Of a stretch of 64,000 nt of DNA, positions 1 to 64,000 are shown one piece after another. Position 1 is the first letter of the stretch. Every line of letters starts with the position of its first letter. Both the position numbers and the translations under genes were made by a program. The stretch covers positions 2,356,001 through 2,420,000 of the forward strand of contig NZ_VFON01000001.1 in assembly GCF_006716085.1 (NCBI RefSeq), in the 5' to 3' direction. The notes below the pieces were generated by a model. It worked only from the letters and a program-made list of their open reading frames with translations. It had not been told where the DNA came from and ran no database searches. The stretch is from Leucobacter komagatae (GTDB lineage Bacteria; Actinomycetota; Actinomycetes; Actinomycetales; Microbacteriaceae).

Positions 1-791
1 TGGCCGTAGCCCGTGCCGAACAACGCATCGAAGTCACCGATGCGCAGCCACGCGCTCACGATGCCCGACGCGCTCACCGCGATGAACGCGAGCAGCGCGA
101 TCGAGGAGTAGCGGGAGACGAGCAGAGCGAGCCGATCGCGCTTCACGGACTTCGCGATGAAGATGAGTACGAGCAGCCCGCCGAGCCACACCGCCGCGCC
201 GACGAGGTGAACGAGCAACGAGTTCACGGCCTGGCTGTGCCCGGCGGCGCCCGCCGCGTGGCCCTGCTGCGCGAGCGGGAGCGTCGTGAGCAGCCCGAAC
301 ACGAGCACGAGGAGCGTCATGCGGCGCCCGCGCACCGCGAACGCCAGCACGGTGACGACGGCGGCAATGAGCAGCTCCCACAGCCACAGCTGGCCGATCT
401 CGACCTCCGTGACGAACTGCGCGAGGCCCGCGCCGAACGCGGCCGATCCCGAGAACGGCATCGTCGTGATGTCGGAGTAGGTGAGGATGAGGGTCGCGCC
501 CGACGCGACAGTGAGCACGGCGGCCGAGCCAGCGGCGACGTCCATCGCGATGCGGTACTCGGGCCGGTCGACCGCGAACGCCCACACCGCCATCACGAGC
601 GAGCCGACGAGGCCGGCGACCGCGACGTTGACGAGGGTGCGCAAGAGCGGCGAGCCGTAGCGCACGATGGCGCCCGGGTCAGCGAGCTCGCGGGCGTTCG
701 CCGCCCCGCCGATCGAGAGCCCCCAGAACACGGCGGCAAACGTCGCAGCGAGCAGCACGGCAGGGGCGATCACACGAATGAAGCGGGGCAC
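1..791 (-). CDS. CopD-family copper transport / cytochrome oxidase assembly membrane protein (C-terminus outside window)
   Basis: Reads leftward from a GTG at 789-791 and runs off the window; 263 codons are visible with no stop. The protein is strongly hydrophobic, with several membrane helices. The segment VHLVGAAVWLGG at about residues 194-205 is typical of CopD domains, and His178, His185 and His195 are candidate metal ligands. In actinobacteria such proteins are often CopD-CtaG fusions of over 600 residues that move copper across the membrane or help load cytochrome oxidase. The CtaG half, if present, lies outside the window. The family call is fairly firm; the exact role is inferred. Confidence 0.8.
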   Translation of the reverse strand, partial: MPRFIRVIAPAVLLAATFAAVFWGLSIGGAANARELADPGAIVRYGSPLLRTLVNVAVAGLVGSLVMAVWAFAVDRPEYRIAMDVAAGSAAVLTVASGATLILTYSDITTMPFSGSAAFGAGLAQFVTEVEIGQLWLWELLIAAVVTVLAFAVRGRRMTLLVLVFGLLTTLPLAQQGHAAGAAGHSQAVNSLLVHLVGAAVWLGGLLVLIFIAKSVKRDRLALLVSRYSSIALLAFIAVSASGIVSAWLRIGDFDALFGTGYG

Positions 792-841
792 CCCTCTAGC
801 CTACGCGGGCAGACCTGACTACCCGCACCTAAGCTGAGGGC

Positions 842-1549
842 ATGCTGTTTCTTTTTATCGGTGCCGCGATTTTGAACGTCTACGCCGCGACGCTCGTGAT
901 CCTCCGCGCAGCCGTCTACCGCACCCGGCTGTATCGCCCGATGCTCTGGAACATCATGCTCTCGGCGCTGCCGATTCTGCTGCTCGCACTCGCGTTCATC
1001 GCGCTCGTCGGGTTACTGCTGGTGAACCGCCTGCTCGCCTTCGCGATCGTCACCATCCTCGGCGTGGCCTGGCTGCTCATGCTGCCGAACGCAAGCTACC
1101 TCATCACCGAACTCAACCAGTCGCACCGCGCTGAGGGCGACCCTGTGCCGCTCTGGTACGACATCATCCTCGTGATCTCGCTCGCGATGAGCGGGGTGAT
1201 CAACACGATCGTGAACGTGTTCGTGGCGCAGCTGCTCTACTCGGTCGTGATGTTCGACGACCGCGCGGTTTCGTTCTTCAGGCCCCGGTCGATGATCGCG
1301 CTCGCGGTCGTGCTGCTGCTCGTTGGCCTCGGCATGTACCTCGGGCGCTACCTGCGGCTCAACAGCTGGGACGTGCGGCACCCCACCGCCCTCGTGCAGA
1401 AGGTCATCACGCACTTTAGGGAGCGCGGCAACGCGCTCGCGTGCTTCGGCTTCACACTCACCTACGCGCTGTTCATCGGGATCCTGTACCTCACGATCGT
1501 CACCCCGATCGTCGTCGGGATGTACGAGCTCGAGCTCGCCCGCCAGTAA
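842..1549 (+). CDS. DUF1361 integral membrane protein
   Basis: Protein of 235 residues with about seven hydrophobic helices. It matches the DUF1361 pattern: an early WNIMLSALP, then LLMLPNASYLITEL (about residues 78-91), then PLWYDIIL (about 101-108). The family is widespread, membrane-embedded and of unknown function. The ATG at 842 follows a purine-rich stretch. The gene points away from the divergent CopD gene and ends inside a long inverted repeat that probably terminates transcription. Function unknown. Confidence 0.85.
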   Translation: MLFLFIGAAILNVYAATLVILRAAVYRTRLYRPMLWNIMLSALPILLLALAFIALVGLLLVNRLLAFAIVTILGVAWLLMLPNASYLITELNQSHRAEGDPVPLWYDIILVISLAMSGVINTIVNVFVAQLLYSVVMFDDRAVSFFRPRSMIALAVVLLLVGLGMYLGRYLRLNSWDVRHPTALVQKVITHFRERGNALACFGFTLTYALFIGILYLTIVTPIVVGMYELELARQ

Positions 1550-1570
1550 CCCCGGCGGGCGAGCTCGAGC
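1528..1570. terminator. 17-bp perfect inverted repeat spanning a stop codon, probable bidirectional terminator
   Basis: Arms at 1528-1544 and 1554-1570 are perfect reverse complements over 17 bp (GCTCGAGCTCGCCCGCC on the left). The 9-nt loop contains the TAA stop of the DUF1361 gene. It sits between two convergent genes. There is only a weak T-rich tail (GTTTT at about 1579), so termination is inferred from stem strength and position. Confidence 0.6.
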
Positions 1571-1587
1571 GTTCGCGAGTTTTGGGA

Positions 1588-3108
1588 CTACCCGCGGGGC
1601 GCCTGCACCTCGACGCGACCCGTGCGGCGGCGAATCTCAGCCGCGACCTCGCGCGCGTCACCCTCGGGCGCCGTCGACTTACGGTCGGGCCGTGCGATGA
1701 ACAGGTAGAGCAGGCCCGACACCAACACGACGGCGAGGCCGATGAGCACGACGTAGTTCTGGAAGAACGTGCCGCCCGAATCGGGCTTCGCGAGCAGGAT
1801 GATCGCGAACACCCCGTACGCGAGCGCGGCGATGTTCACCACGACGCCGAGGCCACCGAGGCTGAACGGGCCCGCGGGCTTCCAGCCCTTGAAGCGCTGG
1901 CGCAGCGCGGCGAGCACGACCATCTGGAACGCGACGTAGATGCCGAGGATCGCGAACGACGTGACGGGCACGAGCAGTCCGTCATTGAAGTAGATGAGCA
2001 CGCAGATGAGCGCGGGGACGGTGCACGCGACGATGAGCGCGTTCGTCGGCACCTTGCTGCGCTCAGACACCTTCGACAACCAGGTGTGGCCGGGGAGCAT
2101 GCCGTCGCGGGCGAACGAGTACAGCAGTCGCGAGGCCGCGGCCTGCAGGCTGAGCACGCACGACACGAACGCGAGCACCGTCACGACGAGGAAGACCTTC
2201 GCGCCGACTGTGCCGAGCGTTGATTCAAGGATTGCGGGGATCGGGTCAGTGATCTCGCCCGCCACGATGCCCTCGAGATCGGGGGCGGCGAGCACGTAGC
2301 CAGCGAACGAGAACAGCGCGGAGACCGCGCCGACAAGGATCGTCATCATCATCGCGCGCGGGATGCGCCTGGCGGGGTCTGCGACCTCTTCGGCGACGTC
2401 GCCGCAGGCCTCAAACCCGTAGAACAGGAACAGGCCGGCGAGCGCCGACGCGAGGAAGACCGGCAGGTACGAGCCGTCGCCCTCAGTGCCCATCGTGTCG
2501 AAGAAGACCGAGAACTCGTGCTTGCGCTGGAAAAGCAGCAGGTAGAGGCCGAGGCCGATCACGCCGATGAGTTCGGCGGCGAGGCCGATCCTGGCGATGC
2601 GCGCGAGCCACTTCGTACCCGAGAAGTTGATCGCGAGCGCGAAGAGCAGCAGGCCGAGACCCGTGAAGAGTGTCGTCTCGGGGGTGAGCTCGATGCCGAA
2701 CAGGCTCGTGATGAACCCGGCGCCGAACTCGGCGACCGAGGTGATCGTCACGATCATCGCCCAGATGTAGACCCAAGCAGCCATCCACGCGTAGCGGCGG
2801 CCCCAGAGCCTGCGCGCCCAGGGGTAGACGCCGCCGTGGATCGGGTACTGCGAGACGACCTCGCCGAACACGAGCGAGACGAGTAGCTGCCCGCAGGCCA
2901 CGATAACGATCCACCAGATCGAGGGCGGGCCGCCCGTCGAGAGGGCCATCGCGAGCAGCGAGTAGACGCCGACGAGGGGCGAGAGGTACGTGAAGCCGAG
3001 GGCGAAGTTGGCCCAAAGGCTCATCGAGCGGTCAAACTTGCCCTCGTAGCCGAGAACGGAGAGGTGCTCGTCGTCGGCGAGACGCGCACTCGGTGGGGTT
3101 GCAGACAT
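1588..3108 (-). CDS. APC-superfamily amino acid / amine permease
   Basis: Protein of 506 residues with about 12 membrane helices and a polar N-terminus. The early helix LGFTYLSPLVGVYSLLAMAL and the downstream GEVVSQYPIHGGVYPWARRLWG segment are hallmarks of amino acid-polyamine-organocation permeases, resembling GABA or choline-type bacterial members. The likely role is proton- or sodium-coupled import of an amino acid or amine; the substrate cannot be read from sequence. The ATG at 3106-3108 is preceded by a purine-rich AAGGCAAGG. No catabolic partner gene is adjacent, so no substrate is implied by context. Confidence 0.88.
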   Translation of the reverse strand: MSATPPSARLADDEHLSVLGYEGKFDRSMSLWANFALGFTYLSPLVGVYSLLAMALSTGGPPSIWWIVIVACGQLLVSLVFGEVVSQYPIHGGVYPWARRLWGRRYAWMAAWVYIWAMIVTITSVAEFGAGFITSLFGIELTPETTLFTGLGLLLFALAINFSGTKWLARIARIGLAAELIGVIGLGLYLLLFQRKHEFSVFFDTMGTEGDGSYLPVFLASALAGLFLFYGFEACGDVAEEVADPARRIPRAMMMTILVGAVSALFSFAGYVLAAPDLEGIVAGEITDPIPAILESTLGTVGAKVFLVVTVLAFVSCVLSLQAAASRLLYSFARDGMLPGHTWLSKVSERSKVPTNALIVACTVPALICVLIYFNDGLLVPVTSFAILGIYVAFQMVVLAALRQRFKGWKPAGPFSLGGLGVVVNIAALAYGVFAIILLAKPDSGGTFFQNYVVLIGLAVVLVSGLLYLFIARPDRKSTAPEGDAREVAAEIRRRTGRVEVQAPRG

Positions 3109-3285
3109 AGCGATGCCTTGCCTTTCTGATCTTCGTTGATCTGGGCTCTCCCGAGCCCTGAGAGCAGCGTAGAGCCCCAGGCCGGGGGACGCTGCCGCGA
3201 CTTCGCCCTGGATGGGTCGCGGTGACTGTGCAAGGAGTGCGCTGCGAAACTCTGTGAAGTGTGCTGCGCGTCAGCGCTGAGGCGG

Positions 3286-4329
3286 CTACCAGCGGTTGCG
3301 CACGTCCTCGGCCCAGCCCGTGATCCCTTCGAAGCAGATCTCCTCGCCGGCCGCGGTGCGGAACGTGCCTGCCCACTCGCCGAAGCACTGATCGGTTCTG
3401 CCGGCCAGCACGCCAAGGTTCGTGCGGCTACGTTTCACGTGAAAAGGTGTGAACACCGCGTCGAGCCCGCCGCCCCGCACCCGCCAGGGCCGCCGCCAGT
3501 GGTCGAGGTCATACTCCCAGGCCGTCTCGCCGTGAATCTTGTGCATCACCCCGTCAACGAAGAACGCGTTCTCCGATACCCCGGTGCCCGCGGTCCAGCG
3601 CGCCCCGACCTGCACCCCGATGACCCTGCCGCACGCTCGGCCAGAGCCCGCGCCCCAGTTCCACGCAATACTGTAGGGCCAGCGACCGCGCCCGTGGTCG
3701 AGCACGGCCCAGCTCTCCCCCGCAGGCAGGTCGGTCACGGCGCCACCGACCGTGAGCGTGCCCGTCGCTGGCCGGGCGACGTCTTTGACCGTGTACTGGA
3801 AGCGGCGCTCGCTCCACGGCACCACGAGGGCGAGCCGTTCGTGCCCCTCGGGCAGCGACGCAATGACGTCGAAGGAGACTCCCTCAATCTCGGCGCGCAC
3901 TCGGGTTCCGCCGGGCACCTCGTCGATGTCGATCGAGAGCCCCGCCGAGCGCATGCTTGAGGCGCCCCGCTCGAGGGTCGGCGCGAGTTCGGCCCCCCTC
4001 GGCGGAATCACGGCGCCCGCCTTGCCCCACTCCTGCCCGGTTTCGCGATCGAACACCCACACCTCGGGCACGCAGGCATAGTCAATCGACGAAACCGTGG
4101 CCGCCAAGATGTGGGTCGGGGTGACGACGTTCCAGTACTCCCACCGCTTGTTCCGGCCCCGGCCCGCGCCAAGCCCGCTCGTGTCAATGATGGGCTGCGG
4201 CGCCCACCCAACCGCCGCGGGGTTGAGGGTGCCGTCGGGGTGCACGAGCACTGTCGGCCCGGCGATCCGCGGCTCGTCGCCCACCCGCTCAGCTGGGGCC
4301 GCGTGTATTGGGACTTCGTCGTCGGTCAT
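3286..4329 (-). CDS. DUF2804 domain protein
   Basis: Protein of 347 residues that matches the DUF2804 family over its full length. Features include the N-terminal NKRWEYWNVVTPTHILAATV segment (about residues 60-79), a central SERRFQYTVKD, and the conserved WAVLDHGRGRWPYSIAWNWG stretch near residue 205. No signal peptide or membrane helix is seen, so it is probably cytoplasmic. DUF2804 has no established reaction. It starts with ATG at 4327-4329 with little Shine-Dalgarno signal and is divergent from the downstream lipoprotein gene. Confidence 0.8.
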   Translation of the reverse strand: MTDDEVPIHAAPAERVGDEPRIAGPTVLVHPDGTLNPAAVGWAPQPIIDTSGLGAGRGRNKRWEYWNVVTPTHILAATVSSIDYACVPEVWVFDRETGQEWGKAGAVIPPRGAELAPTLERGASSMRSAGLSIDIDEVPGGTRVRAEIEGVSFDVIASLPEGHERLALVVPWSERRFQYTVKDVARPATGTLTVGGAVTDLPAGESWAVLDHGRGRWPYSIAWNWGAGSGRACGRVIGVQVGARWTAGTGVSENAFFVDGVMHKIHGETAWEYDLDHWRRPWRVRGGGLDAVFTPFHVKRSRTNLGVLAGRTDQCFGEWAGTFRTAAGEEICFEGITGWAEDVRNRW

Positions 4330-4469
4330 GGAGCGAGTCTAGACCCGCCGGTACGCGTGCCCGCCACCCCCAAACGGGTGAGGCCCGACCCCGCTCGGCC
4401 AACCTGCGGGAAGCTGCGGAATACTTGAGACTGCGGCGAGCGCACCCCTCGCGCGCGGAGAGGTCACGC

Positions 4470-5366
4470 ATGAGCCGAGCACCGCACCACCCTCGCCGCA
4501 CCGCGCAGGCGGCATTCGCTGCGGCGGCTGCCATCGCTGCGGCCGCGATCCTTGTCACCGCCGGGTGTTCGTCGCCAGGCCCGGGCCCGGCGGCCTCGGG
4601 CGCTCCTGCGGAGGGCCCCGCAGACTCCCGCATCGTGCTCCCGCCAGCGGGAGCAGTTCCCGACTACCAGCTCGGCGGGGCCTACGACCCCGCCCCCGGG
4701 GTCGGCGTCGTCGGCCGAGATCGCACGGCGCAGCCCGCGCCCGGCGTGTACTCGATCTGCTACGTGAACGGCTTCCAGACCCAGCCCGACGAGCTCGATG
4801 TCTGGCCCGATGAGACGCTGCTGCGGGGATCCGACGGCGAACTGTTCGTCGATCCCGATTGGCCTGATGAGGTGCTGCTCGACACGTCGACCGCGAGCGC
4901 GCGTGACGCGATCCACGCGATCATCTCGGAGTGGGTCGAGGGCTGCGCTCGCGACGGTTTCGACGCCGTCGAGTTCGACAACCTCGACTCGTACACCCGC
5001 GCCGACGGCGAGCTCACGCTCGAGGGGAATCTCGCGCTCGCGAGCGCGCTCGTCGACACCGCGCACCGGGCTGGGCTCGCGGCGGGTCAGAAGAACTCGC
5101 CCGCCGCGGCCACCGCGCTGCGCCGCGACGCCGGTTTCGACTTCGCGGTCACCGAGGAGTGCAGCGTGTTTGGTGAGTGCGCCGACTACACGGAGGTCTA
5201 CGGCGACCACGTCATCGACATCGAGTACACGGACGCGCTGCCGCGCCCGTTCACCGAGATGTGCGCGGCCTCGGACGCGCCGGCCTCGATGGTGCTGCGT
5301 GACAAACCGCTCAGCACACCGGACGACCCTGGGTACGCGTTCGAGACCTGCCCAGCTGGCAGCTAG
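4470..5366 (+). CDS. GH114-like (endo-alpha-1,4-polygalactosaminidase family) lipoprotein
   Basis: Starts at the ATG at 4470 behind GGAGAGG; an in-frame extension further upstream has no ribosome site and would bury the signal peptide. The 298-residue product opens with an Arg-rich n-region, an Ala-rich helix and a lipobox ending LVTAGC, so it is exported and lipid-anchored. The body matches the GH114 / TM1410 TIM-barrel family: VYSICYVNG, then GFDAVEFDNLDSY carrying the acidic residues expected at the active site, then GLAAGQKNS. Family members cleave galactosaminogalactan-type polymers. The substrate here is not known, and a cell-surface polysaccharide is plausible. Confidence 0.8.
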   Translation: MSRAPHHPRRTAQAAFAAAAAIAAAAILVTAGCSSPGPGPAASGAPAEGPADSRIVLPPAGAVPDYQLGGAYDPAPGVGVVGRDRTAQPAPGVYSICYVNGFQTQPDELDVWPDETLLRGSDGELFVDPDWPDEVLLDTSTASARDAIHAIISEWVEGCARDGFDAVEFDNLDSYTRADGELTLEGNLALASALVDTAHRAGLAAGQKNSPAAATALRRDAGFDFAVTEECSVFGECADYTEVYGDHVIDIEYTDALPRPFTEMCAASDAPASMVLRDKPLSTPDDPGYAFETCPAGS

Positions 5367-5369
5367 CGG

Positions 5370-6296
5370 CTAGTTCGCCGTGAGCAGGTCGTCGGCGGTG
5401 GCTCCGGGGAGCGCCAGCGTCACCTGCGTGCCCCAGGGGTCAGCGACGACGATCGAGCGGCCGGTGTCGGCGAACTCGAGCCCGCGCCCGCTCAACCGTG
5501 CGGCGAGCGCGTCAAGATCGTCTCGCGCGGGCAGCGTGATGGCGACGTCCGCGAGGCCCAGGCGCGCGGCGCGCGGGCCTGCGCCCTGACTGTTCCAGAC
5601 GTTCATCGCGACGTGGTGGTGGTAGCCACCGGCCGACGCGAACAGGGCCGAAGGGATTCCGGTTGCCGTCGCCTCGAACCCGAGCGCATCGACGTAGAAG
5701 TCGCGCGCCCGCGCCACGTTCCCGACCTGCAGGTGCACGTGACCGACGCTGCCTGCCTGCCGCGCGGCCTCCGCGAGCACCCGCTCGTCGAGGTGCTTCT
5801 GCAGGTACGCGTTCGGGTCGAGAAAGAGCGTGTCCATCAGGATCTCGCCGCGGTCGTATCGCCACGCGGCGCGCGGGCGGTCGACGTAGAGCTCGATGCC
5901 GTTCCCCTCCGGGTCAGTGAAGTAGAACGCCTCGCTGACGAGGTGGTCACTCGACCCGGCGAAGCGGCTTCTCGGATCCTGAGCCGCCCGATACACCGTC
6001 GCCGCGAGGCTTGGTGCGTCTTCGAAGAGGAAGGCGGTGTGGAACAGGCCGGCGTCTCGCGGGTTGAGCTCCGGGAGGTCGGGGGTGTGGATCAGGCGCA
6101 CCATCGGCACGGCGCCGCGACCGAGCACCCGGTGGACCTCGCCTCCGACCACGCGTTCTTCGAGCGGCTCAAGCGCGAGGGCGCTCGCGTAGTAGTCCCC
6201 CATGAGCGCGAGGTCGCCGACCCGGAGGGTCACCGCGTCCATCGCGAGGCCCGCGGAGAGCGTGCGCTCTGGCACCGCTGCAGTGTCCTGTTCCAT
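5370..6296 (-). CDS. Tandem VOC-domain dioxygenase / glyoxalase-fold protein
   Basis: Protein of 308 residues with two vicinal-oxygen-chelate modules. The first starts near residue 18 (MDAVTLRVGDLALMGDYY); the second starts near 183 (GSVGHVHLQVGNVARARDFY). Metal-binding His and Glu candidates sit in GLFHTAF, NGIELYVD, GHVHLQV and YHHHVAMN. The arrangement resembles ring-cleaving extradiol dioxygenases of the catechol-2,3-dioxygenase type. It lies 71 bp behind the reductase gene and is probably co-transcribed with it from the MarR-operator region. A role in quinone or catechol detoxification is inferred from that context. Confidence 0.85.
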   Translation of the reverse strand: MEQDTAAVPERTLSAGLAMDAVTLRVGDLALMGDYYASALALEPLEERVVGGEVHRVLGRGAVPMVRLIHTPDLPELNPRDAGLFHTAFLFEDAPSLAATVYRAAQDPRSRFAGSSDHLVSEAFYFTDPEGNGIELYVDRPRAAWRYDRGEILMDTLFLDPNAYLQKHLDERVLAEAARQAGSVGHVHLQVGNVARARDFYVDALGFEATATGIPSALFASAGGYHHHVAMNVWNSQGAGPRAARLGLADVAITLPARDDLDALAARLSGRGLEFADTGRSIVVADPWGTQVTLALPGATADDLLTAN

Positions 6297-6367
6297 GATT
6301 TCCTTTCGTGGGGCGGACCGAGAGTGTCGCCCCGCCCGACTTGCGGTTCGCCCCCTGGTTGCTTTTG

Positions 6368-6952
6368 CTAGTTGTTGAGCCCGAAGCCACCGGCCCAGGA
6401 GATCTTTTCGCTGGCTGCGAGCGTGAGCTGCAGGAAGCCGAGCGACTCGAGCTCGTGTGCGCGCTTCAGCGATCCTGCATCGACGGCGGCGAGGCCACCC
6501 GCGGTGACTGCGGCTCCGAGTGCGCTCTTCGCTGCGGCGTCGTCGCCAGCGATGAGGACCGTTGTCACGGTCTCGCTCGCCTCGCCAACCTTGCCCGACG
6601 CGAGCGTCGCTGCGAAGTTCGTGTTGAACGCTTTGAGCACCTTGGCCGCGGGGAGCGCGCGCTGCAGTTCGGCGGCGGCCGAACTGCCCACGGGCACCAC
6701 GAGCTCGTCGAAGGTCTCAAAGTTCAGCGGGTTCGTAATGTCGACGATCACCTTTTCTGCGAGCTGGTCGCCGTAGTTCGCGACGATCTCGGTAATTGCC
6801 GGGTACGGAACCGCGAGGATGACGGTTTCGCCCGAGATCGTCGCGGTGGTGTCACCGCTCGACACGTGCGCGACCTCTGCGCCGCCCGCAGTGAGAACGC
6901 CGGCGATCGCGGTCGCCATATTGCCCGTGCCGAAGATTGTGAATGAAGCCAT
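6368..6952 (-). CDS. NAD(P)-binding F420-dependent-reductase-like protein
   Basis: The start is the ATG at 6950-6952, behind an AGGAGGAGAA ribosome site; longer in-frame extensions are rejected because they read through the operator region. The 194-residue product begins MASFTIFGTGNMATAIAG, a GxGxxA dinucleotide motif, and continues with VILAVPYPAI and VDITNPL, as in NADPH:F420 oxidoreductase-fold proteins. FNTNFAATL occupies the position of the family's KAFN motif. It probably reduces or oxidises a small substrate using NADP. It is first in a two-gene unit with the VOC protein and divergent from the marR gene. Confidence 0.82.
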   Translation of the reverse strand: MASFTIFGTGNMATAIAGVLTAGGAEVAHVSSGDTTATISGETVILAVPYPAITEIVANYGDQLAEKVIVDITNPLNFETFDELVVPVGSSAAAELQRALPAAKVLKAFNTNFAATLASGKVGEASETVTTVLIAGDDAAAKSALGAAVTAGGLAAVDAGSLKRAHELESLGFLQLTLAASEKISWAGGFGLNN

Positions 6953-7016
6953 GATGTTCTCCTCCTGTGATCGTCCGGTGCGCCGCGAATGTGCGGCTCC
7001 TGGGTCACCCACCCCA

Positions 7017-7073
7017 TTTAGTTGTGGGTACAACTAATATGGTAACCACACTTTGGTTGTACATGCAACTAAA
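7017..7073. promoter_or_regulatory. Twin palindromic operators between reductase and marR genes
   Basis: Two 22-bp dyads with the same layout occur: TTTAGTTG-N6-CAACTAAT at 7017-7038 and TTTGGTTG-N6-CAACTAAA at 7052-7073. Their centres are 35 bp apart. They lie between the divergent reductase start (6952) and the marR start (7090), where a MarR dimer pair would repress both directions. The stretch is markedly AT-rich compared with the genes around it. That the sites bind this MarR protein is inferred from position and symmetry. Confidence 0.75.
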
Positions 7074-7089
7074 TTGCTAGAATGGAGTC

Positions 7090-7683
7090 ATGGCCTCCCT
7101 TTCTCGCCCCGAGCGCGTCGCGATCGCGCGGCTGCACGCTCTCCTTGAGCTGCTCCCGACCGCCCTTGACAAGCGGCTCAGCGAGGCCGGGGTTACCGCG
7201 TTTGAGCACACGCTGCTCACGGCGCTCGCCGAGCGTGAGGGCAACCGCATGCGGCTCAGTGAGTTGGCGCGGAAGACGAACGCGACCCTCCCCCGCATCT
7301 CTCGCGTCGCGACGTCACTCGAGAAGCGCGGGCTCATTGAGCGCTCCCCCTGCCCCGAAGACGGGCGGGCAACGAACGCGGTGCTCACCGCATCCGGCGC
7401 CGAGGTCCACGAGCGCTCGCGCGAGCTCTACGCTGACGCGGTGCGCGAACTCGTACTCGAGGGGCTCAAGTCCTTGCCGGGTGATGGCGTTGCGCAGCTC
7501 ACCGATCTGACGTTGGCGGTGCTCACGAGCCTTGATCCTGACCATCCGCGCCACCCGCGCGCGACAAGCCCGGCGAGCGACGCCGCGGCCTGCGCGGCTG
7601 ACCCCGTCTGCGCCGCCGACCCTGCCCCCGCGGCTGACCCTGTCTGCGCCGCCGACCCCGACCTCGAAGGCCAACACGCATGA
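7090..7683 (+). CDS. MarR-family transcriptional regulator with Cys-containing repeat tail
   Basis: Protein of 197 residues. A winged helix-turn-helix covers about residues 35-115 (LSELARKTNATLPRISRVATSLEKRGLIER, then the wing DGRATNAVLTASG). The last ~30 residues are unusual: four 6-residue units of the form CAADPV, CAADPA, PAADPV, CAADPD (about 168-191), giving Cys168, Cys174 and Cys186. The DNA below is a tandem repeat, so the tail may be a recent expansion. The gene is divergent from the reductase/VOC unit across two matching palindromes and overlaps the next gene by 4 bp (ATGA). Likely autoregulated; a redox or electrophile signal is a guess. Confidence 0.85.
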   Translation: MASLSRPERVAIARLHALLELLPTALDKRLSEAGVTAFEHTLLTALAEREGNRMRLSELARKTNATLPRISRVATSLEKRGLIERSPCPEDGRATNAVLTASGAEVHERSRELYADAVRELVLEGLKSLPGDGVAQLTDLTLAVLTSLDPDHPRHPRATSPASDAAACAADPVCAADPAPAADPVCAADPDLEGQHA

Positions 7684-8516
7684 GCACCTCTGACTACCTT
7701 GCAGCGAACGAGGCGAACTGGGACGATAGGGCGCCCCTCCACGCCGCCCGCGACGGCTCGGGGTACGGGGTCGACCGGTACATCGACGATCCGGCCGCAC
7801 TCTCGGAGGTCGTGAAGTTCGACCGCCCGCTGCTCGGCGACATTGCGGGGCTCACCGCCGTGCACCTGCAGTGCCACATCGGCACCGACACGATCTCGCT
7901 CGCCCGCCTCGGCGCGACAGTCACCGGGCTCGACTTTTCGGCAGAGTCGGTCGCCGAGGCCCGCAAGCTCGCCGCAGACACCGGCGACGCGGTTGAGTTC
8001 GTCCGCTCCGATGTGCACCGCGCGCTCGACGTGCTGCCCGCCGCCGCGTTCGACCTCGTCTATACGGGCGTCGGGGCGCTCTGCTGGCTGCCGCGCATCA
8101 CAGACTGGGCCGCGGTTGTGGCCGGTCTGCTCGCTCCGGGCGGGACGCTGCACTTGCGCGAGGCGCACCCGATCCTGTGGGCGATGGATGAGTCGGTGAC
8201 CACCGACCTCGCGCTGCGCTACCCCTACTTCGAGCAGGTCGACCCGCTCGAGTGGGACGATGCTGAGACGTACGTGGAGAGCTCAACCCCGCTGACCGCT
8301 ACGAAGACGTACGAGTGGAACCACTCGCTCGGCGAGATCGTGACGGCCCTCATTGAGAGCGGGCTGCGCATCGAGGCGCTCGTTGAGCACCAGAGCGTGC
8401 CTTGGGAGGCGCTTCCCGGCCAGATGACGCTCGGCGATGACGGCGAGTGGCGCCTGACGGAGCGCGCGGGCGTGGCACCCCTGAGCTACACGCTGCGCGC
8501 GGTGAAAACGGCGTAG
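7680..8516 (+). CDS. Class I SAM-dependent methyltransferase
   Basis: Protein of 278 residues starting at an ATG that overlaps the marR stop as ATGA, so translation is coupled. It has a Rossmann-type methyltransferase core: motif I AVHLQCHIGTDTISLARLG (about residues 60-78), the acidic end of strand 2 in VTGLDFS, and motif IV FDLVYTGVGALCWL. The C-terminal half (HPILWAMDE, YEWNHSLGEIV) resembles small-molecule methyltransferases rather than RNA or protein enzymes. The substrate is unknown. Co-expression with a MarR regulator suggests modification of a toxic or signalling compound. Confidence 0.85.
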   Translation: MSTSDYLAANEANWDDRAPLHAARDGSGYGVDRYIDDPAALSEVVKFDRPLLGDIAGLTAVHLQCHIGTDTISLARLGATVTGLDFSAESVAEARKLAADTGDAVEFVRSDVHRALDVLPAAAFDLVYTGVGALCWLPRITDWAAVVAGLLAPGGTLHLREAHPILWAMDESVTTDLALRYPYFEQVDPLEWDDAETYVESSTPLTATKTYEWNHSLGEIVTALIESGLRIEALVEHQSVPWEALPGQMTLGDDGEWRLTERAGVAPLSYTLRAVKTA

Positions 8517-8538
8517 GTGGCGCAGCCGGGATGCGCCG

Positions 8539-9117
8539 TTAGTCCCAGCTCGCGCCGGCGGTCGTGCGCTCGCGTTGATGACAGGCGGCGCAGACCGACT
8601 CGTACTCAACGGAGCCGTCATCGATGGCGACCTGATCACCGTCGAACACGGGCGTACCCGCGACCTTGCGCAGGTTCATCGTCGCCTTAGAGCCGCACCG
8701 GCACAGTGTTCGGATCTCCTCGATCTCATGCGCAACACTCAGCAGCCTCGCGGCCCCGGGGAAGTTGTCGCCGCGGAAGTCCGTGCGGAGTCCATAGGCG
8801 ATAACGGTAATTCCCACGCGCACGGCGACGTCCAAAAGCTCATTCACCTGCCGGCTCGACAGGAACTGCGCCTCGTCAACGAGGATGACATCGAGCTTCG
8901 CCTCCTCAGCCGGCAGCTTCTCGCCATCAACCCAGAGGAAATCGACGGGCCGCTCTACTCCCAGGCGCGACACGACCCGGTCTCCGCCTTTGGAGTCCAC
9001 CGCCGGCTTCACAATCAAGATCTGCTTTCCGAGCGACTCGTAGTTGTGCCCAACTTGGAGCAGCGCGACGCTCTTGCCCGCGTTCATCGCCGCGTACCGG
9101 AAATGCAGTTTTGCCAT
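8539..9117 (-). CDS. tdk: Thymidine kinase (type II)
   Basis: Protein of 192 residues that phosphorylates thymidine to dTMP in pyrimidine salvage, using ATP. It shows the P-loop YAAMNAGKS (about residues 8-16), the Walker-B-like VILVDEAQFLS, the lasso-region GLRTDFRG, and two zinc-binding cysteine pairs: CRC near residue 138 and CAAC near the C-terminus. Length is normal for bacterial type II enzymes. The ATG at 9115-9117 begins MAKLHFRYAAM. Its upstream region is an AT-rich stretch with DnaA-box-like sequences, which may affect its control. Confidence 0.93.
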   Translation of the reverse strand: MAKLHFRYAAMNAGKSVALLQVGHNYESLGKQILIVKPAVDSKGGDRVVSRLGVERPVDFLWVDGEKLPAEEAKLDVILVDEAQFLSSRQVNELLDVAVRVGITVIAYGLRTDFRGDNFPGAARLLSVAHEIEEIRTLCRCGSKATMNLRKVAGTPVFDGDQVAIDDGSVEYESVCAACHQRERTTAGASWD

Positions 9118-9218
9118 GCAGCGACTTTACCGCGCGGGGCGGGCGGGTGCCGCCGCGTCGTGGCACCCGGCGCGTGAGCGGCAGAACCGGAGTTCTCCCG
9201 ATACGAACACCTGTTTCG

Positions 9219-9373
9219 AATTACAAAAATGTAATTTACGAATGCACGTTCTAGCCGGAAATAAAGCTCCCGCTCAGGAGTCTGTTTTCCACAACCCCTT
9301 GTGGACAACATGTGGGTATCTCTCGAATTTAAGCTATGAGTTATTCACAATCTTGGGGATAACGTGTGGAAAG
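9219..9373. promoter_or_regulatory. AT-rich segment with DnaA-box-like sites upstream of tdk
   Basis: This stretch is far more AT-rich than the rest of the window. It opens with a perfect 6-bp-armed palindrome (AATTAC-N6-GTAATT, 9219-9236). DnaA-box-like 9-mers follow: TTTTCCACA (9285-9293), TGTGGACAA (9300-9308, the complement of the TTGTCCACA form favoured in Streptomyces), TTATTCACA (9341-9349), and the weaker TGTGGGTAT (9311-9319) and TGTGGAAAG (9365-9373). The first two face each other within CCACAA-CCCC-TTGTGG. It could be a DnaA-binding control region of tdk or a DnaA-titrating locus. No dnaA or dnaN is nearby in the window. Confidence 0.55.
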
Positions 9374-9711
9374 AACCTCCCCGCCACTCGCCTCGGCGCC
9401 AGTCGCCCTGCCCGCCGCCAGTCGCGCCGCACGCCCCTCCACCGGCAGAGCCGCACGCCCCTCCGCCGATTCACCCGGCAGTGACCGATGTACCCGCAAA
9501 ACACACGGTGAAAGCGGGTGAATCGGTTCAAACCGGGCACATCGGGTAGCGCGCAGCGAGGGGCGGCAGCGCCCAGGGGCGGCCGGGGCTACCGGGGCGA
9601 GCCGAGCAGAGCCCGCGGGGTCGATGGAGCCGGGATGACGCAGCGGACGGGGCGCAACCTGGGGCGCAGCGGCTGGAGCACAGACCTGGGGCGCAGCGGC
9701 GGCGGGAATGC
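9374..9711. other. Non-coding GC-rich interval with short direct repeats
   Basis: No convincing gene is seen here. Two direct repeats stand out: GCCGCACGCCCCTCC at 9426-9440 and 9450-9464 (24-bp period), and ACCTGGGGCGCAGCGGC at 9657-9673 and 9684-9700 (27-bp period). Short reading frames crossing it have proline- and arginine-rich composition with no ribosome site, as expected from GC-rich non-coding DNA. Confidence 0.5.
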
Positions 9712-9749
9712 AAAATGCCCGGTCAGATTCTCATCTAACCGGGCATTTT
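9712..9749 (-). terminator. Rho-independent terminator of the tRNA-Tyr gene
   Basis: Perfect 12-bp arms AAAATGCCCGGT (9712-9723) and ACCGGGCATTTT (9738-9749) flank a 14-nt loop. On the minus strand the GC stem ends in TTTT, starting 5 bases after the encoded CCA of the tRNA. The flanking A/T runs make it symmetric, so it could work in both directions. Confidence 0.85.
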
Positions 9750-9753
9750 CTTG

Positions 9754-9837
9754 TGGTGGCGGGTGCGTGATTCGAACACGCGAAGCTTACGCGTCTGATT
9801 TACAGTCAGATCCCTTTGGCCGCTCGGGCAACCCGCC
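9754..9837 (-). tRNA. tRNA-Tyr (anticodon GTA), CCA encoded
   Basis: The minus strand reads a class II tRNA with acceptor GGCGGGT at the 5' end (9837-9831) pairing with ACCCGCC at the 3' end. The discriminator base is A and CCA is encoded (9756-9754). The anticodon stem-loop CTGACTGTAAATCAG gives anticodon GTA. A long variable arm and the T-loop GTTCGAATC are present. Length is 84 nt including CCA, normal for tRNA-Tyr. A strong terminator follows directly. Confidence 0.97.
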
Positions 9838-9931
9838 TCGGCTGCGTTACCACAACCAAGGAATAACACTACCGGCACATCCGCCTGAACGGAAATCGAA
9901 ACGCGCCCAATTCTCATGCAAAGATCGATGC

Positions 9932-10450
9932 ATGCCCACGCTGCCTCCTGAGTACACCGTCCACGCGGCCCGCGGCCTCGACCAGCTGCCCGTGCGCACG
10001 TTCCACGACATCGCGAAACTTCGGCAGGAGGTCTTCGTCGTCGAGCAAGACTGCGTCTACCTCGACCTCGATGGCCGCGACCTAGAGCCCACCACCGAAC
10101 AGTTCTGGGTGGCGTTCTCCCCTGGAGATGGCTCCACTCAGAGCAGCAGCACGCCGGGCAAACGCGCGAGGAGCGGTAGCGACGTTGCCGCCACACTCCG
10201 CGTCCTCGACGAGAGCGCCACAGAGCCCGGGCTCCGCGCGATCGGTCGCGTCGTCACGAGCCCAGAGCACCGCGGAAAGAGCCTGGCCGCCGCGCTCGTC
10301 GAAGCAGTCATTGCGGCACACGGCGACGTGCCGCTCTACCTTGAGGCGCAGTCACACCTGACGGGCTGGTACGCACGATTCGGGTTCGAGGTTGCCGGCG
10401 ACGAGTTTATCGAAGACGGCATCCCGCACACGCCGATGCGCCGCAACTAG
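9932..10450 (+). CDS. GNAT-family N-acetyltransferase (ElaA-like)
   Basis: Protein of 172 residues starting at the ATG at 9932. The same frame is open further upstream, but that would run through the tRNA gene on the other strand. Features are FHDIAKLRQEVFVVEQDCVYLDLDG in the N-terminal third, the acetyl-CoA-binding strand AIGRVVTSPEHRGKSLAAALVEAVI (about residues 99-123), and the terminal LTGWYARFGFEVAGDEFIEDGIPH that is typical of ElaA. The acceptor substrate is unknown. A low-complexity SSSTPGKRARSGS insert near residue 70 looks like a surface loop. Confidence 0.85.
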   Translation: MPTLPPEYTVHAARGLDQLPVRTFHDIAKLRQEVFVVEQDCVYLDLDGRDLEPTTEQFWVAFSPGDGSTQSSSTPGKRARSGSDVAATLRVLDESATEPGLRAIGRVVTSPEHRGKSLAAALVEAVIAAHGDVPLYLEAQSHLTGWYARFGFEVAGDEFIEDGIPHTPMRRN

Positions 10451-10482
10451 ACCAAAGCCCAAATACCAGCGCCCAACCCGGC

Positions 10483-11073
10483 CTACTTGTCGAGGCCCAG
10501 TTCGGCGAGCCTGTCGAGCCAGATATCGGCGCTCGCGTTGTCGAAGGGGGCGCTCTGGGCCCGCACTCGCTTCTCAAGGTCGAGGGCCAGCCCCTCAAGC
10601 TGCCGCATCACGTTCTCGGGGTACCCGAAGAGCGCTGCGTGCTCCGCCCACTCGTCACGGTCGTCGACCCAGGTGCCGGCCTCGCCCTCGACGCGCACGA
10701 CGTCGAGGTCCATGTCTATCCCGGTCACAAGCTCAGGGTTCTCAGACCAGCTGACATCCCAACCGAGATCGATATAGATCCGCATCCCGTCGGGCTCATC
10801 GCGATTCACGGTGAGCGCGAAGTCTGGGCTGTTGATGCCCGCCTGAGCAAACCCAGCTCCCTCACCGCGGGCGGGGACGAGCGTGACGTTTGGTGACTTT
10901 GCAACCCCGCTGCGGCCCGGCCGAACGCTCGCCCAGCCCGTCGGCTGCCCGACCCAGTCGCCCCACGAGTCAGAGCCGAGGTAGACGCACTCGTGGCGCC
11001 AGTGCGGCGAGCCGTCCCACTTTCGCCACTGGAAGACCATCGGGGTGCCTGGGGTTGGTCGCGACGTGTGCAC
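10483..11073 (-). CDS. DUF402 domain protein
   Basis: Protein of 196 residues matching DUF402: YIDLGWDVSWSENPELVTGIDMDLDVVR in the middle, DRDEWAEHAALFGYP, then a helical tail. DUF402 proteins form a small beta-rich fold with a bound metal, and some are nucleotide phosphatases. The acidic residues in IDLGWD and DMDLDVV fit the conserved metal site. It reads leftward towards the PutA-like gene's stop side as a single gene. The biochemical role here is not established. Confidence 0.78.
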   Translation of the reverse strand: MHTSRPTPGTPMVFQWRKWDGSPHWRHECVYLGSDSWGDWVGQPTGWASVRPGRSGVAKSPNVTLVPARGEGAGFAQAGINSPDFALTVNRDEPDGMRIYIDLGWDVSWSENPELVTGIDMDLDVVRVEGEAGTWVDDRDEWAEHAALFGYPENVMRQLEGLALDLEKRVRAQSAPFDNASADIWLDRLAELGLDK

Positions 11074-11097
11074 AGGGCGAGTCTAGCGACGCGAACC

Positions 11098-14000
11098 CTA
11101 GTCGAGCAGCGCGTCGAGCCCAGGGGCCCGCTCAGCGAGGCCGTGCCGCTCTGCCCGCACCGAGATCGACTGCTCACGCAACAGGGTCAAGAGCTCGACG
11201 GGGCCCGCCATCGTCACGGGCTCAGCCCAGAGCGCGGCCCGGTCGAGGCCGCCCATCCACTCGGCAACGCGAACTCGGTCGCCCCCGATCAGCCTGACGC
11301 GGGCCGCCTCGGTGCCGCCCGGCCCGGTCGGCCCCTCGGCGGCGAGCCGTTCGAGCCACGCTTCGTCACGCTCGAGCGAGACCTCGATCCCTTGCGATGC
11401 GAGCAACTCACCGACCGCGGGCGGGAGCACTGCGCCGCTCGACACCGTGATCGGCGCCCGCACCAGCAGCGCGGCCGCAAGCACCCTGGCGAGCCCAGCA
11501 AGCGCCCCGTCTTCCGCGAGCCGAACGTGCACCGAGACAGGCGCCGTTCGCAGCGCGTTCCGCTCGACACCGAGACCGATGCCGTCGACCACTGCGCCGA
11601 GGTCGGTCTGCCAGGTGAGCTGGTCGGCGAGCGCCGCGCGCCGCAGCTCGTCGAACTCTTCGTAGGCGAGCGCTGGCTGCACGCCCTCAATGAGCAGCGC
11701 GACCTCGGGCGCAAGGCCCCGCAGGTGCAGCGTGTCGCTCCGCTGCCCCGAACGGCGCTCCCACGACCCCTGGGCGACGAGCCAGTGCGGGCCGCCACCG
11801 AGCGCGGGGAGGCCCATGACCGCATCATTCCACCCACCGAAGGGCTGCCGCTCGACGCGGGCGGCGCTGCTCGGGCGGTTGACGGAGAGCGAGGCGGCCT
11901 CGATGCCCGCGAGCCACGAGCGCACCTCGCCGTCGTCCCACGACTGGATCCCGGCGACAGCCCCGCTCCCAGCAGAGTTCTGCTGCGCAACCGCGTCTCC
12001 GAGCAGCTGCGCCGAGCTGACCCCGATCACGGGGAGCCCGCGGGCGTCGTCCCAGAACGGCGACCCCGGGGAGACGCCGAGCCTGACGCCCGGACGCCAC
12101 AGGAGGCCCTCGTCGTCGAGCTGTTCGGGCTTGACGAGCCACTCCTCACCCGGCCCGAGCTCGGTGAGCGCCGCGCGGCCGGCCGCGCTCGGGGGCACGG
12201 GGAGCGGGCCGATGTCGAAGGCGAGCGGGTCGTCGCCGAGTGGGCGCGCGGAGTCGCCAACACGGAGCCGTTCGACGGCGTCAGCGAGAGCAGACCGGAA
12301 GCCGCGCGAGCGAGCCACGCTCGCGAGCAGCACGACCGACGTGGTGGACCCCAGCGAGGTCTGCGTACCGCGGAACGCCGAATCGATGACGTCGGAGATC
12401 GCCCGTTCGCGCTCGGCCGAGGGCGTGACGAGCACCGAGCCGCGAGCCGTGAAGTGCCCCTCGACTCGCAGGTCTGGCCGGTGCCGCGCGAGCGCCCGTC
12501 CGAGCGCGCGGTCGCCGAGCACAACGGCGCGGTCGACGTGCGGGCTCGCGCCCAGCGCGGCAAACGATTCATCTCCCGAGACGCTCACGGTTCCAACAGC
12601 CCCGGGGGTGAGGCCGCCAACCTCCCACTCCTCGACGCACGCGGTAGCCGCGCGGTGGGCGTCGGGAGTCACGGCCCAGAGCGCGCCGGCGCCGCTTCCG
12701 AGCACGGCAAGCACGGCGGCAGCCTGTGCGGCGAGCGGCGCAGAGTGGTCACCAACGACGAGCACGAGCCGGTCAGGAACGAACGTCGCCCCACGCACAA
12801 CCCTGAGCCCGTCGGCGAGTTGCCCGGCGTAGCGCGCCGAGTCGATGATGTGGTTCACGGCCGCGTCGAGCTCGGGGAACGGGGCCCCCGTTCCAGCCGC
12901 GAGCTCGGTAATAAGTCTGTCTCGCGCCGCCGCCGTTGCGAGCGCGACCCGGCGAAGCCTCACCGCGCGGCCCTCGTGCCGCAGCTCCGACCACCGGTAG
13001 CCTGCGTCGCGGGCAGCCAGCGCGGCGGCCTCCGGGTCGAGGTCGGCCTGACTCAGCGCTATCGTCTCATCAAGCCGCTCCTGGCGCAGAGCGATCTCAC
13101 CGGCGCGGCGGAGCAACCCCCGCGCCCACTCACGGTTCGCGGGGATGCTGCCGTCTGTGGGCGGTTCGTTCGCGAAGCCCGTGCTCGACACGACCGGGAT
13201 CGGGCGCTCGGGCGACACCTCCTCAAGCACGACCTCGCCCGTCGCGTTTCGCGCGAGCCCGAGCACCGCGGCAGTGAGCCCGCCGGTGTCATGTGTCGCC
13301 GGCTCGTCGGGGGCCCGGTAAAAGAGCGCGCTGTCGCGCTCCGTGGGATCCCACTCGCGTGCGCGCTGCTGCTGGCGGTGGCTCGCGGGGCCAGGCTCGC
13401 TCGCGAGCTCGACCGCGCGTGCGAACGTCTCGGCGGTCACCGCAGTTGGCTCTGCCGAAGCCGCCTCGGCGAGCACGCTCACGAGGTAGCCGAGGGCCTC
13501 GGCGTACTCCCGCTTCGGCGTGACCGGCAGCCGGAGCCGCACATCGGGCACCCCATCATCGACGAGCAGCCTGGCCCCGAGCTCAGTCGCGAGCCCGCTG
13601 CGGAGCTGGAGGGCGAACAGCTTTCCGGATCCTAATCGCTCTGCGGCGGCGATCGCGGCCGCGGCGACGAGCGGATCCTCCGTCGCGATGACGGGCCGCA
13701 GCACCGACGCACGGCTCGGCTGCAGCGCGACCTCGGCGAGGCGAAGGAGCTGGGCGAGGCGCTCCGTCGCGTCCTCAATCACGGCGACGGGCAGCCCGCT
13801 GTGGATCGAGGCGACGCGCTCGGCGGCCGCAACGTCTCCGAGCCCAATGATGACCTCGACGGGCGCGCCACCGTCGGCGACCCTGCGTCGCGCGAACCTG
13901 TGGATCGCGGCGTACGTCTCCCAGGCCTCGGGCAGCTCGGCAAAGAGCCGCACGGCGATCTCGAGCCTGTCGAGCTCCGCGCACGCGATTGCGCGCGTCA

Positions 14001-14748
14001 GCAGCTCGGCAAGCTGCTTCGCCCACACGGTGTCTCGCGGCTCAACGACGAGCCGCACGCCGTGCTCGAGCGCGGCCTCCAGCAGGGGGCGGATCCGCTC
14101 GATCACCAGCGCGAGGTCTGCCTCGATTGTCCACTCCGTCGCCCCGGGCACGAGGCGCGCCGGGTCGAAGGCGAGCTCCTTCACCGCTGGGTGCGCGACG
14201 AGCGCAAGCAGCCGGTCGAGCTCGGTGCGCGCGCCCCGCTCGCCAAACACGGAGCCGCCGTGAAGCGCGAGCAGCACCGAGTAGCCCCGCTCACGCTGCT
14301 CCCGCAGCGTTTCGGTGAGCGCCGACATCTTGCCGCTGAGCTTCAGCTGCAGCAGCACGCCGGGCAGGCGCGCGAGAAGGTTCTTGCGCGCCGCGGGCCG
14401 CACCACCCACGGCAGCCCGAGCGACGCGACGCCACCCGCGCGCAGGAGCAGCCGGTCACGGGTCGGCATGCCCTCGGGTAGCTCGCCCTTGGAGACCCCG
14501 CGCAACCCGACCGCGGCGGTGAACGCGTCGGATGTGCCGAAGAGTGAGTCGATGAGGTGGCGGGTGAAATCGAGGCTCTCGGGGCTCGCCGCGAGCTCAC
14601 CGAGCAGCGTGCCGCGCGCGCCGCCCTCTGGGCGGTCCCCCTCAGCCTCGCTGCCGGCTGACGCCGCCTCCCAGACGCGCACGCGCTGCTCTGCAGCCTC
14701 GGCGACAGACTCCCATACCGACGCGGCGTTCACCTGCTCGTCTCCCAT
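11098..14748 (-). CDS. PutA-like bifunctional proline dehydrogenase / P5C dehydrogenase homologue, probably catalytically dead
   Basis: Protein of 1216 residues with the length and layout of PutA: a PRODH barrel (about 90-480) and an ALDH-fold half (about 560-1130). The family frame is clear (FARRRVADGGAPVEV, EYAEALGYLVSVL, VARSRGFRSAL, PFGGW), but key residues are missing. The YLVRR proline-binding motif reads YLVSV. The RLVKGAN strand reads IIGLGDV. The ALDH catalytic Cys region (AGQKCSA in the family) reads TQTSLGS with no Cys, and the Glu region (ETSGKNA) reads HFTARGS. Only two Cys occur in the whole protein, neither at the active site. The frame is intact, so it is probably a maintained pseudoenzyme or a protein with a new role. 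Confidence 0.8.
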   Translation of the reverse strand: MGDEQVNAASVWESVAEAAEQRVRVWEAASAGSEAEGDRPEGGARGTLLGELAASPESLDFTRHLIDSLFGTSDAFTAAVGLRGVSKGELPEGMPTRDRLLLRAGGVASLGLPWVVRPAARKNLLARLPGVLLQLKLSGKMSALTETLREQRERGYSVLLALHGGSVFGERGARTELDRLLALVAHPAVKELAFDPARLVPGATEWTIEADLALVIERIRPLLEAALEHGVRLVVEPRDTVWAKQLAELLTRAIACAELDRLEIAVRLFAELPEAWETYAAIHRFARRRVADGGAPVEVIIGLGDVAAAERVASIHSGLPVAVIEDATERLAQLLRLAEVALQPSRASVLRPVIATEDPLVAAAAIAAAERLGSGKLFALQLRSGLATELGARLLVDDGVPDVRLRLPVTPKREYAEALGYLVSVLAEAASAEPTAVTAETFARAVELASEPGPASHRQQQRAREWDPTERDSALFYRAPDEPATHDTGGLTAAVLGLARNATGEVVLEEVSPERPIPVVSSTGFANEPPTDGSIPANREWARGLLRRAGEIALRQERLDETIALSQADLDPEAAALAARDAGYRWSELRHEGRAVRLRRVALATAAARDRLITELAAGTGAPFPELDAAVNHIIDSARYAGQLADGLRVVRGATFVPDRLVLVVGDHSAPLAAQAAAVLAVLGSGAGALWAVTPDAHRAATACVEEWEVGGLTPGAVGTVSVSGDESFAALGASPHVDRAVVLGDRALGRALARHRPDLRVEGHFTARGSVLVTPSAERERAISDVIDSAFRGTQTSLGSTTSVVLLASVARSRGFRSALADAVERLRVGDSARPLGDDPLAFDIGPLPVPPSAAGRAALTELGPGEEWLVKPEQLDDEGLLWRPGVRLGVSPGSPFWDDARGLPVIGVSSAQLLGDAVAQQNSAGSGAVAGIQSWDDGEVRSWLAGIEAASLSVNRPSSAARVERQPFGGWNDAVMGLPALGGGPHWLVAQGSWERRSGQRSDTLHLRGLAPEVALLIEGVQPALAYEEFDELRRAALADQLTWQTDLGAVVDGIGLGVERNALRTAPVSVHVRLAEDGALAGLARVLAAALLVRAPITVSSGAVLPPAVGELLASQGIEVSLERDEAWLERLAAEGPTGPGGTEAARVRLIGGDRVRVAEWMGGLDRAALWAEPVTMAGPVELLTLLREQSISVRAERHGLAERAPGLDALLD

Positions 14749-14792
14749 GACCCCACTCTAGGGCGGCCTCCTCGCGAAACCCCGTGAACACG

Positions 14793-14830
14793 CGAGAGCC
14801 CCGCGCACCTCTCGGCGGGCGGGGCTCTCG
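14793..14830 (-). terminator. Hairpin terminator of the ABC substrate-binding gene
   Basis: Arms CGAGAGCCCCG (14793-14803) and CGGGGCTCTCG (14820-14830) are perfect complements over 11 bp with a 16-nt loop. It begins 19 bases past the substrate-binding gene stop on the minus strand. There is no clear U-tail, as is common in high-GC actinobacteria. Confidence 0.6.
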
Positions 14831-14849
14831 GGCTGCAGAGCCGGAAGGG

Positions 14850-15842
14850 CTATTCGACCTTCTCGGCCTCTGCGAGGATCGCCTCGGGGATGGTTGCGCC
14901 CATCCGCTTCGCGGCGTCTTCGTTCACGACGTACGCGAACTCGTTCGAGACCTCGACGGGCATGGTCGCGGGGTCGGCACCCTCGAGCACTTTGAGTGCC
15001 ATCTCGCCGGTCTGGTAGCCAAGCTTCGTGTAGTCGATACCGAGCGTGATGACCGCGCCGCCCTCGACGGTACCGGCCTCAGCGCCGATGACAGGGATCT
15101 GCTTGTCTTCAGCGACCTGCACGAGCGAGGCGATGCCCGCGACGACCATATTGTCGGTCGGCACGTAGATCGCGTCGACGTCGCCGAGCGCCTCGGTCGC
15201 CGCAGCGATGTCGTTCGCGGTGGTAACGGTCTTCGTGACGACCTCGAGGCCGAGCGGGCCCGCAGCCTCAGTCACAGCGTCGACCTGCACCTGCGAGTTG
15301 ACCTCGCCCGAGGCGTAGACGATGCCGACCTTCTTCGCGCCCGGGGCGACCTCCTTGAGCAGCGCGAGCTGCTCGTCGAAGGGCGCGAGGTCGCTCGTGC
15401 CGGTGACGTTGCCGCCGGGCTTCTCGTTCGACTCGACGAGCTGGCCTTCGACGGCGTCGGTGACTGCGGTGAAGAGGATCGGCTTGTCGGTGATCGCCTG
15501 TGCCGCGGTCTGCGCTGCCGGCGTCGCGACGGCGAGCACGAGGTCGAGGTCAGAGGAGGCGAAGTTCTGCGCGATGGTGACGGCGGTTGCCTGGTCGCCA
15601 TTTGCGTTCTGGTCGTCCCACTCAACCTTCACGCCAGCGTCGTCAAACGCCTGCTTGAAGCCGGCTGTGGCTGCGTCGAGCGCGGGGTGCTGCACGAACT
15701 GGCTCACACCGATCTTGTACGAGGCCTTCGCCTCGTCTCCCGAGTCGGTTGCGGCGGGGCTGGAGCAGGCGCTCAGCGTGAGTGCTGCAGCGGCGAGGCC
15801 GGCGAGCGCGATGCCTGAGCGGCGGAACGAGGTCAGTCGCAT
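14850..15842 (-). CDS. ABC transporter substrate-binding lipoprotein (TrpX-type)
   Basis: Starts at the ATG at 15840-15842 (MRLTSFRRSG); the open frame further upstream is Arg/Pro-rich and non-coding in character. The 330-residue product has a signal peptide with lipobox LTLSAC, so it is exported and lipid-anchored. The body matches the ABC_sub_bind family: KIGVSQFVQHPALDAATAGF, then NPNGDQ-like QNANGDQATA, then KPILFTAVTDAVEGQLV. The family includes tryptophan/tyrosine and other solute receptors. The permease and ATPase genes lie upstream on the same strand; the 235-bp gap may contain a separate promoter. Confidence 0.88.
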   Translation of the reverse strand: MRLTSFRRSGIALAGLAAAALTLSACSSPAATDSGDEAKASYKIGVSQFVQHPALDAATAGFKQAFDDAGVKVEWDDQNANGDQATAVTIAQNFASSDLDLVLAVATPAAQTAAQAITDKPILFTAVTDAVEGQLVESNEKPGGNVTGTSDLAPFDEQLALLKEVAPGAKKVGIVYASGEVNSQVQVDAVTEAAGPLGLEVVTKTVTTANDIAAATEALGDVDAIYVPTDNMVVAGIASLVQVAEDKQIPVIGAEAGTVEGGAVITLGIDYTKLGYQTGEMALKVLEGADPATMPVEVSNEFAYVVNEDAAKRMGATIPEAILAEAEKVE

Positions 15843-16077
15843 AGTAAAACGGTCCTTCGTGAGTGTGCCGCTGCAACACCGCAACGGCAGGGGAAGACGG
15901 CGAGGGCTCCGCCGTTTCCAGCATCGTACCGCGACAGGCCCCGGCAACTCGGCACACAGCTGCGCAACAGTTACGCAAACGAGACGGGGCCGGGGCTGGC
16001 CGCGGGGCCCACCAGCCCCGCAGGCCCGTCGGCCACGCAGCCCGCCGGCACCGCGGCCCACCGGCCCCGCGGCACCC

Positions 16078-16869
16078 CTACGCCAGCAGCGCCCTGTCGT
16101 CGAAGCTTGCGCCCTTGATCTTCGCGAACTCCGCGAGCAGCATCGGCACGGTGAGCTTCGCTTTCTCCTCGGCGCTTGCTTCGAACACGATCCGCCCCTC
16201 GTGCATCATGACGAGCCGGTTACCGAGCTTGAGCGCCTGCTCCATGTTGTGCGTCACCATGAGCGTCGTGAGGTTCCCCTCCGCGACGATGCGCTCGGTG
16301 AGGTCGGTCACGAGCGCGGCGCGCTGCGGGTCGAGCGCGGCAGTGTGCTCGTCGAGCAGCAGGATGCGCGGCTGCGTGAACCCCGCCATGAGCAGCGACA
16401 GCGCCTGGCGTTGACCGCCCGAGAGCAGGCCCACCTTCGCGCTGAGACGGTTCTCGAGGCCGAGTTCGAGCGACTCGAGCTCGCGGGCGAACTCCGCCCG
16501 GCGCGCCTTCGTGATGCCCCGGCGCAGGCCGCGACGCTTGCCGCGCTGCAGTGCGAGCGCGAGGTTTTGCTCGATCGTGAGGTCGGGTGCGGTGCCCGCC
16601 ATCGGGTCCTGGAACACACGGCCGACGAAGCGCGCCCGCTTGAATTCCTTCAGTTTCGACACCGGCGAGCCGTCAATACTGATCGAGCCCGAGTCGGCGA
16701 AGTAGCGGCCCGAGATGGTGTTGAGCAGCGTCGACTTGCCGGCGCCGTTCGAGCCGATCACGGTCACGAAGTCGCCCTCGGCGAGCTCGAGGTTGAGGTC
16801 GACCAGCGCGCGGCGTTCGTTGACGGTGCCCGCGAAGAACGTCTTTGAAATCTTGGAGATGCTCAGCAC
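16078..16869 (-). CDS. ABC transporter ATP-binding protein (TrpZ-type)
   Basis: The start is the GTG at 16867-16869 behind GGGAG, 2 bases after the permease stop; the frame is open further upstream but only across the permease gene. The 263-residue product has Walker A GSNGAGKS (about 39-46), signature LLSGGQRQALS, Walker B ILLLDEHTAALD and the H-loop MVTHNMEQ. The E of the Walker B motif is followed by HTAALD, as in ATPases paired with PF04392 receptors. It energises uptake with the adjacent permease and receptor. Confidence 0.9.
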   Translation of the reverse strand: MLSISKISKTFFAGTVNERRALVDLNLELAEGDFVTVIGSNGAGKSTLLNTISGRYFADSGSISIDGSPVSKLKEFKRARFVGRVFQDPMAGTAPDLTIEQNLALALQRGKRRGLRRGITKARRAEFARELESLELGLENRLSAKVGLLSGGQRQALSLLMAGFTQPRILLLDEHTAALDPQRAALVTDLTERIVAEGNLTTLMVTHNMEQALKLGNRLVMMHEGRIVFEASAEEKAKLTVPMLLAEFAKIKGASFDDRALLA

Positions 16870-16871
16870 GA

Positions 16872-17804
16872 TTACGCTCCCGTCGTGGTCGCCGCGGCGG
16901 GCTGGGGTGTCGGTTCGGGGCGTCTGTTGCCCCGGTTCTTGAACGACGGAATGCGCTTCAGGAAGCCCCAGCGCGGCAGCAGCAGCGCCGCGATCACGAG
17001 GAGCGCGGTCATGAGCTTCATGTCGTCCTGGTTGAACCCGATGCGCAGCGCGCCGAAGATGATGATGCGGTAGAGCACGGCGCCGACGACGACAGCGAGG
17101 GTGGCGAGCCAGATCCAGCGCTGGCCAAGGAGCGCCTGGCCGAGAATCACGGAGGCGAGGCCGACAAGGATCACGCCGATGCCCATGCTGATGTCTGCAA
17201 CACCGTTGTACTGCGCGATGAGCGCGCCCGCGAGCCCGACGAGTCCGTTCGAGATCGACAGGGTCAGAATCTTCATGCCGTCGGTGTTCACACCGAACGA
17301 ACGGATCATCTGCTCGTTGTTGCCCGTCGCCTGGATCGCGAGGCCGAGGTCGGTCGACAGGAACCAGTCGACGAGCAGCTTGATCGCGAATACGACGACG
17401 AGGAAGATGAGCACGACGTACCAGGTCTTGCCCATCCAGCCAGCCTCGCGCAGCGGGCTGATGAGCGTCTCCTCGCGGAGGAACGGCAAATTCGACTTCC
17501 CCATGATGCGCAGGTTGATCGACCACAGCGCAATCATGGTCAGGATCCCGGCAAGGAGCCCGTCGATCTTGCCCTTTGTGTGCAGGATCCCGGTGACCGC
17601 GCCCGCGATCATGCCCGTCACCCCGCCCGCGAGCGTCGCGAGCAGCGGGCTTTGCCCGGCGTGGATGAGGGCGGCCGCGGTCGCGGCGCCCGTCGTCAGG
17701 CTGCCGTCAACCGTGAGGTCGGGAAAGTTGAGCACGCGAAAGGTGAGGTATACCCCGAGGGCGAAAATGCCGTATAGAAGTCCAACTTCGATTGCGCCAA
17801 TCAA
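16872..17804 (-). CDS. ABC transporter permease (TrpY-type)
   Basis: Protein of 310 residues with about eight to nine membrane helices and a short polar C-terminal tail rich in Pro/Ala/Thr. The stretch FRVLNFPDLTVDGSLTTGAA near the N-terminus and LAIQATGNNEQMIRSFGVN in the middle are characteristic of permeases of the branched-chain-amino-acid-like family that pair with PF04392 receptors. First of three transporter genes. It starts 64 bp behind the aminotransferase stop, so it may be read through from that gene. Confidence 0.88.
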   Translation of the reverse strand: MIGAIEVGLLYGIFALGVYLTFRVLNFPDLTVDGSLTTGAATAAALIHAGQSPLLATLAGGVTGMIAGAVTGILHTKGKIDGLLAGILTMIALWSINLRIMGKSNLPFLREETLISPLREAGWMGKTWYVVLIFLVVVFAIKLLVDWFLSTDLGLAIQATGNNEQMIRSFGVNTDGMKILTLSISNGLVGLAGALIAQYNGVADISMGIGVILVGLASVILGQALLGQRWIWLATLAVVVGAVLYRIIIFGALRIGFNQDDMKLMTALLVIAALLLPRWGFLKRIPSFKNRGNRRPEPTPQPAAATTTGA

Positions 17805-17868
17805 TTCGCGCCTCCTACTGTGTAGTGTTCATGCTCGTCTGCTCCGGCGTGAAAGCCGAGAGTAGCCC

Positions 17869-18945
17869 CTACAGCAGCGTTGCCGCAGCCGCAGAGACCT
17901 CGATCACCGCGTCATTCTCATGACGCGCACCGATGGAGATGCGAATCCCATCACCTGAGAAGCAGCGTACCGAAACTCCGCGCTTCGCGAAGACTTCTGC
18001 GATCCCGTCGCTCGCGGTGCCCGCGGGAGCCCACACAAAGTTCGCCTGCGAGTCGAGCACGGGCAGCCCCGCCGCACGAAGCTCGGTCGTCATGCGCTCG
18101 CGCTCGGCGACGAGCACGTCGATGCGCTCCTGCAGCTCGTCTTCCGCGGCGAGCGAGGCGACTCCGCCAGCCTGCGCCAGGGCGCTGAGTGCGAACGGCA
18201 CCGCCGCCTTGCGCAGCGCGTCGGCAACCTCGGGCTGGGCGACGGCGTACCCGACGCGGAGCCCGGCGAGGCCGTACGCCTTCGAGAAGGTGTGCAGCAC
18301 CGCGACGTTCGGGTAGCGCTTGAAGAAGTCGAGGCCGACCGCCGAATCAGCGTCGACATTGAAGTGCACGTAGGCCTCGTCGAGCACGACGAGCACGTGC
18401 TCGGGGACCTGCTGCATGAACGCTTCGACGGCGGCCTGAGTGACGGTCGTGCCCGTCGGGTTGTTCGGGTTGCAGACGAAGATGAGCTTCGTGCGGTCGG
18501 TGATCGCATCGGCCATGGCGGGCAGGTCGTGGCCACCGTCGGCCGTGAGCGGCACCTGCACGGGCGTCGCGCCCGCGAGCTGGACGAGGATCGGGTAGGC
18601 CTCGAACGACCGCCACGCGTACATGACCTCGTCGCCGGCCCCCGCGAGCGCGTGGATGAGCTGCGAGGCGACCTCAACCGAGCCCGCGCCGAACGCAATG
18701 TTCTCGGGTGCCACGTCGAGTCTCGCCGCGAGTGCGGCCGTGAGTTCGGGGGCCGCAATGCTCGGGTAGCGGTTTACCGACGCCGGGAGGGCTGCGGCGA
18801 GCGCGTCGAGCACCGACGGCAGCGGATCGTACGGGTTCTCGTTCGACGAGAGCTTCGCGCTCAGGCCGTCCGGGCCGAGCTGCGCGGGCTTTCCTGCGCG
18901 GTAGGAGGGGATGCTCTCGAACCCAGAACGGATCGACACTGACAT
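17869..18945 (-). CDS. hisC: PLP-dependent histidinol-phosphate / aromatic amino acid aminotransferase
   Basis: The start is the ATG at 18943-18945 (MSVSIRSGF). Protein of 358 residues, fold-type I aminotransferase, with SSNENPYDPLPSVLDAL (about 33-49), VCNPNNPTGT (157-166), DEAYVHF (189-195) and the PLP lysine Lys222 in FSKAYGLAGLRVGY. The N-terminal SNENPYDPLPSV form is that of HisC and of the actinobacterial aromatic aminotransferase Pat; the two cannot be separated by eye. There are no other his genes here, and a TrpXYZ-type transporter follows 64 bp downstream. Aromatic amino acid transamination is therefore the better contextual guess. Confidence 0.88.
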   Translation of the reverse strand: MSVSIRSGFESIPSYRAGKPAQLGPDGLSAKLSSNENPYDPLPSVLDALAAALPASVNRYPSIAAPELTAALAARLDVAPENIAFGAGSVEVASQLIHALAGAGDEVMYAWRSFEAYPILVQLAGATPVQVPLTADGGHDLPAMADAITDRTKLIFVCNPNNPTGTTVTQAAVEAFMQQVPEHVLVVLDEAYVHFNVDADSAVGLDFFKRYPNVAVLHTFSKAYGLAGLRVGYAVAQPEVADALRKAAVPFALSALAQAGGVASLAAEDELQERIDVLVAERERMTTELRAAGLPVLDSQANFVWAPAGTASDGIAEVFAKRGVSVRCFSGDGIRISIGARHENDAVIEVSAAAATLL

Positions 18946-19118
18946 GAGGGAACTCGCTTTCAAAGAGGCTGCGTCAATCCTACGCACCGGGGAGAGCCGC
19001 CCACCACCGCTTGCGCCACAGCTTTCGGCACACCGGCACCGCCTCTGTCGCAGATCAACGTTGGAAAGGCCTCCCCGTGCGGTCTGCCGGCATAACCAAC
19101 GTCGATTGCATACCAAAC

Positions 19119-19126
19119 GGGGGGGG
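19119..19126. repeat. Run of eight G in the hisC upstream region
   Basis: A homopolymer G8 lies in the 213-bp gap between the aminotransferase start and the permease stop. Such tracts can slip during replication and vary in length. Nothing else shows that this one acts as a switch. Confidence 0.4.
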
Positions 19127-19158
19127 AGGCGGAACCGGGTTCACCCCGCCTACCCCGC

Positions 19159-20580
19159 CTACCCTGGCAGGATCGCCCGCTTCTTCGTTCCGATGATCCA
19201 CCCCACGATGAAGGCAACAAACGGAATGAACGCGAGCATCGTGCTCAATCCGACGCCGCTGCTCGTCACGAGTGTGAAGTTCGAGAGCACCAAGGCCATC
19301 GCCCCGATGAGCCCAACGCAGGCGAGCGCGGGGAAGACAAGCGTGCGCCAAGTGCGGCCCTGACGGTGCTCGGGGTTGCGCGCAAAGTACACAATCACCG
19401 CGAGCGAGGTCGTAAACATCAGGATCGTCATGCCGACGGTCGCGACCCCCGCCATCGATCCGAAGACCCCGACGAGTGGGTCGACGCCAAAGAGCGCGAA
19501 CACCGCAAGCACGGCGAGCGCCGTGCCAGACTGCACGAGCGACGAGGTCGAGGGTGACTCGTGCTTCGGGTGGATCTGCGCCAGGCGCGCCGGCAGCACC
19601 TTGAGGCCCGCAAGCACGAACTGGTACCGCGCGATGACGTTGTGGAACGAAAGCACACAGGCAAAGAGGCTGGTGAGCAGCAGCACGTTGACAATGTCGC
19701 GACCGATGCGGCCGAGGTAGTCGTTCGTGGTGTCGAGCAGCATGTTGCCCTCACCAGCGAGGGTGCGCTGGGCGACGTCGAGCACGGAGTCTGGCCCGAT
19801 CGCGACGACGAACGCCCAGCAGGTGAAGGCGTAGAACCCGCCGATAATGAGCACCGAGATGTACGTGGCCCTCGGCACAGTCCGCTCGGGGTTGCGCGCT
19901 TCGTCGCGGAACACCGCGGTCGATTCGAACCCGATGAAGCCGGTGAGCGCAAACAGAATCGCGACGCTGATCGCCCCGTTGAGGAACGTGCTCGGCGCGA
20001 ACGATTCGAACGTGATGCCCGCGGGGCCGGGCTGGACGATGATTGCGAGGTCAAGGAGCACAACGATGCTGATCTCCGCCACGAGGGCGATGCCGAGCAC
20101 CTTCGCGCTCAGGTTAATGTGCCGGTACCCCAGGAACGCAACGATGAGCAACGTCACGAGCGAGTACAGCGGCCACGGAATGCTGGGGCCGCCGTAGAAC
20201 CTGATCGTGTCGTCGATAGCCCAGCCGATGTAGCCGTAGATTCCAGCCTGGATGGCGGTGTAGGCGACGAGAGCGACGACGGCGATCCCCATCCCCGGCC
20301 GTTTGCCGAGTCCGAGCGTGACGTACGAGAAGAACGCGCCCGCCTGCTTCACATGCGGCGTCATCGCGACGAACCCGATCGAGAACACCAACAGCAGCAG
20401 TGCGGCGATGAGGAATCCGACGGGCGCGCCCGCGCCGTTCCCAAGGCCGATGCCAAGCGGCATGTTGCCACCGATGACGGTGAGGGGCGCGGCGGCCGCG
20501 ACGACCATGAATACGATCCCGGCTGTGCCGAGGCGTCCCTGCAGTCGTTGCGGTTGCTCTGGTTGCTTCGTGTGACTCAT
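19159..20580 (-). CDS. APC-superfamily amino acid permease
   Basis: The start is the ATG at 20578-20580, preceded by AGGAGCC. Protein of 473 residues with about 12 membrane helices. LGTAGIVFMVVAAAAPLTVIGG (two parts of helix 1) and FALTGFIGFESTAVFRDEARNPERTVPRA are standard APC signatures, the second being the GFESTAVF/EARNP loop of YhdG- and amino acid transporter-like members. It is 37 bp downstream of a P1-family aminopeptidase and probably co-transcribed. It may import the peptidase's substrate or an amino acid released by it. Confidence 0.88.
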   Translation of the reverse strand: MSHTKQPEQPQRLQGRLGTAGIVFMVVAAAAPLTVIGGNMPLGIGLGNGAGAPVGFLIAALLLLVFSIGFVAMTPHVKQAGAFFSYVTLGLGKRPGMGIAVVALVAYTAIQAGIYGYIGWAIDDTIRFYGGPSIPWPLYSLVTLLIVAFLGYRHINLSAKVLGIALVAEISIVVLLDLAIIVQPGPAGITFESFAPSTFLNGAISVAILFALTGFIGFESTAVFRDEARNPERTVPRATYISVLIIGGFYAFTCWAFVVAIGPDSVLDVAQRTLAGEGNMLLDTTNDYLGRIGRDIVNVLLLTSLFACVLSFHNVIARYQFVLAGLKVLPARLAQIHPKHESPSTSSLVQSGTALAVLAVFALFGVDPLVGVFGSMAGVATVGMTILMFTTSLAVIVYFARNPEHRQGRTWRTLVFPALACVGLIGAMALVLSNFTLVTSSGVGLSTMLAFIPFVAFIVGWIIGTKKRAILPG

Positions 20581-20617
20581 AGCGGCTCCTTTGTCGCTGG
20601 GAAGGTGAATCGTTGGG

Positions 20618-21739
20618 TTAGTGGCCGTCTGCCCGCGGCCCCGCAGACATGGCCCGCTTGAGCATGTCGTGGTCAATCGCATGGGCGGTGACCCCGAACG
20701 GGCCGGTGAGGGTGTTCGCGGCCACCATGCAGTTGAGGATTGCCTCCTCTGTCGCCTCGATAACAAGGTCGAAGAATGCCGTCATCAGCTGCGGTGCCAT
20801 CATCGAGACATCGATCTTGGCGCGCTCGGTCGCCGCATTCTCGTCCCAGGCGTACGGTGGGATGCCGCGGTTGCCCGTCGAGAATGCGATCATCAGGTCG
20901 CCGCTGTACTGCTCGCCAGCACCACCCATCTTGCCGACCCCAAGCGCGGCGCGCTGCGCAAGCCTGTCGAGCTGGTGAGGGAGGAAGGGGGCGTCGGTCG
21001 CGACGACAACGACAATGGATCCTGATCCTGGTTCGTAGTGCCGCGGTGTCTCCGGCAGGGGCACTGCGTCCGCGCCGATGATGGCGCCGACGGGCACGCC
21101 GTTCACGCTGAGCCGTTCGCGCCTGCCGTGGTTAGCCTGCACGAACACTCCCAGCGTGAAGGTACCCGCCGACGTCTCGATGGTCCGCGATGACGTACCT
21201 GACCCTCCCTTGAACTCGTGGCAGATCATGCCCGTCCCGCCGCCGGTGTTGCCCTCGGCTGGGAGCTCCGAGGTCGCACTACGAAGCGCCTTAAACAGGT
21301 GCTCTTCGGTCACGTGGTGACCGTTGATCTCATTGAGCTGTCCGTCGTAGGTCTCGGCGACAACGGGGAGGCACCAGTAGCTGCCGGGCCCGCGCTTCGC
21401 TACCTGCTCTTTCACGAGCGCGTCGCGCACGACCCCGAGGCTGTGGGTGTTGGTGAGCGCGATTGGTGAGGTGAGCTCGCCGGACTCGCGCACCCACTCA
21501 AGCCCCGTCATCTCGCCGCTGCCGTTGAGGCGGTGGGTGCCCGCGAACACGGGTTCGTCCCAGATGCCGTCGTGGGGAACGATGACGGTGACTCCGGTGT
21601 TGACCGCTGACGGCTCCCCCGCCGTTTCCACACCACCGAGCGTCACCATCCCCACCGTTACGCCCGGAACGTCAGTGATCGAATTCTGTGGGCCGGTCGG
21701 GTTCTTCCCGATCGTGATGCCAAGGTCGCGTGCTCGCAT
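20618..21739 (-). CDS. P1-family (DmpA/BapA-like) aminopeptidase
   Basis: Protein of 373 residues, an N-terminal-nucleophile peptidase that self-cleaves into two chains. The conserved SITDVPGVTVG (about 20-30), INGHHVTEEHL, GGTGMICHEFKGGSGTSSR (about 167-185, the autocleavage/nucleophile region with Ser in GTSSR) and NHGRRERL are all present. Family members release N-terminal D- or beta-amino acids from small peptides and amides; the substrate here is unassigned. Starts at the ATG at 21737-21739 behind GAGGATGAG. It is divergent from a TetR gene and followed by an APC permease. Confidence 0.88.
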   Translation of the reverse strand: MRARDLGITIGKNPTGPQNSITDVPGVTVGMVTLGGVETAGEPSAVNTGVTVIVPHDGIWDEPVFAGTHRLNGSGEMTGLEWVRESGELTSPIALTNTHSLGVVRDALVKEQVAKRGPGSYWCLPVVAETYDGQLNEINGHHVTEEHLFKALRSATSELPAEGNTGGGTGMICHEFKGGSGTSSRTIETSAGTFTLGVFVQANHGRRERLSVNGVPVGAIIGADAVPLPETPRHYEPGSGSIVVVVATDAPFLPHQLDRLAQRAALGVGKMGGAGEQYSGDLMIAFSTGNRGIPPYAWDENAATERAKIDVSMMAPQLMTAFFDLVIEATEEAILNCMVAANTLTGPFGVTAHAIDHDMLKRAMSAGPRADGH

Positions 21740-21754
21740 GTACTCATCCTCAAG

Positions 21755-21777
21755 TTATTTGCACTGTAGGAAAATAA
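21755..21777. promoter_or_regulatory. Candidate TetR operator
   Basis: An AT-rich dyad TTATTT-N11-AAATAA lies 16 bp upstream of the P1 peptidase start and about 100 bp from the divergent tetR start. It also holds sequence usable as a leftward -10 region. Binding by the neighbouring TetR protein is inferred from position. Confidence 0.5.
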
Positions 21778-21873
21778 TGAGCCTTTGCGGGCAGAAACGC
21801 AAGGGGTAGCCGGAAACCGCCCCGCTTCTCGCTACGCTGGGGGCAACACTGTCGTCTGAATGGGAGGAGCCAG

Positions 21874-22482
21874 GTGGCGCGACCAAACACCCAGGCCCAA
21901 CGCCGTGAAGACATCCATCAGGCGGCGATCACGCTCGTCGGGCGATCAGACCTGGCCCAGATCACCATTCCCGAGATTGCCGCGACTCTCGGGGTCACCG
22001 CGAACGCGGTCAGGTACTACTACCCCGACATCGAAACGCTCATCGCAGAGCTCGCGCAGCGCTCTGACAAGCGCTTCTATCACGACAGGCTCGCACTCCT
22101 TGAGGAGCACTCTGACCCCGCGGTGCGGCTCGAACAGCTCATGAGCGCGGGGCTGCCGACCGGGCCAGAAGACGCCGAGTGGCGGGTCATCTGGATGGCC
22201 ATTCTCGACGCCGGCTTCAACCTCCAGAACCGCTCCGATGTGCAGTCCATCTACCACCGCCAGGTCGGGCTTTACGCGTCGGTGCTCGCGGACGGCGAGG
22301 CACGCGGCGTGTTCCAGCTGCGGCAGGACGCGCACGAGATTGCAATGACCCTCATGTCGATGGAGGACTACCTGGGGTATCGCATCGTCGCCAGGGATCC
22401 GCAGATCAGCCGTAACATTGCACTCAACCTCATGCGCGGCTACGCCGACTCGGTCACGAACCTGGGCGCGCCCGCCGCTTAG
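21874..22482 (+). CDS. TetR/AcrR-family transcriptional regulator
   Basis: Protein of 202 residues from a GTG at 21874 behind a GGGAGGAG ribosome site. The N-terminal helix-turn-helix spans about residues 9-55 (REDIHQAAITLVG, then ITIPEIAATLGVTANAVRYYYPDIETLI). The C-terminal helical domain is the ligand-binding part and ends in a short hydrophobic-poor tail. The ligand is unknown. It is divergent from the peptidase-permease pair across a 134-bp gap with an AT-rich palindrome, so it probably represses that pair and itself. Confidence 0.88.
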   Translation: MARPNTQAQRREDIHQAAITLVGRSDLAQITIPEIAATLGVTANAVRYYYPDIETLIAELAQRSDKRFYHDRLALLEEHSDPAVRLEQLMSAGLPTGPEDAEWRVIWMAILDAGFNLQNRSDVQSIYHRQVGLYASVLADGEARGVFQLRQDAHEIAMTLMSMEDYLGYRIVARDPQISRNIALNLMRGYADSVTNLGAPAA

Positions 22483-22498
22483 CTCGACAGGCCGGCTG

Positions 22499-22562
22499 CA
22501 GTTCTACAGTTCTACAGTTGTGCAGCTGTGCAGCTCTACAGTTGTGCAGCTGTGCAGTTCTG
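22499..22562. repeat. 8-bp tandem repeat, eight units
   Basis: Eight consecutive 8-mers of the form CAG-Y-T-S-T-R: CAGTTCTA, CAGTTCTA, CAGTTGTG, CAGCTGTG, CAGCTCTA, CAGTTGTG, CAGCTGTG, CAGTTCTG. It starts 17 bp after the tetR stop in the convergent gap before the PEBP gene. The units contain CAGCTG palindromes, so the array can also fold. No coding function is apparent. Confidence 0.85.
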
Positions 22563-22591
22563 CGCCCCACGTGCCCCCTGGCGCCGAAGAA

Positions 22592-22653
22592 CTGTGATCT
22601 GCAGTTCGAATGCCGACCACCTGCTGGGTGGGCATGTCTTCTGCAGATCACAG
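22592..22653. repeat. Long two-part hairpin in a convergent intergenic region
   Basis: Outer arms CTGTGATCTGCAG (22592-22604) and CTGCAGATCACAG (22641-22653) are perfect over 13 bp. Inside, ATGCC (22610-22614) plus CACC (22618-22621) pairs with GGTG plus GGCAT (22627-22635). It lies between the convergent tetR and PEBP genes and could act as a bidirectional terminator, though there is no T-run. It may equally be a mobile palindromic repeat unit. Confidence 0.65.
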
Positions 22654-22703
22654 GTCTTGCGGCTGGAGCGAGGGCGGAAAGCACTGAGGGCGGCAGAAGC
22701 CCC

Positions 22704-23258
22704 CTAGGCAGCGCCGCCAAACTCGCCCGTCGCCACGATGATCGCGCGAGCGAGCACCGCGTCGCGCATCATGAAGCCGAGTACCGCAGGCGTCGCCTGC
22801 GGGTCAATGTCGATGTGCTCGACGTCGAGCGCGTGCACGACGAACCAGTAGTGGTGCACTCCGGTGCCCTCGGGCGGCCCGGCGCCGACAAACGCGGGCT
22901 CGCGCTGTTCGTTCGGCATCGTGATCGCGCCCTCGGGAAGCAGCGCGCCGCCAGGGGCCCCGGCGCCCGCGGGCAGGTCGGTGACGCTCGCAGGGATGTT
23001 CGCGACCGCCCAGTGCCAGAAGCCCGAGCCCGTGGGAGCGTCGGGGTCGAAGCACGTCACTGCGAAGCTCTTGGTTTCGGCGGGGAAACCCGACCAGCTC
23101 AGCTGCGGTGAGCGGTTCGACCCGCCAGCGCCTTCGCCGTACAGCTCGGCGGGCAGTGGCTCGCCATCCTGAATGTCGGTGCTTGCGAGGGTGAACCCTG
23201 GTTTCTCCGGCATCCCGGCGTACGGGTTCAGCGCGCCGCGACTCGGGTGACTTGTCAT
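22704..23258 (-). CDS. PEBP / YbhB-YbcL Raf-kinase-inhibitor-like protein
   Basis: The start is the ATG at 23256-23258 (MTSHPSRGALNPYAG). Protein of 184 residues with the phosphatidylethanolamine-binding fold: NRSPQLSWSGFPAETKSFAV (about 48-67), then the anion-pocket signature CFDPDAPTGSGFWHWAVANIP, then the terminal HHYWFVVHALD strand. No signal peptide, so it is cytoplasmic. Bacterial members have no firmly established activity. It is divergent from the FadR-type regulator with a 100-bp gap. Confidence 0.88.
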   Translation of the reverse strand: MTSHPSRGALNPYAGMPEKPGFTLASTDIQDGEPLPAELYGEGAGGSNRSPQLSWSGFPAETKSFAVTCFDPDAPTGSGFWHWAVANIPASVTDLPAGAGAPGGALLPEGAITMPNEQREPAFVGAGPPEGTGVHHYWFVVHALDVEHIDIDPQATPAVLGFMMRDAVLARAIIVATGEFGGAA

Positions 23259-23358
23259 GCTCGCTACGCTACCCGGGAACACACGTTCTGGATAGCTGCC
23301 ACCCGATAGACTGGGCTGAATATCAGCGATGCAGCAGTGATGCGGATTGGAGTGCAGC

Positions 23359-24135
23359 ATGGCAGTCACGACCGGCTCCGAGCGCGCACGTGGTGCGCTC
23401 TCCTACCTTCGCCGCAAGATCTCGACGGGCGAGTGGGCGGTTGGCGAGCGGATCCCGATCGAGCCAGAGCTCGCCGACCAGATGGGCGTCGGCCGCTCGA
23501 CGGTGCGCGAGGCAGTGCGCTCCCTCGCAAGCATGGGCATGCTCGAGACGGCCCCGGGCCGCGGCACCTTCGTGCGCTCCGCGTCGCCGACGAGCTCCCT
23601 GCTCGACGAGTTTCTGGCTGACTTCTCGCTCGAAGAGATCCTGAGCTACCGCCGCGCCCTCGAGATCGAGGCCGCCCAGCAGGCCGCCCTGCACCGCTCA
23701 GACGAAGACCTCGCCGCGCTCGAACAGGCGACGATCGAAGAGGTCGGCTGCTCGCGCTGCCCCGTGCTCAGCTTGACGGACTCTGGTGACGGCGCGTTCG
23801 ACAGCCGCTTCCACCGGCTCATCTTCGACGCAGCGAAGAACCGGCTGCTCGCCGCGCTCTACGCCGGCATCAACGACCAGCTGCGCACCCCGCAACACCG
23901 CGGTCGCCTCGCGAACGTCGCTACGGGCGCTGAGATGGAGCGTGACCACCAGCGGGTGCTCGAAGCGATCCGCAAGCGGGACTTCATCGACGCCGTCCAC
24001 GCGATGGTCGATCACGTTGACCACGACGTTGTCATCGTGAACGAGCAGCAAGAGGTCGTACCGCCGCTCGCGCGCACCCCCGAGCAGCAGCAGCGCATCG
24101 ACGACGTGCGAGACGGGCGCCCCGCAACGGTCTAA
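23359..24135 (+). CDS. FadR/GntR-family regulator with FCD ligand domain
   Basis: Protein of 258 residues from the ATG at 23359 behind TTGGAGTG. The GntR winged helix covers residues ~8-72 (SYLRRKISTGEWAVGERIPI, then MGVGRSTVREAVRSLASMGMLET, then GRGTFVRS). An all-helical FCD domain follows, with the metal-site pattern of a His in FHRLIFDAAKN and later His residues in EMERDHQRVLEAI and HAMVDHVDHD. FCD regulators usually sense carboxylic acids with a bound metal. The target genes are not evident nearby. It could control the divergent PEBP gene or itself. Confidence 0.87.
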   Translation: MAVTTGSERARGALSYLRRKISTGEWAVGERIPIEPELADQMGVGRSTVREAVRSLASMGMLETAPGRGTFVRSASPTSSLLDEFLADFSLEEILSYRRALEIEAAQQAALHRSDEDLAALEQATIEEVGCSRCPVLSLTDSGDGAFDSRFHRLIFDAAKNRLLAALYAGINDQLRTPQHRGRLANVATGAEMERDHQRVLEAIRKRDFIDAVHAMVDHVDHDVVIVNEQQEVVPPLARTPEQQQRIDDVRDGRPATV

Positions 24136-24215
24136 CCGCGGCGACCATATTCTCCAGCAGACCAGCGGCTCTCAGTAGAGTGGCCGCAAGCTGCTGCAGA
24201 ACAGGAGAACACCTG

Positions 24216-25034
24216 GTGGTCATCAATGCTGTTTCAGGGAAACCACGGCCGCTCGCCGAGCGAATCCGCCGGTGGGTAGTCGTCGTCATCATCGTGTCGT
24301 TCTCGGCGGCGGCGCTCGCAGGGATCACCGTGCTGTTCGGCGACGTCGACACGGGGCCAGTGTTCGAGGTGCTGCTCAGCACCGCCCTCATCGGCACGTT
24401 CGGCGTGGCCGTGCTGTGCGGCGCGACGCTCCTCGCGCGTGCCTGGCAGGCCTTTGGCTGGGTCACGATCGTCGTCGCCATCGCGAGCCTCGGCTGGTGC
24501 CTAATGCTCGTGTGGGGTAGGTCGGATTGGGGTGACCTGACCTGGCGGCTCACGGCGACTGCGTCCACGGTGACAGCGGCGCTCGCGATCGCATCGCTGT
24601 TGCTACTCCTCGCCGGGCATCGCGCCGCCACCGTTCGGGTCGCGCTGTTCGCGACGCTCGGACTTATCGCCGTGGGCGTCGTGCTCACCCTCCTGCCGGT
24701 CTGGGATGTCGAGTTCGCGAACTTCGATACCTACCTTCGGGCGTTGGGAGTCGTGTGGATCCTCGCGGCGCTCGGCACGGTCGTGTTGCCAACAGTGTCA
24801 CTCATCTTGCGGAGGGCCCAGCCGGCGTCGCCAACACGGCCCGCGGCGGGCGGGCTGGGCCTCTCACTTACTTCCGTCGAGCGGATCAATACTGCAGCCG
24901 CGGCCGCAGGTATGAGCCCGGATGAGTTCGTCGACAGCATCCTTCCGGCCCCCACGGCACCTTCTTCAGCTGAGGCGACAGAGGCGGCAGAGATGGCAGA
25001 GCCACTCGGCGAGCGCCCTGACGCTGCCGGTTAA
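24216..25034 (+). CDS. Six-helix integral membrane protein of unknown function
   Basis: The GTG at 24216 is chosen because it follows ACAGGAGA; the in-frame extension upstream lacks such a site. The 272-residue protein has six predicted membrane helices, starting with WVVVVIIVSFSAAALAG and ending with VWILAALGTVVLPTVSLIL. A cytoplasmic tail of about 70 residues follows, carrying SVERINTAAAAAGMSPDEFV, which looks like a short helical domain, and an acidic Ala-rich end. I do not recognise a named family. It stands alone between the FadR-type regulator and the convergent MerR gene. Confidence 0.75.
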   Translation: MVINAVSGKPRPLAERIRRWVVVVIIVSFSAAALAGITVLFGDVDTGPVFEVLLSTALIGTFGVAVLCGATLLARAWQAFGWVTIVVAIASLGWCLMLVWGRSDWGDLTWRLTATASTVTAALAIASLLLLLAGHRAATVRVALFATLGLIAVGVVLTLLPVWDVEFANFDTYLRALGVVWILAALGTVVLPTVSLILRRAQPASPTRPAAGGLGLSLTSVERINTAAAAAGMSPDEFVDSILPAPTAPSSAEATEAAEMAEPLGERPDAAG

Positions 25035-25047
25035 GGCCGCGCAGCCA

Positions 25048-25836
25048 TCAGCCCCGATCGCCGAGGTGGGCGTGCAGCGCGTCGCGCACGAGCGTTGCTC
25101 CGGCCACCCCACCGTAGTTCGCAGCGAACCGTTCGTCGGCGACGTACATCTCGCCGAGCCCCCGAACGTACGGGGTGAACGCGTCGCCCGAGGGCGCGCC
25201 GGGCACCCCGCGAAGCCACTCGACGTGGCGGGCGGCAAGCTGCTGGGCCCGCTCAGAGGCAGGAGCCACGCCGTCGGCCGCCGCGGCGATCCAGTCGGCG
25301 TTGAGCGCCTGCACCCGCTCCTTCCACAGGCGCTGCCCCTCGTCGCCGAGCCCACGCCACCAGCGGTCGCTTTCCGCGTAGGCGTTCTCGCCCCAGCGCT
25401 CGATCACCTCGTCTTTGTGCTTGGTGTGGTCGAATCCGTCAAACATATTGGCTGCCATGAGCCCATTCCCATCGTGTTGTGTGGTGAGCGCAGCGATCGT
25501 TCGCCGCACGGCGCCGATCTGGCGGTCGACCCGATCCCGCTCCTGCGTGAGCAGTTCGAGATGGGCTCCGAGCACCCGGGCCTCTGCGGCCTCGGGCGCT
25601 TGCTCGCCCGACCCCGCGTCCTGCACCGCGAGCACATCGGCGATCCGGTCGAGCCCGAGGCCCAGCTCGCGGAGCAGCAGCACGCGCTGCAGCCGCACGA
25701 GCGCACGGTCGTCATAGAAGCGATACCCGTTGTGCCCGACGCGCGAGGGCCTGACGAGCCCGAGCGCGTCGTAGTGCCGCAGCGTGCGCGAGGTCGTGCC
25801 CGCTGCGCGCGCTATCTCCTGGATCGAATACTCCAC
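25048..25836 (-). CDS. TipA-like MerR-family regulator with TipAS domain
   Basis: The start is the GTG at 25834-25836 (MEYSIQEIARAAGTTSRTLRHYDALGL). Protein of 262 residues: MerR winged helix (1-70), a coiled-coil dimer helix (~75-115) and a TipAS-type domain beginning at FDGFDHTKHKDEVIERWG (~132) with the conserved AYAESDRWWRGL. TipAS domains bind thiopeptide antibiotics and other multi-ring compounds and turn on the promoter. A matching palindrome sits within a 19-bp promoter spacer upstream, the classic MerR autoregulation layout. No obvious target other than itself is adjacent. Confidence 0.9.
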   Translation of the reverse strand: MEYSIQEIARAAGTTSRTLRHYDALGLVRPSRVGHNGYRFYDDRALVRLQRVLLLRELGLGLDRIADVLAVQDAGSGEQAPEAAEARVLGAHLELLTQERDRVDRQIGAVRRTIAALTTQHDGNGLMAANMFDGFDHTKHKDEVIERWGENAYAESDRWWRGLGDEGQRLWKERVQALNADWIAAAADGVAPASERAQQLAARHVEWLRGVPGAPSGDAFTPYVRGLGEMYVADERFAANYGGVAGATLVRDALHAHLGDRG

Positions 25837-25885
25837 GGCCGCTCCTTCCTGCGCCTGAGTCGCACACCCTGTGCGCTCGTACAAC

Positions 25886-25916
25886 ACGTTAAAAGTTGAC
25901 GTTACGTCAAGGTCAA
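25886..25916 (-). promoter_or_regulatory. MerR-type promoter with operator in a 19-bp spacer
   Basis: On the minus strand a -35 TTGACC (25916-25911) and a -10 TAACGT (25891-25886) are 19 bp apart. A perfect 15-bp palindrome TTGACGTTACGTCAA lies at 25896-25910, within that spacer. The long spacer with an embedded dyad is the hallmark of promoters activated by MerR proteins through DNA untwisting, and the tipA-like gene begins about 50 bp downstream. Confidence 0.78.
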
Positions 25917-25995
25917 GCGGTGCGCCAGAATATGATCCTGCCCGCCGCGACCCCGCCCGGGGAGCTTGGCCCCGAACCGGGCGTAGGCTGGGGCC

Positions 25996-26757
25996 ATGGC
26001 AGCCATTCGTTTCGTCGCTATTGGAGACAGCTTCACGGAGGGCGTCGGCGATGAGCAGCCAGACGGCAGCGTGCGCGGCTGGGCCGACCTCGTCGCGCAG
26101 GGCCTCGCAGACGCGACCGGTGAGCCCATCGAGTACGCAAACCTCGCGATCCGCGGCAGGCTCCTCGCCCCGATTCTTGCTGAGCAGCTTGAGCCCGCCA
26201 TTGCGCTCGGCCCAACCCTCCTGAGCTTCAACGGCGGCGGCAACGACATGCTGCGGCCGGGCACGGACATGGCGGCGATCATCGCCGCGACCGAGGGCGC
26301 GCTCTCGCGCATTCAACAGGCAGGGATCGAGCCGTTACTGCTTGCCGGCGCGAACCCGACCGGCGGGCTCCCCTCGGGCGGCAGCGTCAGCAGGAAGGGG
26401 AGCGAGCTCACCGAGGCTGCAGGAGCCGTCGCCGCCCGCCTCGGTGTCAGGTTTTCGAACAACTGGGGCGACACCGAACTCGCGGGAAGCCAGTACTGGT
26501 CGATCGACCGCTTGCACCTCGCCCCGGTCGGTCATCACCGGGTCGCCGCGAATGTGCTCGGTGCCCTCGGCTACGAGGCCCCCGCTGACTGGGTCACCAC
26601 GGCACCACCGAAGGCGGCGCCGACAGCGCGCGATCAGCTTCGGTACACCCGCGAGCACGTGCTGCCCTGGATCGGGCGGAGGCTGACCGGCCGCTCAAGC
26701 GGCGATGGTCGCACGGCGAAGTACCCCGAGTTCGTGACGATCGCCCCGCGCGGCTAG
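25996..26757 (+). CDS. SGNH/GDSL-family hydrolase
   Basis: Protein of 253 residues with all four SGNH blocks: block I FVAIGDSFTEGVGD with the nucleophile Ser (about residue 12), block II Gly in ANLAIRGR, block III FNGGGNDML with Asn, and block V SIDRLHLAPVGHHRVA with Asp and His (about 166-180). No signal peptide is present, so it acts in the cytoplasm. Such enzymes are esterases or lipases on varied small substrates. A basic C-terminal tail follows the catalytic domain. It converges on zur with a 14-bp gap. Confidence 0.9.
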   Translation: MAAIRFVAIGDSFTEGVGDEQPDGSVRGWADLVAQGLADATGEPIEYANLAIRGRLLAPILAEQLEPAIALGPTLLSFNGGGNDMLRPGTDMAAIIAATEGALSRIQQAGIEPLLLAGANPTGGLPSGGSVSRKGSELTEAAGAVAARLGVRFSNNWGDTELAGSQYWSIDRLHLAPVGHHRVAANVLGALGYEAPADWVTTAPPKAAPTARDQLRYTREHVLPWIGRRLTGRSSGDGRTAKYPEFVTIAPRG

Positions 26758-26771
26758 GGCAACCGGCCGGC

Positions 26772-27173
26772 TTACGCGCCCTGCCCCGCCGAGCACTCCG
26801 GGCACAGCCCGAACAGGTCGACAACGTGTCCGATCTCGGTGAAGCCGTGTTCGGCGCCGACGCGGCCCGCCCACTCCTCGACGACCGTCGCCGCAAGCTC
26901 GCGGGTCTCGCCGCAGCGGCGGCACACGAGGTGGTGGTGGTGGGCCGAGGTCTCGCACGACCTGAACAGGGTCTCGCCCTCGGGTGACTGCAGAGAATCG
27001 GCGTCTCCGACCTCCGCGAGGTGCGCGAGCGCTCGGTAGACGGTCGCGAGGCCGACGGTGGAGCCGCCCTCTTTGAGTCGCCTGTGGAGCTCTTGCGCGC
27101 TCACGAATCCGGGCGCGTCAACGAGCTCGACGCGCACCGCCTCGCGCTGCCAGGTGTTTCGCTTCGGCTGCAT
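26772..27173 (-). CDS. zur: Fur-family zinc uptake regulator
   Basis: The ATG at 27171-27173 is preferred over the GTG 3 bp upstream because GGAGGT lies 5 bases before it but only 2 before the GTG. Protein of 133 residues with the Fur winged helix (SAQELHRRLKEGGSTVGLATVYRALAHLAEVG), regulatory-metal ligands in SCETSAHHHHLVCRRCGE, and structural zinc cysteines CxxC there plus CPEC near the C-terminus. It is the last gene of the zinc-uptake operon, overlapping the permease stop as TGATG. It probably closes a feedback loop through the Zur-like boxes upstream of znuA. Confidence 0.92.
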   Translation of the reverse strand: MQPKRNTWQREAVRVELVDAPGFVSAQELHRRLKEGGSTVGLATVYRALAHLAEVGDADSLQSPEGETLFRSCETSAHHHHLVCRRCGETRELAATVVEEWAGRVGAEHGFTEIGHVVDLFGLCPECSAGQGA

Positions 27174-28027
27174 CACTCACCTCCCGTGATCACTGCAGCA
27201 GGACTCTTCCTCTCTACGGTAGCGGAGAGCGGCTTCGAGCGTCGTCTGAGGAACGCCGATGCCACCAGCGCGAGCACATAGATCGCGGTCGCGGCGAGGC
27301 CGATCGAGCCACCGGCAGCGATATTCCACTCGCGCGACGCCCACAGCCCGAGCAGCCCGCTCACGACGCCGAGCGCGGCCGCGATGGGCGGCACCCACGC
27401 GACCGTCGGGGCGAGCAGCCGCGCCGCGGCGGCGGGGGCGATCAGGATCGCGACACCCAGGATCGCGCCCACCGCTGGCATCGAGACGACGACAGATGCC
27501 GCGATGATGCCCACGACGACGAACTCCACGGGACCCGAGCGGAAGCCCGCTGCCGTGAACCCGGCAGGGTCGAACGTGTGGAAGAGGATCCGCCTGCCAA
27601 ACACCGCGAGCGCGACGAGCGAGCCGAGAAGCACCGCGGCGGTCGCTGAGATGTCGACGAACGTCACGCTGAGCGGCGACCCGACGAGCAGCGCGTCGAC
27701 GGGCACGCCGAGGCCGGGGTTCGCGCTCGAGAGGAGTGCGCCAAGCGCGAACCCGAATGCGAGCACGATCCCGCTCGAGACCTGGCCGCCCTGCCTTGGT
27801 ATTCGAGACAGCCAGCCCATGAGCAGCACGAGCAGCGCGGCGAATAGCGCCTGCCCGATGAGCAGGTTCCACCCAGCGAGGGCAAAGATCACGCCGCCGG
27901 GGAATGTCGCGTGGCTCAGCGCGATCGCGAAGAACGAGCGGCCGCGGAATACGATGAGCGTGCCGGCTACGCCGGCGAGCAGGCCAAGCAGCACGAGTTC
28001 GAGCGCAGCCATTGCAAAGTAACTCAC
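27173..28027 (-). CDS. znuB: Zinc ABC transporter permease
   Basis: The start is the GTG at 28025-28027, which overlaps the previous stop as GTGA. Protein of 284 residues with about eight helices; FFAIALSHATFPGGVIFALAG (early) and HTFDPAGFTAAGF are ABC-3 family hallmarks for Zn/Mn/Fe uptake. Together with the next permease it probably forms a heterodimeric channel, since the operon has two permease genes and one ATPase. Expression should be zinc-repressed. Confidence 0.88.
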   Translation of the reverse strand: MSYFAMAALELVLLGLLAGVAGTLIVFRGRSFFAIALSHATFPGGVIFALAGWNLLIGQALFAALLVLLMGWLSRIPRQGGQVSSGIVLAFGFALGALLSSANPGLGVPVDALLVGSPLSVTFVDISATAAVLLGSLVALAVFGRRILFHTFDPAGFTAAGFRSGPVEFVVVGIIAASVVVSMPAVGAILGVAILIAPAAAARLLAPTVAWVPPIAAALGVVSGLLGLWASREWNIAAGGSIGLAATAIYVLALVASAFLRRRSKPLSATVERKSPAAVITGGE

Positions 28028-28980
28028 GGGCACACCCCCGCGTTCAGGCGCGGCACCGGAGGTGCTGCCGCCGCGATCCGACGCGCGCGGGCCCGCTTCG
28101 CACCGTGCACGGACGCCGAGCCCGCGACTGCGACGCCGTAGAGTGCGACAAGCGCGAGCACGATGAGCGCGCCTGGCGACGCCGAGACGGAGCCGCGGAG
28201 TGACCACTCGAACGAGCCCCACAGGCCCGCAATGCCAGCGGCAAGGGTCACGAGCGCCGCGACGGGAGCGAGCAGCCACAGCTTCCGGGTGACGAGCCTC
28301 GCGACTGCCACGGGAACGACGAGGATCGCAACAACCATGAGCACCCCGAGGGCCTGCACGCCGGCGACGACGAGCAGCGCGACGGCGACGTTCAGCGCGA
28401 GATCGGTGCGAAACGCGCTGAAGCCTGCGGCCTCGAAGCCAGCGGGGTCGAACGCCCGGTACAGTTGCGCGCGGCGCGTGACGAGCACGATCGCGATCGC
28501 GATGACCGCCACGACGGCGATCTGCGTGAGCTGCGCCTCGGTCACCGTGAGAATCCGCCCGAACAGGAGCTCCTGCAGCTGCGAAACGTAGCTTTCACCC
28601 CGTGAGACGAGCACGATCCCGAGGCTGAACAGCCCGGTGAGCACAACCGCAATACCGGCGTCACGGGCGGCGATGCTGCCTGAGCTCCGGGATCCCGCGC
28701 GGCCGAGCAGCGTGAACAGCAGCGCGGCGACGAGAGCCGCGCCGACTGCGCCGGGCAGCAACCCGGCGGTACCACCAACGACTGACCCAATGACGAGTCC
28801 CGGGAAGACCGCGTGCACGAGCCCATCGCTCACGAATTCAAGCTCTCGGAAGTTGATAAACACCCCGACAACCGCCGCAGCGATCGCGAGCACGGCGATC
28901 GCGATGAGCGCACGCTGCATGAAAGGGAGCGCGAAGATACTCGCGAGCCCCGGGGCTGCCTGAGCGAGCCACCCACTCAC
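28024..28980 (-). CDS. znuB: Zinc ABC transporter permease
   Basis: Protein of 318 residues from the GTG at 28978-28980, overlapping the ATPase stop as GTGA. About eight helices are present with the ABC-3 patterns LEFVSDGLVHAVFPGLVIGSVVGG and YRAFDPAGFEAAGF. The C-terminus has a basic cytoplasmic tail (GAKRARARR). It differs clearly from its neighbour permease, so the pair is an old duplication rather than a recent copy. It is translationally coupled on both sides. Confidence 0.88.
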   Translation of the reverse strand: MSGWLAQAAPGLASIFALPFMQRALIAIAVLAIAAAVVGVFINFRELEFVSDGLVHAVFPGLVIGSVVGGTAGLLPGAVGAALVAALLFTLLGRAGSRSSGSIAARDAGIAVVLTGLFSLGIVLVSRGESYVSQLQELLFGRILTVTEAQLTQIAVVAVIAIAIVLVTRRAQLYRAFDPAGFEAAGFSAFRTDLALNVAVALLVVAGVQALGVLMVVAILVVPVAVARLVTRKLWLLAPVAALVTLAAGIAGLWGSFEWSLRGSVSASPGALIVLALVALYGVAVAGSASVHGAKRARARRIAAAAPPVPRLNAGVCP

Positions 28981-29777
28981 GGCGCGTCGACCTCTCGCGT
29001 CGTCGTGACCGTGTGCTGATCGAGCTCAACAGTGGAGTCGTGGAAGGCGTGCTGCACCGCATCGAGCGTCAGCGCATCCTCGAGTGTGCCGAACGCCGCC
29101 GGGTGGCCGGGCTCACCGGGCTCGTGCCCGCTGGCGAGCAGCAACACGTGCGTGCAGGCAGCCTTAGCGATCTCAAGGTCGTGAGTCGACACGATGACCG
29201 TGCGGCCCTCATCCCGCTGGCGCGCGACGAGGTCGAGCAGCATCTCGCGGTTCTCGCGGTCGAGGCCGTTGAACGGCTCGTCGAGCAGCAGGAGGCGCGG
29301 GTTCGAGACCAGTGCGCGCGCAAGAATTGCGCGCTGCTGCTGACCACCCGAGAGCTCGCCGAAGATGCGGCCGGCGAACGCCTCAAGCCCCACGAGGCGA
29401 ATCGCGCTCGCGATTGCCTCGCGCCCGGTCTTGCCGATCCTGCCGAAGGCGCCGAACTCACGGTACAGGCCCATGCTGACGACCGTGCGCACGGTAACGG
29501 GCAGGCTCGTATCTCGCGCGTCAGACTGCGGGAGCGTTCCGACGCTGCGGCGCGCTGCCTCCGGCGACGAGCCGAGCACTCTCACGGAACCAGCGGTGAG
29601 GTCTGCGAGGCCGAGGATTCCGCGAAGCAGTGTCGACTTGCCCGACCCGTTGGGCCCGATGAGCGCGACGGCCGCTCCCGTGGGTACGCTGAGCGTCAGA
29701 TCTTCGACGCGCGTCTCGCCCCCGTACCCGAAGGCGGCACCCGTGAGCTCGAGTGCGGTGTGTGCGTCGTCGCTCAT
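28977..29777 (-). CDS. znuC: Zinc ABC transporter ATP-binding protein
   Basis: The start is the ATG at 29775-29777, overlapping the znuA stop as ATGA. Protein of 266 residues with Walker A GPNGSGKS (about 38-45), the Q-loop region LPQSD, signature [15 protein letters not shown], Walker B LLLLDEPFNGLD and H-loop VSTHDLEIA. It belongs to the metal-uptake ATPase group. It has a His-containing C-terminal extension (HAFHDSTVELDQH) that could touch metal, although this is speculative. Confidence 0.9.
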   Translation of the reverse strand: MSDDAHTALELTGAAFGYGGETRVEDLTLSVPTGAAVALIGPNGSGKSTLLRGILGLADLTAGSVRVLGSSPEAARRSVGTLPQSDARDTSLPVTVRTVVSMGLYREFGAFGRIGKTGREAIASAIRLVGLEAFAGRIFGELSGGQQQRAILARALVSNPRLLLLDEPFNGLDRENREMLLDLVARQRDEGRTVIVSTHDLEIAKAACTHVLLLASGHEPGEPGHPAAFGTLEDALTLDAVQHAFHDSTVELDQHTVTTTREVDAP

Positions 29778-30931
29778 GCGGTCTCCCCCAAACCGTTCGG
29801 AACGGGGCCCGGCGTCACGCCCCAAGCTTCGAGAATAACGCGCGTGTTGTGCAGCGTCGCATCGATGTAGGTTTCCGCGTCGCTGTCAGCCGTGCCGAGC
29901 GAGTCGGCGTAGAGCGCATCACCGTCAACGACCGTGATCCCGGTCTCGCGGGCGATCGTCTTCGCGAGCTTCGGGCTCATCGAAGACTCGACGAAGATCG
30001 CTTTCACACCGCGCTCCTTGATCTTTGCGCTGAGCGCATCGAGCTCGGCCGCGCTCGGTTCTGCGTTGTCTTCGAAGCTCGGCATGATCGCGCCGGCGTA
30101 AGCGATGTTGTAGTCGTGCAGGTAGTAGCGGAGCGAGTCGTGCCCGCTCACGAGTACACGGTCAGCTGCCGGAACCCGCTCGAACTGCTCGGCGACCCAC
30201 CCGTCGAGGGTGTGCAGCTGCGCTTCGTAGTCGGCTGCGCGCTTCTGGTAGTCGGCCGCGTGCGCGGGGTTGGCCTGCGCGAGGCCGCGAGCGACCTCGG
30301 CCGCCATGCCCTCGGCGTAGCGGGGCGATGTCCAGATGTGCGGGTTCAGGTCGCCGTGGTCATGGTCGTGCTCGTCACCCTCGTGACCGTGCTCGTGGCC
30401 CTCGTGCGCCTCGTCGGCGCTCGCGGCTTCGTGGTCGTGCGCGCCATGGTCAGCGTGATCATGGTCAGCGTGATCGGCGTGATCGTGACCCGCGTGATCC
30501 GGGGCCTCGCCGGTCTCGGCCTCAAGCTCGCCCTCGGCGGTGATCTCCTTTGCCTCGGCGAGGTCGATCCCGTCAGCGGCGGTAATCAGCGTTCCTTTGA
30601 ACCCCGACGCTTCGATTGCCGAGTCGATGAACCCCTCAAGCTCGGCACCGTTCATGATGAGTACATCGGCCTGGCTCAGCGCGACGAGCTCTTTCGGTGA
30701 CGGGTCGAAGTGGTGGGCGGATGCCCCCGGCTGCAGCAGACCCGTGAGCGAGATGTCCTCGCCACCGATCTGGTGCGCGAAGTCGGCAAGCTGCGTCGTG
30801 GTCGCGACCACGTTGAGCCCCTCGCCGCTCCCACCGCTGCCAGTTGCGGGGCTGCAGGCGCTCAGGGCGAGCGCTGCGGCGAGCGCAGAGGCGGCGAGAG
30901 CAGAACGGCGGAGTGCGGGGGTACGTGACAT
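29774..30931 (-). CDS. znuA: Zinc-binding lipoprotein of the ABC uptake system
   Basis: Of two ATGs 6 bp apart (30937, 30931), the second is better spaced from AGAAAG. Protein of about 385 residues: signal peptide with lipobox ALSAC, then the cluster A-1 fold with ligand His in GASAHHFDPSP, then a central loop of roughly 55 residues (about 140-200) crowded with about 20 His plus Asp/Glu, then NPHIW, VSGHDSLRYY and FVESSMS. The His-rich loop is typical of zinc rather than manganese receptors and is long here. It heads the znuA-znuC-znuB-znuB-zur operon. Confidence 0.93.
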   Translation of the reverse strand: MSRTPALRRSALAASALAAALALSACSPATGSGGSGEGLNVVATTTQLADFAHQIGGEDISLTGLLQPGASAHHFDPSPKELVALSQADVLIMNGAELEGFIDSAIEASGFKGTLITAADGIDLAEAKEITAEGELEAETGEAPDHAGHDHADHADHDHADHGAHDHEAASADEAHEGHEHGHEGDEHDHDHGDLNPHIWTSPRYAEGMAAEVARGLAQANPAHAADYQKRAADYEAQLHTLDGWVAEQFERVPAADRVLVSGHDSLRYYLHDYNIAYAGAIMPSFEDNAEPSAAELDALSAKIKERGVKAIFVESSMSPKLAKTIARETGITVVDGDALYADSLGTADSDAETYIDATLHNTRVILEAWGVTPGPVPNGLGETA

Positions 30932-30944
30932 GAGCATCTTTCTA

Positions 30945-30989
30945 AATGAGAACGGATCTCATTCTATGCGCATGTGAGAACCGTTCGCA
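30945..30989. promoter_or_regulatory. znuA: Two tandem Zur-box-like sites before znuA
   Basis: Site 1 (30945-30963) is a perfect dyad AATGAGA-ACGGA-TCTCATT. Site 2 (30975-30989), TGAGAACCGTTCGCA, is the same theme with one mismatch. Both resemble actinobacterial Zur operators (TGAnAA-N3-TTnTCA). They lie 15-60 bp upstream of the znuA start and contain the likely promoter, so zinc-bound Zur would block transcription of the operon, including zur itself. Confidence 0.75.
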
Positions 30990-31009
30990 ACAAGGCGGTC
31001 CACCCCAGG

Positions 31010-31111
31010 CCAGCCCCACCACCGGGCCAGCCCCACCGCCCGGCCAGCCCCACCACCGGGCCAGCCCCACCGCCCGGCCAGTCCCACCACCGGGTCAGTC
31101 CCACCGCATGT
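31010..31111. repeat. 17-bp tandem repeat, six units in alternating forms
   Basis: Six 17-mers run head to tail from 31010. The A form ends ACCACCGGG and the B form ends ACCGCCCGG, both starting CCAGCCCC (or the CCAGTCCC/TCAGTCCC variants in the last two). The A-B alternation makes a 34-bp higher-order unit, and the last copy is degenerate. It lies between znuA and the pair of small membrane proteins and has no evident coding role. Confidence 0.88.
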
Positions 31112-31189
31112 TTTCTGCACAAGACATGCGGCAGCCCGCCGGAAAGGGCATACCTTCGGTCGATCACAGGCGGAAGCGGCGACCCCGGC

Positions 31190-31219
31190 GGAGGCGGAGG
31201 CGGAGGCAGAGGCAGAGGC
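31190..31219. repeat. Hexamer tandem repeat
   Basis: Three GGAGGC units followed by two AGAGGC units. It lies about 60 bp upstream of the start of the first membrane-anchored small protein. It contains several Shine-Dalgarno-like GGAGG cores but is too far from the start codon to serve as its ribosome site. Confidence 0.7.
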
Positions 31220-31278
31220 AGCCCCATCCACCCCCAACCCGGGTTACGATGGCCCCACCGCCACACAAAGGAGTGACA

Positions 31279-31743
31279 GTGTCGACACCCCAAGACGCCC
31301 GGCGCCACATCGCCCCGGCAATCACGATGGCCCTCGCGATCCTCGGCGCGCTCGCGCTGCTCGTCACCTTCGTCGTGCAGGTCGTTGCTGCCATCCCCCC
31401 GAAGCTCGAGCCGGCCCCAGCCAACGTGCTCGCTCACATCGAGCAGTCCTTCGCACCCCAACACGTGATCGACCGCATCGGCGAGCTCCGGCCCGAAACT
31501 GCGGTGGTGCTCGAGCGCGCGGACGACGGGGCGATCGCCTTCGCCTTCCGCACGACGAACGATTCGTTCGGCGCGGGCGTTTTTGTCCCGCCGGGCGGCG
31601 GCGCCACGAGTATTGCACCCGCAGACGGCACTTGGGTGTGGATGGAAACGATGAACCGGGTCGACGACACTCCCCGCAATTATGAGCTGACGGTGCGGCG
31701 TACGGGCGCCACCTACGACCACACGTTCACGGTGAAGCAGTGA
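31279..31743 (+). CDS. Membrane-anchored small protein, first of a tandem pair
   Basis: The GTG at 31279 follows AAAGGAG with 5-base spacing; an ATG 30 bp upstream in frame is less well placed. The 154-residue product has one N-terminal membrane helix (ITMALAILGALALLVTFVV, about 14-32) and then a soluble domain of about 115 residues, probably outside the cell. That domain starts VLAHIEQSF and ends in alternating strands (NYELTVRRTGATYDHTFTVKQ). The next gene, overlapping by 4 bp (GTGA), has the same plan and similar landmarks. No named family is recognised. The two may form a complex. Confidence 0.75.
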   Translation: MSTPQDARRHIAPAITMALAILGALALLVTFVVQVVAAIPPKLEPAPANVLAHIEQSFAPQHVIDRIGELRPETAVVLERADDGAIAFAFRTTNDSFGAGVFVPPGGGATSIAPADGTWVWMETMNRVDDTPRNYELTVRRTGATYDHTFTVKQ

Positions 31744-32231
31744 CTCAGCGCCCGGAGGCTCCCACGAACCTCAGACCCCGTCGTCGCATTGGGTCGGCAG
31801 CGGCGATGACCGCGGGGGTGCTTGGAGCACTCGTGCTTGCGGGCGGGCTCTCGATCCAGCTCGGTCACGACATCGCAACCCGGGCTGCCGCGGCTTCCCT
31901 GGATACCGCGACCGAAGCGGTCAAAGAGCACATCGAAGCATCGCCGGGCCTCCTCAGCGGCGTGCTCATGAACGACGCCCCGAAGCTCGACACCCTGCGC
32001 GTCCTTGAGGTCACGGAAGACGAGGCCACCATCTACGCGCTCACGACGGAGGACGACGTGCTCATCGCAGGGATTGTGACGCCGAAGGAAAGCGTCGCGA
32101 TGGCTTCGACACCGGGCGACCTGCACACGGGCCTTGAGGCGACGCTCGAGGGGGCCAAGCACACGCGGCAGTACGCGCTGTCGGTGTGGCGCGTCGAAAC
32201 GGGCTACGAATACCTCCTCACTGTCCGGTAG
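31740..32231 (+). CDS. Membrane-anchored small protein, second of a tandem pair
   Basis: Starts at a GTG overlapping the previous stop (GTGA). Protein of 163 residues with an N-terminal membrane helix (AAAMTAGVLGALVLAGGLSI, about 20-39) and a soluble domain of about 115 residues. Like its neighbour, it has an early KEHIEAS, central short strands and a terminal YALSVWRVETGYEYLLTVR. This matches the neighbour's YELTVRR...YDHTFTV ending, so the two look like an old tandem duplication. Function unknown. Confidence 0.75.
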   Translation: MTQRPEAPTNLRPRRRIGSAAAMTAGVLGALVLAGGLSIQLGHDIATRAAAASLDTATEAVKEHIEASPGLLSGVLMNDAPKLDTLRVLEVTEDEATIYALTTEDDVLIAGIVTPKESVAMASTPGDLHTGLEATLEGAKHTRQYALSVWRVETGYEYLLTVR

Positions 32232-32257
32232 CCGCCCGTACGCGTACTATCAACGTC

Positions 32258-33670
32258 ATGGGCATCGTCGCGACTTCCACCGGACCGTTCGCTTCCGCCG
32301 CCGCCCTGCGCGGCGCTCTCTGTGACGGCGAGGTGAGCGCCGTCGAGGCCGCAGAGCACTTCCTCGCCCGCATCGCCGACCGAGAAGACCTCGGCTCGTT
32401 CGTCACCGTGACCGCCGAGAGCGCGCTTGCGGAAGCGAGGGCCGCAGACGCGCTCCGGGCCAGTGCGCAAGACGCCCCGAGCTTGCCGCCCCTCCTCGGC
32501 ATGCCCCTCGCGCACAAAGACATCGTCGATGTCGCGGGCGCCGTCACCACATTCGGCACGCTCGCGCAGCCCCCACGGGTCGCCGAGGCAGACCACCCCG
32601 TCGTCGCCGCGCTCCGCGCCGCCGGCACCGTGTCGCTCGGAAAGACCCAGGTGCCAGAGTTCGGCCTCAACTGCTACTCAGAAAATCTCCTCGCACCCCC
32701 GGCCCGCAACCCGCTCGCCCCTGAGCGCACCCCCGGCGGTTCCAGCGGTGGATCCGCGGCGGCTGTCGCCGCCGGCCTGCTCCCCGTCGCGCCTGGCAGC
32801 GACGGCGGCGGCTCGATCCGCATCCCCGCGCTCGCCTGCGGCCTCATCGGCCTCAAGCCGGGCCTCGGCGCGGTACCCGGCGACGTCGCGAACGGGTACG
32901 AAGACAGCTTTGGCGCTCCGATCCTCACGGTCTCCGGGCCGCTCGCCCACACGCCGCTCGACGCCGCGATCCTCATGGACGCGATGACCGCGCCGGGCTC
33001 GGCCGCCACGCGGCCCACCGGCGATCACGAGCGCGCGGTGCTCCGCGCCGGCGAGGTTGCGGGCCTCACGGTCGCCGCGAGCACCGCGTCTCCCTTCGAA
33101 TCCGCGATAGACGTGAGGCTCTCCCCCGACGCGCTGCGCGCCTACGAGCTCGCCGCCGAGCGCCTCGCCGGTCTCGGCCACCGCGTTGACGCCGCCGATT
33201 TCCGCTATGACCCTGAGTACTTCGACTTCTTTTCGAAGGGGTGGATCGCGGGCCTCTCACTCATTGAAATGACCGAGGCCCAGGCCGCGAAGCTCGCACC
33301 AATCACTCGCGAAATGCGCGGGCGGGCGCTCGCACGATCGCTCCCCCAGCACCGCGAGAGCGCGGCGCGCCTACGCGGCTTCGGGAGGGAGGTGCGCGAA
33401 ATGTGGGGGCAAACCGACATCGTGCTGACCCCGGGGCTCGCGGCAGCGCCGCCCCTCATCGGCGCGTTCAGCTCCCTGCCGCCCGCCGAAGACTACGCGG
33501 CCCAGTGCCAGTTCACGCCGTTCACGTCGATGGTGAACGTCGCAGGCCTCCCGGCAATCGCCGTTCCCATCACGACCGACGCCGCCGGCCTCTCCCACGG
33601 GGTGCAGCTCATCGGCAGGCCGGGCAGCGAGGCCCAGCTCCTCGCGCTCGCCGAACAGCTCACCCGCTAG
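32258..33670 (+). CDS. Amidase-signature family amidase
   Basis: The ATG at 32258 ([21 protein letters not shown]) is chosen; the frame is open upstream only through the preceding gene's end. Protein of 470 residues with the Ser-cisSer-Lys triad landmarks: Lys in [10 protein letters not shown] (about residue 87), Ser in [16 protein letters not shown] and the nucleophile Ser in [14 protein letters not shown] (about 188). Family members hydrolyse amides, including Glu/Asp-tRNA transamidation subunits, but GatA is longer and sits with gatB/gatC. This one is probably a stand-alone catabolic amidase. Confidence 0.88.
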
Positions 33671-33710
33671 CCCGCTCGGCTGTTCCCAGTTCGTCGGTAG
33701 GGTTGGGCGC

Positions 33711-34505
33711 ATGACCTCGCCCACGTTCGAGCTTGCCGCCCACTCCTGGGTGCTGCTGCTTCTCGCGGCGATGCTCGTCGGCATCTCAAAGACTGCGCTG
33801 CCGGGCATCAACACGATCTCGATCGCTATCTTCGCGGCGGTGCTGCCCGCGAAGGCGTCGACCGGGGCGCTCCTCCTGCTGCTCATGGTCGGCGACGTGT
33901 TCGCGCTCGTGAGTTATCGCCGCCACGCCGACTGGCGCGCGCTCCTAAAGCTCATCCCGTTTGCCGCCCTAGGCCTCGGTTTCGGCGCGCTCTTTCTCGC
34001 CCTCGCCCACGACGGGTCCGTGCGCAGGGTGATCGGCGCGATCCTGCTCGTACTGATCGGCGTCACGCTGTGGCAGAACTGGCGCCGGCGGTCGGGGGCG
34101 GGCGGTGCCACGGTTCAGGATCCCTCCACCGCCGCAGCCGCGTCGCCCGCGCAGTTCGCGGCGCGCGCCGGGTTTGGCACGCTCGGCGGCTTCACGACGA
34201 TGGTGGCGAACGCGGGCGGCCCGGTGATGTCACTGTATTTCCTGTCGGCCCGCCTGCCAGTAAAAACGTTCCTCGGCACGGCGGCGTGGTTCTTCGCGGC
34301 GATCAACCTCACAAAGCTGCCGATCTCGATCGGGCTCGGCCTCATCACCCCGGAGACACTCGAGCTCGACATGCTGTTAGTACACGGGGTTGTTGCGGGC
34401 GCCGTGCTTGGGCGCTGGGTCGCGTCTCGAATACGCCAGCAGACCTTCGAGTGGGCGGTCATTGTGGGCACGGCGCTCGGCGCACTGTACCTGCTCATCG
34501 CCTGA
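33711..34505 (+). CDS. TauE/SafE-family sulfite / organosulfonate exporter-like permease
   Basis: Protein of 264 residues with about eight membrane helices. It matches the TauE/SafE family: AAMLVGISKTALPGINTISIAIFA near the N-terminus and AARAGFGTLGGFTTMVANAGGPVMSLYFLSARLP (about 148-181) in the second half, which is the internal repeat of the first. Members export sulfite, sulfoacetate or other small anions, or import sulfur compounds. The substrate here is not indicated by neighbours. Confidence 0.88.
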   Translation: MTSPTFELAAHSWVLLLLAAMLVGISKTALPGINTISIAIFAAVLPAKASTGALLLLLMVGDVFALVSYRRHADWRALLKLIPFAALGLGFGALFLALAHDGSVRRVIGAILLVLIGVTLWQNWRRRSGAGGATVQDPSTAAAASPAQFAARAGFGTLGGFTTMVANAGGPVMSLYFLSARLPVKTFLGTAAWFFAAINLTKLPISIGLGLITPETLELDMLLVHGVVAGAVLGRWVASRIRQQTFEWAVIVGTALGALYLLIA

Positions 34506-34533
34506 CCGGCCCACAGCGGCCACGTTGCCCGCT

Positions 34534-34548
34534 TACCCCTACGGGGTA
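34534..34548. promoter_or_regulatory. CsoR-type copper operator
   Basis: A perfect dyad TACCCC-TAC-GGGGTA lies 13 bp before the copZ start codon. GC-run palindromes of this form (with flanking A/T) are the known binding sites of copper-sensing CsoR repressors in actinobacteria. No csoR gene is in the window, so the regulator would be encoded elsewhere. Confidence 0.7.
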
Positions 34549-34560
34549 TAGCGTTGACCC

Positions 34561-34770
34561 ATGCACACGACCGATTTCACCGTCACCGGAATGACCTGCG
34601 GCAACTGCGAGAACCACGTCCGCGAGGAGGTCAGCGCTGTCGCCGGCGTCACGGGTCTCGAAGTCAGCGCGGCGACAGGCACGCTGCGCGTCGAGTCCGA
34701 GGGCCCCATCGACGCGGCTGCGGTCATCGCGGCCGTCGACGAGGCAGGATACGCCGCAACCGCTGCGTAG
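34561..34770 (+). CDS. copZ: CopZ-like heavy-metal-associated domain protein
   Basis: Protein of 69 residues, a single HMA domain: TDFTVTGMTCGNCENHVREEV with the CxxC metal motif (Cys14, Cys17), then the betaalphabeta core ending VIAAVDEAGYAATAA. The GMTCxNC form is that of Cu(I) chaperones, which hand copper to a P-type ATPase. The CsoR-type operator immediately upstream supports copper control. A CDF exporter rather than CopA follows 41 bp later, which is an unusual partner. Confidence 0.9.
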   Translation: MHTTDFTVTGMTCGNCENHVREEVSAVAGVTGLEVSAATGTLRVESEGPIDAAAVIAAVDEAGYAATAA

Positions 34771-34811
34771 CACCATCCCGCCTAACGACACGAGAAGCGA
34801 AGGCGGGTAAC

Positions 34812-35816
34812 ATGCGAAGCATGGACGAGCCAAATTGCGCACCGGAGTTTAGCCCCGGCCATCCGCACACCCCCAAGGGCAGCGGCGACAGCCACGCCGG
34901 CCACTCGCACGGCCTCGAGGGGGCCGCGACGGCGACGGGCAAGCACCGGAAGCGCCTGATCCTCGTACTCGCGATCACGCTCAGCGTGTTCCTCGTACAG
35001 ATCGTCGGCGCGTTCATCTCGAAGTCACTCTCGCTTCTCGCAGACTCCGGGCACATGCTCACCGACGCGACCGGAGTCGCGATCGCGCTGCTCGCGAGCA
35101 TCATCGCGACGCTGCCCGCGAACTCCAAGCGCACCTACGGTTACCTACGTGTCGAGGTGCTTGCAGCCCTCGCAAACGGCATCGTGCTCGGCGTGATCGC
35201 CGTCGTCATCTTTGTGCAGGCGATCTCCCGCTTCGGCTCGGAGGTCGAAGTGCAGTCAACCCCAATGCTCATCGCCGCGGTCATCGGCGCGGCGGCAAAC
35301 CTAGTCTCGCTGCTCATCCTCCGCTCCGGTCAGGAGGAGAGCCTGAACGTTCGCGGCGCCTACCTCGAGGTGCTCGGCGACCTCCTCGGCTCGCTCGCGG
35401 TGATCGTCGCTGGCATCATCATCGCGTTCACGGGTTGGATGGTCGTCGACCAGATCGCCTCTATCGCGATCGCGCTACTCATCGCGCCGCGCGCCTACAG
35501 TCTGCTCCGCGACGTGGTCTCGGTGCTGCTTGAGGCGACCCCGAAAGACTTCGACGTCGACGCCGCGCGCGAGCACATGCTCGCCGTGCCCGGCGTTGTC
35601 GAGGTGCACGACGTGCACGCCTGGACGATTACCTCGGGGGTGCCTGCGTTCTCCGCCCACGTCACGATCACCGACGACTCCTGGAGCGAGCGCGGGTACC
35701 ACGACGTGCTCGACGAGCTCAAGGCGTGCCTCGTACAGCACTTCAACGTCGGGCACTCAACCCTGCAGATTGAACCCGAGAGCCACGACATCCCGAGCTT
35801 ACGCACGCACGACTAG
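34812..35816 (+). CDS. Cation diffusion facilitator (CzcD/ZitB-like) metal exporter
   Basis: The ATG at 34812 is preferred (AAGGCGG upstream, 5-base spacing); a second ATG is 9 bp further in. Protein of 334 residues with a His-containing N-terminus (HPHTPKG, HAGHSHG), six membrane helices and the transport-site pattern SLLADSGHMLTDATGVAIAL (HxxxD, about 75-94), repeated in YLEVLGDLLGSLAV with Asp. A cytoplasmic dimerisation domain with HDVHAWTI follows. It probably exports Zn2+, Co2+ or Cd2+ by proton antiport. Possible co-transcription with copZ hints at copper induction, which would be unusual for a CDF protein. Confidence 0.9.
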   Translation: MRSMDEPNCAPEFSPGHPHTPKGSGDSHAGHSHGLEGAATATGKHRKRLILVLAITLSVFLVQIVGAFISKSLSLLADSGHMLTDATGVAIALLASIIATLPANSKRTYGYLRVEVLAALANGIVLGVIAVVIFVQAISRFGSEVEVQSTPMLIAAVIGAAANLVSLLILRSGQEESLNVRGAYLEVLGDLLGSLAVIVAGIIIAFTGWMVVDQIASIAIALLIAPRAYSLLRDVVSVLLEATPKDFDVDAAREHMLAVPGVVEVHDVHAWTITSGVPAFSAHVTITDDSWSERGYHDVLDELKACLVQHFNVGHSTLQIEPESHDIPSLRTHD

Positions 35817-35863
35817 CGAGCTTGCGCGGCGTGCGCGACGCCAGCCGGCAGGTGCCTCGCCAG

Positions 35864-36880
35864 CTAGAGGTGGGCCGCGCCCGTACTCATGACGCGCGCG
35901 TAGTGCATGTCGCTCTGCGCGAGGGCTGACACCCGCGACACGATCGGCAGGTTCTCCCAGCCGCCCGTCCACGAGAGCTTGCTCGCGAGCTGCCACACCG
36001 TGAGCCCGGGCACCTCAGCCAGCTGCTCGGCGGCCTGCCGCGTGCGGGCCTCGTGGTGCTCACGGATCTCGGCGCAACGGGTGCCGAGCGGCGCGAACCG
36101 GAAGCCATGGCCCGGCAGCGCCTCCGCATCAGCGTATGGTGCAAGTTTCTCGAGCGAACCGTAGTACTCGCCCAGCGGGTCGGCGGTACGTTTGCCGCCG
36201 AGGGCGACGCCAGGGTTGATGAGCGGGAGCACGTGGTCGCCGGTAAAGACCGCGCCCGCAGCCGGGATCGCGAGGCAAATGTGCCCGGTGGTGTGGCCCG
36301 GGGTGTGGATCACCGTCGCCCGGTACGAGCCAAAGTCGAGCTCGTCGCCGTCCACGAGTTCCTCGTCGATGATGACCGCCGACCCGAAATCAGCGCGCAT
36401 GTTCGCGATCGCCAGAAGCTGGTCACGCCACTCCTCGGGAACTCCCCACTCACCCAGCATGTCGCCGACGTCGTGGCCAGCGGAGAACTGCAAGCCTTCG
36501 CGGATCGCGGCGGCCTCTTCACGGTGCATGCGCACCGTCGCGCCCGAGGCCTCTCGGATGCGGTTCGCGAGGCCGGTGTGGTCGAAGTGCAGATGCGTGA
36601 GCGTCACCGTCGCGATATCCGTGAGCTCACGCCCGAGACCCGCGATCGCCGTGGCGAACGCGGCCCAGTTCTCGTCAGTGTCGAGCCCGGCATCGACGAT
36701 GTGCACCGCCCGCGAGTCACCGCCCGTGAGGATCGCGTAGCTGTAGGCGTAGGGCGGCTGCATGCCCGGCATGTCGAGAGCGATGGCGTGGATCCCGGGG
36801 CGGATCTCCTCCGTTTCGGGGAGCGTTCCTGCCCGCAGCGCCTCGCGCTGGCTATCGCTTGTTGTGCGAACGGGATCCAC
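35864..36880 (-). CDS. MBL-fold metallo-hydrolase
   Basis: Protein of 338 residues from the GTG at 36878-36880 behind AGGAGGCACGGCA. The metallo-beta-lactamase motif LTHLHFDHTG (about 94-103) gives the HxHxDH zinc site; further ligands are in IHTPGHTTGHIC and FTGDHVLPL, with the terminal LPGHG His. A C-terminal helical region (AEQLAEVPGLTVWQLASKLSW) matches LACTB2-like hydrolases of thioesters, RNA or lactones. The substrate is unknown. It sits just downstream of the cytochrome b gene in the same direction with a 52-bp gap and may be the last gene of the etf unit. Confidence 0.88.
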   Translation of the reverse strand: MDPVRTTSDSQREALRAGTLPETEEIRPGIHAIALDMPGMQPPYAYSYAILTGGDSRAVHIVDAGLDTDENWAAFATAIAGLGRELTDIATVTLTHLHFDHTGLANRIREASGATVRMHREEAAAIREGLQFSAGHDVGDMLGEWGVPEEWRDQLLAIANMRADFGSAVIIDEELVDGDELDFGSYRATVIHTPGHTTGHICLAIPAAGAVFTGDHVLPLINPGVALGGKRTADPLGEYYGSLEKLAPYADAEALPGHGFRFAPLGTRCAEIREHHEARTRQAAEQLAEVPGLTVWQLASKLSWTGGWENLPIVSRVSALAQSDMHYARVMSTGAAHL

Positions 36881-36932
36881 TGCCGTGCCTCCTGATGTGG
36901 TGTGGTGCGCGCGCTTCCGAGCGCGCGGGCTA

Positions 36933-38702
36933 CTAGCGGTTGCTGACCTTACCGAACAGGTTCGCGATCGGGGCCACGAGCAGCGGCCGCGTCAGGAACC
37001 AGGCCAGCGCGATCGCGCCGAGCCCCGCCGTGAACATCCAGAACCCGAACCACCCTGTGCCGTCATTGCCAGCGTACATATGGTTGAGGTTGCGAAGCGC
37101 GCCGGTGGTGAGCACAAGGAACACGTGGATGATCACGAAGAACACGAAGAACAGCATCGTCGGGTAGTGCAGCGCCCGCGCGAGCGGGGCCGGGAACACC
37201 CTGTCGAGCTTCTCGTTGTTCTTCGGCCACCACTCGCTCATGCGCAGACCCGTGATCGCTGCGACCGGGGCCGCAATGAAGACGATGATGAAGTACATGA
37301 GCTGCTGGAGCGCGTTGTAGTTCACCCAACCGTTCTCAACCGGCCAATCGAGCGTGAGGTACTGGAGCATGGCCGAGGCCGCGTGCGGGAACACGTCCCA
37401 GCTCGTCGGCACAATGCGCGCCCAGTGGCCAGTCACAAAGAGCAGCACGACGAAGATCACACCGTTGGCGAGCCAGAGCAGGTCAATGCTCGTGTGCAGC
37501 CACAGGTGGATGGAGATCTTCTTCCCACCCTTCTTCGGGGTGTAGAACGCGTCGGGCTTCTGCTGGTGCCGCACCGTGAGCCCGGTGCGCACGATGAGCA
37601 CCATGAAGAACAGGTTCAGGTAGTGCGTCCATCGGGCCCAGGCGGGGAAGCCCTCGTCGGGCTCAACTGCCGGGTGGTACTCGCCCGGATAGCGCTCGAC
37701 GAACTCGGGCACGCCAGGAAGCGTGGTCACGCCGCGAGCGGCGAGCACGATGACACCGGCGAGTACAACGAGGCCGACGATGCCAAGCGACCCGAGCTTC
37801 ACCCACTGTGAGAGCGAGCGCGAGCCAATCATCCTCGGCTCGCGGGCTGGCTTCGCCGGAGCCGCGGGCTTCGCAGCCGCCGTGGCGGGAGTGGCTGGAG
37901 TCGCAGGCGTCGCGGTAGCTGCGGCGGCCTGCGCGGGAGCGGGAGCATGCGCGGCCGGTGCCTGTGCTGTCTGTGCTGGCGCCTGTGTGGCGGGCGCCGC
38001 AGGAGCAGGCGCTGCAGGAGTCGGTGCCGCAGCGGCAGGAGCCGCCGCACGCTCAGGCGCAAGGCCCTCCGGCGGCCACGGATCGCCGCCGGTCACGCGC
38101 GGCAGGCCCCGACGAAGCGGGGTCGTGCCAAACACAACCGGCGCGGCGACGGAGGCTGCTGCCGGAGCGGGCGCACCCGCAGGGGCCTCGGCGCTCGCGG
38201 GAGTGGCGGGGGCCGAAGCCGGAACGCCAGGAGCCTGGGCGGCCGGGGCGGAGTGCGTCGTCTCAACGGCACCTGGCACAGCGGCGCCCGGCACAGCAGC
38301 AGCCGAGGCTGCGGTGCCGGCGGGCGCAAAGCCCTCGGGCGGCCACGGGTCTCCCCCGGCGACGCGAGGCAGGCCACGTCGAAGCGGCACGGAACTCAGC
38401 TCCGCCACGGTCCCGGCGTCAGCGGCGGCGCCGGCAGCCGCAGCGGGCTGGGCTGACTCAGCACTTGCAGCGTCCACAGCACCTGCAGCCTCGACAGCAA
38501 CAGCGGGAGCCGCAGGCTCAGCAACCTGGGCGGCGGGGGCCTCCACTGGGGCCTGCGCGGGTGCAGGCTGCGCCGGCGCGGCCGTGGGCTCAGGGGCCAC
38601 CGCAACCGCCGGCGCGCCAGCCAGGGTCCCTGCTGGCGGCCACGGTTCACCCCCCGGAACGCGGGGCAGCCCGCTTCGAATCGACTGGGAGTAGCTCGCC
38701 AT
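36933..38702 (-). CDS. b-type cytochrome with Pro/Ala-rich extension carrying three GLPRVxGGxPWPP repeats
   Basis: Protein of 589 residues in two parts. Residues 1-290 are Ala/Pro-rich, probably flexible, and contain three copies of GLPRVxGGxPWPPxG (about 11-25, 109-124, 198-213). Residues 290-589 form a five- to six-helix cytochrome b561/formate-dehydrogenase-gamma type domain with heme-ligand candidates His in [32 protein letters not shown] and [12 protein letters not shown]. It starts with ATG 5 bp after the etfA stop, so it is co-transcribed with the electron-transfer flavoprotein genes. A role in passing ETF electrons to quinone is inferred. The repeats look like docking motifs. Confidence 0.85.
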
Positions 38703-38707
38703 CGCCG

Positions 38708-39676
38708 CTACTGCCTAGCTTCGAGCGCAGCGAGCAGCTGCGGCACCACGGTGAACACGTCGCCGACAACGCCAAAGTCGGCGACGTCGAAGATCGGCGC
38801 GTCGCCATCCTTGTTGATTGCGACGATGTTCTTCGCGGTCTGCATGCCTGCGCGGTGCTGGATCGCGCCGGAGATGCCGAGCGCGATGTAGAGCTGCGGG
38901 GAGACCGAGACACCCGTTTGGCCGACCTGGTACGAGCTCGGCACGAAGCCAGCGTCGACGGCCGCGCGCGAGGCACCGATCGCCGCGCCAAGTGCGTCAG
39001 CGAGCTGCTCGACAAGCGCGAACTGTTCCTTCGACCCAAGCCCGCGCCCGCCCGACACAACTCGGGCGGCCCCACGAAGCTCGGGGCGCGAGGAGACCTC
39101 GGTGACGGCCTCGAACGAGTCGATGCGGCCGGCCGGGGCGCCGGTGTCGGTGACGGTGAGCGCCTCGGCCTGAGCCGTCTGCGCCTCTGCGCGCGCGTCG
39201 ACCGCGCCCTGGCGCAGCGTGACGACCGGTGCGCCAAAGGTGGGGGCCGACGTGACGTTGTACGCGCCGCCGTAGACGGAGTGCTGTGCAACGACGCCAA
39301 GGTCATCGCGCGCGACACCGATCGCGTCGACAGCGAGCGCGGACTTCGATCGCGCGGCGTAGCGGGCAGCGGTGTCGCGGCCGTTTGGTGAGTTCGAGAC
39401 GAGCACCGCGTCGGGCGCGACGAGGGCCGCGGCCGACTCGAGCGCGTCGACGGCGAACGTGCCGAGCGCCGCGGAATCGGTGGGGGTCGCAACGAGCACC
39501 CGGGTCGCGCCAAGCGCGGCGGCGTCGGCGGCGAGCGCCTCCGGGCCGATCACGAGCGCAACGGGGGTGCCAGCCTGCGAGGCCGCACCGAGCAGCCCGG
39601 CAGCTGCGTCCTCAAGCGCGCCGGAAGCCTGTGGTTCAAGGACGACAAGGATCGAGTCCTGTGCAAATTCAGCCAT
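38708..39676 (-). CDS. etfA: Electron transfer flavoprotein alpha subunit
   Basis: The start is the ATG at 39674-39676 ([16 protein letters not shown]). Protein of 322 residues. The C-terminal FAD-binding signature is intact: [21 protein letters not shown], then [21 protein letters not shown] (about 245-290), then DAPIF. With EtfB it accepts electrons from acyl-CoA dehydrogenases and other flavoenzymes. It is 19 bp downstream of etfB and 5 bp upstream of the cytochrome b gene, implying one operon and a joint electron route. Confidence 0.93.
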
Positions 39677-39695
39677 GATCTGTTTCCCCTCGCCC

Positions 39696-40472
39696 CTATA
39701 CCAGTCGGTTCTCAATGAGGTAGTTCGCGAGCTGAGTGCCCGCGTCGCCCTCGTCAACGATCTTTACGCCCGCGGCGCGCGCCGGCTTCTCAGCGACAGC
39801 GGTCATGATCGACCGCGCCGCCGCCGGATCCTCAGCGTCGACGCCGAGATCTGCGAGCGAGACCACCTCGAGTGGCTTCTTCTTCGCCGCCATGATGCCC
39901 TTGAAGTTCGCGAAGCGCGCCTCGGGCAGCGCCTCGGTGATCGAGATGACCGCGGGCAGGTCGGCCGAGACCTTCTGCACGCCACCGTCGACCGGGCGAA
40001 CGCCCGAGACGCCGGCTGCCGAGATCTCAACTTCGCTGAGCCCCGTGAGCCCGGGTACGCGCAGGTGCTCCGCGAGCATGGCGGGCACCGCGCCGCCCGA
40101 GCCGTCAGTCGACGCGTTGCCCGCGATGACGAGGTCGAAGCCGGCGCGCGCGATCGCCTTCGCGAGCACCTCGGCGGTGAGGCCGAGGTCTGCCCCGAGG
40201 AGCCCCTCGTCGACGACGTGCACCGCGGAGTGGGCGCCCATACCGAGCGCCTTGCGAATGGAGCCGCTTGCGCTCTCGGGCGCGAGCGTCAAGACGACAA
40301 CCTCGGTGCCGTCGTTCGCGTCAGCGTACGACAGGGCCGCCTCGAGCGCGCGCTCGCCGATCTCGTCAAGCACGGTGTCAGAGGCCGCGCGGTCTGCGAT
40401 TCCTGTCTCAAGGTTCAGTTTGCGATCCCCGTAAGTATCGGGAACCTCCTTGACCAGCACGACAATCTTCAT
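39696..40472 (-). CDS. etfB: Electron transfer flavoprotein beta subunit
   Basis: Protein of 258 residues with ATG at 40470-40472 behind GGAGAATCG. Begins [20 protein letters not shown], contains NPFDEIALEEA-equivalent [16 protein letters not shown], the AMP-site segment [25 protein letters not shown], and the terminal [18 protein letters not shown] (about 205-222). This is the non-FAD half of the heterodimer. It is first in the unit etfB-etfA-cytochrome b. The 185-bp gap before it should contain the promoter. Confidence 0.93.
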
Positions 40473-40657
40473 CGATTCTCCTTCATTCGGCCTCGCGGCC
40501 TGGGATCTCGTTCGGGCTGCAGTGCCGCCCTGCGCCCCGGCGGAACGCTTGTTTTCCTCGTAAACGCATCATACGTGAGGGAATGCCTCAAAGTGGAAAT
40601 TGTTGCGCGACCCACCTGAAACCTTCCCGGAACAGCCGGTAGGACTGTCGTGTTTGG

Positions 40658-41854
40658 CTAGCCCAGCTCCTCCGGGCGCTCGGCCGCGGCGAGCGCTTCG
40701 GCGTCTGGCACGTACCCGTCAATGTGGCGCTCGTCGACGCCGTTGTAGGCCGAGAGCGGGCGGATCAGCGCGTTCGACGCGGTCTGCTCCATGACGTGCG
40801 CGGTCCACCCGGTCACGCGCGAGGCAATGAACAGCGGCGTGAACGTGAGGGTGTCGAACCCGATGAGGTTGTACGCCGGGCCCGACGGGTAGTCGAGGTT
40901 CGGGTAGATGCCCTTGCGCGACACGAACTCGCCCTCGAGCGCGTCGTAGAGCGCCGCAACGTCGGGCCTGTCGTAGTGCTCGACGAGGGTGTCGAGCGCC
41001 GCCTTCATCGTCGGCACACGCGAGTCGCCGCGCTTGTATACCCGGTGGCCGAAACCCATGATCTTCCGCTTCTCGGCGAGCGCCTCGTCGAGCCAGGCGA
41101 CGACCTTGTCGGCCTCACCGATCTCGTCGAAGATGTGCATGACTGCCTCGTTGGCACCACCGTGGAGTGGGCCCTTAAGGGCGCCGATCGCGCCGACGAC
41201 GGCCGAGTAGAGGTCTGACAGCGTCGAGGTAATCACCCGCGCCGTGAACGTGGAGGCGTTGAAGGAGTGCTCAGCGTAGAGCGTCATCGAGCGGTTGAAT
41301 GCGTCGACGACGACCTCGTCTGCTTCCTCTCCGAAGGTCATCCACAGGAAGTTCGCCGCGTAGTCGAGGTCGTCGCGCGGCTCCACGAGCTGCTCGCCGC
41401 GCCTGCGGCGCTGGCCGTAGGCGACGATCGCTGGCAGCGCGGCGTACAGCCTGACGCTCCGCGCCAGGTTCTCCTCGGGGCTGCCCGCGGCGTCGAGCAC
41501 CGATCCTGCCCCCGACACGTCGGATGCCCCGATCACGCTGACTGCGGTGCGCACCTCATCCATCGGGTGCGCACTAAGCGGCAGCAGGTCGATCGCGGCG
41601 CGCACGTTGTCGGCGAGCGCGCGGTGGCGCCGCTCCTCCGCCCGCAGCTCGGCGAGCTGCTCGGCGCTTGGCAGTTCACCGTTCCAGAGCAGGTAGGCGA
41701 CGGCCTCAAAGGGCTGTGTCGCCGCGAGCTCCTGCACCGGGTATCCCCGATACAGGAGACTGTTGGTCTCAGGGTTGACCTTCGAGATCGCCGTCATATC
41801 GGCGACGACCCCGGCAAGGCCCTTCTGAATCTGGACTGTCGAATTCTCCGTCAC
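40658..41854 (-). CDS. prpC: 2-Methylcitrate synthase / citrate synthase
   Basis: Protein of 398 residues. Citrate-synthase landmarks: YRGYPVQELA near residue 36, ALKGPLHGGANEAVM with catalytic His (about 231), GFGHRVYKRGDSRV with the second His, and the terminal TASNALIRPLSAYNG. Its place at the end of prpD-prpB-prpC indicates condensation of propionyl-CoA with oxaloacetate, although such enzymes often also accept acetyl-CoA. The ATG start at 41852-41854 is 38 bp past the prpB stop. Confidence 0.92.
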   Translation of the reverse strand: MTENSTVQIQKGLAGVVADMTAISKVNPETNSLLYRGYPVQELAATQPFEAVAYLLWNGELPSAEQLAELRAEERRHRALADNVRAAIDLLPLSAHPMDEVRTAVSVIGASDVSGAGSVLDAAGSPEENLARSVRLYAALPAIVAYGQRRRRGEQLVEPRDDLDYAANFLWMTFGEEADEVVVDAFNRSMTLYAEHSFNASTFTARVITSTLSDLYSAVVGAIGALKGPLHGGANEAVMHIFDEIGEADKVVAWLDEALAEKRKIMGFGHRVYKRGDSRVPTMKAALDTLVEHYDRPDVAALYDALEGEFVSRKGIYPNLDYPSGPAYNLIGFDTLTFTPLFIASRVTGWTAHVMEQTASNALIRPLSAYNGVDERHIDGYVPDAEALAAAERPEELG

Positions 41855-41892
41855 GGTAAGCTCCTTCGCTTGTGCTGCGGGCGGTGAGCGGT

Positions 41893-42804
41893 TTAGCGCT
41901 CGACCTCGAAATTGAACACGCTCGTATCGAACTGGTTGTATGCCTCGTAGTCCACGAGATCGTACAGGTCTGCCCTGTGCTGCATCTCGTCGAGCTTCGA
42001 GGTGAGCGTGCCGTGCTCATTGATCGTGTCGAGCGCGCGGCCGGTCGCCCCCATCGAGATGCGAAGCATCGACACAGGCCAGATCACGATGTTCATGCCG
42101 ACGTCGGCGAGCTGCTGCGTGGTGAACAGCTCGCTCTTGCCAAACTCGGTCATGTTTGCCAGTAGGGGCACGTCGACCGCCGAGCGGATCGCCTCGAACT
42201 CCTCGAGCGTGCGCATCGCCTCGGGGAAGATCGCGTCGGCACCCGCGTCGACGAGGGCCTTCGCGCGATCCTTCGCGAGTTCGAGCCCGTGGGGGCCGTC
42301 AGCGGTCGCGCGGATGTCGGTGCGGGCCATGATGAGGAAGTTCTCGTCGCGCCTGGCGTCGCGTGCCGCGCGGATCCGCTTCGTCGCGGTCGACTCGTCA
42401 ACCACGGCCTTGCCGTCGAGGTGCCCGCAACGCTTCGGGTTGATCTGATCCTCAATGTGCGCGCCGGCGATCCCGGCGTTCTCCAGCGTCTGGATCGTGC
42501 GCGCGACGTTCATCGGCTCGCCGAAACCGGTGTCGGCGTCGATGATCGCCGGCAGCTCGGTCATGCGCGCGATCTGCTCGCCGCGGCCGGCGACCTCGGT
42601 CAGCGTGGTGAGCCCGATGTCGGGGAGGCCGAGGTCGGCAGCGAGCACGGCCCCCGAGATGTACACGCCCTCGAAGCCCTTCTGCTCGATGAGACGCGCG
42701 GAGAGCGGGTTGAACGCGCCGGGGAAGCGCAGCAGCTCCCCCGTTGCCAGCCGCTCGCGGAACAGCCGACGCTTGTCGGCCGGGGTGGTGTTTGAGTAGA
42801 GCAT
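41893..42804 (-). CDS. prpB: 2-Methylisocitrate lyase
   Basis: The start is the ATG at 42802-42804, sharing one base with the prpD stop (TAATG). Protein of 303 residues, ICL/PEPM barrel: GAFNPLSARLIEQKGFEGVYISG, DADTGFGEPMNVARTI with metal-binding Asp, AHIEDQINPKRCGHLDGK with the catalytic Cys (KRCGH, about 123-127), and IMARTDIRA. It cleaves 2-methylisocitrate to pyruvate and succinate, the final step of the methylcitrate cycle. Confidence 0.93.
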   Translation of the reverse strand: MLYSNTTPADKRRLFRERLATGELLRFPGAFNPLSARLIEQKGFEGVYISGAVLAADLGLPDIGLTTLTEVAGRGEQIARMTELPAIIDADTGFGEPMNVARTIQTLENAGIAGAHIEDQINPKRCGHLDGKAVVDESTATKRIRAARDARRDENFLIMARTDIRATADGPHGLELAKDRAKALVDAGADAIFPEAMRTLEEFEAIRSAVDVPLLANMTEFGKSELFTTQQLADVGMNIVIWPVSMLRISMGATGRALDTINEHGTLTSKLDEMQHRADLYDLVDYEAYNQFDTSVFNFEVER

Positions 42805-44327
42805 TAGAAGAGTCCCTTCGGGGCTGCCGCGAGGTCGATGACGCCCGCCTTCGCGACGATGTTGAGCTCGCGCACCTCGTCTGCCGAGAGCTCGGGCAGG
42901 CGCTGGACGAGCTCGAGGAAGCGCTCGATCTCTGCCGGCTCGAGCACGGGCTCGGCGAGCAGGCGGAACTTCGCGATGTAGTTGTCGCGGGCGAACGGAC
43001 GCGCGCCGAGCGGGTGAGCGTCTGCGACCGCAATCTCGTCGACGATCTTCGTCCCGTCGGCGAGCTCGATCTCCACGCGGCCGCCGAACGCCTTCTCGTC
43101 GGGGTCCTCCGAGTGGTAGCGGCGAGTCCACTCCGCATCCTCGGCGGTCGTGATCTTGTGCCACAGCTCGACGGTGTCCGCTCGGCCTGCGCGCTCGGGG
43201 GTGTACGAGTCGACGTGGTGCCAGCCGCCATCCTGCAGCGCGACCGCGAAGATGTACGGGATCGAGTGGTCGAGTGTTTCACGTGAAGCATTGGGGTCGT
43301 ACTTCTGCGGGTCGTTCGCGCCCGAGCCGATCACGTAGTGCGTGTGATGGCTCGTGTGCAGCACGATGCTCTTCACGTTCGCCGGGTCGACGAGCTCGGG
43401 GTGCTCACCGTTCAGCTTGCGCGCGAGGTCGATCCAGGCCTGCGCCTGGTACTCGGCCGAGTGCTCCTTCGTGTAGCTGTCGAGGATCGCGCGCTTCGCC
43501 TCGCCCTTCGCGGGCAGCGGGACCTGGTACTTCGCGTCGGGGCCGTCGAGCATCCACGCGATGACGCCGTCTTCACCTTCGTAGATCGGGCTCGGCGAGG
43601 TCTGTCCGCGCATCGCGCGGTCGACGGCCTCGACCGCCATCTTGCCCGCGAACGCGGGCGCGTGCGCCTTCCAGGTCGAGATCTCGCCCTTGCGCGACTG
43701 GCGGGTCGCCGTCGTCGTGTGCAGGCCCTGGCCGACGGCCTGGTAGATCGTCTCGGTGTCGAGGCCGAGCAGCGTGCCGATGCCGGCCGCGGCCGACGGG
43801 CCGATGTGGGCGACGTGATCGATCTTGTGCTTGTGGAGGCAAATCGCGCGCACGAGATCCATCTGAATCTCGTAGCCGGTGGCGATCGCGCGCACGAGGG
43901 CGCGGCCGTCCTTGCCAACGTGCTGAGCGACCGCGAGGATCGGCGGGATGTTGTCGCCGGGGTGCGAGTACTCGGCCGCGAGGAAGGTGTCGTGGTAGTC
44001 GAGCTCGCGAACCGCGACGCCGTTGGTCCAGGCCGCCCACTCCGGGCTCGTGCGCTCAGCATCGAGGCCGAAGATTGACGCGCCCTTGCCGCCCGTCGAG
44101 ACGGGGTGCGAGAGCGCCTGCGCGCGGGAGGCGACGATCGGGCCGCGGGTGAGCGACGCTGCCGCAACCGAGGCGTTATCGATGATGCGGTTGATGATCA
44201 TGTCGAGGACATCGGCGTCGACCTCGACGGGATCAGTCGCGACCTCGGCGATCTTCCACGCGAGCTGCTCCTCACGCGGGAGCGTTTCTTCGCTCTTGTA
44301 CACGCGAACGTTGTGAATGACGGTCAT
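42804..44327 (-). CDS. prpD: 2-Methylcitrate dehydratase
   Basis: Protein of 507 residues of the MmgE/PrpD family. Landmarks are [29 protein letters not shown] (about 105-133), [17 protein letters not shown], and [21 protein letters not shown]. It dehydrates 2-methylcitrate; a separate aconitase completes the isomerisation and is not in this window. The ATG overlaps the regulator's stop (ATGA) and the stop overlaps prpB, so all four cycle genes are tightly coupled. Confidence 0.93.
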
Positions 44328-45013
44328 GGTGTTGTCCCTTCTGACGGTGATGCTGTGCTGTGATGATCGCCGCTCGCGCCAGAGGTGGCGAGCGACGTAA
44401 GAATCGAGGCGAGCGCGTTGTGCAGGTGCACGTGCGTGGCGTGTGCGGCGAGTTCGCCGTCGCCGGCCGCGATGGCCTGGGCGATGAGCGTGTGCTCGGC
44501 AACCGAGGCGTGCAGCCTCGCGCGGTTGTCGCGGGCGAGCCGCCGAGCCCGTGCGAGGTGCGTGCGGATCGTGCGCAGCGCGCTCGTGAAGTACTGGTTG
44601 CCGACGGCGGCGTCGAGCGCTTCGTCGAAGCGGGCGATGAGGTCGTAGTACGAGTCGGCCGCCACTTCCCCACTCTCGGGGTGGGCCGCCGCGAACGCCT
44701 CAGCGAGTTCGGAGAAGACGACCGGGTCGCCCTTGGCCGCTGCGATCCTCGCGGTGTTCTCCTCAAGCGCGCGCCTCACTTCGAAGAGCGCCCGGATGTC
44801 GTCGGCCTGGAAGTCGGAGACAACGGTGACGCGCGGCGAAAGCTGGGCTGCGAGCCCGTTCGAGATGAGCCTGCCGATTGCCTCACGGGCCGGCGTGCGG
44901 CTCACGCCGAGGCGGGCCGCCTGTTCGACCTCGCCGAGCACCGTCCCGGGGGCGAGTTCGCCACGCTGGATCTCGTCAAGGAGGGTCGCATACGCCCGAT
45001 CACTTGCCCGCAC
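44324..45013 (-). CDS. GntR/FadR-family regulator of the prp operon
   Basis: Protein of 229 residues from the GTG at 45011-45013. An N-terminal GntR winged helix ([47 protein letters not shown]) is followed by an FCD helical domain with metal-type ligands Asp in [12 protein letters not shown] and His in [12 protein letters not shown] and [11 protein letters not shown]. As first gene of the methylcitrate operon it is the probable sensor of 2-methylcitrate or a related acid. Other actinobacteria use a different PrpR, so this would be an alternative control scheme. Confidence 0.87.
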
Positions 45014-45107
45014 GACACACCCCCGATCTCGACGCTTCAGTGTCGCCTACGATCCAGCGTATACACTCGGGCGCTCAATTGCCACCCAAATTGCTGAATG
45101 ATTCGCA

Positions 45108-45121
45108 GAATGCATACATTC
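45108..45121. promoter_or_regulatory. Candidate operator upstream of the prp regulator
   Basis: A perfect dyad GAATG-CATA-CATTC lies 95 bp upstream of the GntR start, in an AT-rich patch that also includes GTATAC at about 45058-45063. GntR/FCD proteins often bind short dyads of this size. The remaining bases of the 325-bp gap hold no gene that I can support. Confidence 0.45.
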
Positions 45122-45231
45122 TTTGGGTCGTGGTCACCCACTGGAGACTCGTGCGTAGCTTGGCCACCTGCAAATGCCCCCGGCCCTCGGCCCCGTGCGA
45201 CCCCGGCCCCGCTACGCCCCTCGTGCAGCAC

Positions 45232-45290
45232 CTTTCTCTGCGTTTTGACGTAGTTCAGGGCACCGCAACTACGTCAAAACGGAGACAAAG
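45232..45290. repeat. Long inverted repeat, 15-bp perfect core extended to 24 bp
   Basis: Core arms CGTTTTGACGTAGTT (45241-45255) and AACTACGTCAAAACG (45267-45281) are perfect with an 11-nt spacer. The match extends outward nine more bases each side with two mismatches (45232 to 45290). It lies between the prp regulator's upstream region and the stop of the osmoprotectant receptor gene. It could be a terminator for the latter, a large operator or a palindromic repeat element. Confidence 0.75.
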
Positions 45291-45338
45291 TCAGGGAATC
45301 GGCTGCTCGAGGAACCAGGGAATCGGGGAACGGGCGGC

Positions 45339-46298
45339 TCAGCCCACCAGCCCCTTTTCCTTCAACCACGCCGCAGCAATCTTCGACGCCGGCGCCTGAT
45401 CAGACACCGACTGAGCGCCGAGCTGCTGCAGGTCCTCAGCTGTCAGCGCCGCAGAAACCCCATCGATGATCGCGGCCGCCTCTGCGTCAACCTTGTCAGA
45501 GACAACAGGCACCACGTGCGACGCGAGGAACAGCCCCTTCGGGTCCGAGAGCACCACGAGGTCGCCATCCGCGAACACCGGGTCGGCCGAGTACAGGTCA
45601 ACGAGCTGCACCTGGCCGTCGCGCAGCGCCTTCACCGTGAGCGGCCCGCCCGAATCCTCGATCGGGGTGAACGCAACATCGACACCGTAGACCTGCTTGA
45701 GCCCGTCGGGGCCGTAGGGGCGCTTGGCGAGCTCAGAGTTGCCGCCGAGCGTGAGGCCTTCGACCCCGGCGAGGTCGCCGATCTCGGTGAGGCCGTGCTG
45801 CTTCGCGAAGTCGCTCGTGACGACGTACGAATCCTGGTCGGAGGCCTCAGACTGCGCGAGCACGCGAAGCCCCTTGGGCAGCGCCGCCTCGAGGGCGCCA
45901 TAGACGTCGTCGCTCGACGTCGCGTCTGCTTCAGGGTCGAGGTACTGCAGCAGGTTGCCCGTGTACTCGGGGAACACGTCGATGGACCCCGACTCGATCT
46001 CGGGCATGTACACCTCGCGCTGGCCGATGCGCAGCTGGCGGTCAACGGTGAAGCCGCCGTCTTCGAGCGCCTGGGCGTAGAGCTCTGCGACGATCTCGTT
46101 CGAGTAGTAATCCTGCGACCCGACGACGAGCGTCTGCGACTCCCCGGCGCCGCCCGAGCCGCCCGAGCCCCCAGCACCGTCGCCGAGTGGGTCTGCCGAC
46201 GCGCACGCGGAGAGCAGCGTCACCCCCGCGAGCGCCGCGAGCCCGAGGGCGGCGAGGCGGCCGATCCGTCGTGGTGTGCGTGATGATCGTGTGTGCAT
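45339..46298 (-). CDS. opuCC: Osmoprotectant ABC transporter substrate-binding lipoprotein
   Basis: Protein of 319 residues with a signal peptide and lipobox LLSAC. A Gly/Ser-rich linker (about 38-52) leads to a glycine betaine/choline receptor domain of the OpuAC/OsmF type: LVVGSQDYYSNEIVAELYAQALEDGG, then IDVFPEYTGNLLQYL (about 104-118), then RDGQVQLVDLYSADP. The binding site usually has Tyr/Phe cages, and candidates are in QDYYSN and PEYTGNLLQY. It is the last gene of the four-gene transporter. Confidence 0.9.
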   Translation of the reverse strand: MHTRSSRTPRRIGRLAALGLAALAGVTLLSACASADPLGDGAGGSGGSGGAGESQTLVVGSQDYYSNEIVAELYAQALEDGGFTVDRQLRIGQREVYMPEIESGSIDVFPEYTGNLLQYLDPEADATSSDDVYGALEAALPKGLRVLAQSEASDQDSYVVTSDFAKQHGLTEIGDLAGVEGLTLGGNSELAKRPYGPDGLKQVYGVDVAFTPIEDSGGPLTVKALRDGQVQLVDLYSADPVFADGDLVVLSDPKGLFLASHVVPVVSDKVDAEAAAIIDGVSAALTAEDLQQLGAQSVSDQAPASKIAAAWLKEKGLVG

Positions 46299-46311
46299 CT
46301 TCGTCTCCCAA

Positions 46312-47010
46312 TCAGGTTGTTGCGGTGGTGTGTGAGGGCTCAGGTGTCGCGGGCGCGGTTAGGCGCGCCGAGGTCGCGCGCTGCAGCATCGCAAGCCCGA
46401 CTTCGAGTAGCAGCGCGAGCGCGATGACCAAGATCGCGGCCCCGAGCATCTGCCCGTAGTCGCGGGTCTTCAGCCCGGTGAAGAGGTACCTGCCGAGCCC
46501 GAGGTCTGCGGTGTAGGCGGCGAGGGTCGCCGTCGCGACGACCTGCAGCACGGCCGCGCGCACCCCGCCGACGATGACGGGCAGCGCGAGCGGCACCTCG
46601 ACCTGCCAGATCACCTGCGCCGGGCGCATCCCGATCGCGCGCGCGGCCTGGGACGTTTCGCGCGGCACGGCCTGCACGCCCGAGTACGCCCCGGCGAGGA
46701 GCGACGGGATCGCGAGCACGACGAGCGCGACGAGTGGGGCCGCGAGCCCGATGCCGAGCCACAGGGCGAACACCGTCAGTACGCCGAGCGTCGGGAGCGC
46801 TCGTGCGGCGCCCGTGAGCGCCCCGATCGCCCCAACCCCGCGGCGGGTGTGGCCAATCAGCAAGCCAGCCGGCAGCGCGATCACCGCCGCGATCGCGACC
46901 GCAAGGAAGGAGACCCACAGGTGCTCGCCGATGCGCGCGGGGATACCGCCTGAACCGGCCCAGTTCGCGCCGTCTGAGAGCCAGGCGAGGGCCTCCGCAA
47001 AGAGGTTCAT
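46312..47010 (-). CDS. opuCD: Osmoprotectant ABC transporter permease
   Basis: Protein of 232 residues with about six helices. GEHLWVSFLAVAIAAVIALPAGLLIGH near the start, then ARALPTLGVLTVFALWLG and the EAA-type loop QAARAIGMRPAQVIWQVEVPLALP (about 140-163) are typical of OpuC/YehW-type permeases. Starts at the ATG at 47008-47010, overlapping the previous permease stop (ATGA). It pairs with the neighbour permease in a heterodimer. Confidence 0.9.
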   Translation of the reverse strand: MNLFAEALAWLSDGANWAGSGGIPARIGEHLWVSFLAVAIAAVIALPAGLLIGHTRRGVGAIGALTGAARALPTLGVLTVFALWLGIGLAAPLVALVVLAIPSLLAGAYSGVQAVPRETSQAARAIGMRPAQVIWQVEVPLALPVIVGGVRAAVLQVVATATLAAYTADLGLGRYLFTGLKTRDYGQMLGAAILVIALALLLEVGLAMLQRATSARLTAPATPEPSHTTATT

Positions 47011-47645
47011 GCGGCGACCCTCCGCCAGGGCGTGAGCGCGCGGCCGAGCAGCAGAAGCAGCCCGTCGAGCACGAGCGCGAGCACGATCGTCGCGACGATC
47101 CCGGTGAGCACCTCACCGAAGATGCCGCGCTGGAACCCGTCGGTGAGCAGCGTGCCGAGGCTCGACACCCCGATGAGCGCACCGACAGTCACCAAGCTGA
47201 TCGTCGACACCGTCACGACCCGCACCCCGGCGAGAATGACGGGAAGCGCGAGGGGCAGGTCGACGCGCCAGAACACCGACCTGCTTGAAAAACCAATCGC
47301 GAGCGAAGCGTCGCGCACCCTCGTATCGACCGCCGCGAAGCCGTCTGCCGCGCTGCGCACGAGCAGCGCAACGCCGTAGAGCGTGAGGGCGACCACCATG
47401 TTCGCGTCGGAGCGCAGGGGCACGCCCACGACCGCCGGGATGATGATGAGCAGCGGGAGCGCGGGGATCGCGTAGAGCAGCGTGGCGGCGCTCGTGAGCG
47501 CGCCGCCGAGCCTGCCGTAGCGGAAGGAGAGCCGCCCGATCGGGATCGCAATAAGCGTTGCGAGGAGGATCGCAGGGAGGCTCAGCTGCAGGTGTGCCCA
47601 GGCGAGTTCGATCACCTGCGACCAGTTCTGCGCGAGCCACTTCAC
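47007..47645 (-). CDS. opuCB: Osmoprotectant ABC transporter permease
   Basis: Protein of 212 residues with about five to six helices. Conserved elements are HLQLSLPAILLATLIAIPIG, LLYAIPALPLLIIIPAVVG and the coupling loop RVRDASLAIGFSSRSVFWRVDLPLALP (about 117-143). Overlaps the ATPase stop by 4 bp (GTGA at 47642-47645), so the start is the GTG at 47643-47645. This is the smaller of the two permeases. Confidence 0.9.
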   Translation of the reverse strand: MKWLAQNWSQVIELAWAHLQLSLPAILLATLIAIPIGRLSFRYGRLGGALTSAATLLYAIPALPLLIIIPAVVGVPLRSDANMVVALTLYGVALLVRSAADGFAAVDTRVRDASLAIGFSSRSVFWRVDLPLALPVILAGVRVVTVSTISLVTVGALIGVSSLGTLLTDGFQRGIFGEVLTGIVATIVLALVLDGLLLLLGRALTPWRRVAA

Positions 47646-48469
47646 GGCTCGATCACTCCGAGTGGCCTGCCCGTGCTGTCGAACACGATCCGCTGCCCGT
47701 CGACATCGCGCGTCGTGAGCTTGCGGGCCTCGTGGTCGCCGCCGGCCGCGTCCGCGCCGATAAAGTGCCGCACGAAGTCATCGGCGGGGTGCGCGAGGAT
47801 GTCGGCCGGGGTGCCGCACTGGGCGATCTCGCCGCCGGTGCGCAGCACGACGACCTCGTCACCCAGCCGGAACGCCTCGTCGATGTCGTGGGTGACGAAC
47901 AAGATCGTCTTGCCGAGCTCGCGCTGCAGCCTGCCGAGCTCGTTCTGAAGTTCGCGCCGCACGATCGGGTCGACCGCTCCGAAGGGCTCGTCCATGAGCA
48001 GGATATTCGGGTCGGGAACGAGCGCGCGCGCAACGCCAACGCGTTGCTGCTGCCCGCCGGAGAGCTGGGCGGGGAACCGCCGCCCGAGGTCGGCGCTCAG
48101 GCCGACGCGCTCGAGCATCTCGCTCGCGAGCGCGCGGGCGCGGGCCTTCGGGGTGCCGTTCAGGATCGCGACCGTTGCGACGTTGTCGAGTACGGTGCGG
48201 TGCGGAAGCAGACCGCCCTGCTGCAGCACGTAGCCGATCGAGCGGCGCAGCTGCACCGGGTCGGCCGTAGAGACGTCTTGGCCGTCGATCCAGACGCTGC
48301 CACTTGTGGGTTCGACCATGCGGTTGACCATGCGCAGGAGCGTCGTCTTACCGCTGCCGGAGGAACCGACGAACACTGTCGCGTGGTGCGAGGGGATGGT
48401 GAGCGAGAACTCCCCCACCGCCCTCGTGCCGTCGGCGTAGGTTTTGGTGACGGCGTCGAATCGAATCAT
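47642..48469 (-). CDS. opuCA: Osmoprotectant ABC transporter ATP-binding protein
   Basis: Protein of 275 residues with Walker A GSSGSGKT (about 36-43), Q-loop [13 protein letters not shown], signature [15 protein letters not shown], Walker [13 protein letters not shown] and H-loop VTHDIDEA. The family form with the Met in [11 protein letters not shown] is that of glycine betaine/choline importers. The C-terminal CBS pair found in many OpuCA proteins is absent, so ionic-strength sensing by CBS domains is not available here. It is the first gene of the operon. Confidence 0.9.
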
Positions 48470-48573
48470 TCGCTACCACCCCCAAGGTCTGTCGGGTGCA
48501 GGCGCACCCCGGTCGGAACTGTGCCCAAACCTAGCACCTGCCCCCGACAAACCGAGTTACAGCTCGGAGAAAC

Positions 48574-49335
48574 CTACTTCGGCCCCATGCGCAGAGCGCC
48601 GTCCATGCGGATGGTTTCGCCGTTCAGGTAGTCGTGCTCGGCGATCATTGTGACGAGCTGTGCAAACTCGTCGGGGCGCGCGAGGCGCGCCGGGAACGGC
48701 ACCGATGCAGACAGCGAAGCGTTCACCTCGGGGCCGAGGGCCTCAAGCAGCGGTGTCGCGACGATGCCCGGAGCGATCGTGTTCACGCGGATGCCGTTCC
48801 GCGCGAGGTCGCGTGCGGCCGTGATGCCCATGCCGACAACGCCACCCTTCGAGGCAGCGTAGGCGATCTGGCCGATCTGGCCCTCGTAGGCGGCGACCGA
48901 AGCGGTGTTGACGATGAGGCCGCGCTGGCCCGACTCGTCGACGGGCTCCTGCTCAGCCATAACCTCCGCCGCGAGGCGGAGCACGTTGAACGTGCCAACG
49001 AGGTTGATGTTTAGCGTGCGCTGGAACGTCTCAAGGTCGTGCACACCCTTGCCCGAGAGCACGCGCTTCGCCGGCGCAATGCCTGCGCAGTTCACAACAA
49101 GGCGGATCGGGGGCTCACCGTCGTTCAGCTTCAGCGCTGCGGCAACCTGCTCCTCACTCGTCACATCGGCGGCGATGTAGCGGATACCCGCCGCGGGCTC
49201 GCCCACCTTGTCGATCGAAGCCTGAAGGTCGAGTCCGAGCACCGTCGCTCCACGCTCAGCGAGCAGCGCCGCCGTTGCCGCGCCGAGCCCCGAGGCCGCG
49301 CCAGTGACAAGCGCCGTGGTCCCTGCAATCTGCAT
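48574..49335 (-). CDS. SDR-family 3-hydroxyacyl-CoA dehydrogenase (HSD17B10-like)
   Basis: The start is the ATG at 49333-49335 (MQIAGTTALVTGAASGLGAATA); upstream frame is non-coding in character. Protein of 253 residues with cofactor motif TGAASGLG (about 10-17), NCAGIAPA (NNAG equivalent), the catalytic Ser in NTASVAAYEG and YxxxK in AYAASKGG, plus the terminal IRMDGALRM. The match to type II 3-hydroxyacyl-CoA / 2-methyl-3-hydroxybutyryl-CoA dehydrogenases is close by eye. It would oxidise a 3-hydroxyacyl-CoA with NAD in fatty acid or isoleucine breakdown. Confidence 0.85.
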   Translation of the reverse strand: MQIAGTTALVTGAASGLGAATAALLAERGATVLGLDLQASIDKVGEPAAGIRYIAADVTSEEQVAAALKLNDGEPPIRLVVNCAGIAPAKRVLSGKGVHDLETFQRTLNINLVGTFNVLRLAAEVMAEQEPVDESGQRGLIVNTASVAAYEGQIGQIAYAASKGGVVGMGITAARDLARNGIRVNTIAPGIVATPLLEALGPEVNASLSASVPFPARLARPDEFAQLVTMIAEHDYLNGETIRMDGALRMGPK

Positions 49336-49453
49336 CCTGCGTTCCTTTCGTCGTGCGGGCCGGGCGGGGAGCGCTCCGGCCACCAGGCAATCGTTGCATA
49401 TCTCCCGGCCCGCCCACACAGCGCGTCTCTGGGCGCGGGCGCCCAAAGGCGCG

Positions 49454-50554
49454 CTAGAACACCAGCACGGGCTTGATCGTCGCGCCCGATTCTGAGTCAG
49501 CGAAAGCCGTGTTGATCTCGGAGAACTCGTACTGCTTCACAAGCTTGTCGAACGGGAACAGGCCGCGCTCGTAGAGCGAAATGAGCCGGGGAATGAACTC
49601 GCGCGGCACCGAGTCGCCCTCGACAACCATCGAGATGCTGATGCCGCTCGTGAGGAGCGTTCCGATATCGAACGGCGCGTCCGTGCCGAGCTTCGCAGCG
49701 CCAACGAGCGCGCCATGCCCGCGAATTGCGAGCGACTTGGTCATCTGCGCGAACACCTGCGGCACCCCGGTCGTGTCAAGCGCGAACTGCACCCCGCGCC
49801 CGCCCGTAATCTCGCGGATCTGCTCGACGGGGTCAACCTCGCGCGAGTTCACGACGTGCGTCGCCCCGAGCTCCTTCGCGAACTCGAGGCGCTCGGGCAC
49901 GATGTCAACCATGATGATTGTCGTGGCGCCCGCGGCGACAGCGGCGAGCATGCCGGCAAGCCCGACCGCGCCCGTCCCAAAGATCGCGATCGACTCACCC
50001 GGCGCCGGGCGAAGCACGTTGAGCACGGCGCCAGAGCCCGTCATGATGCCGCAGCCGAGCGGCCCGAGCAGTTCGAGCGGCGCATCGTCTGCCACCTTCA
50101 CGGCATTCCGCGCTCGCGCGTTCGTGAACGTCGCAAACGACGACTGCCCGAAGAAGTTCGACGAAATCCGCTCGCCGCCCGCTGAGAGCGAGCTTGAGCC
50201 GTCGGTACGACTGCCACCGAAGTTCAGTGCGTAGAAGTCCACGCAGTACTGCGGGTGGCCCGTGATGCACTGCTCACACACACCGCACGACGCGGGGGCG
50301 AGCACGACCTTGTCGCCGACGACGAGGTCGGTGACGCCCGCGCCGACCGCGGTCACCACGCCCGAGCCCTCGTGGCCGAGCACGGCGGGGAGGGGCACGG
50401 GGTACCACTGGTCGCGAACGATCGCGTCGGTGTGGCACACCCCGCTCGCGACGAGGCGAACGGTCACCTCGTCTGCGCGCGGTTCGTCGAGCTCAAGCTC
50501 GCGAATATCGAGCGGTGTGCTCGGAGCTGTGGCGACTGCTGCTTGGATTTTCAC
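49454..50554 (-). CDS. Zinc-dependent alcohol dehydrogenase (aryl-alcohol / short-branched alcohol type)
   Basis: Protein of 366 residues from a GTG at 50552-50554. Catalytic zinc ligands are Cys in SGVCHTDA and GHEGSGVV (His/Glu); the structural zinc lobe is CGVCEQCITGHPQYC (about 90-104); and the Rossmann motif is GTGAVGLAG (about 193-201). The EQCITGHPQYCVDFYALNFGG form resembles benzyl-alcohol dehydrogenases such as XylB. Located between the 2-oxo acid dehydrogenase and the SDR gene, it may handle branched-chain alcohols or aldehydes. Confidence 0.88.
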   Translation of the reverse strand: MKIQAAVATAPSTPLDIRELELDEPRADEVTVRLVASGVCHTDAIVRDQWYPVPLPAVLGHEGSGVVTAVGAGVTDLVVGDKVVLAPASCGVCEQCITGHPQYCVDFYALNFGGSRTDGSSSLSAGGERISSNFFGQSSFATFTNARARNAVKVADDAPLELLGPLGCGIMTGSGAVLNVLRPAPGESIAIFGTGAVGLAGMLAAVAAGATTIIMVDIVPERLEFAKELGATHVVNSREVDPVEQIREITGGRGVQFALDTTGVPQVFAQMTKSLAIRGHGALVGAAKLGTDAPFDIGTLLTSGISISMVVEGDSVPREFIPRLISLYERGLFPFDKLVKQYEFSEINTAFADSESGATIKPVLVF

Positions 50555-50714
50555 GACATCCTGCTTCCTCCGCCTGATCGCGGCGGCGTCAACGCACGCA
50601 GCCGCGCCCCGACTTCGTCAGCCGGGGAGGACTGCGAGCAGATCTGTCCCTCCAGCGTATGCCTCGGCTGCGAGCTTCGCCCGAGAAGGCGCGGATCGCT
50701 CAGGCGGCACCCAG

Positions 50715-52070
50715 CTAGTCGAGCAGCAGCGCGGGCTCCTCAAGCACCGAGGCGACGTCGGCAACGAAACGCGAGATCACGTCACCATCGACGACGCGGT
50801 GATCGAACGAGCCGCCGACGGTCGTCACCATGCGCGGGCGCACGTGGCCGTCGACAACCCACGGCTTTTCCTTGATCGTGCCCATGGCCATGATCGCAAC
50901 CTCGCCCGGGTTCAAGATCGGCGTGCCGAAGTCCATCCCGAACACACCGATGTTCGTCAGCGTGATCGTGCCGCGCTGCATCTCCTCGGGCTGCGTGCGG
51001 CCCTCGCGCGCCGTGATCGTGAGCTGCTCGATCGCCTGCGCGAGCTCGCGCAGACTGAGCTCCTGCGCCTCCTTGATATTCGGCACGATGAGCCCGCGCG
51101 GGGTCGCCGCGGCGATCCCGAGGTTCACAAAGTGGTGGCGAATGATCTCGGTCTCGGTGAACGTCGAGTTGATTTCGGGGTTGCGACGAATCGCCCACAG
51201 CATCGCCTTCGCGAAGATGAGCAGCGGCGACACCTTGATGCCGGCGAAGTCGGTCGAGGCCTTCAGCCGCTTCACGAACTCCATCGTGCGGGTCGCGTCG
51301 ACGTCGACGAAGACGCCGACGTGCGGCGCCTCGAACGCGCTCGTGACCATCGCCTTCGCGATCTGCTTGCGCATGCCCTTGAGCGGGATCCGCTCTTCGC
51401 GGACGGCGGGCACCTCGGGCGTGGAGATGTTGCGGAAGAGGCTCGCCTGCGAGCCGTGGCGCACGACGTCGTCACGCAGGATCTCGCCGCCGATGCCGGT
51501 GCCGGCGACCTGAGCGAGGTCGACGCCGAGGTCCTTCGCGAGCTTCCGAATCGGCGGCTTCGCGATCACGGGCGACGCGGCGGCGACCGGGATCGGAGGC
51601 GCCGAGAGCAGCGGTTCTCCCCCGCTGCGACGGCGCGACCGCACCTTACCCGCGGCGCCGTAGCCCACGAGCACCGCGCCGCCCTCGTCGTCCGCGGCAC
51701 CGGCCGCGCTGGCGGGCGCAGCCGGTTCAGCGGATTCAGCCGATTCAGCGGGCTCAGCGGGAGCCGTGGCGGGCGGGGCCGCCGCGGCGGCGGGCGCGTC
51801 ACCGGCGGCGGGATCCTGATCCACCGCGCCCTCGGGCCGCACGCGCATGATTGGCTGGCCGACGGGCACGGTCTCCCCCACCTCGGCAAGTAGCTCGGTG
51901 ACGACGCCCGTGAACGGCGACGGGAGCTCGACGAGCGACTTCGCGGTCTCGATCTCGCAGATCACCTGGTTGAGCGCGACAGTGTCGCCGGGCGCGACCT
52001 GCCACGTGACAATCTCTGCCTCGGTCAGGCCCTCGCCGACATCGGGGAGGGGGAACGTCATGTCGCTCAT
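50715..52070 (-). CDS. bkdC: 2-Oxo acid dehydrogenase E2 (dihydrolipoyl acyltransferase)
   Basis: Protein of 451 residues: one lipoyl domain (residues 1-80) with the lipoylated Lys in [11 protein letters not shown], an Ala/Pro-rich hinge, an E3/E1-binding domain ([21 protein letters not shown], about 172-192), and a catalytic core ending with the active-site [13 protein letters not shown]. The order and size match branched-chain or pyruvate-type E2. It is the third gene after E1 alpha and E1 beta. No E3 is present in the window, so lipoamide dehydrogenase must come from elsewhere. Confidence 0.92.
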
Positions 52071-52156
52071 CGAAGGCTCCTTCGGGGTGCTTCGGTTGGG
52101 GTGTGAGTATTCGGCCCCGGCGTGCGCGGGGCGAGACGGGCGGCTCGGCCGACCCG

Positions 52157-53191
52157 TCAGTAGTGCATCGTGCGGTCGACTGCTTCGAGGATACGGTCTG
52201 CGTCGGGCAGGAACATGCCCTCGAGTCGCGCGGGCGGGAACGGTACGTCGTAACCCGAGACGCGAAGCACGGGGGCCTGCAGCGAGTAGAACGCATGCTC
52301 GGCGACGTGCGCCGCGAGCTCGCTACCCAGGCTGACGTTGCCCGACGCCTCCTGCGCAACGACGAGGCGGCCCGTCTTGCGCACGGACTCGAGCAGCGGG
52401 CCGTAGTCCACGGGAGAAACACTGCGCAGGTCGACGACCTCGATGCTCGTGCCCTCGGCGCGCGCGACCTCGGCCGCCTCGAGCGCAGCGGCCACCATCG
52501 CACCGAACGCGACGATCGTGCAGTCGGTGCCCGCGCGCGCGACGCGGCTGCCGTGGAGGGGGGCCGCCGCCGCGGTCGGGTCGACCTCGCCCTTCATCCA
52601 GTACTTCGCCTTCGGTTCGAAGAACAGGACCGGATCCTGCGATTGGATCGCCTGCTGAATCATCCAGTAGGCGTCATTCGGCGTCGACGGCGCGACGACC
52701 CGGAGCCCCGGGGTGTGCGCGAAGTAGGCTTCGGGGCTCTCCTGGTGGTGCTCGACAGCCCCAATATGCCCGCCGTAGGGCACGCGAATGACGATGGGCA
52801 TCGGCACCTTGCCGTCGTGCCTGTTCGTGATCTTCGCGAGCTGCGTGACGATCTGGTTAAACGCCGGGAAGATGAATCCCTCGAACTGAATCTCGACGAC
52901 CGGCCGGTAGCCGCGCATTGCGAGCCCGATCGCGTGACCGACGATGCCGGCCTCTGCGAGCGGCGTGTCGAGCACCCGCGCCGAACCGAAGTCTGCCTGC
53001 AGCTTGTCGGTTACGCGGAAGACGCCGCCGAGCGGGCCGATGTCTTCGCCCATGAGCAGTACCTTCTCGTCGGCGGCCATCGCGGCGCGGAGCCCCTCGT
53101 TGATGGCGCGAGCGAGCGGCAGTTCTGTGCGCTCGGTGAGCGTCGCCACAGGCTGCGCCGTGGCCTGAACTGTGGGGGCTGAACCGGTCAT
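52157..53191 (-). CDS. bkdB: 2-Oxo acid dehydrogenase E1 beta subunit
   Basis: Protein of 344 residues with transketolase pyrimidine-binding landmarks: [36 protein letters not shown] (about 26-61), then [29 protein letters not shown], then [22 protein letters not shown]. Overlaps the E1 alpha stop by 4 bp (ATGA). With E1 alpha it decarboxylates a 2-oxo acid using ThDP. The neighbourhood favours branched-chain substrates, but pyruvate cannot be excluded by sequence. Confidence 0.93.
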
Positions 53192-54375
53192 GCTGTGATC
53201 TCCTCGTCGGCCTCGAACGACGACTCGTATCGCTCGAGCCAGGTGCGCTGCTCCTCGATGCGCGGGTGCGCCTCCGTGTAGACGTGCGCGAACATCGAGT
53301 CCGCGTCGGGCGGTGGCAGCTGCAGAATCGCGTCGCGCACCCGCTTTGCCTCGCGGTCGGCTTGTTCCGCGACTTCAGCGAAGAACGCCTCGTCAACGCC
53401 CAACTCGCGCAGGTACGCCTCCATCCGCTCGACGGGGTCGCGGTCGCGCCACGCTTCGAGCTCTGCCTTCTCGCGGTAGCGGGTCGGGTCATCACTCGTG
53501 GTGTGCGCACCAATCCGGTAGGTGAGCGCCTCGATGTAGCCGGGGCCCCCACCCTCGCGGGCGAGGCGCATGAACCGGCGCCCGACCGCGAACGCGGCGA
53601 GCGGGTCGTTGCCGTCGATCTGCACGGCGCGCATCCCGAAGCCGAGCGCTCGCCGGTAGAGCGGGGTGCGGCTCTGACGCTCGAACGGCACCGAGATCGC
53701 CCAGCCGTTGTTCTGCACGACGAAGACGGAGGGGGTCTGGTAGCTCGCGGCGAAGATCAGCGCCTCGTTCGCGTCACCCTGGCTCGACGTGCCGTCGCCA
53801 TAGAACGCCATCGTGGCCTCGCCCGTGGCGATCCCCTGTTCACCGGCGTCGAGTGCGCTCGACCCCGCGCGCAGCTTCGCGTCGAGCAGCTGCCCGAGCG
53901 CGTAACCGTTCGCGTGCTGCGCCTGCGCGGCGAGCACGAGCGTGTAGAGGTGGAAGTTTCCGTTCGCGGGGTCTGTCACGTCCCAGCCCCCGTGCGTGAA
54001 GCCGCGGAACAGCTTCAGCAGTTCGACGAAGCTCACACCTCGCACCTTCGCGACCGTGTGCTCGCGATAGGCGGGGAAGATGTGATCCTGCGGCTCGGTC
54101 GCGTGCGCGAGGCCGACCTGGCAGCCCTCCTGGCCGATGCTCGGCACCCACAGCGCGAGCTGGCCCTGACGCTGCAAGTGAGTCGCTTCGGTGTCGAACG
54201 CGCGAGTCTCAACCATGTCGCGGTACCACTGCTGAAACTCTTCGATACCAACGCCATCAAGCTCCGCTGCGTAGTCGGCTGCGGAGCTTGATGGGGAGTA
54301 CCGACCTTCGGCGTCGAGGAAACGAATCGGATCAGGATCCACCATGTCAACGGCGAGCTTTGGGGTCTGGCTCAT
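53188..54375 (-). CDS. bkdA: 2-Oxo acid dehydrogenase E1 alpha subunit
   Basis: The ATG at 54373-54375 is preferred over the upstream in-frame TTG. Protein of 395 residues with the ThDP motif GDGTSSQGDANEALIFAA through VVQNNGWAIS (about 182-213), the regulatory-loop region YRIGAHTTSDDPTRYR and SIGQEGCQVGLAHA. This is the large chain of the heterotetrameric E1. First gene of the E1 alpha-E1 beta-E2 unit. A perfect inverted repeat lies within its early coding region. Confidence 0.92.
   Translation of the reverse strand: MSQTPKLAVDMVDPDPIRFLDAEGRYSPSSSAADYAAELDGVGIEEFQQWYRDMVETRAFDTEATHLQRQGQLALWVPSIGQEGCQVGLAHATEPQDHIFPAYREHTVAKVRGVSFVELLKLFRGFTHGGWDVTDPANGNFHLYTLVLAAQAQHANGYALGQLLDAKLRAGSSALDAGEQGIATGEATMAFYGDGTSSQGDANEALIFAASYQTPSVFVVQNNGWAISVPFERQSRTPLYRRALGFGMRAVQIDGNDPLAAFAVGRRFMRLAREGGGPGYIEALTYRIGAHTTSDDPTRYREKAELEAWRDRDPVERMEAYLRELGVDEAFFAEVAEQADREAKRVRDAILQLPPPDADSMFAHVYTEAHPRIEEQRTWLERYESSFEADEEITA
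54254..54294 (-). repeat. 14-bp inverted repeat inside the E1 alpha coding start
   Basis: Arms CCATCAAGCTCCGC (54254-54267) and GCGGAGCTTGATGG (54281-54294) are perfect with a 13-nt loop. They cover codons about 28-41 of E1 alpha (SSSAADYAAELD region). In the mRNA this gives a stable hairpin about 80 nt after the start codon. It encodes an ordinary peptide, so the structure may be chance or may slow translation or attenuate transcription. Confidence 0.6.
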
Positions 54376-54403
54376 GGTTCTCAAGTGTAGTGAGAGGGGT
54401 CAT

Positions 54404-54441
54404 TCCGATTCGGATATATCGACCTGGCCGCTAGTGGCCAG
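54404..54441. promoter_or_regulatory. Candidate operators before the 2-oxo acid dehydrogenase genes
   Basis: Two dyads occur 9 bp apart between the divergent E1 alpha and holin-family genes: TCCGA-T-TCGGA (54404-54414), overlapping a TATATC stretch usable as a leftward -10 region, and CTGGCC-gctagt-GGCCAG (54424-54441). Lrp- or GntR-type regulators of branched-chain breakdown bind dyads of such lengths. The binder is unknown. Confidence 0.45.
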
Positions 54442-54470
54442 CGCACAGTGATTGCTGCAAGAATTGGGGC

Positions 54471-54878
54471 ATGCGGTCAATCATGCGAGTACTTGTCAGC
54501 ACGTTCGCGCTGTGGCTCACGACGCTCATCGTCGGCGGGTCGGGCCCGCGCGGCTTCTGGATCGAGCCGATTAACGACGACCCGTATTCACCCCTCATCA
54601 CGATGCTGCTCGTCGCGCTCGTGTTCGGGCTCGTGAACGGTACCCTCGGCAAGCTCGTGCGCTTCGTCTCGATTCCGCTCTACATCATCACGCTCGGCCT
54701 GTTCGGGCTCATCGTGAACGGCATCCTTATCTCGGTCATCGCGTGGCTGTCAGACCTGGCCGGCTTCGGCCTGAACGTCGACGGGTTCTGGTGGGGCGTG
54801 CTCGGCGCAGTCGTCATGTCGGTGCTCGCGAGCATCATGAACGCGCTGCTCGGTACCAACCGCAAGAAGAAGCGCTAA
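54471..54878 (+). CDS. Phage-holin-family (four-helix) membrane protein
   Basis: Protein of 135 residues with four membrane helices: VLVSTFALWLTTLIVGG, TMLLVALVFGLVNGTLG, IPLYIITLGLFGLIVNGILISVIAWL and WWGVLGAVVMSVLASIMNALLG, and a basic tail KKKR. The NGTLGKLVRFVSIPLYIITLGLFGLIVNG stretch (about 61-89) is the signature of the mycobacterial-type 4TM holin family. These are chromosomal proteins found in many bacteria without phage genes, and none occur nearby here. Function is uncertain. Confidence 0.82.
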   Translation: MRSIMRVLVSTFALWLTTLIVGGSGPRGFWIEPINDDPYSPLITMLLVALVFGLVNGTLGKLVRFVSIPLYIITLGLFGLIVNGILISVIAWLSDLAGFGLNVDGFWWGVLGAVVMSVLASIMNALLGTNRKKKR

Positions 54879-54920
54879 CCGGCCTGTTGGCCTTGTTGGC
54901 CTGTCAGCGCCGCCCAGGGG

Positions 54921-55331
54921 TCAGACGAGTTCGTAGGCGACGTCGAACAGCGCATAGCTCGGGGCGGCGCGCCTGTCGCGAGTGACGAGCGTCGCGCCGT
55001 TCGCAGCGCAACTCGCGGCGATGTGCGCGTCATACACGGCACCGCCGCCGCGGCCCGCCCGCGCGAGCTTCGCGATGAGCACGATCGTGTCCTCTAGCTG
55101 GGGCTGCAATACCCGCCACTGAAGCGCACCCAAGGCCTCCGCCGCCTGCTGTGCGGGCACGCGGTCGCGCCCCGGCAGGGAGGTGAGCACTCGGTAGGTT
55201 TCGAGTAGCACCTGGCTCGGGACTGCGTTCACCCTGCGCACCGCGGCGCGGCACCGCTCATGCGCCTCGTGAGCGGGAAGGAGCGCCGCCACGAGCACGC
55301 TTGTGTCACACGAAACGAGCGGTACGTTCAT
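54921..55331 (-). CDS. PIN-domain toxin (VapC-like)
   Basis: The start is the ATG at 55329-55331 (MNVPLVSCDTSVLVAALL). Protein of 136 residues, PIN ribonuclease fold with the four acidic positions: Asp9 in SCDTSVL, Glu in VLLETYRVL, Asp in VYDAHIAASC and Asp in LVTRDRRA. VapC toxins cut specific tRNA or rRNA sites and are neutralised by the partner. The antitoxin gene ends 26 bp inside this one, a tight overlap that couples the pair. Target unknown. Confidence 0.85.
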   Translation of the reverse strand: MNVPLVSCDTSVLVAALLPAHEAHERCRAAVRRVNAVPSQVLLETYRVLTSLPGRDRVPAQQAAEALGALQWRVLQPQLEDTIVLIAKLARAGRGGGAVYDAHIAASCAANGATLVTRDRRAAPSYALFDVAYELV

Positions 55332-55578
55332 CTCTCCCCTCCTCCAACACCTCTCGGACGAGCGCGTCAGTGATCGGGGTCGCGCCCGGGTCGCGCTCGC
55401 TCCGGATGATCGGGAGCCCATCGGAGGTATCTACTTCGTGCGCCGTTGGCTCGAACTCGATGACGATCTTCCCCTCAACGAGGTCGATGCGCAGCGGGGT
55501 CTGGGGCGTGAGGCCCATCTCATCGCGGAGGCGCTTCGGTACGACGATGCGGCCGGCCTTGTCGATGGTAGTGATCAT
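55306..55578 (-). CDS. AbrB/MazE-fold antitoxin (VapB-like)
   Basis: The start is the ATG at 55576-55578 (MITTIDKAGRIVVPKRLRDEMGLTP). Protein of 90 residues: swapped-hairpin AbrB DNA-binding domain (1-45), then a toxin-binding tail with acidic helices (ITDALVREVLEEGRDERTARF). The gene sits upstream of the PIN toxin, as in VapBC pairs. An AT-rich patch just upstream (about 55580-55600) is a plausible autoregulated promoter. A longer in-frame start at about 55800 would run across purB's start region and is rejected. Confidence 0.85.
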   Translation of the reverse strand: MITTIDKAGRIVVPKRLRDEMGLTPQTPLRIDLVEGKIVIEFEPTAHEVDTSDGLPIIRSERDPGATPITDALVREVLEEGRDERTARFV

Positions 55579-55692
55579 GCCATCTAAAATACCATTTGCT
55601 CCCCCATTCCGCCCCAGCCCGGCAGCACGCCGCCTCAGCGCGTGAAAGAATGGAGGTTGGAACGCGATCCACCACGACACAACGGAGATCTC

Positions 55693-57072
55693 ATGACGAG
55701 CCTGCCCCCGCAGCCCATCAGCCCCCTCGACGGACGCTACCGGAAGGCGGTCGAAGGGCTCGGCGATACGCTCTCCGAGGCCGGCCTGAACAAGGCGCGC
55801 GTGCACGTTGAGGTCGAGTGGCTCGCCTACCTGACGTCACACTCGCTGCTCGGCGGCACCCCGATGGGTGACGACCAGCTCGCCTCGCTGCGCGAGTGGG
55901 CTCAGAACTTCGGCCAGGCCGAGATCGACGAGCTCGCGGAGACCGAGAAGACCACCCAGCACGACGTGAAGGCCGTCGAGTACCTCGTGCGCGCCCGCCT
56001 CGAGTCACAGGGCCTCGGCCACCTCGCCGAGCTCACGCACGTGTGCTGCACGAGCGAAGACATCAACAACCTCTCATACGCGCTCACCGTGAAGCAGGCC
56101 GTCGCGGATGTCTGGCGACCGAAGTTCGTGGCCGTGATCGACGAGCTCGAGCGCCAGGCGCAGGGCTACCGCGACCTCGCGATGATGAGCCGCACGCACG
56201 GCCAGCCCGCGACCCCGACGACGCTCGGCAAGGAGATCGCGGTCTTCGTGCACCGCCTGCGCCGCCAGCTGCGCCAGATCGACCAGGTCGAGTACCTCGG
56301 CAAGTTCTCGGGCGCGACGGGCACGTTCGCCGCGCACCTCGCTGCAGACCCGAGCGCTGACTGGGAGACGATCTCGCGCGAGTTCGTCGAGGGCCTCGGC
56401 CTCACCTGGAACCCGCTCACCACGCAGATCGAGTCGCACGACTGGCAGGCCGAGCTCTACTCGCGGATGGCGCACGCAAACCGCATCCTTCACAACCTCG
56501 CAACCGATGTGTGGAGCTACATCTCGATCGGCTACTTCCGGCAGACCCCCGTGGCCGGCGCAACCGGCTCATCGACGATGCCGCACAAGGTCAACCCGAT
56601 CCGCTTCGAGAACGCAGAGGCGAACCTCGAGCTTTCGAACGCGCTCCTCGATTCGCTCGCCGAGACGCTCGTGACGAGCCGCTGGCAGCGCGACCTGACC
56701 GACTCGTCGGCGCAGCGCAACATCGGCGTCGCGTTCGGCCACTCGGTTCTGGCGCTCGACAACATCCTCAAGGGGCTCGGGCAGATTGACGCCGCCCCCG
56801 AGGTGCTCGCCGCAGACCTCGATTCGAACTGGGAGGTGCTCGGTGAGGCGATCCAGACCGTGATTCGCGCCGAGGTCACTGCGGGCCGCTCGACGATCAG
56901 CGACCCCTACGCCGCGCTCAAGGAACTCACCCGGGGCCGCCGCATCGGCCAGGCCGAACTCGTCGAGTTCGTCGAGGGCCTCGAGATCGGTGACGAGGCG
57001 AAGCAGCGCCTCCTCGCGCTCACGCCCGCCGGTTACGTCGGCAGCGCTGCGAAACTTCTCAGCTACCTCTGA
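55693..57072 (+). CDS. purB: Adenylosuccinate lyase
   Basis: The ATG at 55693 follows GGAGATC; MTSLPPQPISPLDGRYRKAVEGL is the usual N-terminus of PurB. Protein of 459 residues of the fumarase/aspartase fold with THVCCTSEDINNLSYAL (about 113-129), SRTHGQPATPTTLGKE with the active-site His, and the signature loop GSSTMPHKVNPIRFENAE with Ser and Lys (about 295-312). It acts twice in purine synthesis, on SAICAR and adenylosuccinate. No other pur genes are adjacent. Confidence 0.95.
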   Translation: MTSLPPQPISPLDGRYRKAVEGLGDTLSEAGLNKARVHVEVEWLAYLTSHSLLGGTPMGDDQLASLREWAQNFGQAEIDELAETEKTTQHDVKAVEYLVRARLESQGLGHLAELTHVCCTSEDINNLSYALTVKQAVADVWRPKFVAVIDELERQAQGYRDLAMMSRTHGQPATPTTLGKEIAVFVHRLRRQLRQIDQVEYLGKFSGATGTFAAHLAADPSADWETISREFVEGLGLTWNPLTTQIESHDWQAELYSRMAHANRILHNLATDVWSYISIGYFRQTPVAGATGSSTMPHKVNPIRFENAEANLELSNALLDSLAETLVTSRWQRDLTDSSAQRNIGVAFGHSVLALDNILKGLGQIDAAPEVLAADLDSNWEVLGEAIQTVIRAEVTAGRSTISDPYAALKELTRGRRIGQAELVEFVEGLEIGDEAKQRLLALTPAGYVGSAAKLLSYL

Positions 57073-57118
57073 CCCTTCCGGGCTTGCTGGGGCCCTCCCG
57101 CTGCGCCAGGGTTGAAGT

Positions 57119-57964
57119 ATGACTCAGGCAGCACGGTTCCAGCGCGAACGCACGATGTATCGGTTCACCGCACGTGAGGTGACGGTGAAGGCCGTCTCGC
57201 GGCCGGTTCCGAGCATCGCCAGGGTGACACTCGCCGGGCCCGACCTGTACGACTTCGAGTCGACCGGGCCCGGCGATCACGCCAAGATCTTCTTCCCGCA
57301 CCCGTTCACGGGCGAGCTGCTGGCGCCCACCGCGGTCGGCCCCGGCGAGGACGGGATCGTGCGCCCCGACGGCCAGACCTTTGGGCGCGATTTCACTCCC
57401 TTGAATGTGCGCGATGAAGACGGTGGGCGCGTGTTCGACCTCGACTTCTTCCTGCACGACGACCCCGGGCCCGCTTCGGCCTGGGCAGAGAAGGCCGCTG
57501 TTGGCGACAAGATCGTCGTCGTCGGCCCGCGGGGCACCCAGAGTATCCCCACCGGCATCACGTCGCTCCTGTGTCTCGTGGACCCGACAGCGCTCCCCGC
57601 GACCGTGCGCTGGATCAACGGGCTTCCCGACGCCACGGAGATTGAGGTCATCGCCGACGTCGACTACGACGCGCTCGACTGGGTCGAGGAGTACCTCAGG
57701 GAGGGAACTGGGCGCGAGATCCTGGTCCGCGAACCCCTCGGCGGGCTCGACCAGGCGCTGCTTGACAGCGAGGTCACCGACGAGACGTTCGTGTTCGCCG
57801 CTGGCGACGCGAACCGCCTCATCCCGCTGCGGCGCGTGATTCGCGACGAGCTCGGGCTTCCCCGCGCGCAGTACCAGATCAGCGGGTACTGGCGCCGAGG
57901 TGAAGCGAACTTCGACCATCACGGGCCGATTGACCCGAACGACCCCGAGTCAGTCGAGGATTAG
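57119..57964 (+). CDS. Siderophore-interacting protein (FAD-binding ferric reductase)
   Basis: Protein of 281 residues of the SIP/ViuB family: N-terminal FAD barrel (MYRFTAREVTVKAVSRPVPSIARVTLAGPDL, GDHAKIFFPHP, then the FAD-phosphate region DGQTFGRDFTPLNVR, about 84-98), then the NAD-like SIP domain with DFFLHDDPGPASAWAEKA, GPRGTQSIP and the C-terminal GYWRRGEANFDHHG. It reduces iron in imported ferric siderophores to release Fe2+. It stands alone without siderophore uptake genes in the window. The ATG at 57119 has no clear ribosome site. Confidence 0.9.
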   Translation: MTQAARFQRERTMYRFTAREVTVKAVSRPVPSIARVTLAGPDLYDFESTGPGDHAKIFFPHPFTGELLAPTAVGPGEDGIVRPDGQTFGRDFTPLNVRDEDGGRVFDLDFFLHDDPGPASAWAEKAAVGDKIVVVGPRGTQSIPTGITSLLCLVDPTALPATVRWINGLPDATEIEVIADVDYDALDWVEEYLREGTGREILVREPLGGLDQALLDSEVTDETFVFAAGDANRLIPLRRVIRDELGLPRAQYQISGYWRRGEANFDHHGPIDPNDPESVED

Positions 57965-58035
57965 GCAGGGCGACTGCCGGGGCCGGCTAGCGAGATGGGT
58001 TCGATCGGCGCGATCGGCTCGATGCGCCAGCTGGC

Positions 58036-58320
58036 CTAGTGCCAGTCGCCTTCGGGCTTCTTGAGGTCCTTGCGCGCCTCGAGATCCTCCTCGCTCGGCT
58101 TCCCGCCGAGCCCAAGCAGAGCGACGAACACGAGCGACACGATGAAGGCGATCGCCGTGAAGATGAGCGCGAGCACAATCGAGCGCGACGCCATGAGCAC
58201 AGTGAGGCCAGCGAACACCCCGAGCACTCCCGCGAAACCGAGGAGCTCGAGGGGCTTCAACCGCTCGCGACGCGACGGCGTGATCGGGTCGTGGGGTGTC
58301 TGGTCAGAGGGGTTCGTCAT
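58036..58320 (-). CDS. Small two-helix membrane protein
   Basis: Protein of 94 residues with two membrane helices (LLGFAGVLGVFAGLTVLMAS and LALIFTAIAFIVSLVFVALLGL), a polar N-terminus rich in Pro/Ser/Thr and a charged C-terminal tail (EEDLEARKDLKKPEGDWH). Both ends are probably cytoplasmic. No named family is recognised, though small proteins of this form are common in Microbacteriaceae. The preceding membrane-protein gene is 52 bp upstream on the same strand and may share a transcript. Confidence 0.75.
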   Translation of the reverse strand: MTNPSDQTPHDPITPSRRERLKPLELLGFAGVLGVFAGLTVLMASRSIVLALIFTAIAFIVSLVFVALLGLGGKPSEEDLEARKDLKKPEGDWH

Positions 58321-58372
58321 CGGTCGCTTTCTACGATTCGGCTGGTGGGTGTGGCGGCGCTACGGCGCTCGC

Positions 58373-58963
58373 CTAAGCGTTGGCTGCGGCGTTCTGGCCG
58401 AGCGTCTGCGGTTCCGCCGCAGCGCGGGAGTCGAGCGCCGCGATGCCGAGGAAGACACCGGTGAGCACGGCGTAGGCACCGAAGAAGCCGATCACGGCGA
58501 CCACGTCGGCGCGGGCGAGCAGCACGGTGATCGCGAGGAGGATCCCGGCGGCCCCGACAAGAGCCGCGTCCTGGCGGCTGCGCGGCAGGGTCACCATGCC
58601 GACGAACTCGAGCAGCGCCGCAACGAGCGCCCAGGCCGCGATCACGACGGCGAACGCGAGCTCGCTATTGAACGTGGCGAGGAGGGCTGCGGCAGCAAGC
58701 GAGGCGATGCCCAGCGCCGCCGCGACTCCGACACCACCGCGGCCGCGGCGGTGCCACGCCTCCGTGAGGTGCACGACACCAAGCGCGGCAAGCGCGAGTG
58801 CGACGAGCGCGAGGTCAAACGCGAAGCGCTCGTGGAAGGTCGCGCTGAACGTGACGATCAAACCGACGACGAGAAGCAGCGCGCTCCGTAGCAGGCGAAC
58901 CCACTTCGGGGGAAGGATCGAGGGGTCAACACTTCGTTCCACGGATCCTGTGGCCATTGACAT
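58373..58963 (-). CDS. Multi-helix membrane protein of unknown function
   Basis: Protein of 196 residues with about six membrane helices starting at LLRSALLLVVGLIVTFSATF and ending VVAVIGFFGAYAVLTGVFLGI. The N-terminus is polar and slightly acidic, the C-terminus Ala/Gln-rich. It vaguely resembles HdeD/DUF308-type acid-resistance membrane proteins in helix spacing, but no diagnostic motif is seen. ATGs at 58961-58963 and 58955-58957 are both possible starts. Confidence 0.72.
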   Translation of the reverse strand: MSMATGSVERSVDPSILPPKWVRLLRSALLLVVGLIVTFSATFHERFAFDLALVALALAALGVVHLTEAWHRRGRGGVGVAAALGIASLAAAALLATFNSELAFAVVIAAWALVAALLEFVGMVTLPRSRQDAALVGAAGILLAITVLLARADVVAVIGFFGAYAVLTGVFLGIAALDSRAAAEPQTLGQNAAANA

Positions 58964-59028
58964 CGTGTCCCCTTCCTGCCCCGAGGATTGTATCTCTTCT
59001 CGCTGCGAAAGCGCGGGGCGCTGAGCGC

Positions 59029-60405
59029 CTACATGCCCTGCGGCATGTCTTGGAAGCGCGAGTAGTGGCCCTGGAACGCCACCGTGACCGTGCCCGTCGG
59101 GCCGTTACGCTGCTTGGCAAGAATGAAGTCCGCTTCGCCGGCTCGCGGGTGGTCGCGATCGCTCGCGGCCTCACGGTGCAGCAGGATGACCATATCCGCG
59201 TCTTGCTCAAGCGAGCCCGATTCACGAAGGTCGCTGATCGCGGGCATCTTGTCAGCGCGCTGCTCCGAGGCACGGTTCAGCTGCGACAGCGCGATCACGG
59301 GCACATCGAGCTCTTTCGACAGCAGCTTCAGGGCACGCGAGAACTCACTCACCTCTTGCTGACGGCTTTCGACCTTCTTGCCGCTGGAGAGCAGCTGCAG
59401 GTAGTCAATGACCACCATCTTGAGCCCGTGCTGCTGCTTTAGACGGCGGCACTTCGCGCGAATCTCGACGAGCGTGAGGTTCGGGCTATCGTCAATGTAG
59501 AGCGGCGACTCTGAGATGCGCGCCTGGGTGGCTGCAAGCTTTTGGAAGTCGCGGCTATCGAGCGCGCCCTTTCTGAGGGTCTGCATCGGGATCGAGGCCT
59601 CAGCCGCGAGCAAACGCATCGCGATCTCGGCTCGCCCCATCTCGAGCGAGAAGAACACTGTCGGGGCGAGAGCATGCACCGAGGCGTGTCGTGCGACGTC
59701 GAGAGCGAGGGTCGACTTACCCATTGCCGGTCGTGCCGCGATGATGATCATCTGGCCACCCGCGAACCCGTTCGTCATCGCGTCGAGCTCGCTGAAGCCC
59801 GTCGGCACGCCGAGCATCCCATCGGGCTGCGAGGTGGCCTTGTGGATCTCTTCCATGGCCGCGTCGACGGCGAGCGAGAGCGGTACGTAGTCTTCGCTCT
59901 GCGATTCACCCGTGACACCGTAGATTTCGGACTGGGCGACGTTGACGAGGTCGAGCGCCTCGCCCTCACCGGCGTAGCCCATCTGCACGATGCGGGTGCC
60001 GGCTTCGACGAGGCGGCGCAGCAGCGCCTTCTCGCCAACGATGTCGGCGTAGAAGCCGGCGTTCGCGGCGGTCGGCACGATACTCGTGAGCGTGTGGAGG
60101 TACTCGGCGCCACCAGCACGCTGCAGATCGCCCGCCTTCGACAGGGCGTCGGTGACGGTGATGACATCGGTTGGTTCGCCCTGCGAGTACAGCGACAGCA
60201 CTGCCTCGTAGATCACCTCGTGCTTGGGCACGTAGAAATCGGACCCGCGCAGCACACCGGTTACGTCCGCAACCGCGTCCTTTGAGAGCAGCATGCCGCC
60301 GATGGCGCTCTGCTCAGCGAGCAGGTCGTACGGGGGCGTTCGTTCGTAGTCGGCCCCCCGCTGCTCTTCCTCGGGTGACGCGATGCCTAGGTGCGCGATC
60401 GACAA
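59029..60405 (-). CDS. dnaB: Replicative DNA helicase
   Basis: Protein of 458 residues, hexameric replication-fork helicase. The N-terminal domain (PPYDLLAEQSAIGGMLLSKDAV) is joined to a RecA-like motor with Walker A ARPAMGKSTLALD (about 226-238), Walker B VVIDYLQLL and ALSQLNRASEQRADK. No intein is present, although DnaB is a common intein site in actinobacteria. The start is the ATG at 60403-60405. It lies downstream of the rpsF-ssb-rpsR-rplI group with a 620-bp gap that holds a DnaA-box cluster, so DnaA may affect its transcription. Confidence 0.96.
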   Translation of the reverse strand: MSIAHLGIASPEEEQRGADYERTPPYDLLAEQSAIGGMLLSKDAVADVTGVLRGSDFYVPKHEVIYEAVLSLYSQGEPTDVITVTDALSKAGDLQRAGGAEYLHTLTSIVPTAANAGFYADIVGEKALLRRLVEAGTRIVQMGYAGEGEALDLVNVAQSEIYGVTGESQSEDYVPLSLAVDAAMEEIHKATSQPDGMLGVPTGFSELDAMTNGFAGGQMIIIAARPAMGKSTLALDVARHASVHALAPTVFFSLEMGRAEIAMRLLAAEASIPMQTLRKGALDSRDFQKLAATQARISESPLYIDDSPNLTLVEIRAKCRRLKQQHGLKMVVIDYLQLLSSGKKVESRQQEVSEFSRALKLLSKELDVPVIALSQLNRASEQRADKMPAISDLRESGSLEQDADMVILLHREAASDRDHPRAGEADFILAKQRNGPTGTVTVAFQGHYSRFQDMPQGM

Positions 60406-60511
60406 GGTGTATAGCTCCTTCAGTGAGGTCTTGCCTCGTTACCTGTTGATGACATACCAGACCTCAGACATTCACCGTAGGTGCAGTCTCCACAGCGCCC
60501 AAACGAGCGAG

Positions 60512-60714
60512 TTCTCCACCTGTGGATAACTATGTGCACAAGCACCGTGGAAAAGCCACAACTTGTCCACACGAGTGGGGATAACTTGTGGATAGAAACT
60601 CGACTTGTTCGCAGACATGCCGTGTGATCTGCGCTTTTAACTATCCACATCTCCAAAGTTATTCAACCTTCAAGTACAAGTTGAATGTTGAGTAAAACCC
60701 GGGCGTGTGGACAA
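60512..60714. promoter_or_regulatory. DnaA-box cluster between rplI and dnaB
   Basis: Five strong boxes lie within 194 bp: TGTGGATAA (60521-60529, complement of TTATCCACA), TTGTCCACA (60563-60571), TGTGGATAG (60587-60595), CTATCCACA (60641-60649) and TGTGGACAA (60706-60714). Weaker ones include TTCTCCACC (60512-60520) and, further on, TGTGGAGAA (60883-60891). An AT-rich patch with the dyad ATTCAAC-N12-GTTGAAT (60661-60686) sits among them. No dnaA or dnaN is in view. The rest of the 620-bp gap has an 8-bp-armed repeat CATTCAGT/ACTGAATG (60782-60829) and no gene. Confidence 0.8.
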
Positions 60715-60971
60715 CTTTTGCGCAAACGCGCGCATATGGGCCTCCGCCGCGGGCCTCCCGCAGAACCCCCTGTTCATCGGCCATTCAGTATCCGCGCAGC
60801 GCCTGAGCGCCCACGTGGCGCACTGAATGCACACACCACTGACAAACGCCCAGGGGAGCGTCAAACACGCGCTGAGGGGGCCTGTGGAGAAGCCCCTCCA
60901 AAGCGGCCGAGGGGCGGTCGCAGTGAGACTGATTCCGGCCCCACGCAGCCTGTGGAGAGCCCCGGAAACGC

Positions 60972-61010
60972 AAAAAGGCGGGGCCGGCTCTCGAAAGAAC
61001 CAGCCCCGCC
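60972..61010 (-). terminator. rplI: Rho-independent terminator after rplI
   Basis: On the minus strand GGCGGGGC (61010-61003) pairs with GCCCCGCC (60984-60977), extended by CTGG/CCGG with one mismatch, and a run of five T follows. It begins 17 bases after the rplI stop and should end the rpsF-ssb-rpsR-rplI transcript, so dnaB needs its own promoter in the DnaA-box gap. Confidence 0.92.
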
Positions 61011-61026
61011 CTACAGCGGTACTCGC

Positions 61027-61476
61027 TTAGCGCAGCGTGATGACCTGCAGCGTGACCTCTGCGTCGACACCTTCGTGGAGGTGAATCGTCGCGGGGTACT
61101 CGCCGGTCGACTTGATCGACGGCAGCGAGATCTTGCGCTTGTCAACCTCGCCGAGGCCAGCCTCGGAGACGGCAGCTGCAACAGCAGCCGGCTTGATCGC
61201 GCCGAAGAGACGCCCGCCAACCCCAGCCTTGGAGTGAAGACGGATCTTGTTGGCCTCGAGCGAAGCCTTGAGTGCCTGTGCGTCCTCGACCGAAGCGAGA
61301 GCGCGTGCCTCGCGAGCAGCCTGGAGCTGTGCGACCTGAGCCGCGCCACCGCGGGTCCAGTGCACCGCGTAGCCCTGCGGAACGAGGTAGTTACGTGCGT
61401 AGCCGTTCTTGACCTCTACGACGTCGCCTGCAGAACCGAGGCCACGGACCTCGTGCGTGAGAATTACTTTCGCCAT
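61027..61476 (-). CDS. rplI: 50S ribosomal protein L9
   Basis: Protein of 149 residues with the L9 signature [29 protein letters not shown] (about 9-37), the long connecting helix ([23 protein letters not shown]) and the C-terminal rRNA-binding domain ([14 protein letters not shown]). It binds domain V of 23S rRNA at the L1 stalk base. Last gene of the rpsF-ssb-rpsR-rplI group, 12 bp after rpsR. Confidence 0.97.
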
Positions 61477-61488
61477 GATGCTCTCTCC

Positions 61489-61749
61489 TTAGCGGCCGGA
61501 ACCGGCGTAGGGGAGGAGAGCCATCTCGCGGGCATTCTTCACTGCCTTCGCGATCAAACGCTGCTCCTGAACGGACACGCCGGTGATACGGCGGGCGCGG
61601 ATCTTTCCACGCTCTGAAATGAACTTGCGAAGCGTCTGGACGTCCTTGTAATCAATGACGCCAACGGTCTGCTTCTTCGCGGGTGCTGCCGCCTTCGCGT
61701 TCTTGCCGCGAGCCGGCTTGCGGCCTGCGCCGCTTGACTTGCCTGCCAT
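61489..61749 (-). CDS. rpsR: 30S ribosomal protein S18 (cysteine-free form)
   Basis: Protein of 86 residues. The basic Ala/Lys-rich N-terminus leads to [28 protein letters not shown] and ends with [16 protein letters not shown], as expected for S18. The zinc-binding cysteines seen before VIDYKD in many S18 proteins are absent ([12 protein letters not shown]), making this the C-minus type. It binds S6 on the 30S platform. It lies between ssb and rplI, the usual order. Confidence 0.96.
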
Positions 61750-61802
61750 GTTGGTCTCTTTTCCTAAAGCGCCCCGGTTACGACCGGGACAAAATTGCTG
61801 TC

Positions 61803-62342
61803 TTAGAAGGGCTGCTCGTCATCGAAGCCGCCACCGAAATCGGAGGAAGCATTCGATGCGGGTCCGCCCTGGCCCGAGTTGGTCCAGGGGTTGTCCTGCT
61901 GCTGCGGCTGTGCCCAGCCCGACTGGCCCTGGGGCTGACCGCCACCAGCGCCACCGAAGCCGCCAACCTGCCCGCGTGCTGCGCCGCGCGTCACCTGTGC
62001 GGTGGCGAAGCGGAGCGACGGCCCAACCTCTTCGACCTCAAGGTCGAGTGAGGTGCGCTGCTGGCCCTGGTTGTCGGTGTAGCTGCGCTGGGTCAGACGA
62101 CCCTGCACAATAACTCGCATGCCCTTCGTGAGCGACGCCGCGATGTTATCGGCGTACTCACCGTAAGCGCGGCAGCCAAGCCACAGCGCTTCGCCGTCCG
62201 ACCAGTCGCCGGACTGACGATCGCGCACGCGCGGGGTCGAGGCGATACGGAAGGTCACCCACGACTTACCGGCCTGGCTCACGCGAGGCTCGGGATCGGC
62301 AACAAGGTTGCCGACGACAGTGATCAGCGGCTCTCCGGCCAT
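61803..62342 (-). CDS. ssb: Single-stranded DNA-binding protein
   Basis: Protein of 179 residues: OB fold (residues 1-115, [30 protein letters not shown] through [37 protein letters not shown]), a Gly/Gln-rich linker ([20 protein letters not shown]) and the acidic tip DDEQPF that recruits replication partners. Starts with ATG at 62340-62342, 3 bp after the rpsF stop, so the two are translated together. Confidence 0.97.
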
Positions 62343-62345
62343 GAG

Positions 62346-62708
62346 TTATGCACTCGCCTTCGCAGCAGCGCGAGCTGCCTTGGCCTGGTCACGCTTCGAC
62401 TGCGCTGCGCGCTGAGCGATGAGCTCATCTGCACGGAGCACCTTCGTGCGGAGGACAGCCTCGGAGATACCCAGCTGACGATCAAGCTCGGCAGTTGCCT
62501 CGGGGGTCGCGGTGAAGTTCACCACGACGTAGATGCCCTCGGCGTTCTTGTTGATCTCGTAAGCAAGACGGCGCTTGCCCCAGATGTCGACGTTCTCGAT
62601 CTCGCCATTCGCGTTGGTAATGACGGAGAGGAACTTCTCCATGCTGGGAGCCACGGTGCGCTCGTCGATACCGGGATCGAGGATCACCATGAGTTCGTAA
62701 GGATGCAT
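62346..62708 (-). CDS. rpsF: 30S ribosomal protein S6
   Basis: The start is the ATG at 62706-62708 behind AAGGAGGT with 9-base spacing; the open frame upstream is the leader RNA. Protein of 120 residues with [34 protein letters not shown] [26 protein letters not shown] and a C-terminal Ala/Lys-rich tail. It forms a dimer with S18 on the 30S platform. First gene of rpsF-ssb-rpsR-rplI. A leader hairpin that covers the ribosome site suggests feedback by S6:S18. Confidence 0.96.
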
Positions 62709-62718
62709 TACTGACCCA

Positions 62719-62761
62719 CCTCCTTCGGACTTCACGGCCACAGGATTTCTGTGGCAGGAGG
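62719..62761 (-). promoter_or_regulatory. rpsF: Probable S6:S18-binding leader RNA of rpsF
   Basis: In the minus-strand mRNA, CCUCCU (62761-62756) can pair with the rpsF Shine-Dalgarno AGGAGG (62724-62719). Inside that outer helix is a perfect 7-bp hairpin, GCCACAG (62755-62749) with CUGUGGC (62743-62737) and an AAAUC loop. A 12-nt bulge follows on the 3' side (CGUGAAGUCCGA) that begins in a CCG context. Known rpsF leaders use a hairpin with a bulged CCG that mimics the S6:S18 site on 16S rRNA. Sequestration of the ribosome site fits such feedback. Confidence 0.6.
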
Positions 62762-62851
62762 GTGTTTTTGCATCGTGCCCGGGCGCCAAACAGAGTGTTC
62801 GACGCACAGACAACCTAAGTAGCCTACCATCTTCAGCCCTAGAGTGGAGCC

Positions 62852-64000
62852 ATGAGAATCGCGCTGGTCTCGTTGCACACCTCACCGTCGGCTATTCCCG
62901 GCTCTGGCGACGCCGGCGGCATGAACGTCGTGGTGGCAGAGGCGGCCCATGCGCTGAGCGATCGCGGGCACGAGGTGATCGTCGCAACGAGGGCAAACAC
63001 GGAGGTCGCGGCGGGGGAGCAGTCGCTGCGCCGTCCACAGGTGAGCGGTGAGGGCCGGCAGGGCGATCCTGCTGGATCGTCGCCCCGCCTGATCGCGCTC
63101 GCTGCCGGCGATCCCGCGCTCGCGAAGGGTGACCTGCCCGCGATCGTTCCCGAGTTCGCGCGCGGGCTGCGGGAGCTGGGGCCATTCGACGCCGTCCACG
63201 CGCACTACTGGTTGAGCGGCCTCGCGGCGGTGGGGGCGTTCGGTGGCGAGGGATCCGGTATCGCGACCACGTTCCACACCCTCGCCGCGCAGAAGAACTC
63301 CCGCCTGGCCCCGGGTGACCGGCCCGAACCGGAGGTGCGGGTGTTGGCGGAGCAGTCGCTCGCCGAGACGACCTTCGTCGTCGCGGGGAGCCGCAGCGAG
63401 CTCGCGGGCGTCGAGGAGTTCTGCGGGCACCCGCGGGTCGGAAGCGCCGTCGTGCACCCCGGCGTTGACACGCGCCTCTTTGTTCCCCGCCCCGCTCCTC
63501 GGCAGTTTCTGCGCGTCACCGTGCTCGGCCGGGTGCAGCCGCTTAAGGGGCAGGATCTCGCGGTGCGGGCGGCCGTGGAGCTTGCCGCGCAGGATCCTGA
63601 CCTGTTTGCGCGCACCGAATGGGTGATCGCGGGGGAGCCAACCCCCGGCGCCGAGGGGTTCGCGGCCGGGCTCCGCGAGCTCGCAGAGGCGGCCGGGGTT
63701 TCCGACCGCGTGCGGTTCCTCCCCGCGCAGTCACGTGCGCAAGCGGCCGCGCTGCTCGCGTCGAGTGACCTCGTGCTCGTGCCGTCGCACTCGGAGACCT
63801 TCGGTCTCACGGCGCTTGAGGCGGGCGCGAGCGGGATTCCCGTGATCGCAGCTGGGCATACGGGGCTTGTGGAAGCTGTTCCTGAGGGGGTCGCTGGGCT
63901 GCACATGCCCGATCGCGATCCCGCGGCGTGGGCTCGGGCGATCGCGGAGCTGCTGCGCGACGAACCGCGCAGGCTGAGGCTTGGCGAGTCCGCCCGCCGG
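62852..64000 (+). CDS. MshA-like GT4 family glycosyltransferase (C-terminus outside window)
   Basis: The ATG at 62852 begins [28 protein letters not shown], with the SGDAGGMNV sugar-nucleotide loop typical of MshA-type enzymes. 383 codons are visible without a stop. GT-B elements are [36 protein letters not shown] and the donor-site [21 protein letters not shown] (about 308-328). MshA makes the first glycoside of mycothiol from inositol phosphate and UDP-GlcNAc. Other GT4 enzymes share the loop, so the symbol is withheld. It is divergent from rpsF. Confidence 0.85.

Follow-up and report, generated by a model that had tools for sequence, protein, structure and literature searches.

A Full-Length PutA Homologue With Both Active Sites Lost in Leucobacter komagatae

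The PutA2 Locus and Its Predicted Fold

The window, a stretch of 64,000 nucleotides of Leucobacter komagatae DNA, carries on its minus strand an open reading frame with an ATG start (positions 11098–14748) that encodes a protein of 1216 amino acids, here called PutA2. A preliminary description had taken this frame to be PutA-like, which is borne out by the reading frame itself, by a sequence match to the solved PutA 5ux5 (E-value 5.8e-88, residues 49–432 and 594–1079), and by a predicted model (pLDDT 89.2, pTM 0.91) with a PutA fold, for which Foldseek gave TM scores against 5ux5 of 0.89 by target and 0.72 by query. Pfam reports an Aldedh match (94.5 bits) and no Pro_dh match; nevertheless, similarity over the PRODH and ALDH domains and the overall fold of the model place PutA2 in the PutA family.

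The protein comprises a PRODH-like barrel in which the FAD/proline residues are replaced (approximately residues 141–430, with boundaries set in this analysis; 13459–14328, minus strand), an ALDH-like domain that has lost the catalytic Cys, Glu, and Asn (approximately residues 571–985; 11794–13038, minus strand), and a C-terminal domain, the best conserved of its domains (approximately residues 986–1216; 11101–11793, minus strand). The latter follows the catalytic core and is modeled confidently, which corresponds to the type B PutA architecture, defined in PMC5293562 by a C-terminal domain of 100–200 residues after the catalytic core.

PutAs are known to moonlight: trifunctional PutAs repress put genes, and in a type B PutA the binding of lipids is switched on by proline (PMC5293562), while the Ralstonia PutA has been called a global regulator (PMC9132996). 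PutA2 might by analogy be a DNA-binding or membrane-associated regulator, as trifunctional PutAs are. However, this is highly improbable, as Pfam gives neither a match to the ribbon-helix-helix domain that marks trifunctional PutAs, up to an E-value of 10, nor another DNA-binding domain, and conservation in PutA2 is lowest at the N-terminus (0.314).

Six bases ahead of the PutA2 ATG lies the hexamer TAGAGT (14755–14760, minus strand), which is probably the −10 element of a leaderless transcript. A TANNNT box was found ahead of the ATG in all 15 PutA2 loci compared, some of which are close relatives; these derive from 16 of 30 loci, the first Met being taken as the start and L158 being dropped for having no Met in its first 70 codons. 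Farther upstream are genes for an ABC transporter, namely a permease (PF02653), an ATPase (PF00005), and a binding protein (PF04392) (14850–17804, minus strand). Between the binding-protein gene and PutA2, a consensus scan found no sigma-70 promoter-like site and no terminator, and this interval holds a hairpin (z −2.61). In a neighbor survey of 63 loci, of which 13 carry a working PutA and several are on short contigs, the transporter genes adjoin PutA2 in many Leucobacter loci and in one Canibacter locus; an aminotransferase gene also occurs upstream. The downstream gene for a 196-amino-acid protein (10483–11073), considered as a DUF402 protein, gave nothing in Pfam at an E-value of 0.001 and adjoins PutA2 in two of the 63 loci, and for these reasons it was left out of the interpretation.

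Loss of Catalytic and Cofactor Residues

The active-site blocks of PutA2 were read by alignment with PutA1, the canonical PutA of the same genome (L023:6664–10332, plus strand), in which RLVKGAN, YLIRR, AETSGKNA, and AGQKCSA are all present; the search for a second, canonical putA that had been proposed earlier thus succeeded, with all landmarks intact. The alignment gives the same substitutions in the PRODH and ALDH motif blocks as had been read from PutA2 by itself. On the minus strand, IIGLGDV replaces RLVKGAN (13831–13851, residues 300–306), YLVSV replaces YLIRR (13474–13488, residues 421–425), HFTARGS replaces the Glu block ETSGKNA (12436–12456, residues 765–771), and TQTSLGS replaces the Cys block AGQKCSA (12346–12366, residues 795–801). 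At the ALDH catalytic positions, Glu has become His, Cys has become Leu, and the Asn of PWN has become Ser, while at the PRODH positions the Arg pair is Ser-Val, the Lys of RLVKGAN is Leu, and the His of GHN is Glu; the Tyr of EEYKDL is Thr. PutA2 therefore lacks the PRODH and ALDH residue sets of a functional bifunctional PutA. Its only two Cys (residues 256 and 704) lie outside all four aligned landmark blocks, in keeping with the earlier claim that neither is at the active site. The preliminary description had named a structure-based alignment that restores catalytic residues to the active sites as contrary to its reading; the sequence alignment with 5ux5 runs gap-free through the Cys block with no Cys in PutA2, and the predicted fold is that of a PutA.

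Among 120 listed homologues of 193 found, for which only candidates sharing most words were scored, none keeps the expected residue at any of the five columns for the catalytic Cys, Glu, and Asn of ALDH and the Lys and His of PRODH, and the alignment thus indicates that these losses are not due to chance. Arg occurs at the first Arg column in eight and at the second in five of these 120, and the Tyr of EEYKDL is kept in 27. A further comparison took in 120 of 319 homologues, again with only candidates sharing most words scored.

Purifying Selection and Occurrence in Leucobacter

The dN/dS of PutA2 against six orthologues, a check suggested at the outset, is 0.110–0.204, denoting purifying selection, with 0.135–0.254 for the PRODH-like and 0.087–0.163 for the ALDH-like domain. 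Loss of catalytic residues in a gene under purifying selection is the hallmark by which we class PutA2 as a pseudoenzyme. All 54 genomes of the genus contain a PutA2 match, and in 50 of them the frame stays open for 1000 codons or more. In the other four it lies in shorter frames; two of these genomes are drafts (G325 and G338), and PutA1 is broken too in G310 and intact in G316.

Could PutA2 be a slowly decaying pseudogene whose frames stay open by chance in a GC-rich genome? Open antisense frames are common at high GC, the window itself having one of 880 codons, and the four genomes with shorter frames would fit. We nonetheless give this explanation next to no credence and reject simple decay, because it is contradicted by the dN/dS values, the presence throughout the genus, the GLTAAVLGL motif, which is identical in all 120 listed homologues (of 193 found), and the TANNNT box in every locus compared. 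The earlier argument that so long an open frame speaks against simple decay agrees with the dN/dS and the 54 genomes and, judged from these sequence comparisons, PutA2 is not a decaying gene.

A separate PRODH match is present in 45 of the 54 genomes and absent from nine, three of which are single contigs (G299, G096, and G319). Six of the nine belong to the 45 good-quality genomes, and in these six the best match to a PutA1 query is PutA2 itself. The PutA2 type is likewise kept with no other PRODH match in G136, from a different genus. These genomes bear on whether PutA2 is a regulatory dead subunit that pairs with PutA1 in mixed dimers and so modulates its activity, which would be in keeping with the co-occurrence of both forms in most genomes (45 of 54, and 16 of 17 in a smaller count) and with a fairly conserved RQPxGGW block (0.80). 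However, the two proteins are only 27% identical in the window's genome, and because PutA2 persists without PutA1 we have downgraded this explanation to an improbable one.

Shift of Conservation to the Interdomain Linker

In canonical PutAs (n = 57, taking in PutA1 and outgroup PutAs), the pocket blocks have a mean top-residue frequency of 0.927 vs. 0.649 for the whole protein, whereas in PutA2 (n = 125, with the near-identical P0001 excluded) the values are 0.673 and 0.666. The interdomain linker core (residues 456–513; 13210–13383, minus strand) is among the best conserved stretches of PutA2, with a mean of 0.859 over residues 456–505, and contains GLTAAVLGL (residues 490–498; 13255–13281, minus strand), although pLDDT falls below 50 at residues 468–513. 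The best conserved 15-residue window, 1173–1187 (LWAEPVTMAGPVELL), is in the C-terminal domain, followed by 464–478 and 486–500. By these frequencies, conservation in PutA2 has moved from the pockets to a low-confidence linker and the C-terminal domain.

It is conceivable that PutA2 is a neofunctionalised enzyme or sensor, whose old pockets bind a new ligand or host a new reaction. Purifying selection in both domains, the aminotransferase and ABC transporter genes upstream, and new consensus residues in some former pocket blocks (AELPES, 0.86; VIASED, 0.79) argue for this possibility. We consider it rather unlikely, however, since the pocket blocks overall are conserved no better than the average column, and none of the 15 varies more than the Cys block (0.43).

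The pattern GLTxxVLGLxRG is found in 11 of 13 canonical PutAs of one Microbacteriaceae subclade, being missing in two working relatives there and in one of 13 Pseudoclavibacter-type proteins. It is absent from the nine other canonical PutAs of the Microbacteriaceae group and from nine PutA1 sequences, and one of 11 outgroups carries it at an unrelated place. In the model of a landmark-intact Cryobacterium PutA, the linker is also of low confidence, and a short helix is predicted where the motif lies. A search of the window's genome for other proteins that might share the motif for docking gave one match, PutA2 itself.

Relatives and Partly Degraded Forms

Partly degraded relatives occur in three other genera. 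Such forms are seen in L093, which keeps the PRODH blocks and has lost the ALDH Glu, in L095, and in L094 (Klugiella). Further dead PutA types exist in Pseudoclavibacter/Gulosibacter and in Microbacterium. In our trees, every dead or partly degraded form branches with a single subclade of canonical Microbacteriaceae PutAs, with the canonical PutAs of Cryobacterium, Mycetocola, and Microbacterium as nearest working relatives, although these trees are quick searches in which long branches may group dead types wrongly. The main tree had 77 chosen rows, the solo-attachment runs used a simpler model with nine of the 17 rows of the Leucobacter type and eight of the 13 of the Pseudoclavibacter type, and an unrooted 56-row tree served as a first look only. 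Ten of 12 working Cryobacterium copies have a thioesterase gene upstream, as do two of three partly degraded copies and two of three Pseudoclavibacter-type dead copies; this gene was not found in Klugiella, one Pseudoclavibacter-type locus, or the Leucobacter-type loci.

A Double Pseudoenzyme as a Possible Scaffold

Taken together, we favor with moderate confidence the view that PutA2 is a double pseudoenzyme, retained because it serves in docking or as a scaffold. As far as sequence can tell, the catalytic residues are gone, selection is purifying, the gene is present genus-wide, and it persists without a working copy; the PutA fold is retained in the predicted model. Selection on the whole protein despite the loss of both sites suggests a non-enzymatic job, and protein docking or scaffolding is the role that we infer ahead of others. 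A structural, regulatory, or newly specialized role had been surmised before, and this reading is supported as a set by the loss of both active sites, the second putA, the signs of purifying selection, and the occurrence of PutA2 throughout the genus, also in genomes with no other PRODH match.

Under the scaffold hypothesis, a Microbacteriaceae-type PutA would have lost its FAD/proline and NAD/semialdehyde chemistry and kept the whole fold for a non-catalytic job, the losses arising in lineages where a second, working PutA is usually present as well. The fold would provide a rigid, probably dimeric body, and partners might be bound by the conserved C-terminal domain and by the flexible linker, in which GLTAAVLGL forms a short island. 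Most working PutAs of the subclade carry the linker motif, so docking is probably older than the loss of catalysis. More tentatively, a PutA may have gained GLTxxVLGLxRG as an interdomain docking peptide while it was an enzyme; the protein would then have become indispensable for another task, which would have allowed catalysis to be dropped more than once (in the Leucobacter/Canibacter, Pseudoclavibacter/Gulosibacter, and Microbacterium types), leaving a non-catalytic scaffold of the 130-kDa class that outlives proline oxidation in some genomes.

PutA2, with both halves dead, is kept whole across the genus and occurs in more of its genomes than the working paralogue does. As a bacterial pseudoenzyme system it is unusually clean, and with its degraded relatives it makes testable whether a moonlighting linker function came first and freedom from catalysis followed. 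In these genera, a database entry that bears a name such as proline or aldehyde dehydrogenase family, or RHH-type PutA, is not necessarily a proline-oxidizing enzyme, a caution that matters for metabolic reconstruction.

Comparison With Known Systems

The literature searched yielded no report of a doubly dead PutA. Mammalian ALDH16A1 is described in PMC10650815 as an ALDH-superfamily pseudoenzyme without the catalytic triad for which biological roles are reported. PutA2 resembles it as an ALDH-superfamily protein devoid of catalytic residues. ALDH16A1, however, belongs to a different lineage and is not known to have a PRODH domain.

The PutAs of Corynebacterium freiburgense (5ux5) and Sinorhizobium meliloti (5kf6), which we take to be type B, share with PutA2 the fold and the PRODH, ALDH, and C-terminal order; unlike them, PutA2 has the landmarks of both sites replaced and a long, conserved, low-confidence linker with GLTAAVLGL. 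The canonical PutAs of Cryobacterium, Mycetocola, and Microbacterium mostly have the linker motif in common with PutA2, and that of Cryobacterium shares its thioesterase neighbor with some degraded copies, but their active-site blocks, unlike those of PutA2, are intact.

Loss of both active sites

The open frame at 11098–14748 of the window (minus strand) encodes PutA2, a protein of 1216 amino acids that the preliminary description took for a PutA-like protein with both active sites lost. This reading is borne out by alignment with 120 listed homologues (of 193) and with PutA1, the second canonical PutA that had been sought and the one other PutA in the L. komagatae genome (3.75 Mb, two contigs), which has the four landmark blocks RLVKGAN, YLIRR, AETSGKNA and AGQKCSA intact. 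At the aligned positions, Cys, Glu and Asn of the aldehyde dehydrogenase (ALDH) half of PutA1 are replaced in PutA2 by Leu, His and Ser, the Leu at the Cys position being as first described, and Lys, His, Tyr and the Arg pair of the proline dehydrogenase (PRODH) half by Leu, Glu, Thr and Ser-Val. Among the 120 listed homologues, none retains Cys, Glu, Asn, Lys or His at its column, while the first Arg is kept in 8, the second in 5, and the PRODH Tyr in 27. The ALDH Glu and Asn and the PRODH Lys, His and Tyr have their usual roles in the family. Those of the catalytic Cys and the proline-binding Arg residues are known from Bradyrhizobium PutA (PMC5786444, in excerpt).

PutA2 is nevertheless predicted to keep the PutA fold. 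The solved PutA of Corynebacterium freiburgense (5ux5) matches residues 49–432 and 594–1079, in both domains (E 5.8e-88), and a Pfam search reported Aldedh (94.5 bits), covering the ALDH part only, and did not report Pro_dh. An AlphaFold model of residues 18–1216 has pLDDT 89.2 and pTM 0.91, and the 50 Foldseek matches listed for it are all PutA, with 5ux5 at the top (TM 0.89 when normalised to the target and 0.72 to the query length). Where the listed homologues have database names, these are generic (aldehyde or proline dehydrogenase family, RHH-type PutA, hypothetical).

Maintenance under selection

Simple decay, against which the open frame had already been argued to speak, is ruled out by dN/dS, a conserved upstream box and genus-wide presence. 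Nei-Gojobori dN/dS against six orthologues in the genus is 0.110–0.204 for PutA2, ratios that are approximate because dS is near 1 in several pairs, and 0.049–0.224 for PutA1 in the same genomes. The C-terminal domain is the most constrained region (0.051–0.138), and the N-terminal 48 residues evolve almost freely (0.44–0.74). Among loci that have a Met close to the beginning of the frame, all 15 show a TANNNT box starting 12 bases (once 13) upstream of it; the transcript is probably leaderless. All 54 Leucobacter genomes searched have a PutA2 match, and in 50 the frame stays open over 1000 codons or more, the exceptions being G310, G316, G325 and G338. The gene is split into two or more shorter frames in L. 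coleopterorum (locus L061, whose coordinates match those of G310) and G316; PutA1 is broken too in G310, where sequencing errors may be responsible for both, and open in G316 (1210 codons).

Distribution and origin

Dead PutA2 occurs in many Leucobacter, in Canibacter (by record names) and in two further genera (G047; G051/G121). A second dead type, from Pseudoclavibacter/Gulosibacter, comprises 31 proteins among the matches listed (P0121–P0151), often of 1360–1726 amino acids, plus L224 from G136. In all 31 the ALDH Cys, Glu and Asn are gone, and so is the PRODH Lys, which is Arg in 29; the first PRODH Arg is kept in 7, the second in 21, and His in one. A third, Microbacterium-like type has two proteins among the matches listed (P0163 and P0164, one from Microbacterium sp. 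SLBN-111), both without ALDH Cys, Glu and PRODH Lys; both keep the ALDH Asn and one the second PRODH Arg. Where named, these 33 proteins are annotated as hypothetical, as 1-pyrroline-5-carboxylate dehydrogenase or as members of the proline or aldehyde dehydrogenase family. Three genera have partly degraded forms: in G003 (L093) the PRODH blocks and ALDH Cys are kept and the ALDH Glu is Ala; G024 (L095) has RLVKGES, with ALDH Glu and Cys kept and the residue preceding Cys changed; and Klugiella xanthotipulae (L094/L059) has lost ALDH Glu and Cys and one PRODH Arg. Each of these genomes also has a PutA with all landmarks, and the three forms are possibly living intermediates toward the pseudoenzyme.

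In a quickly computed, rooted tree of 77 chosen rows, including PutA1 and other canonical PutAs, the 35 degraded and dead rows group together (SH-aLRT 98). The clade enclosing them contains 20 of the 22 non-PutA1 canonical rows, mostly from Microbacteriaceae, and we infer that it is the vertically inherited line. PutA1 rows form two groups beyond this clade, and the Leucobacter and Canibacter ones among them join records that bear the names Parafrankia and Mycolicibacter. To guard against long-branch attraction, each of the four degraded or dead types was also placed alone, and all attach to one 13-row canonical subclade (support 97–100 for the subclade with them). Placed in this way, the Microbacterium type sits inside the subclade beside Microbacterium PutAs (support 100) and therefore looks like an independent loss of catalysis, although in the joint tree it clusters with the other degraded and dead types.

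Gene order agrees in part with the trees. In Cryobacterium, 10 of 12 working PutA copies have a thioesterase gene (PF13279) upstream, as do the partly degraded copies in G003 and G024 and the dead copies in G136 and G234; among the loci compared, it was not found upstream of the Klugiella copy or the dead copy in G073. Leucobacter, one Canibacter and G047 have ABC transporter genes upstream in its place. These were found at 26 of the 63 loci examined, a set that includes 13 working-PutA loci and several short contigs; an aminotransferase gene is upstream in 16 of the 63. Between the ABC binding-protein gene and PutA2, a GC-rich hairpin without a T run (14790–14830; RNA fold of 14770–14850, z −2.61) is perhaps an actinobacterial terminator. 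A gene for 196 amino acids (10483–11073, minus strand), 24 bases past PutA2, has no Pfam match at E 0.001 and adjoins PutA2 in two of the 63 loci (L024, L028). The window has a single identified tRNA gene, for tRNA-Tyr (9754–9837, minus strand).

Where conservation lies now

Conservation in PutA2 has moved to the linker and the C-terminal domain. Measured as mean top-residue frequency, the 15 pocket blocks (121 columns) score 0.927 vs. 0.649 for the whole protein in 57 working PutAs, but 0.673 vs. 0.666, i.e., average, in 125 PutA2, with the Cys block lowest of the 15 (0.43). The top PutA2 windows are residues 1173–1187 in the C-terminal domain and 464–478 and 486–500 in the linker, where GLTAAVLGL (490–498) is identical in all 120 listed homologues of 193. 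Despite this conservation, pLDDT is below 50 at residues 468–513 (451–496 in trimmed numbering). The linker of a working Cryobacterium PutA from the same subclade is modelled likewise below 50 at 468–491 and 502–512, with a short helix at 492–498 over the motif. Of the 13 working PutAs in the subclade, 11 have the pattern GLTxxVLGLxRG, as do all 3 partly degraded, all 17 Leucobacter-type, 12 of 13 Pseudoclavibacter-type and both Microbacterium-type rows, vs. none of 9 other canonical PutAs, none of 9 PutA1 and one of 11 outgroups, there at an unrelated place. A stricter DNA pattern has a single match in the L. komagatae genome, in PutA2.

Possible roles

PutA2 could be only a regulatory partner of PutA1, which is intact in the L. 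komagatae genome. However, a separate PRODH match (Pro_dh family search) was found in 45 of the 54 Leucobacter genomes, and the other nine (G096, G299, G317, G319, G328, G334, G338, G340 and G344) have none, or only PutA2's own weak one. Six of the nine are among the 45 good-quality genomes (completeness ≥ 90%, contamination ≤ 5%), and three (G096, G299 and G319) consist of a single contig. When these six (G096, G299, G317, G319, G340 and G344) were searched with PutA1, PutA2 was the best match, followed by shorter ALDH-only matches, with the same outcome in G136, of a different genus, where the dead PutA is alone. That PutA2 is kept without PutA1 therefore speaks against such a role alone. 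It is also possible that the remodelled pockets bind a new ligand.

A short, conserved helical island within a flexible linker is the typical appearance of a docking peptide, so the most likely role of PutA2 is to hold a partner protein, which would bind through the linker island. Such a docking use would predate the loss of catalysis, since working relatives mostly carry the linker peptide.

Our literature search, mostly outside subscription journals, for an inactive or pseudoenzyme PutA in Leucobacter or Microbacteriaceae, or for a bacterial ALDH pseudoenzyme, returned no report of such a protein, its single match being a paper on the quinone reductase NQO2. Pseudoenzymes of the ALDH superfamily are already known, as ALDH16A1 (PMC10650815, in excerpt), and there are precedents for PutA functions beyond catalysis: trifunctional PutA binds DNA and a type B PutA binds lipid (PMC5293562, in excerpt), and Ralstonia PutA is described as a regulator (PMC9132996, in excerpt).
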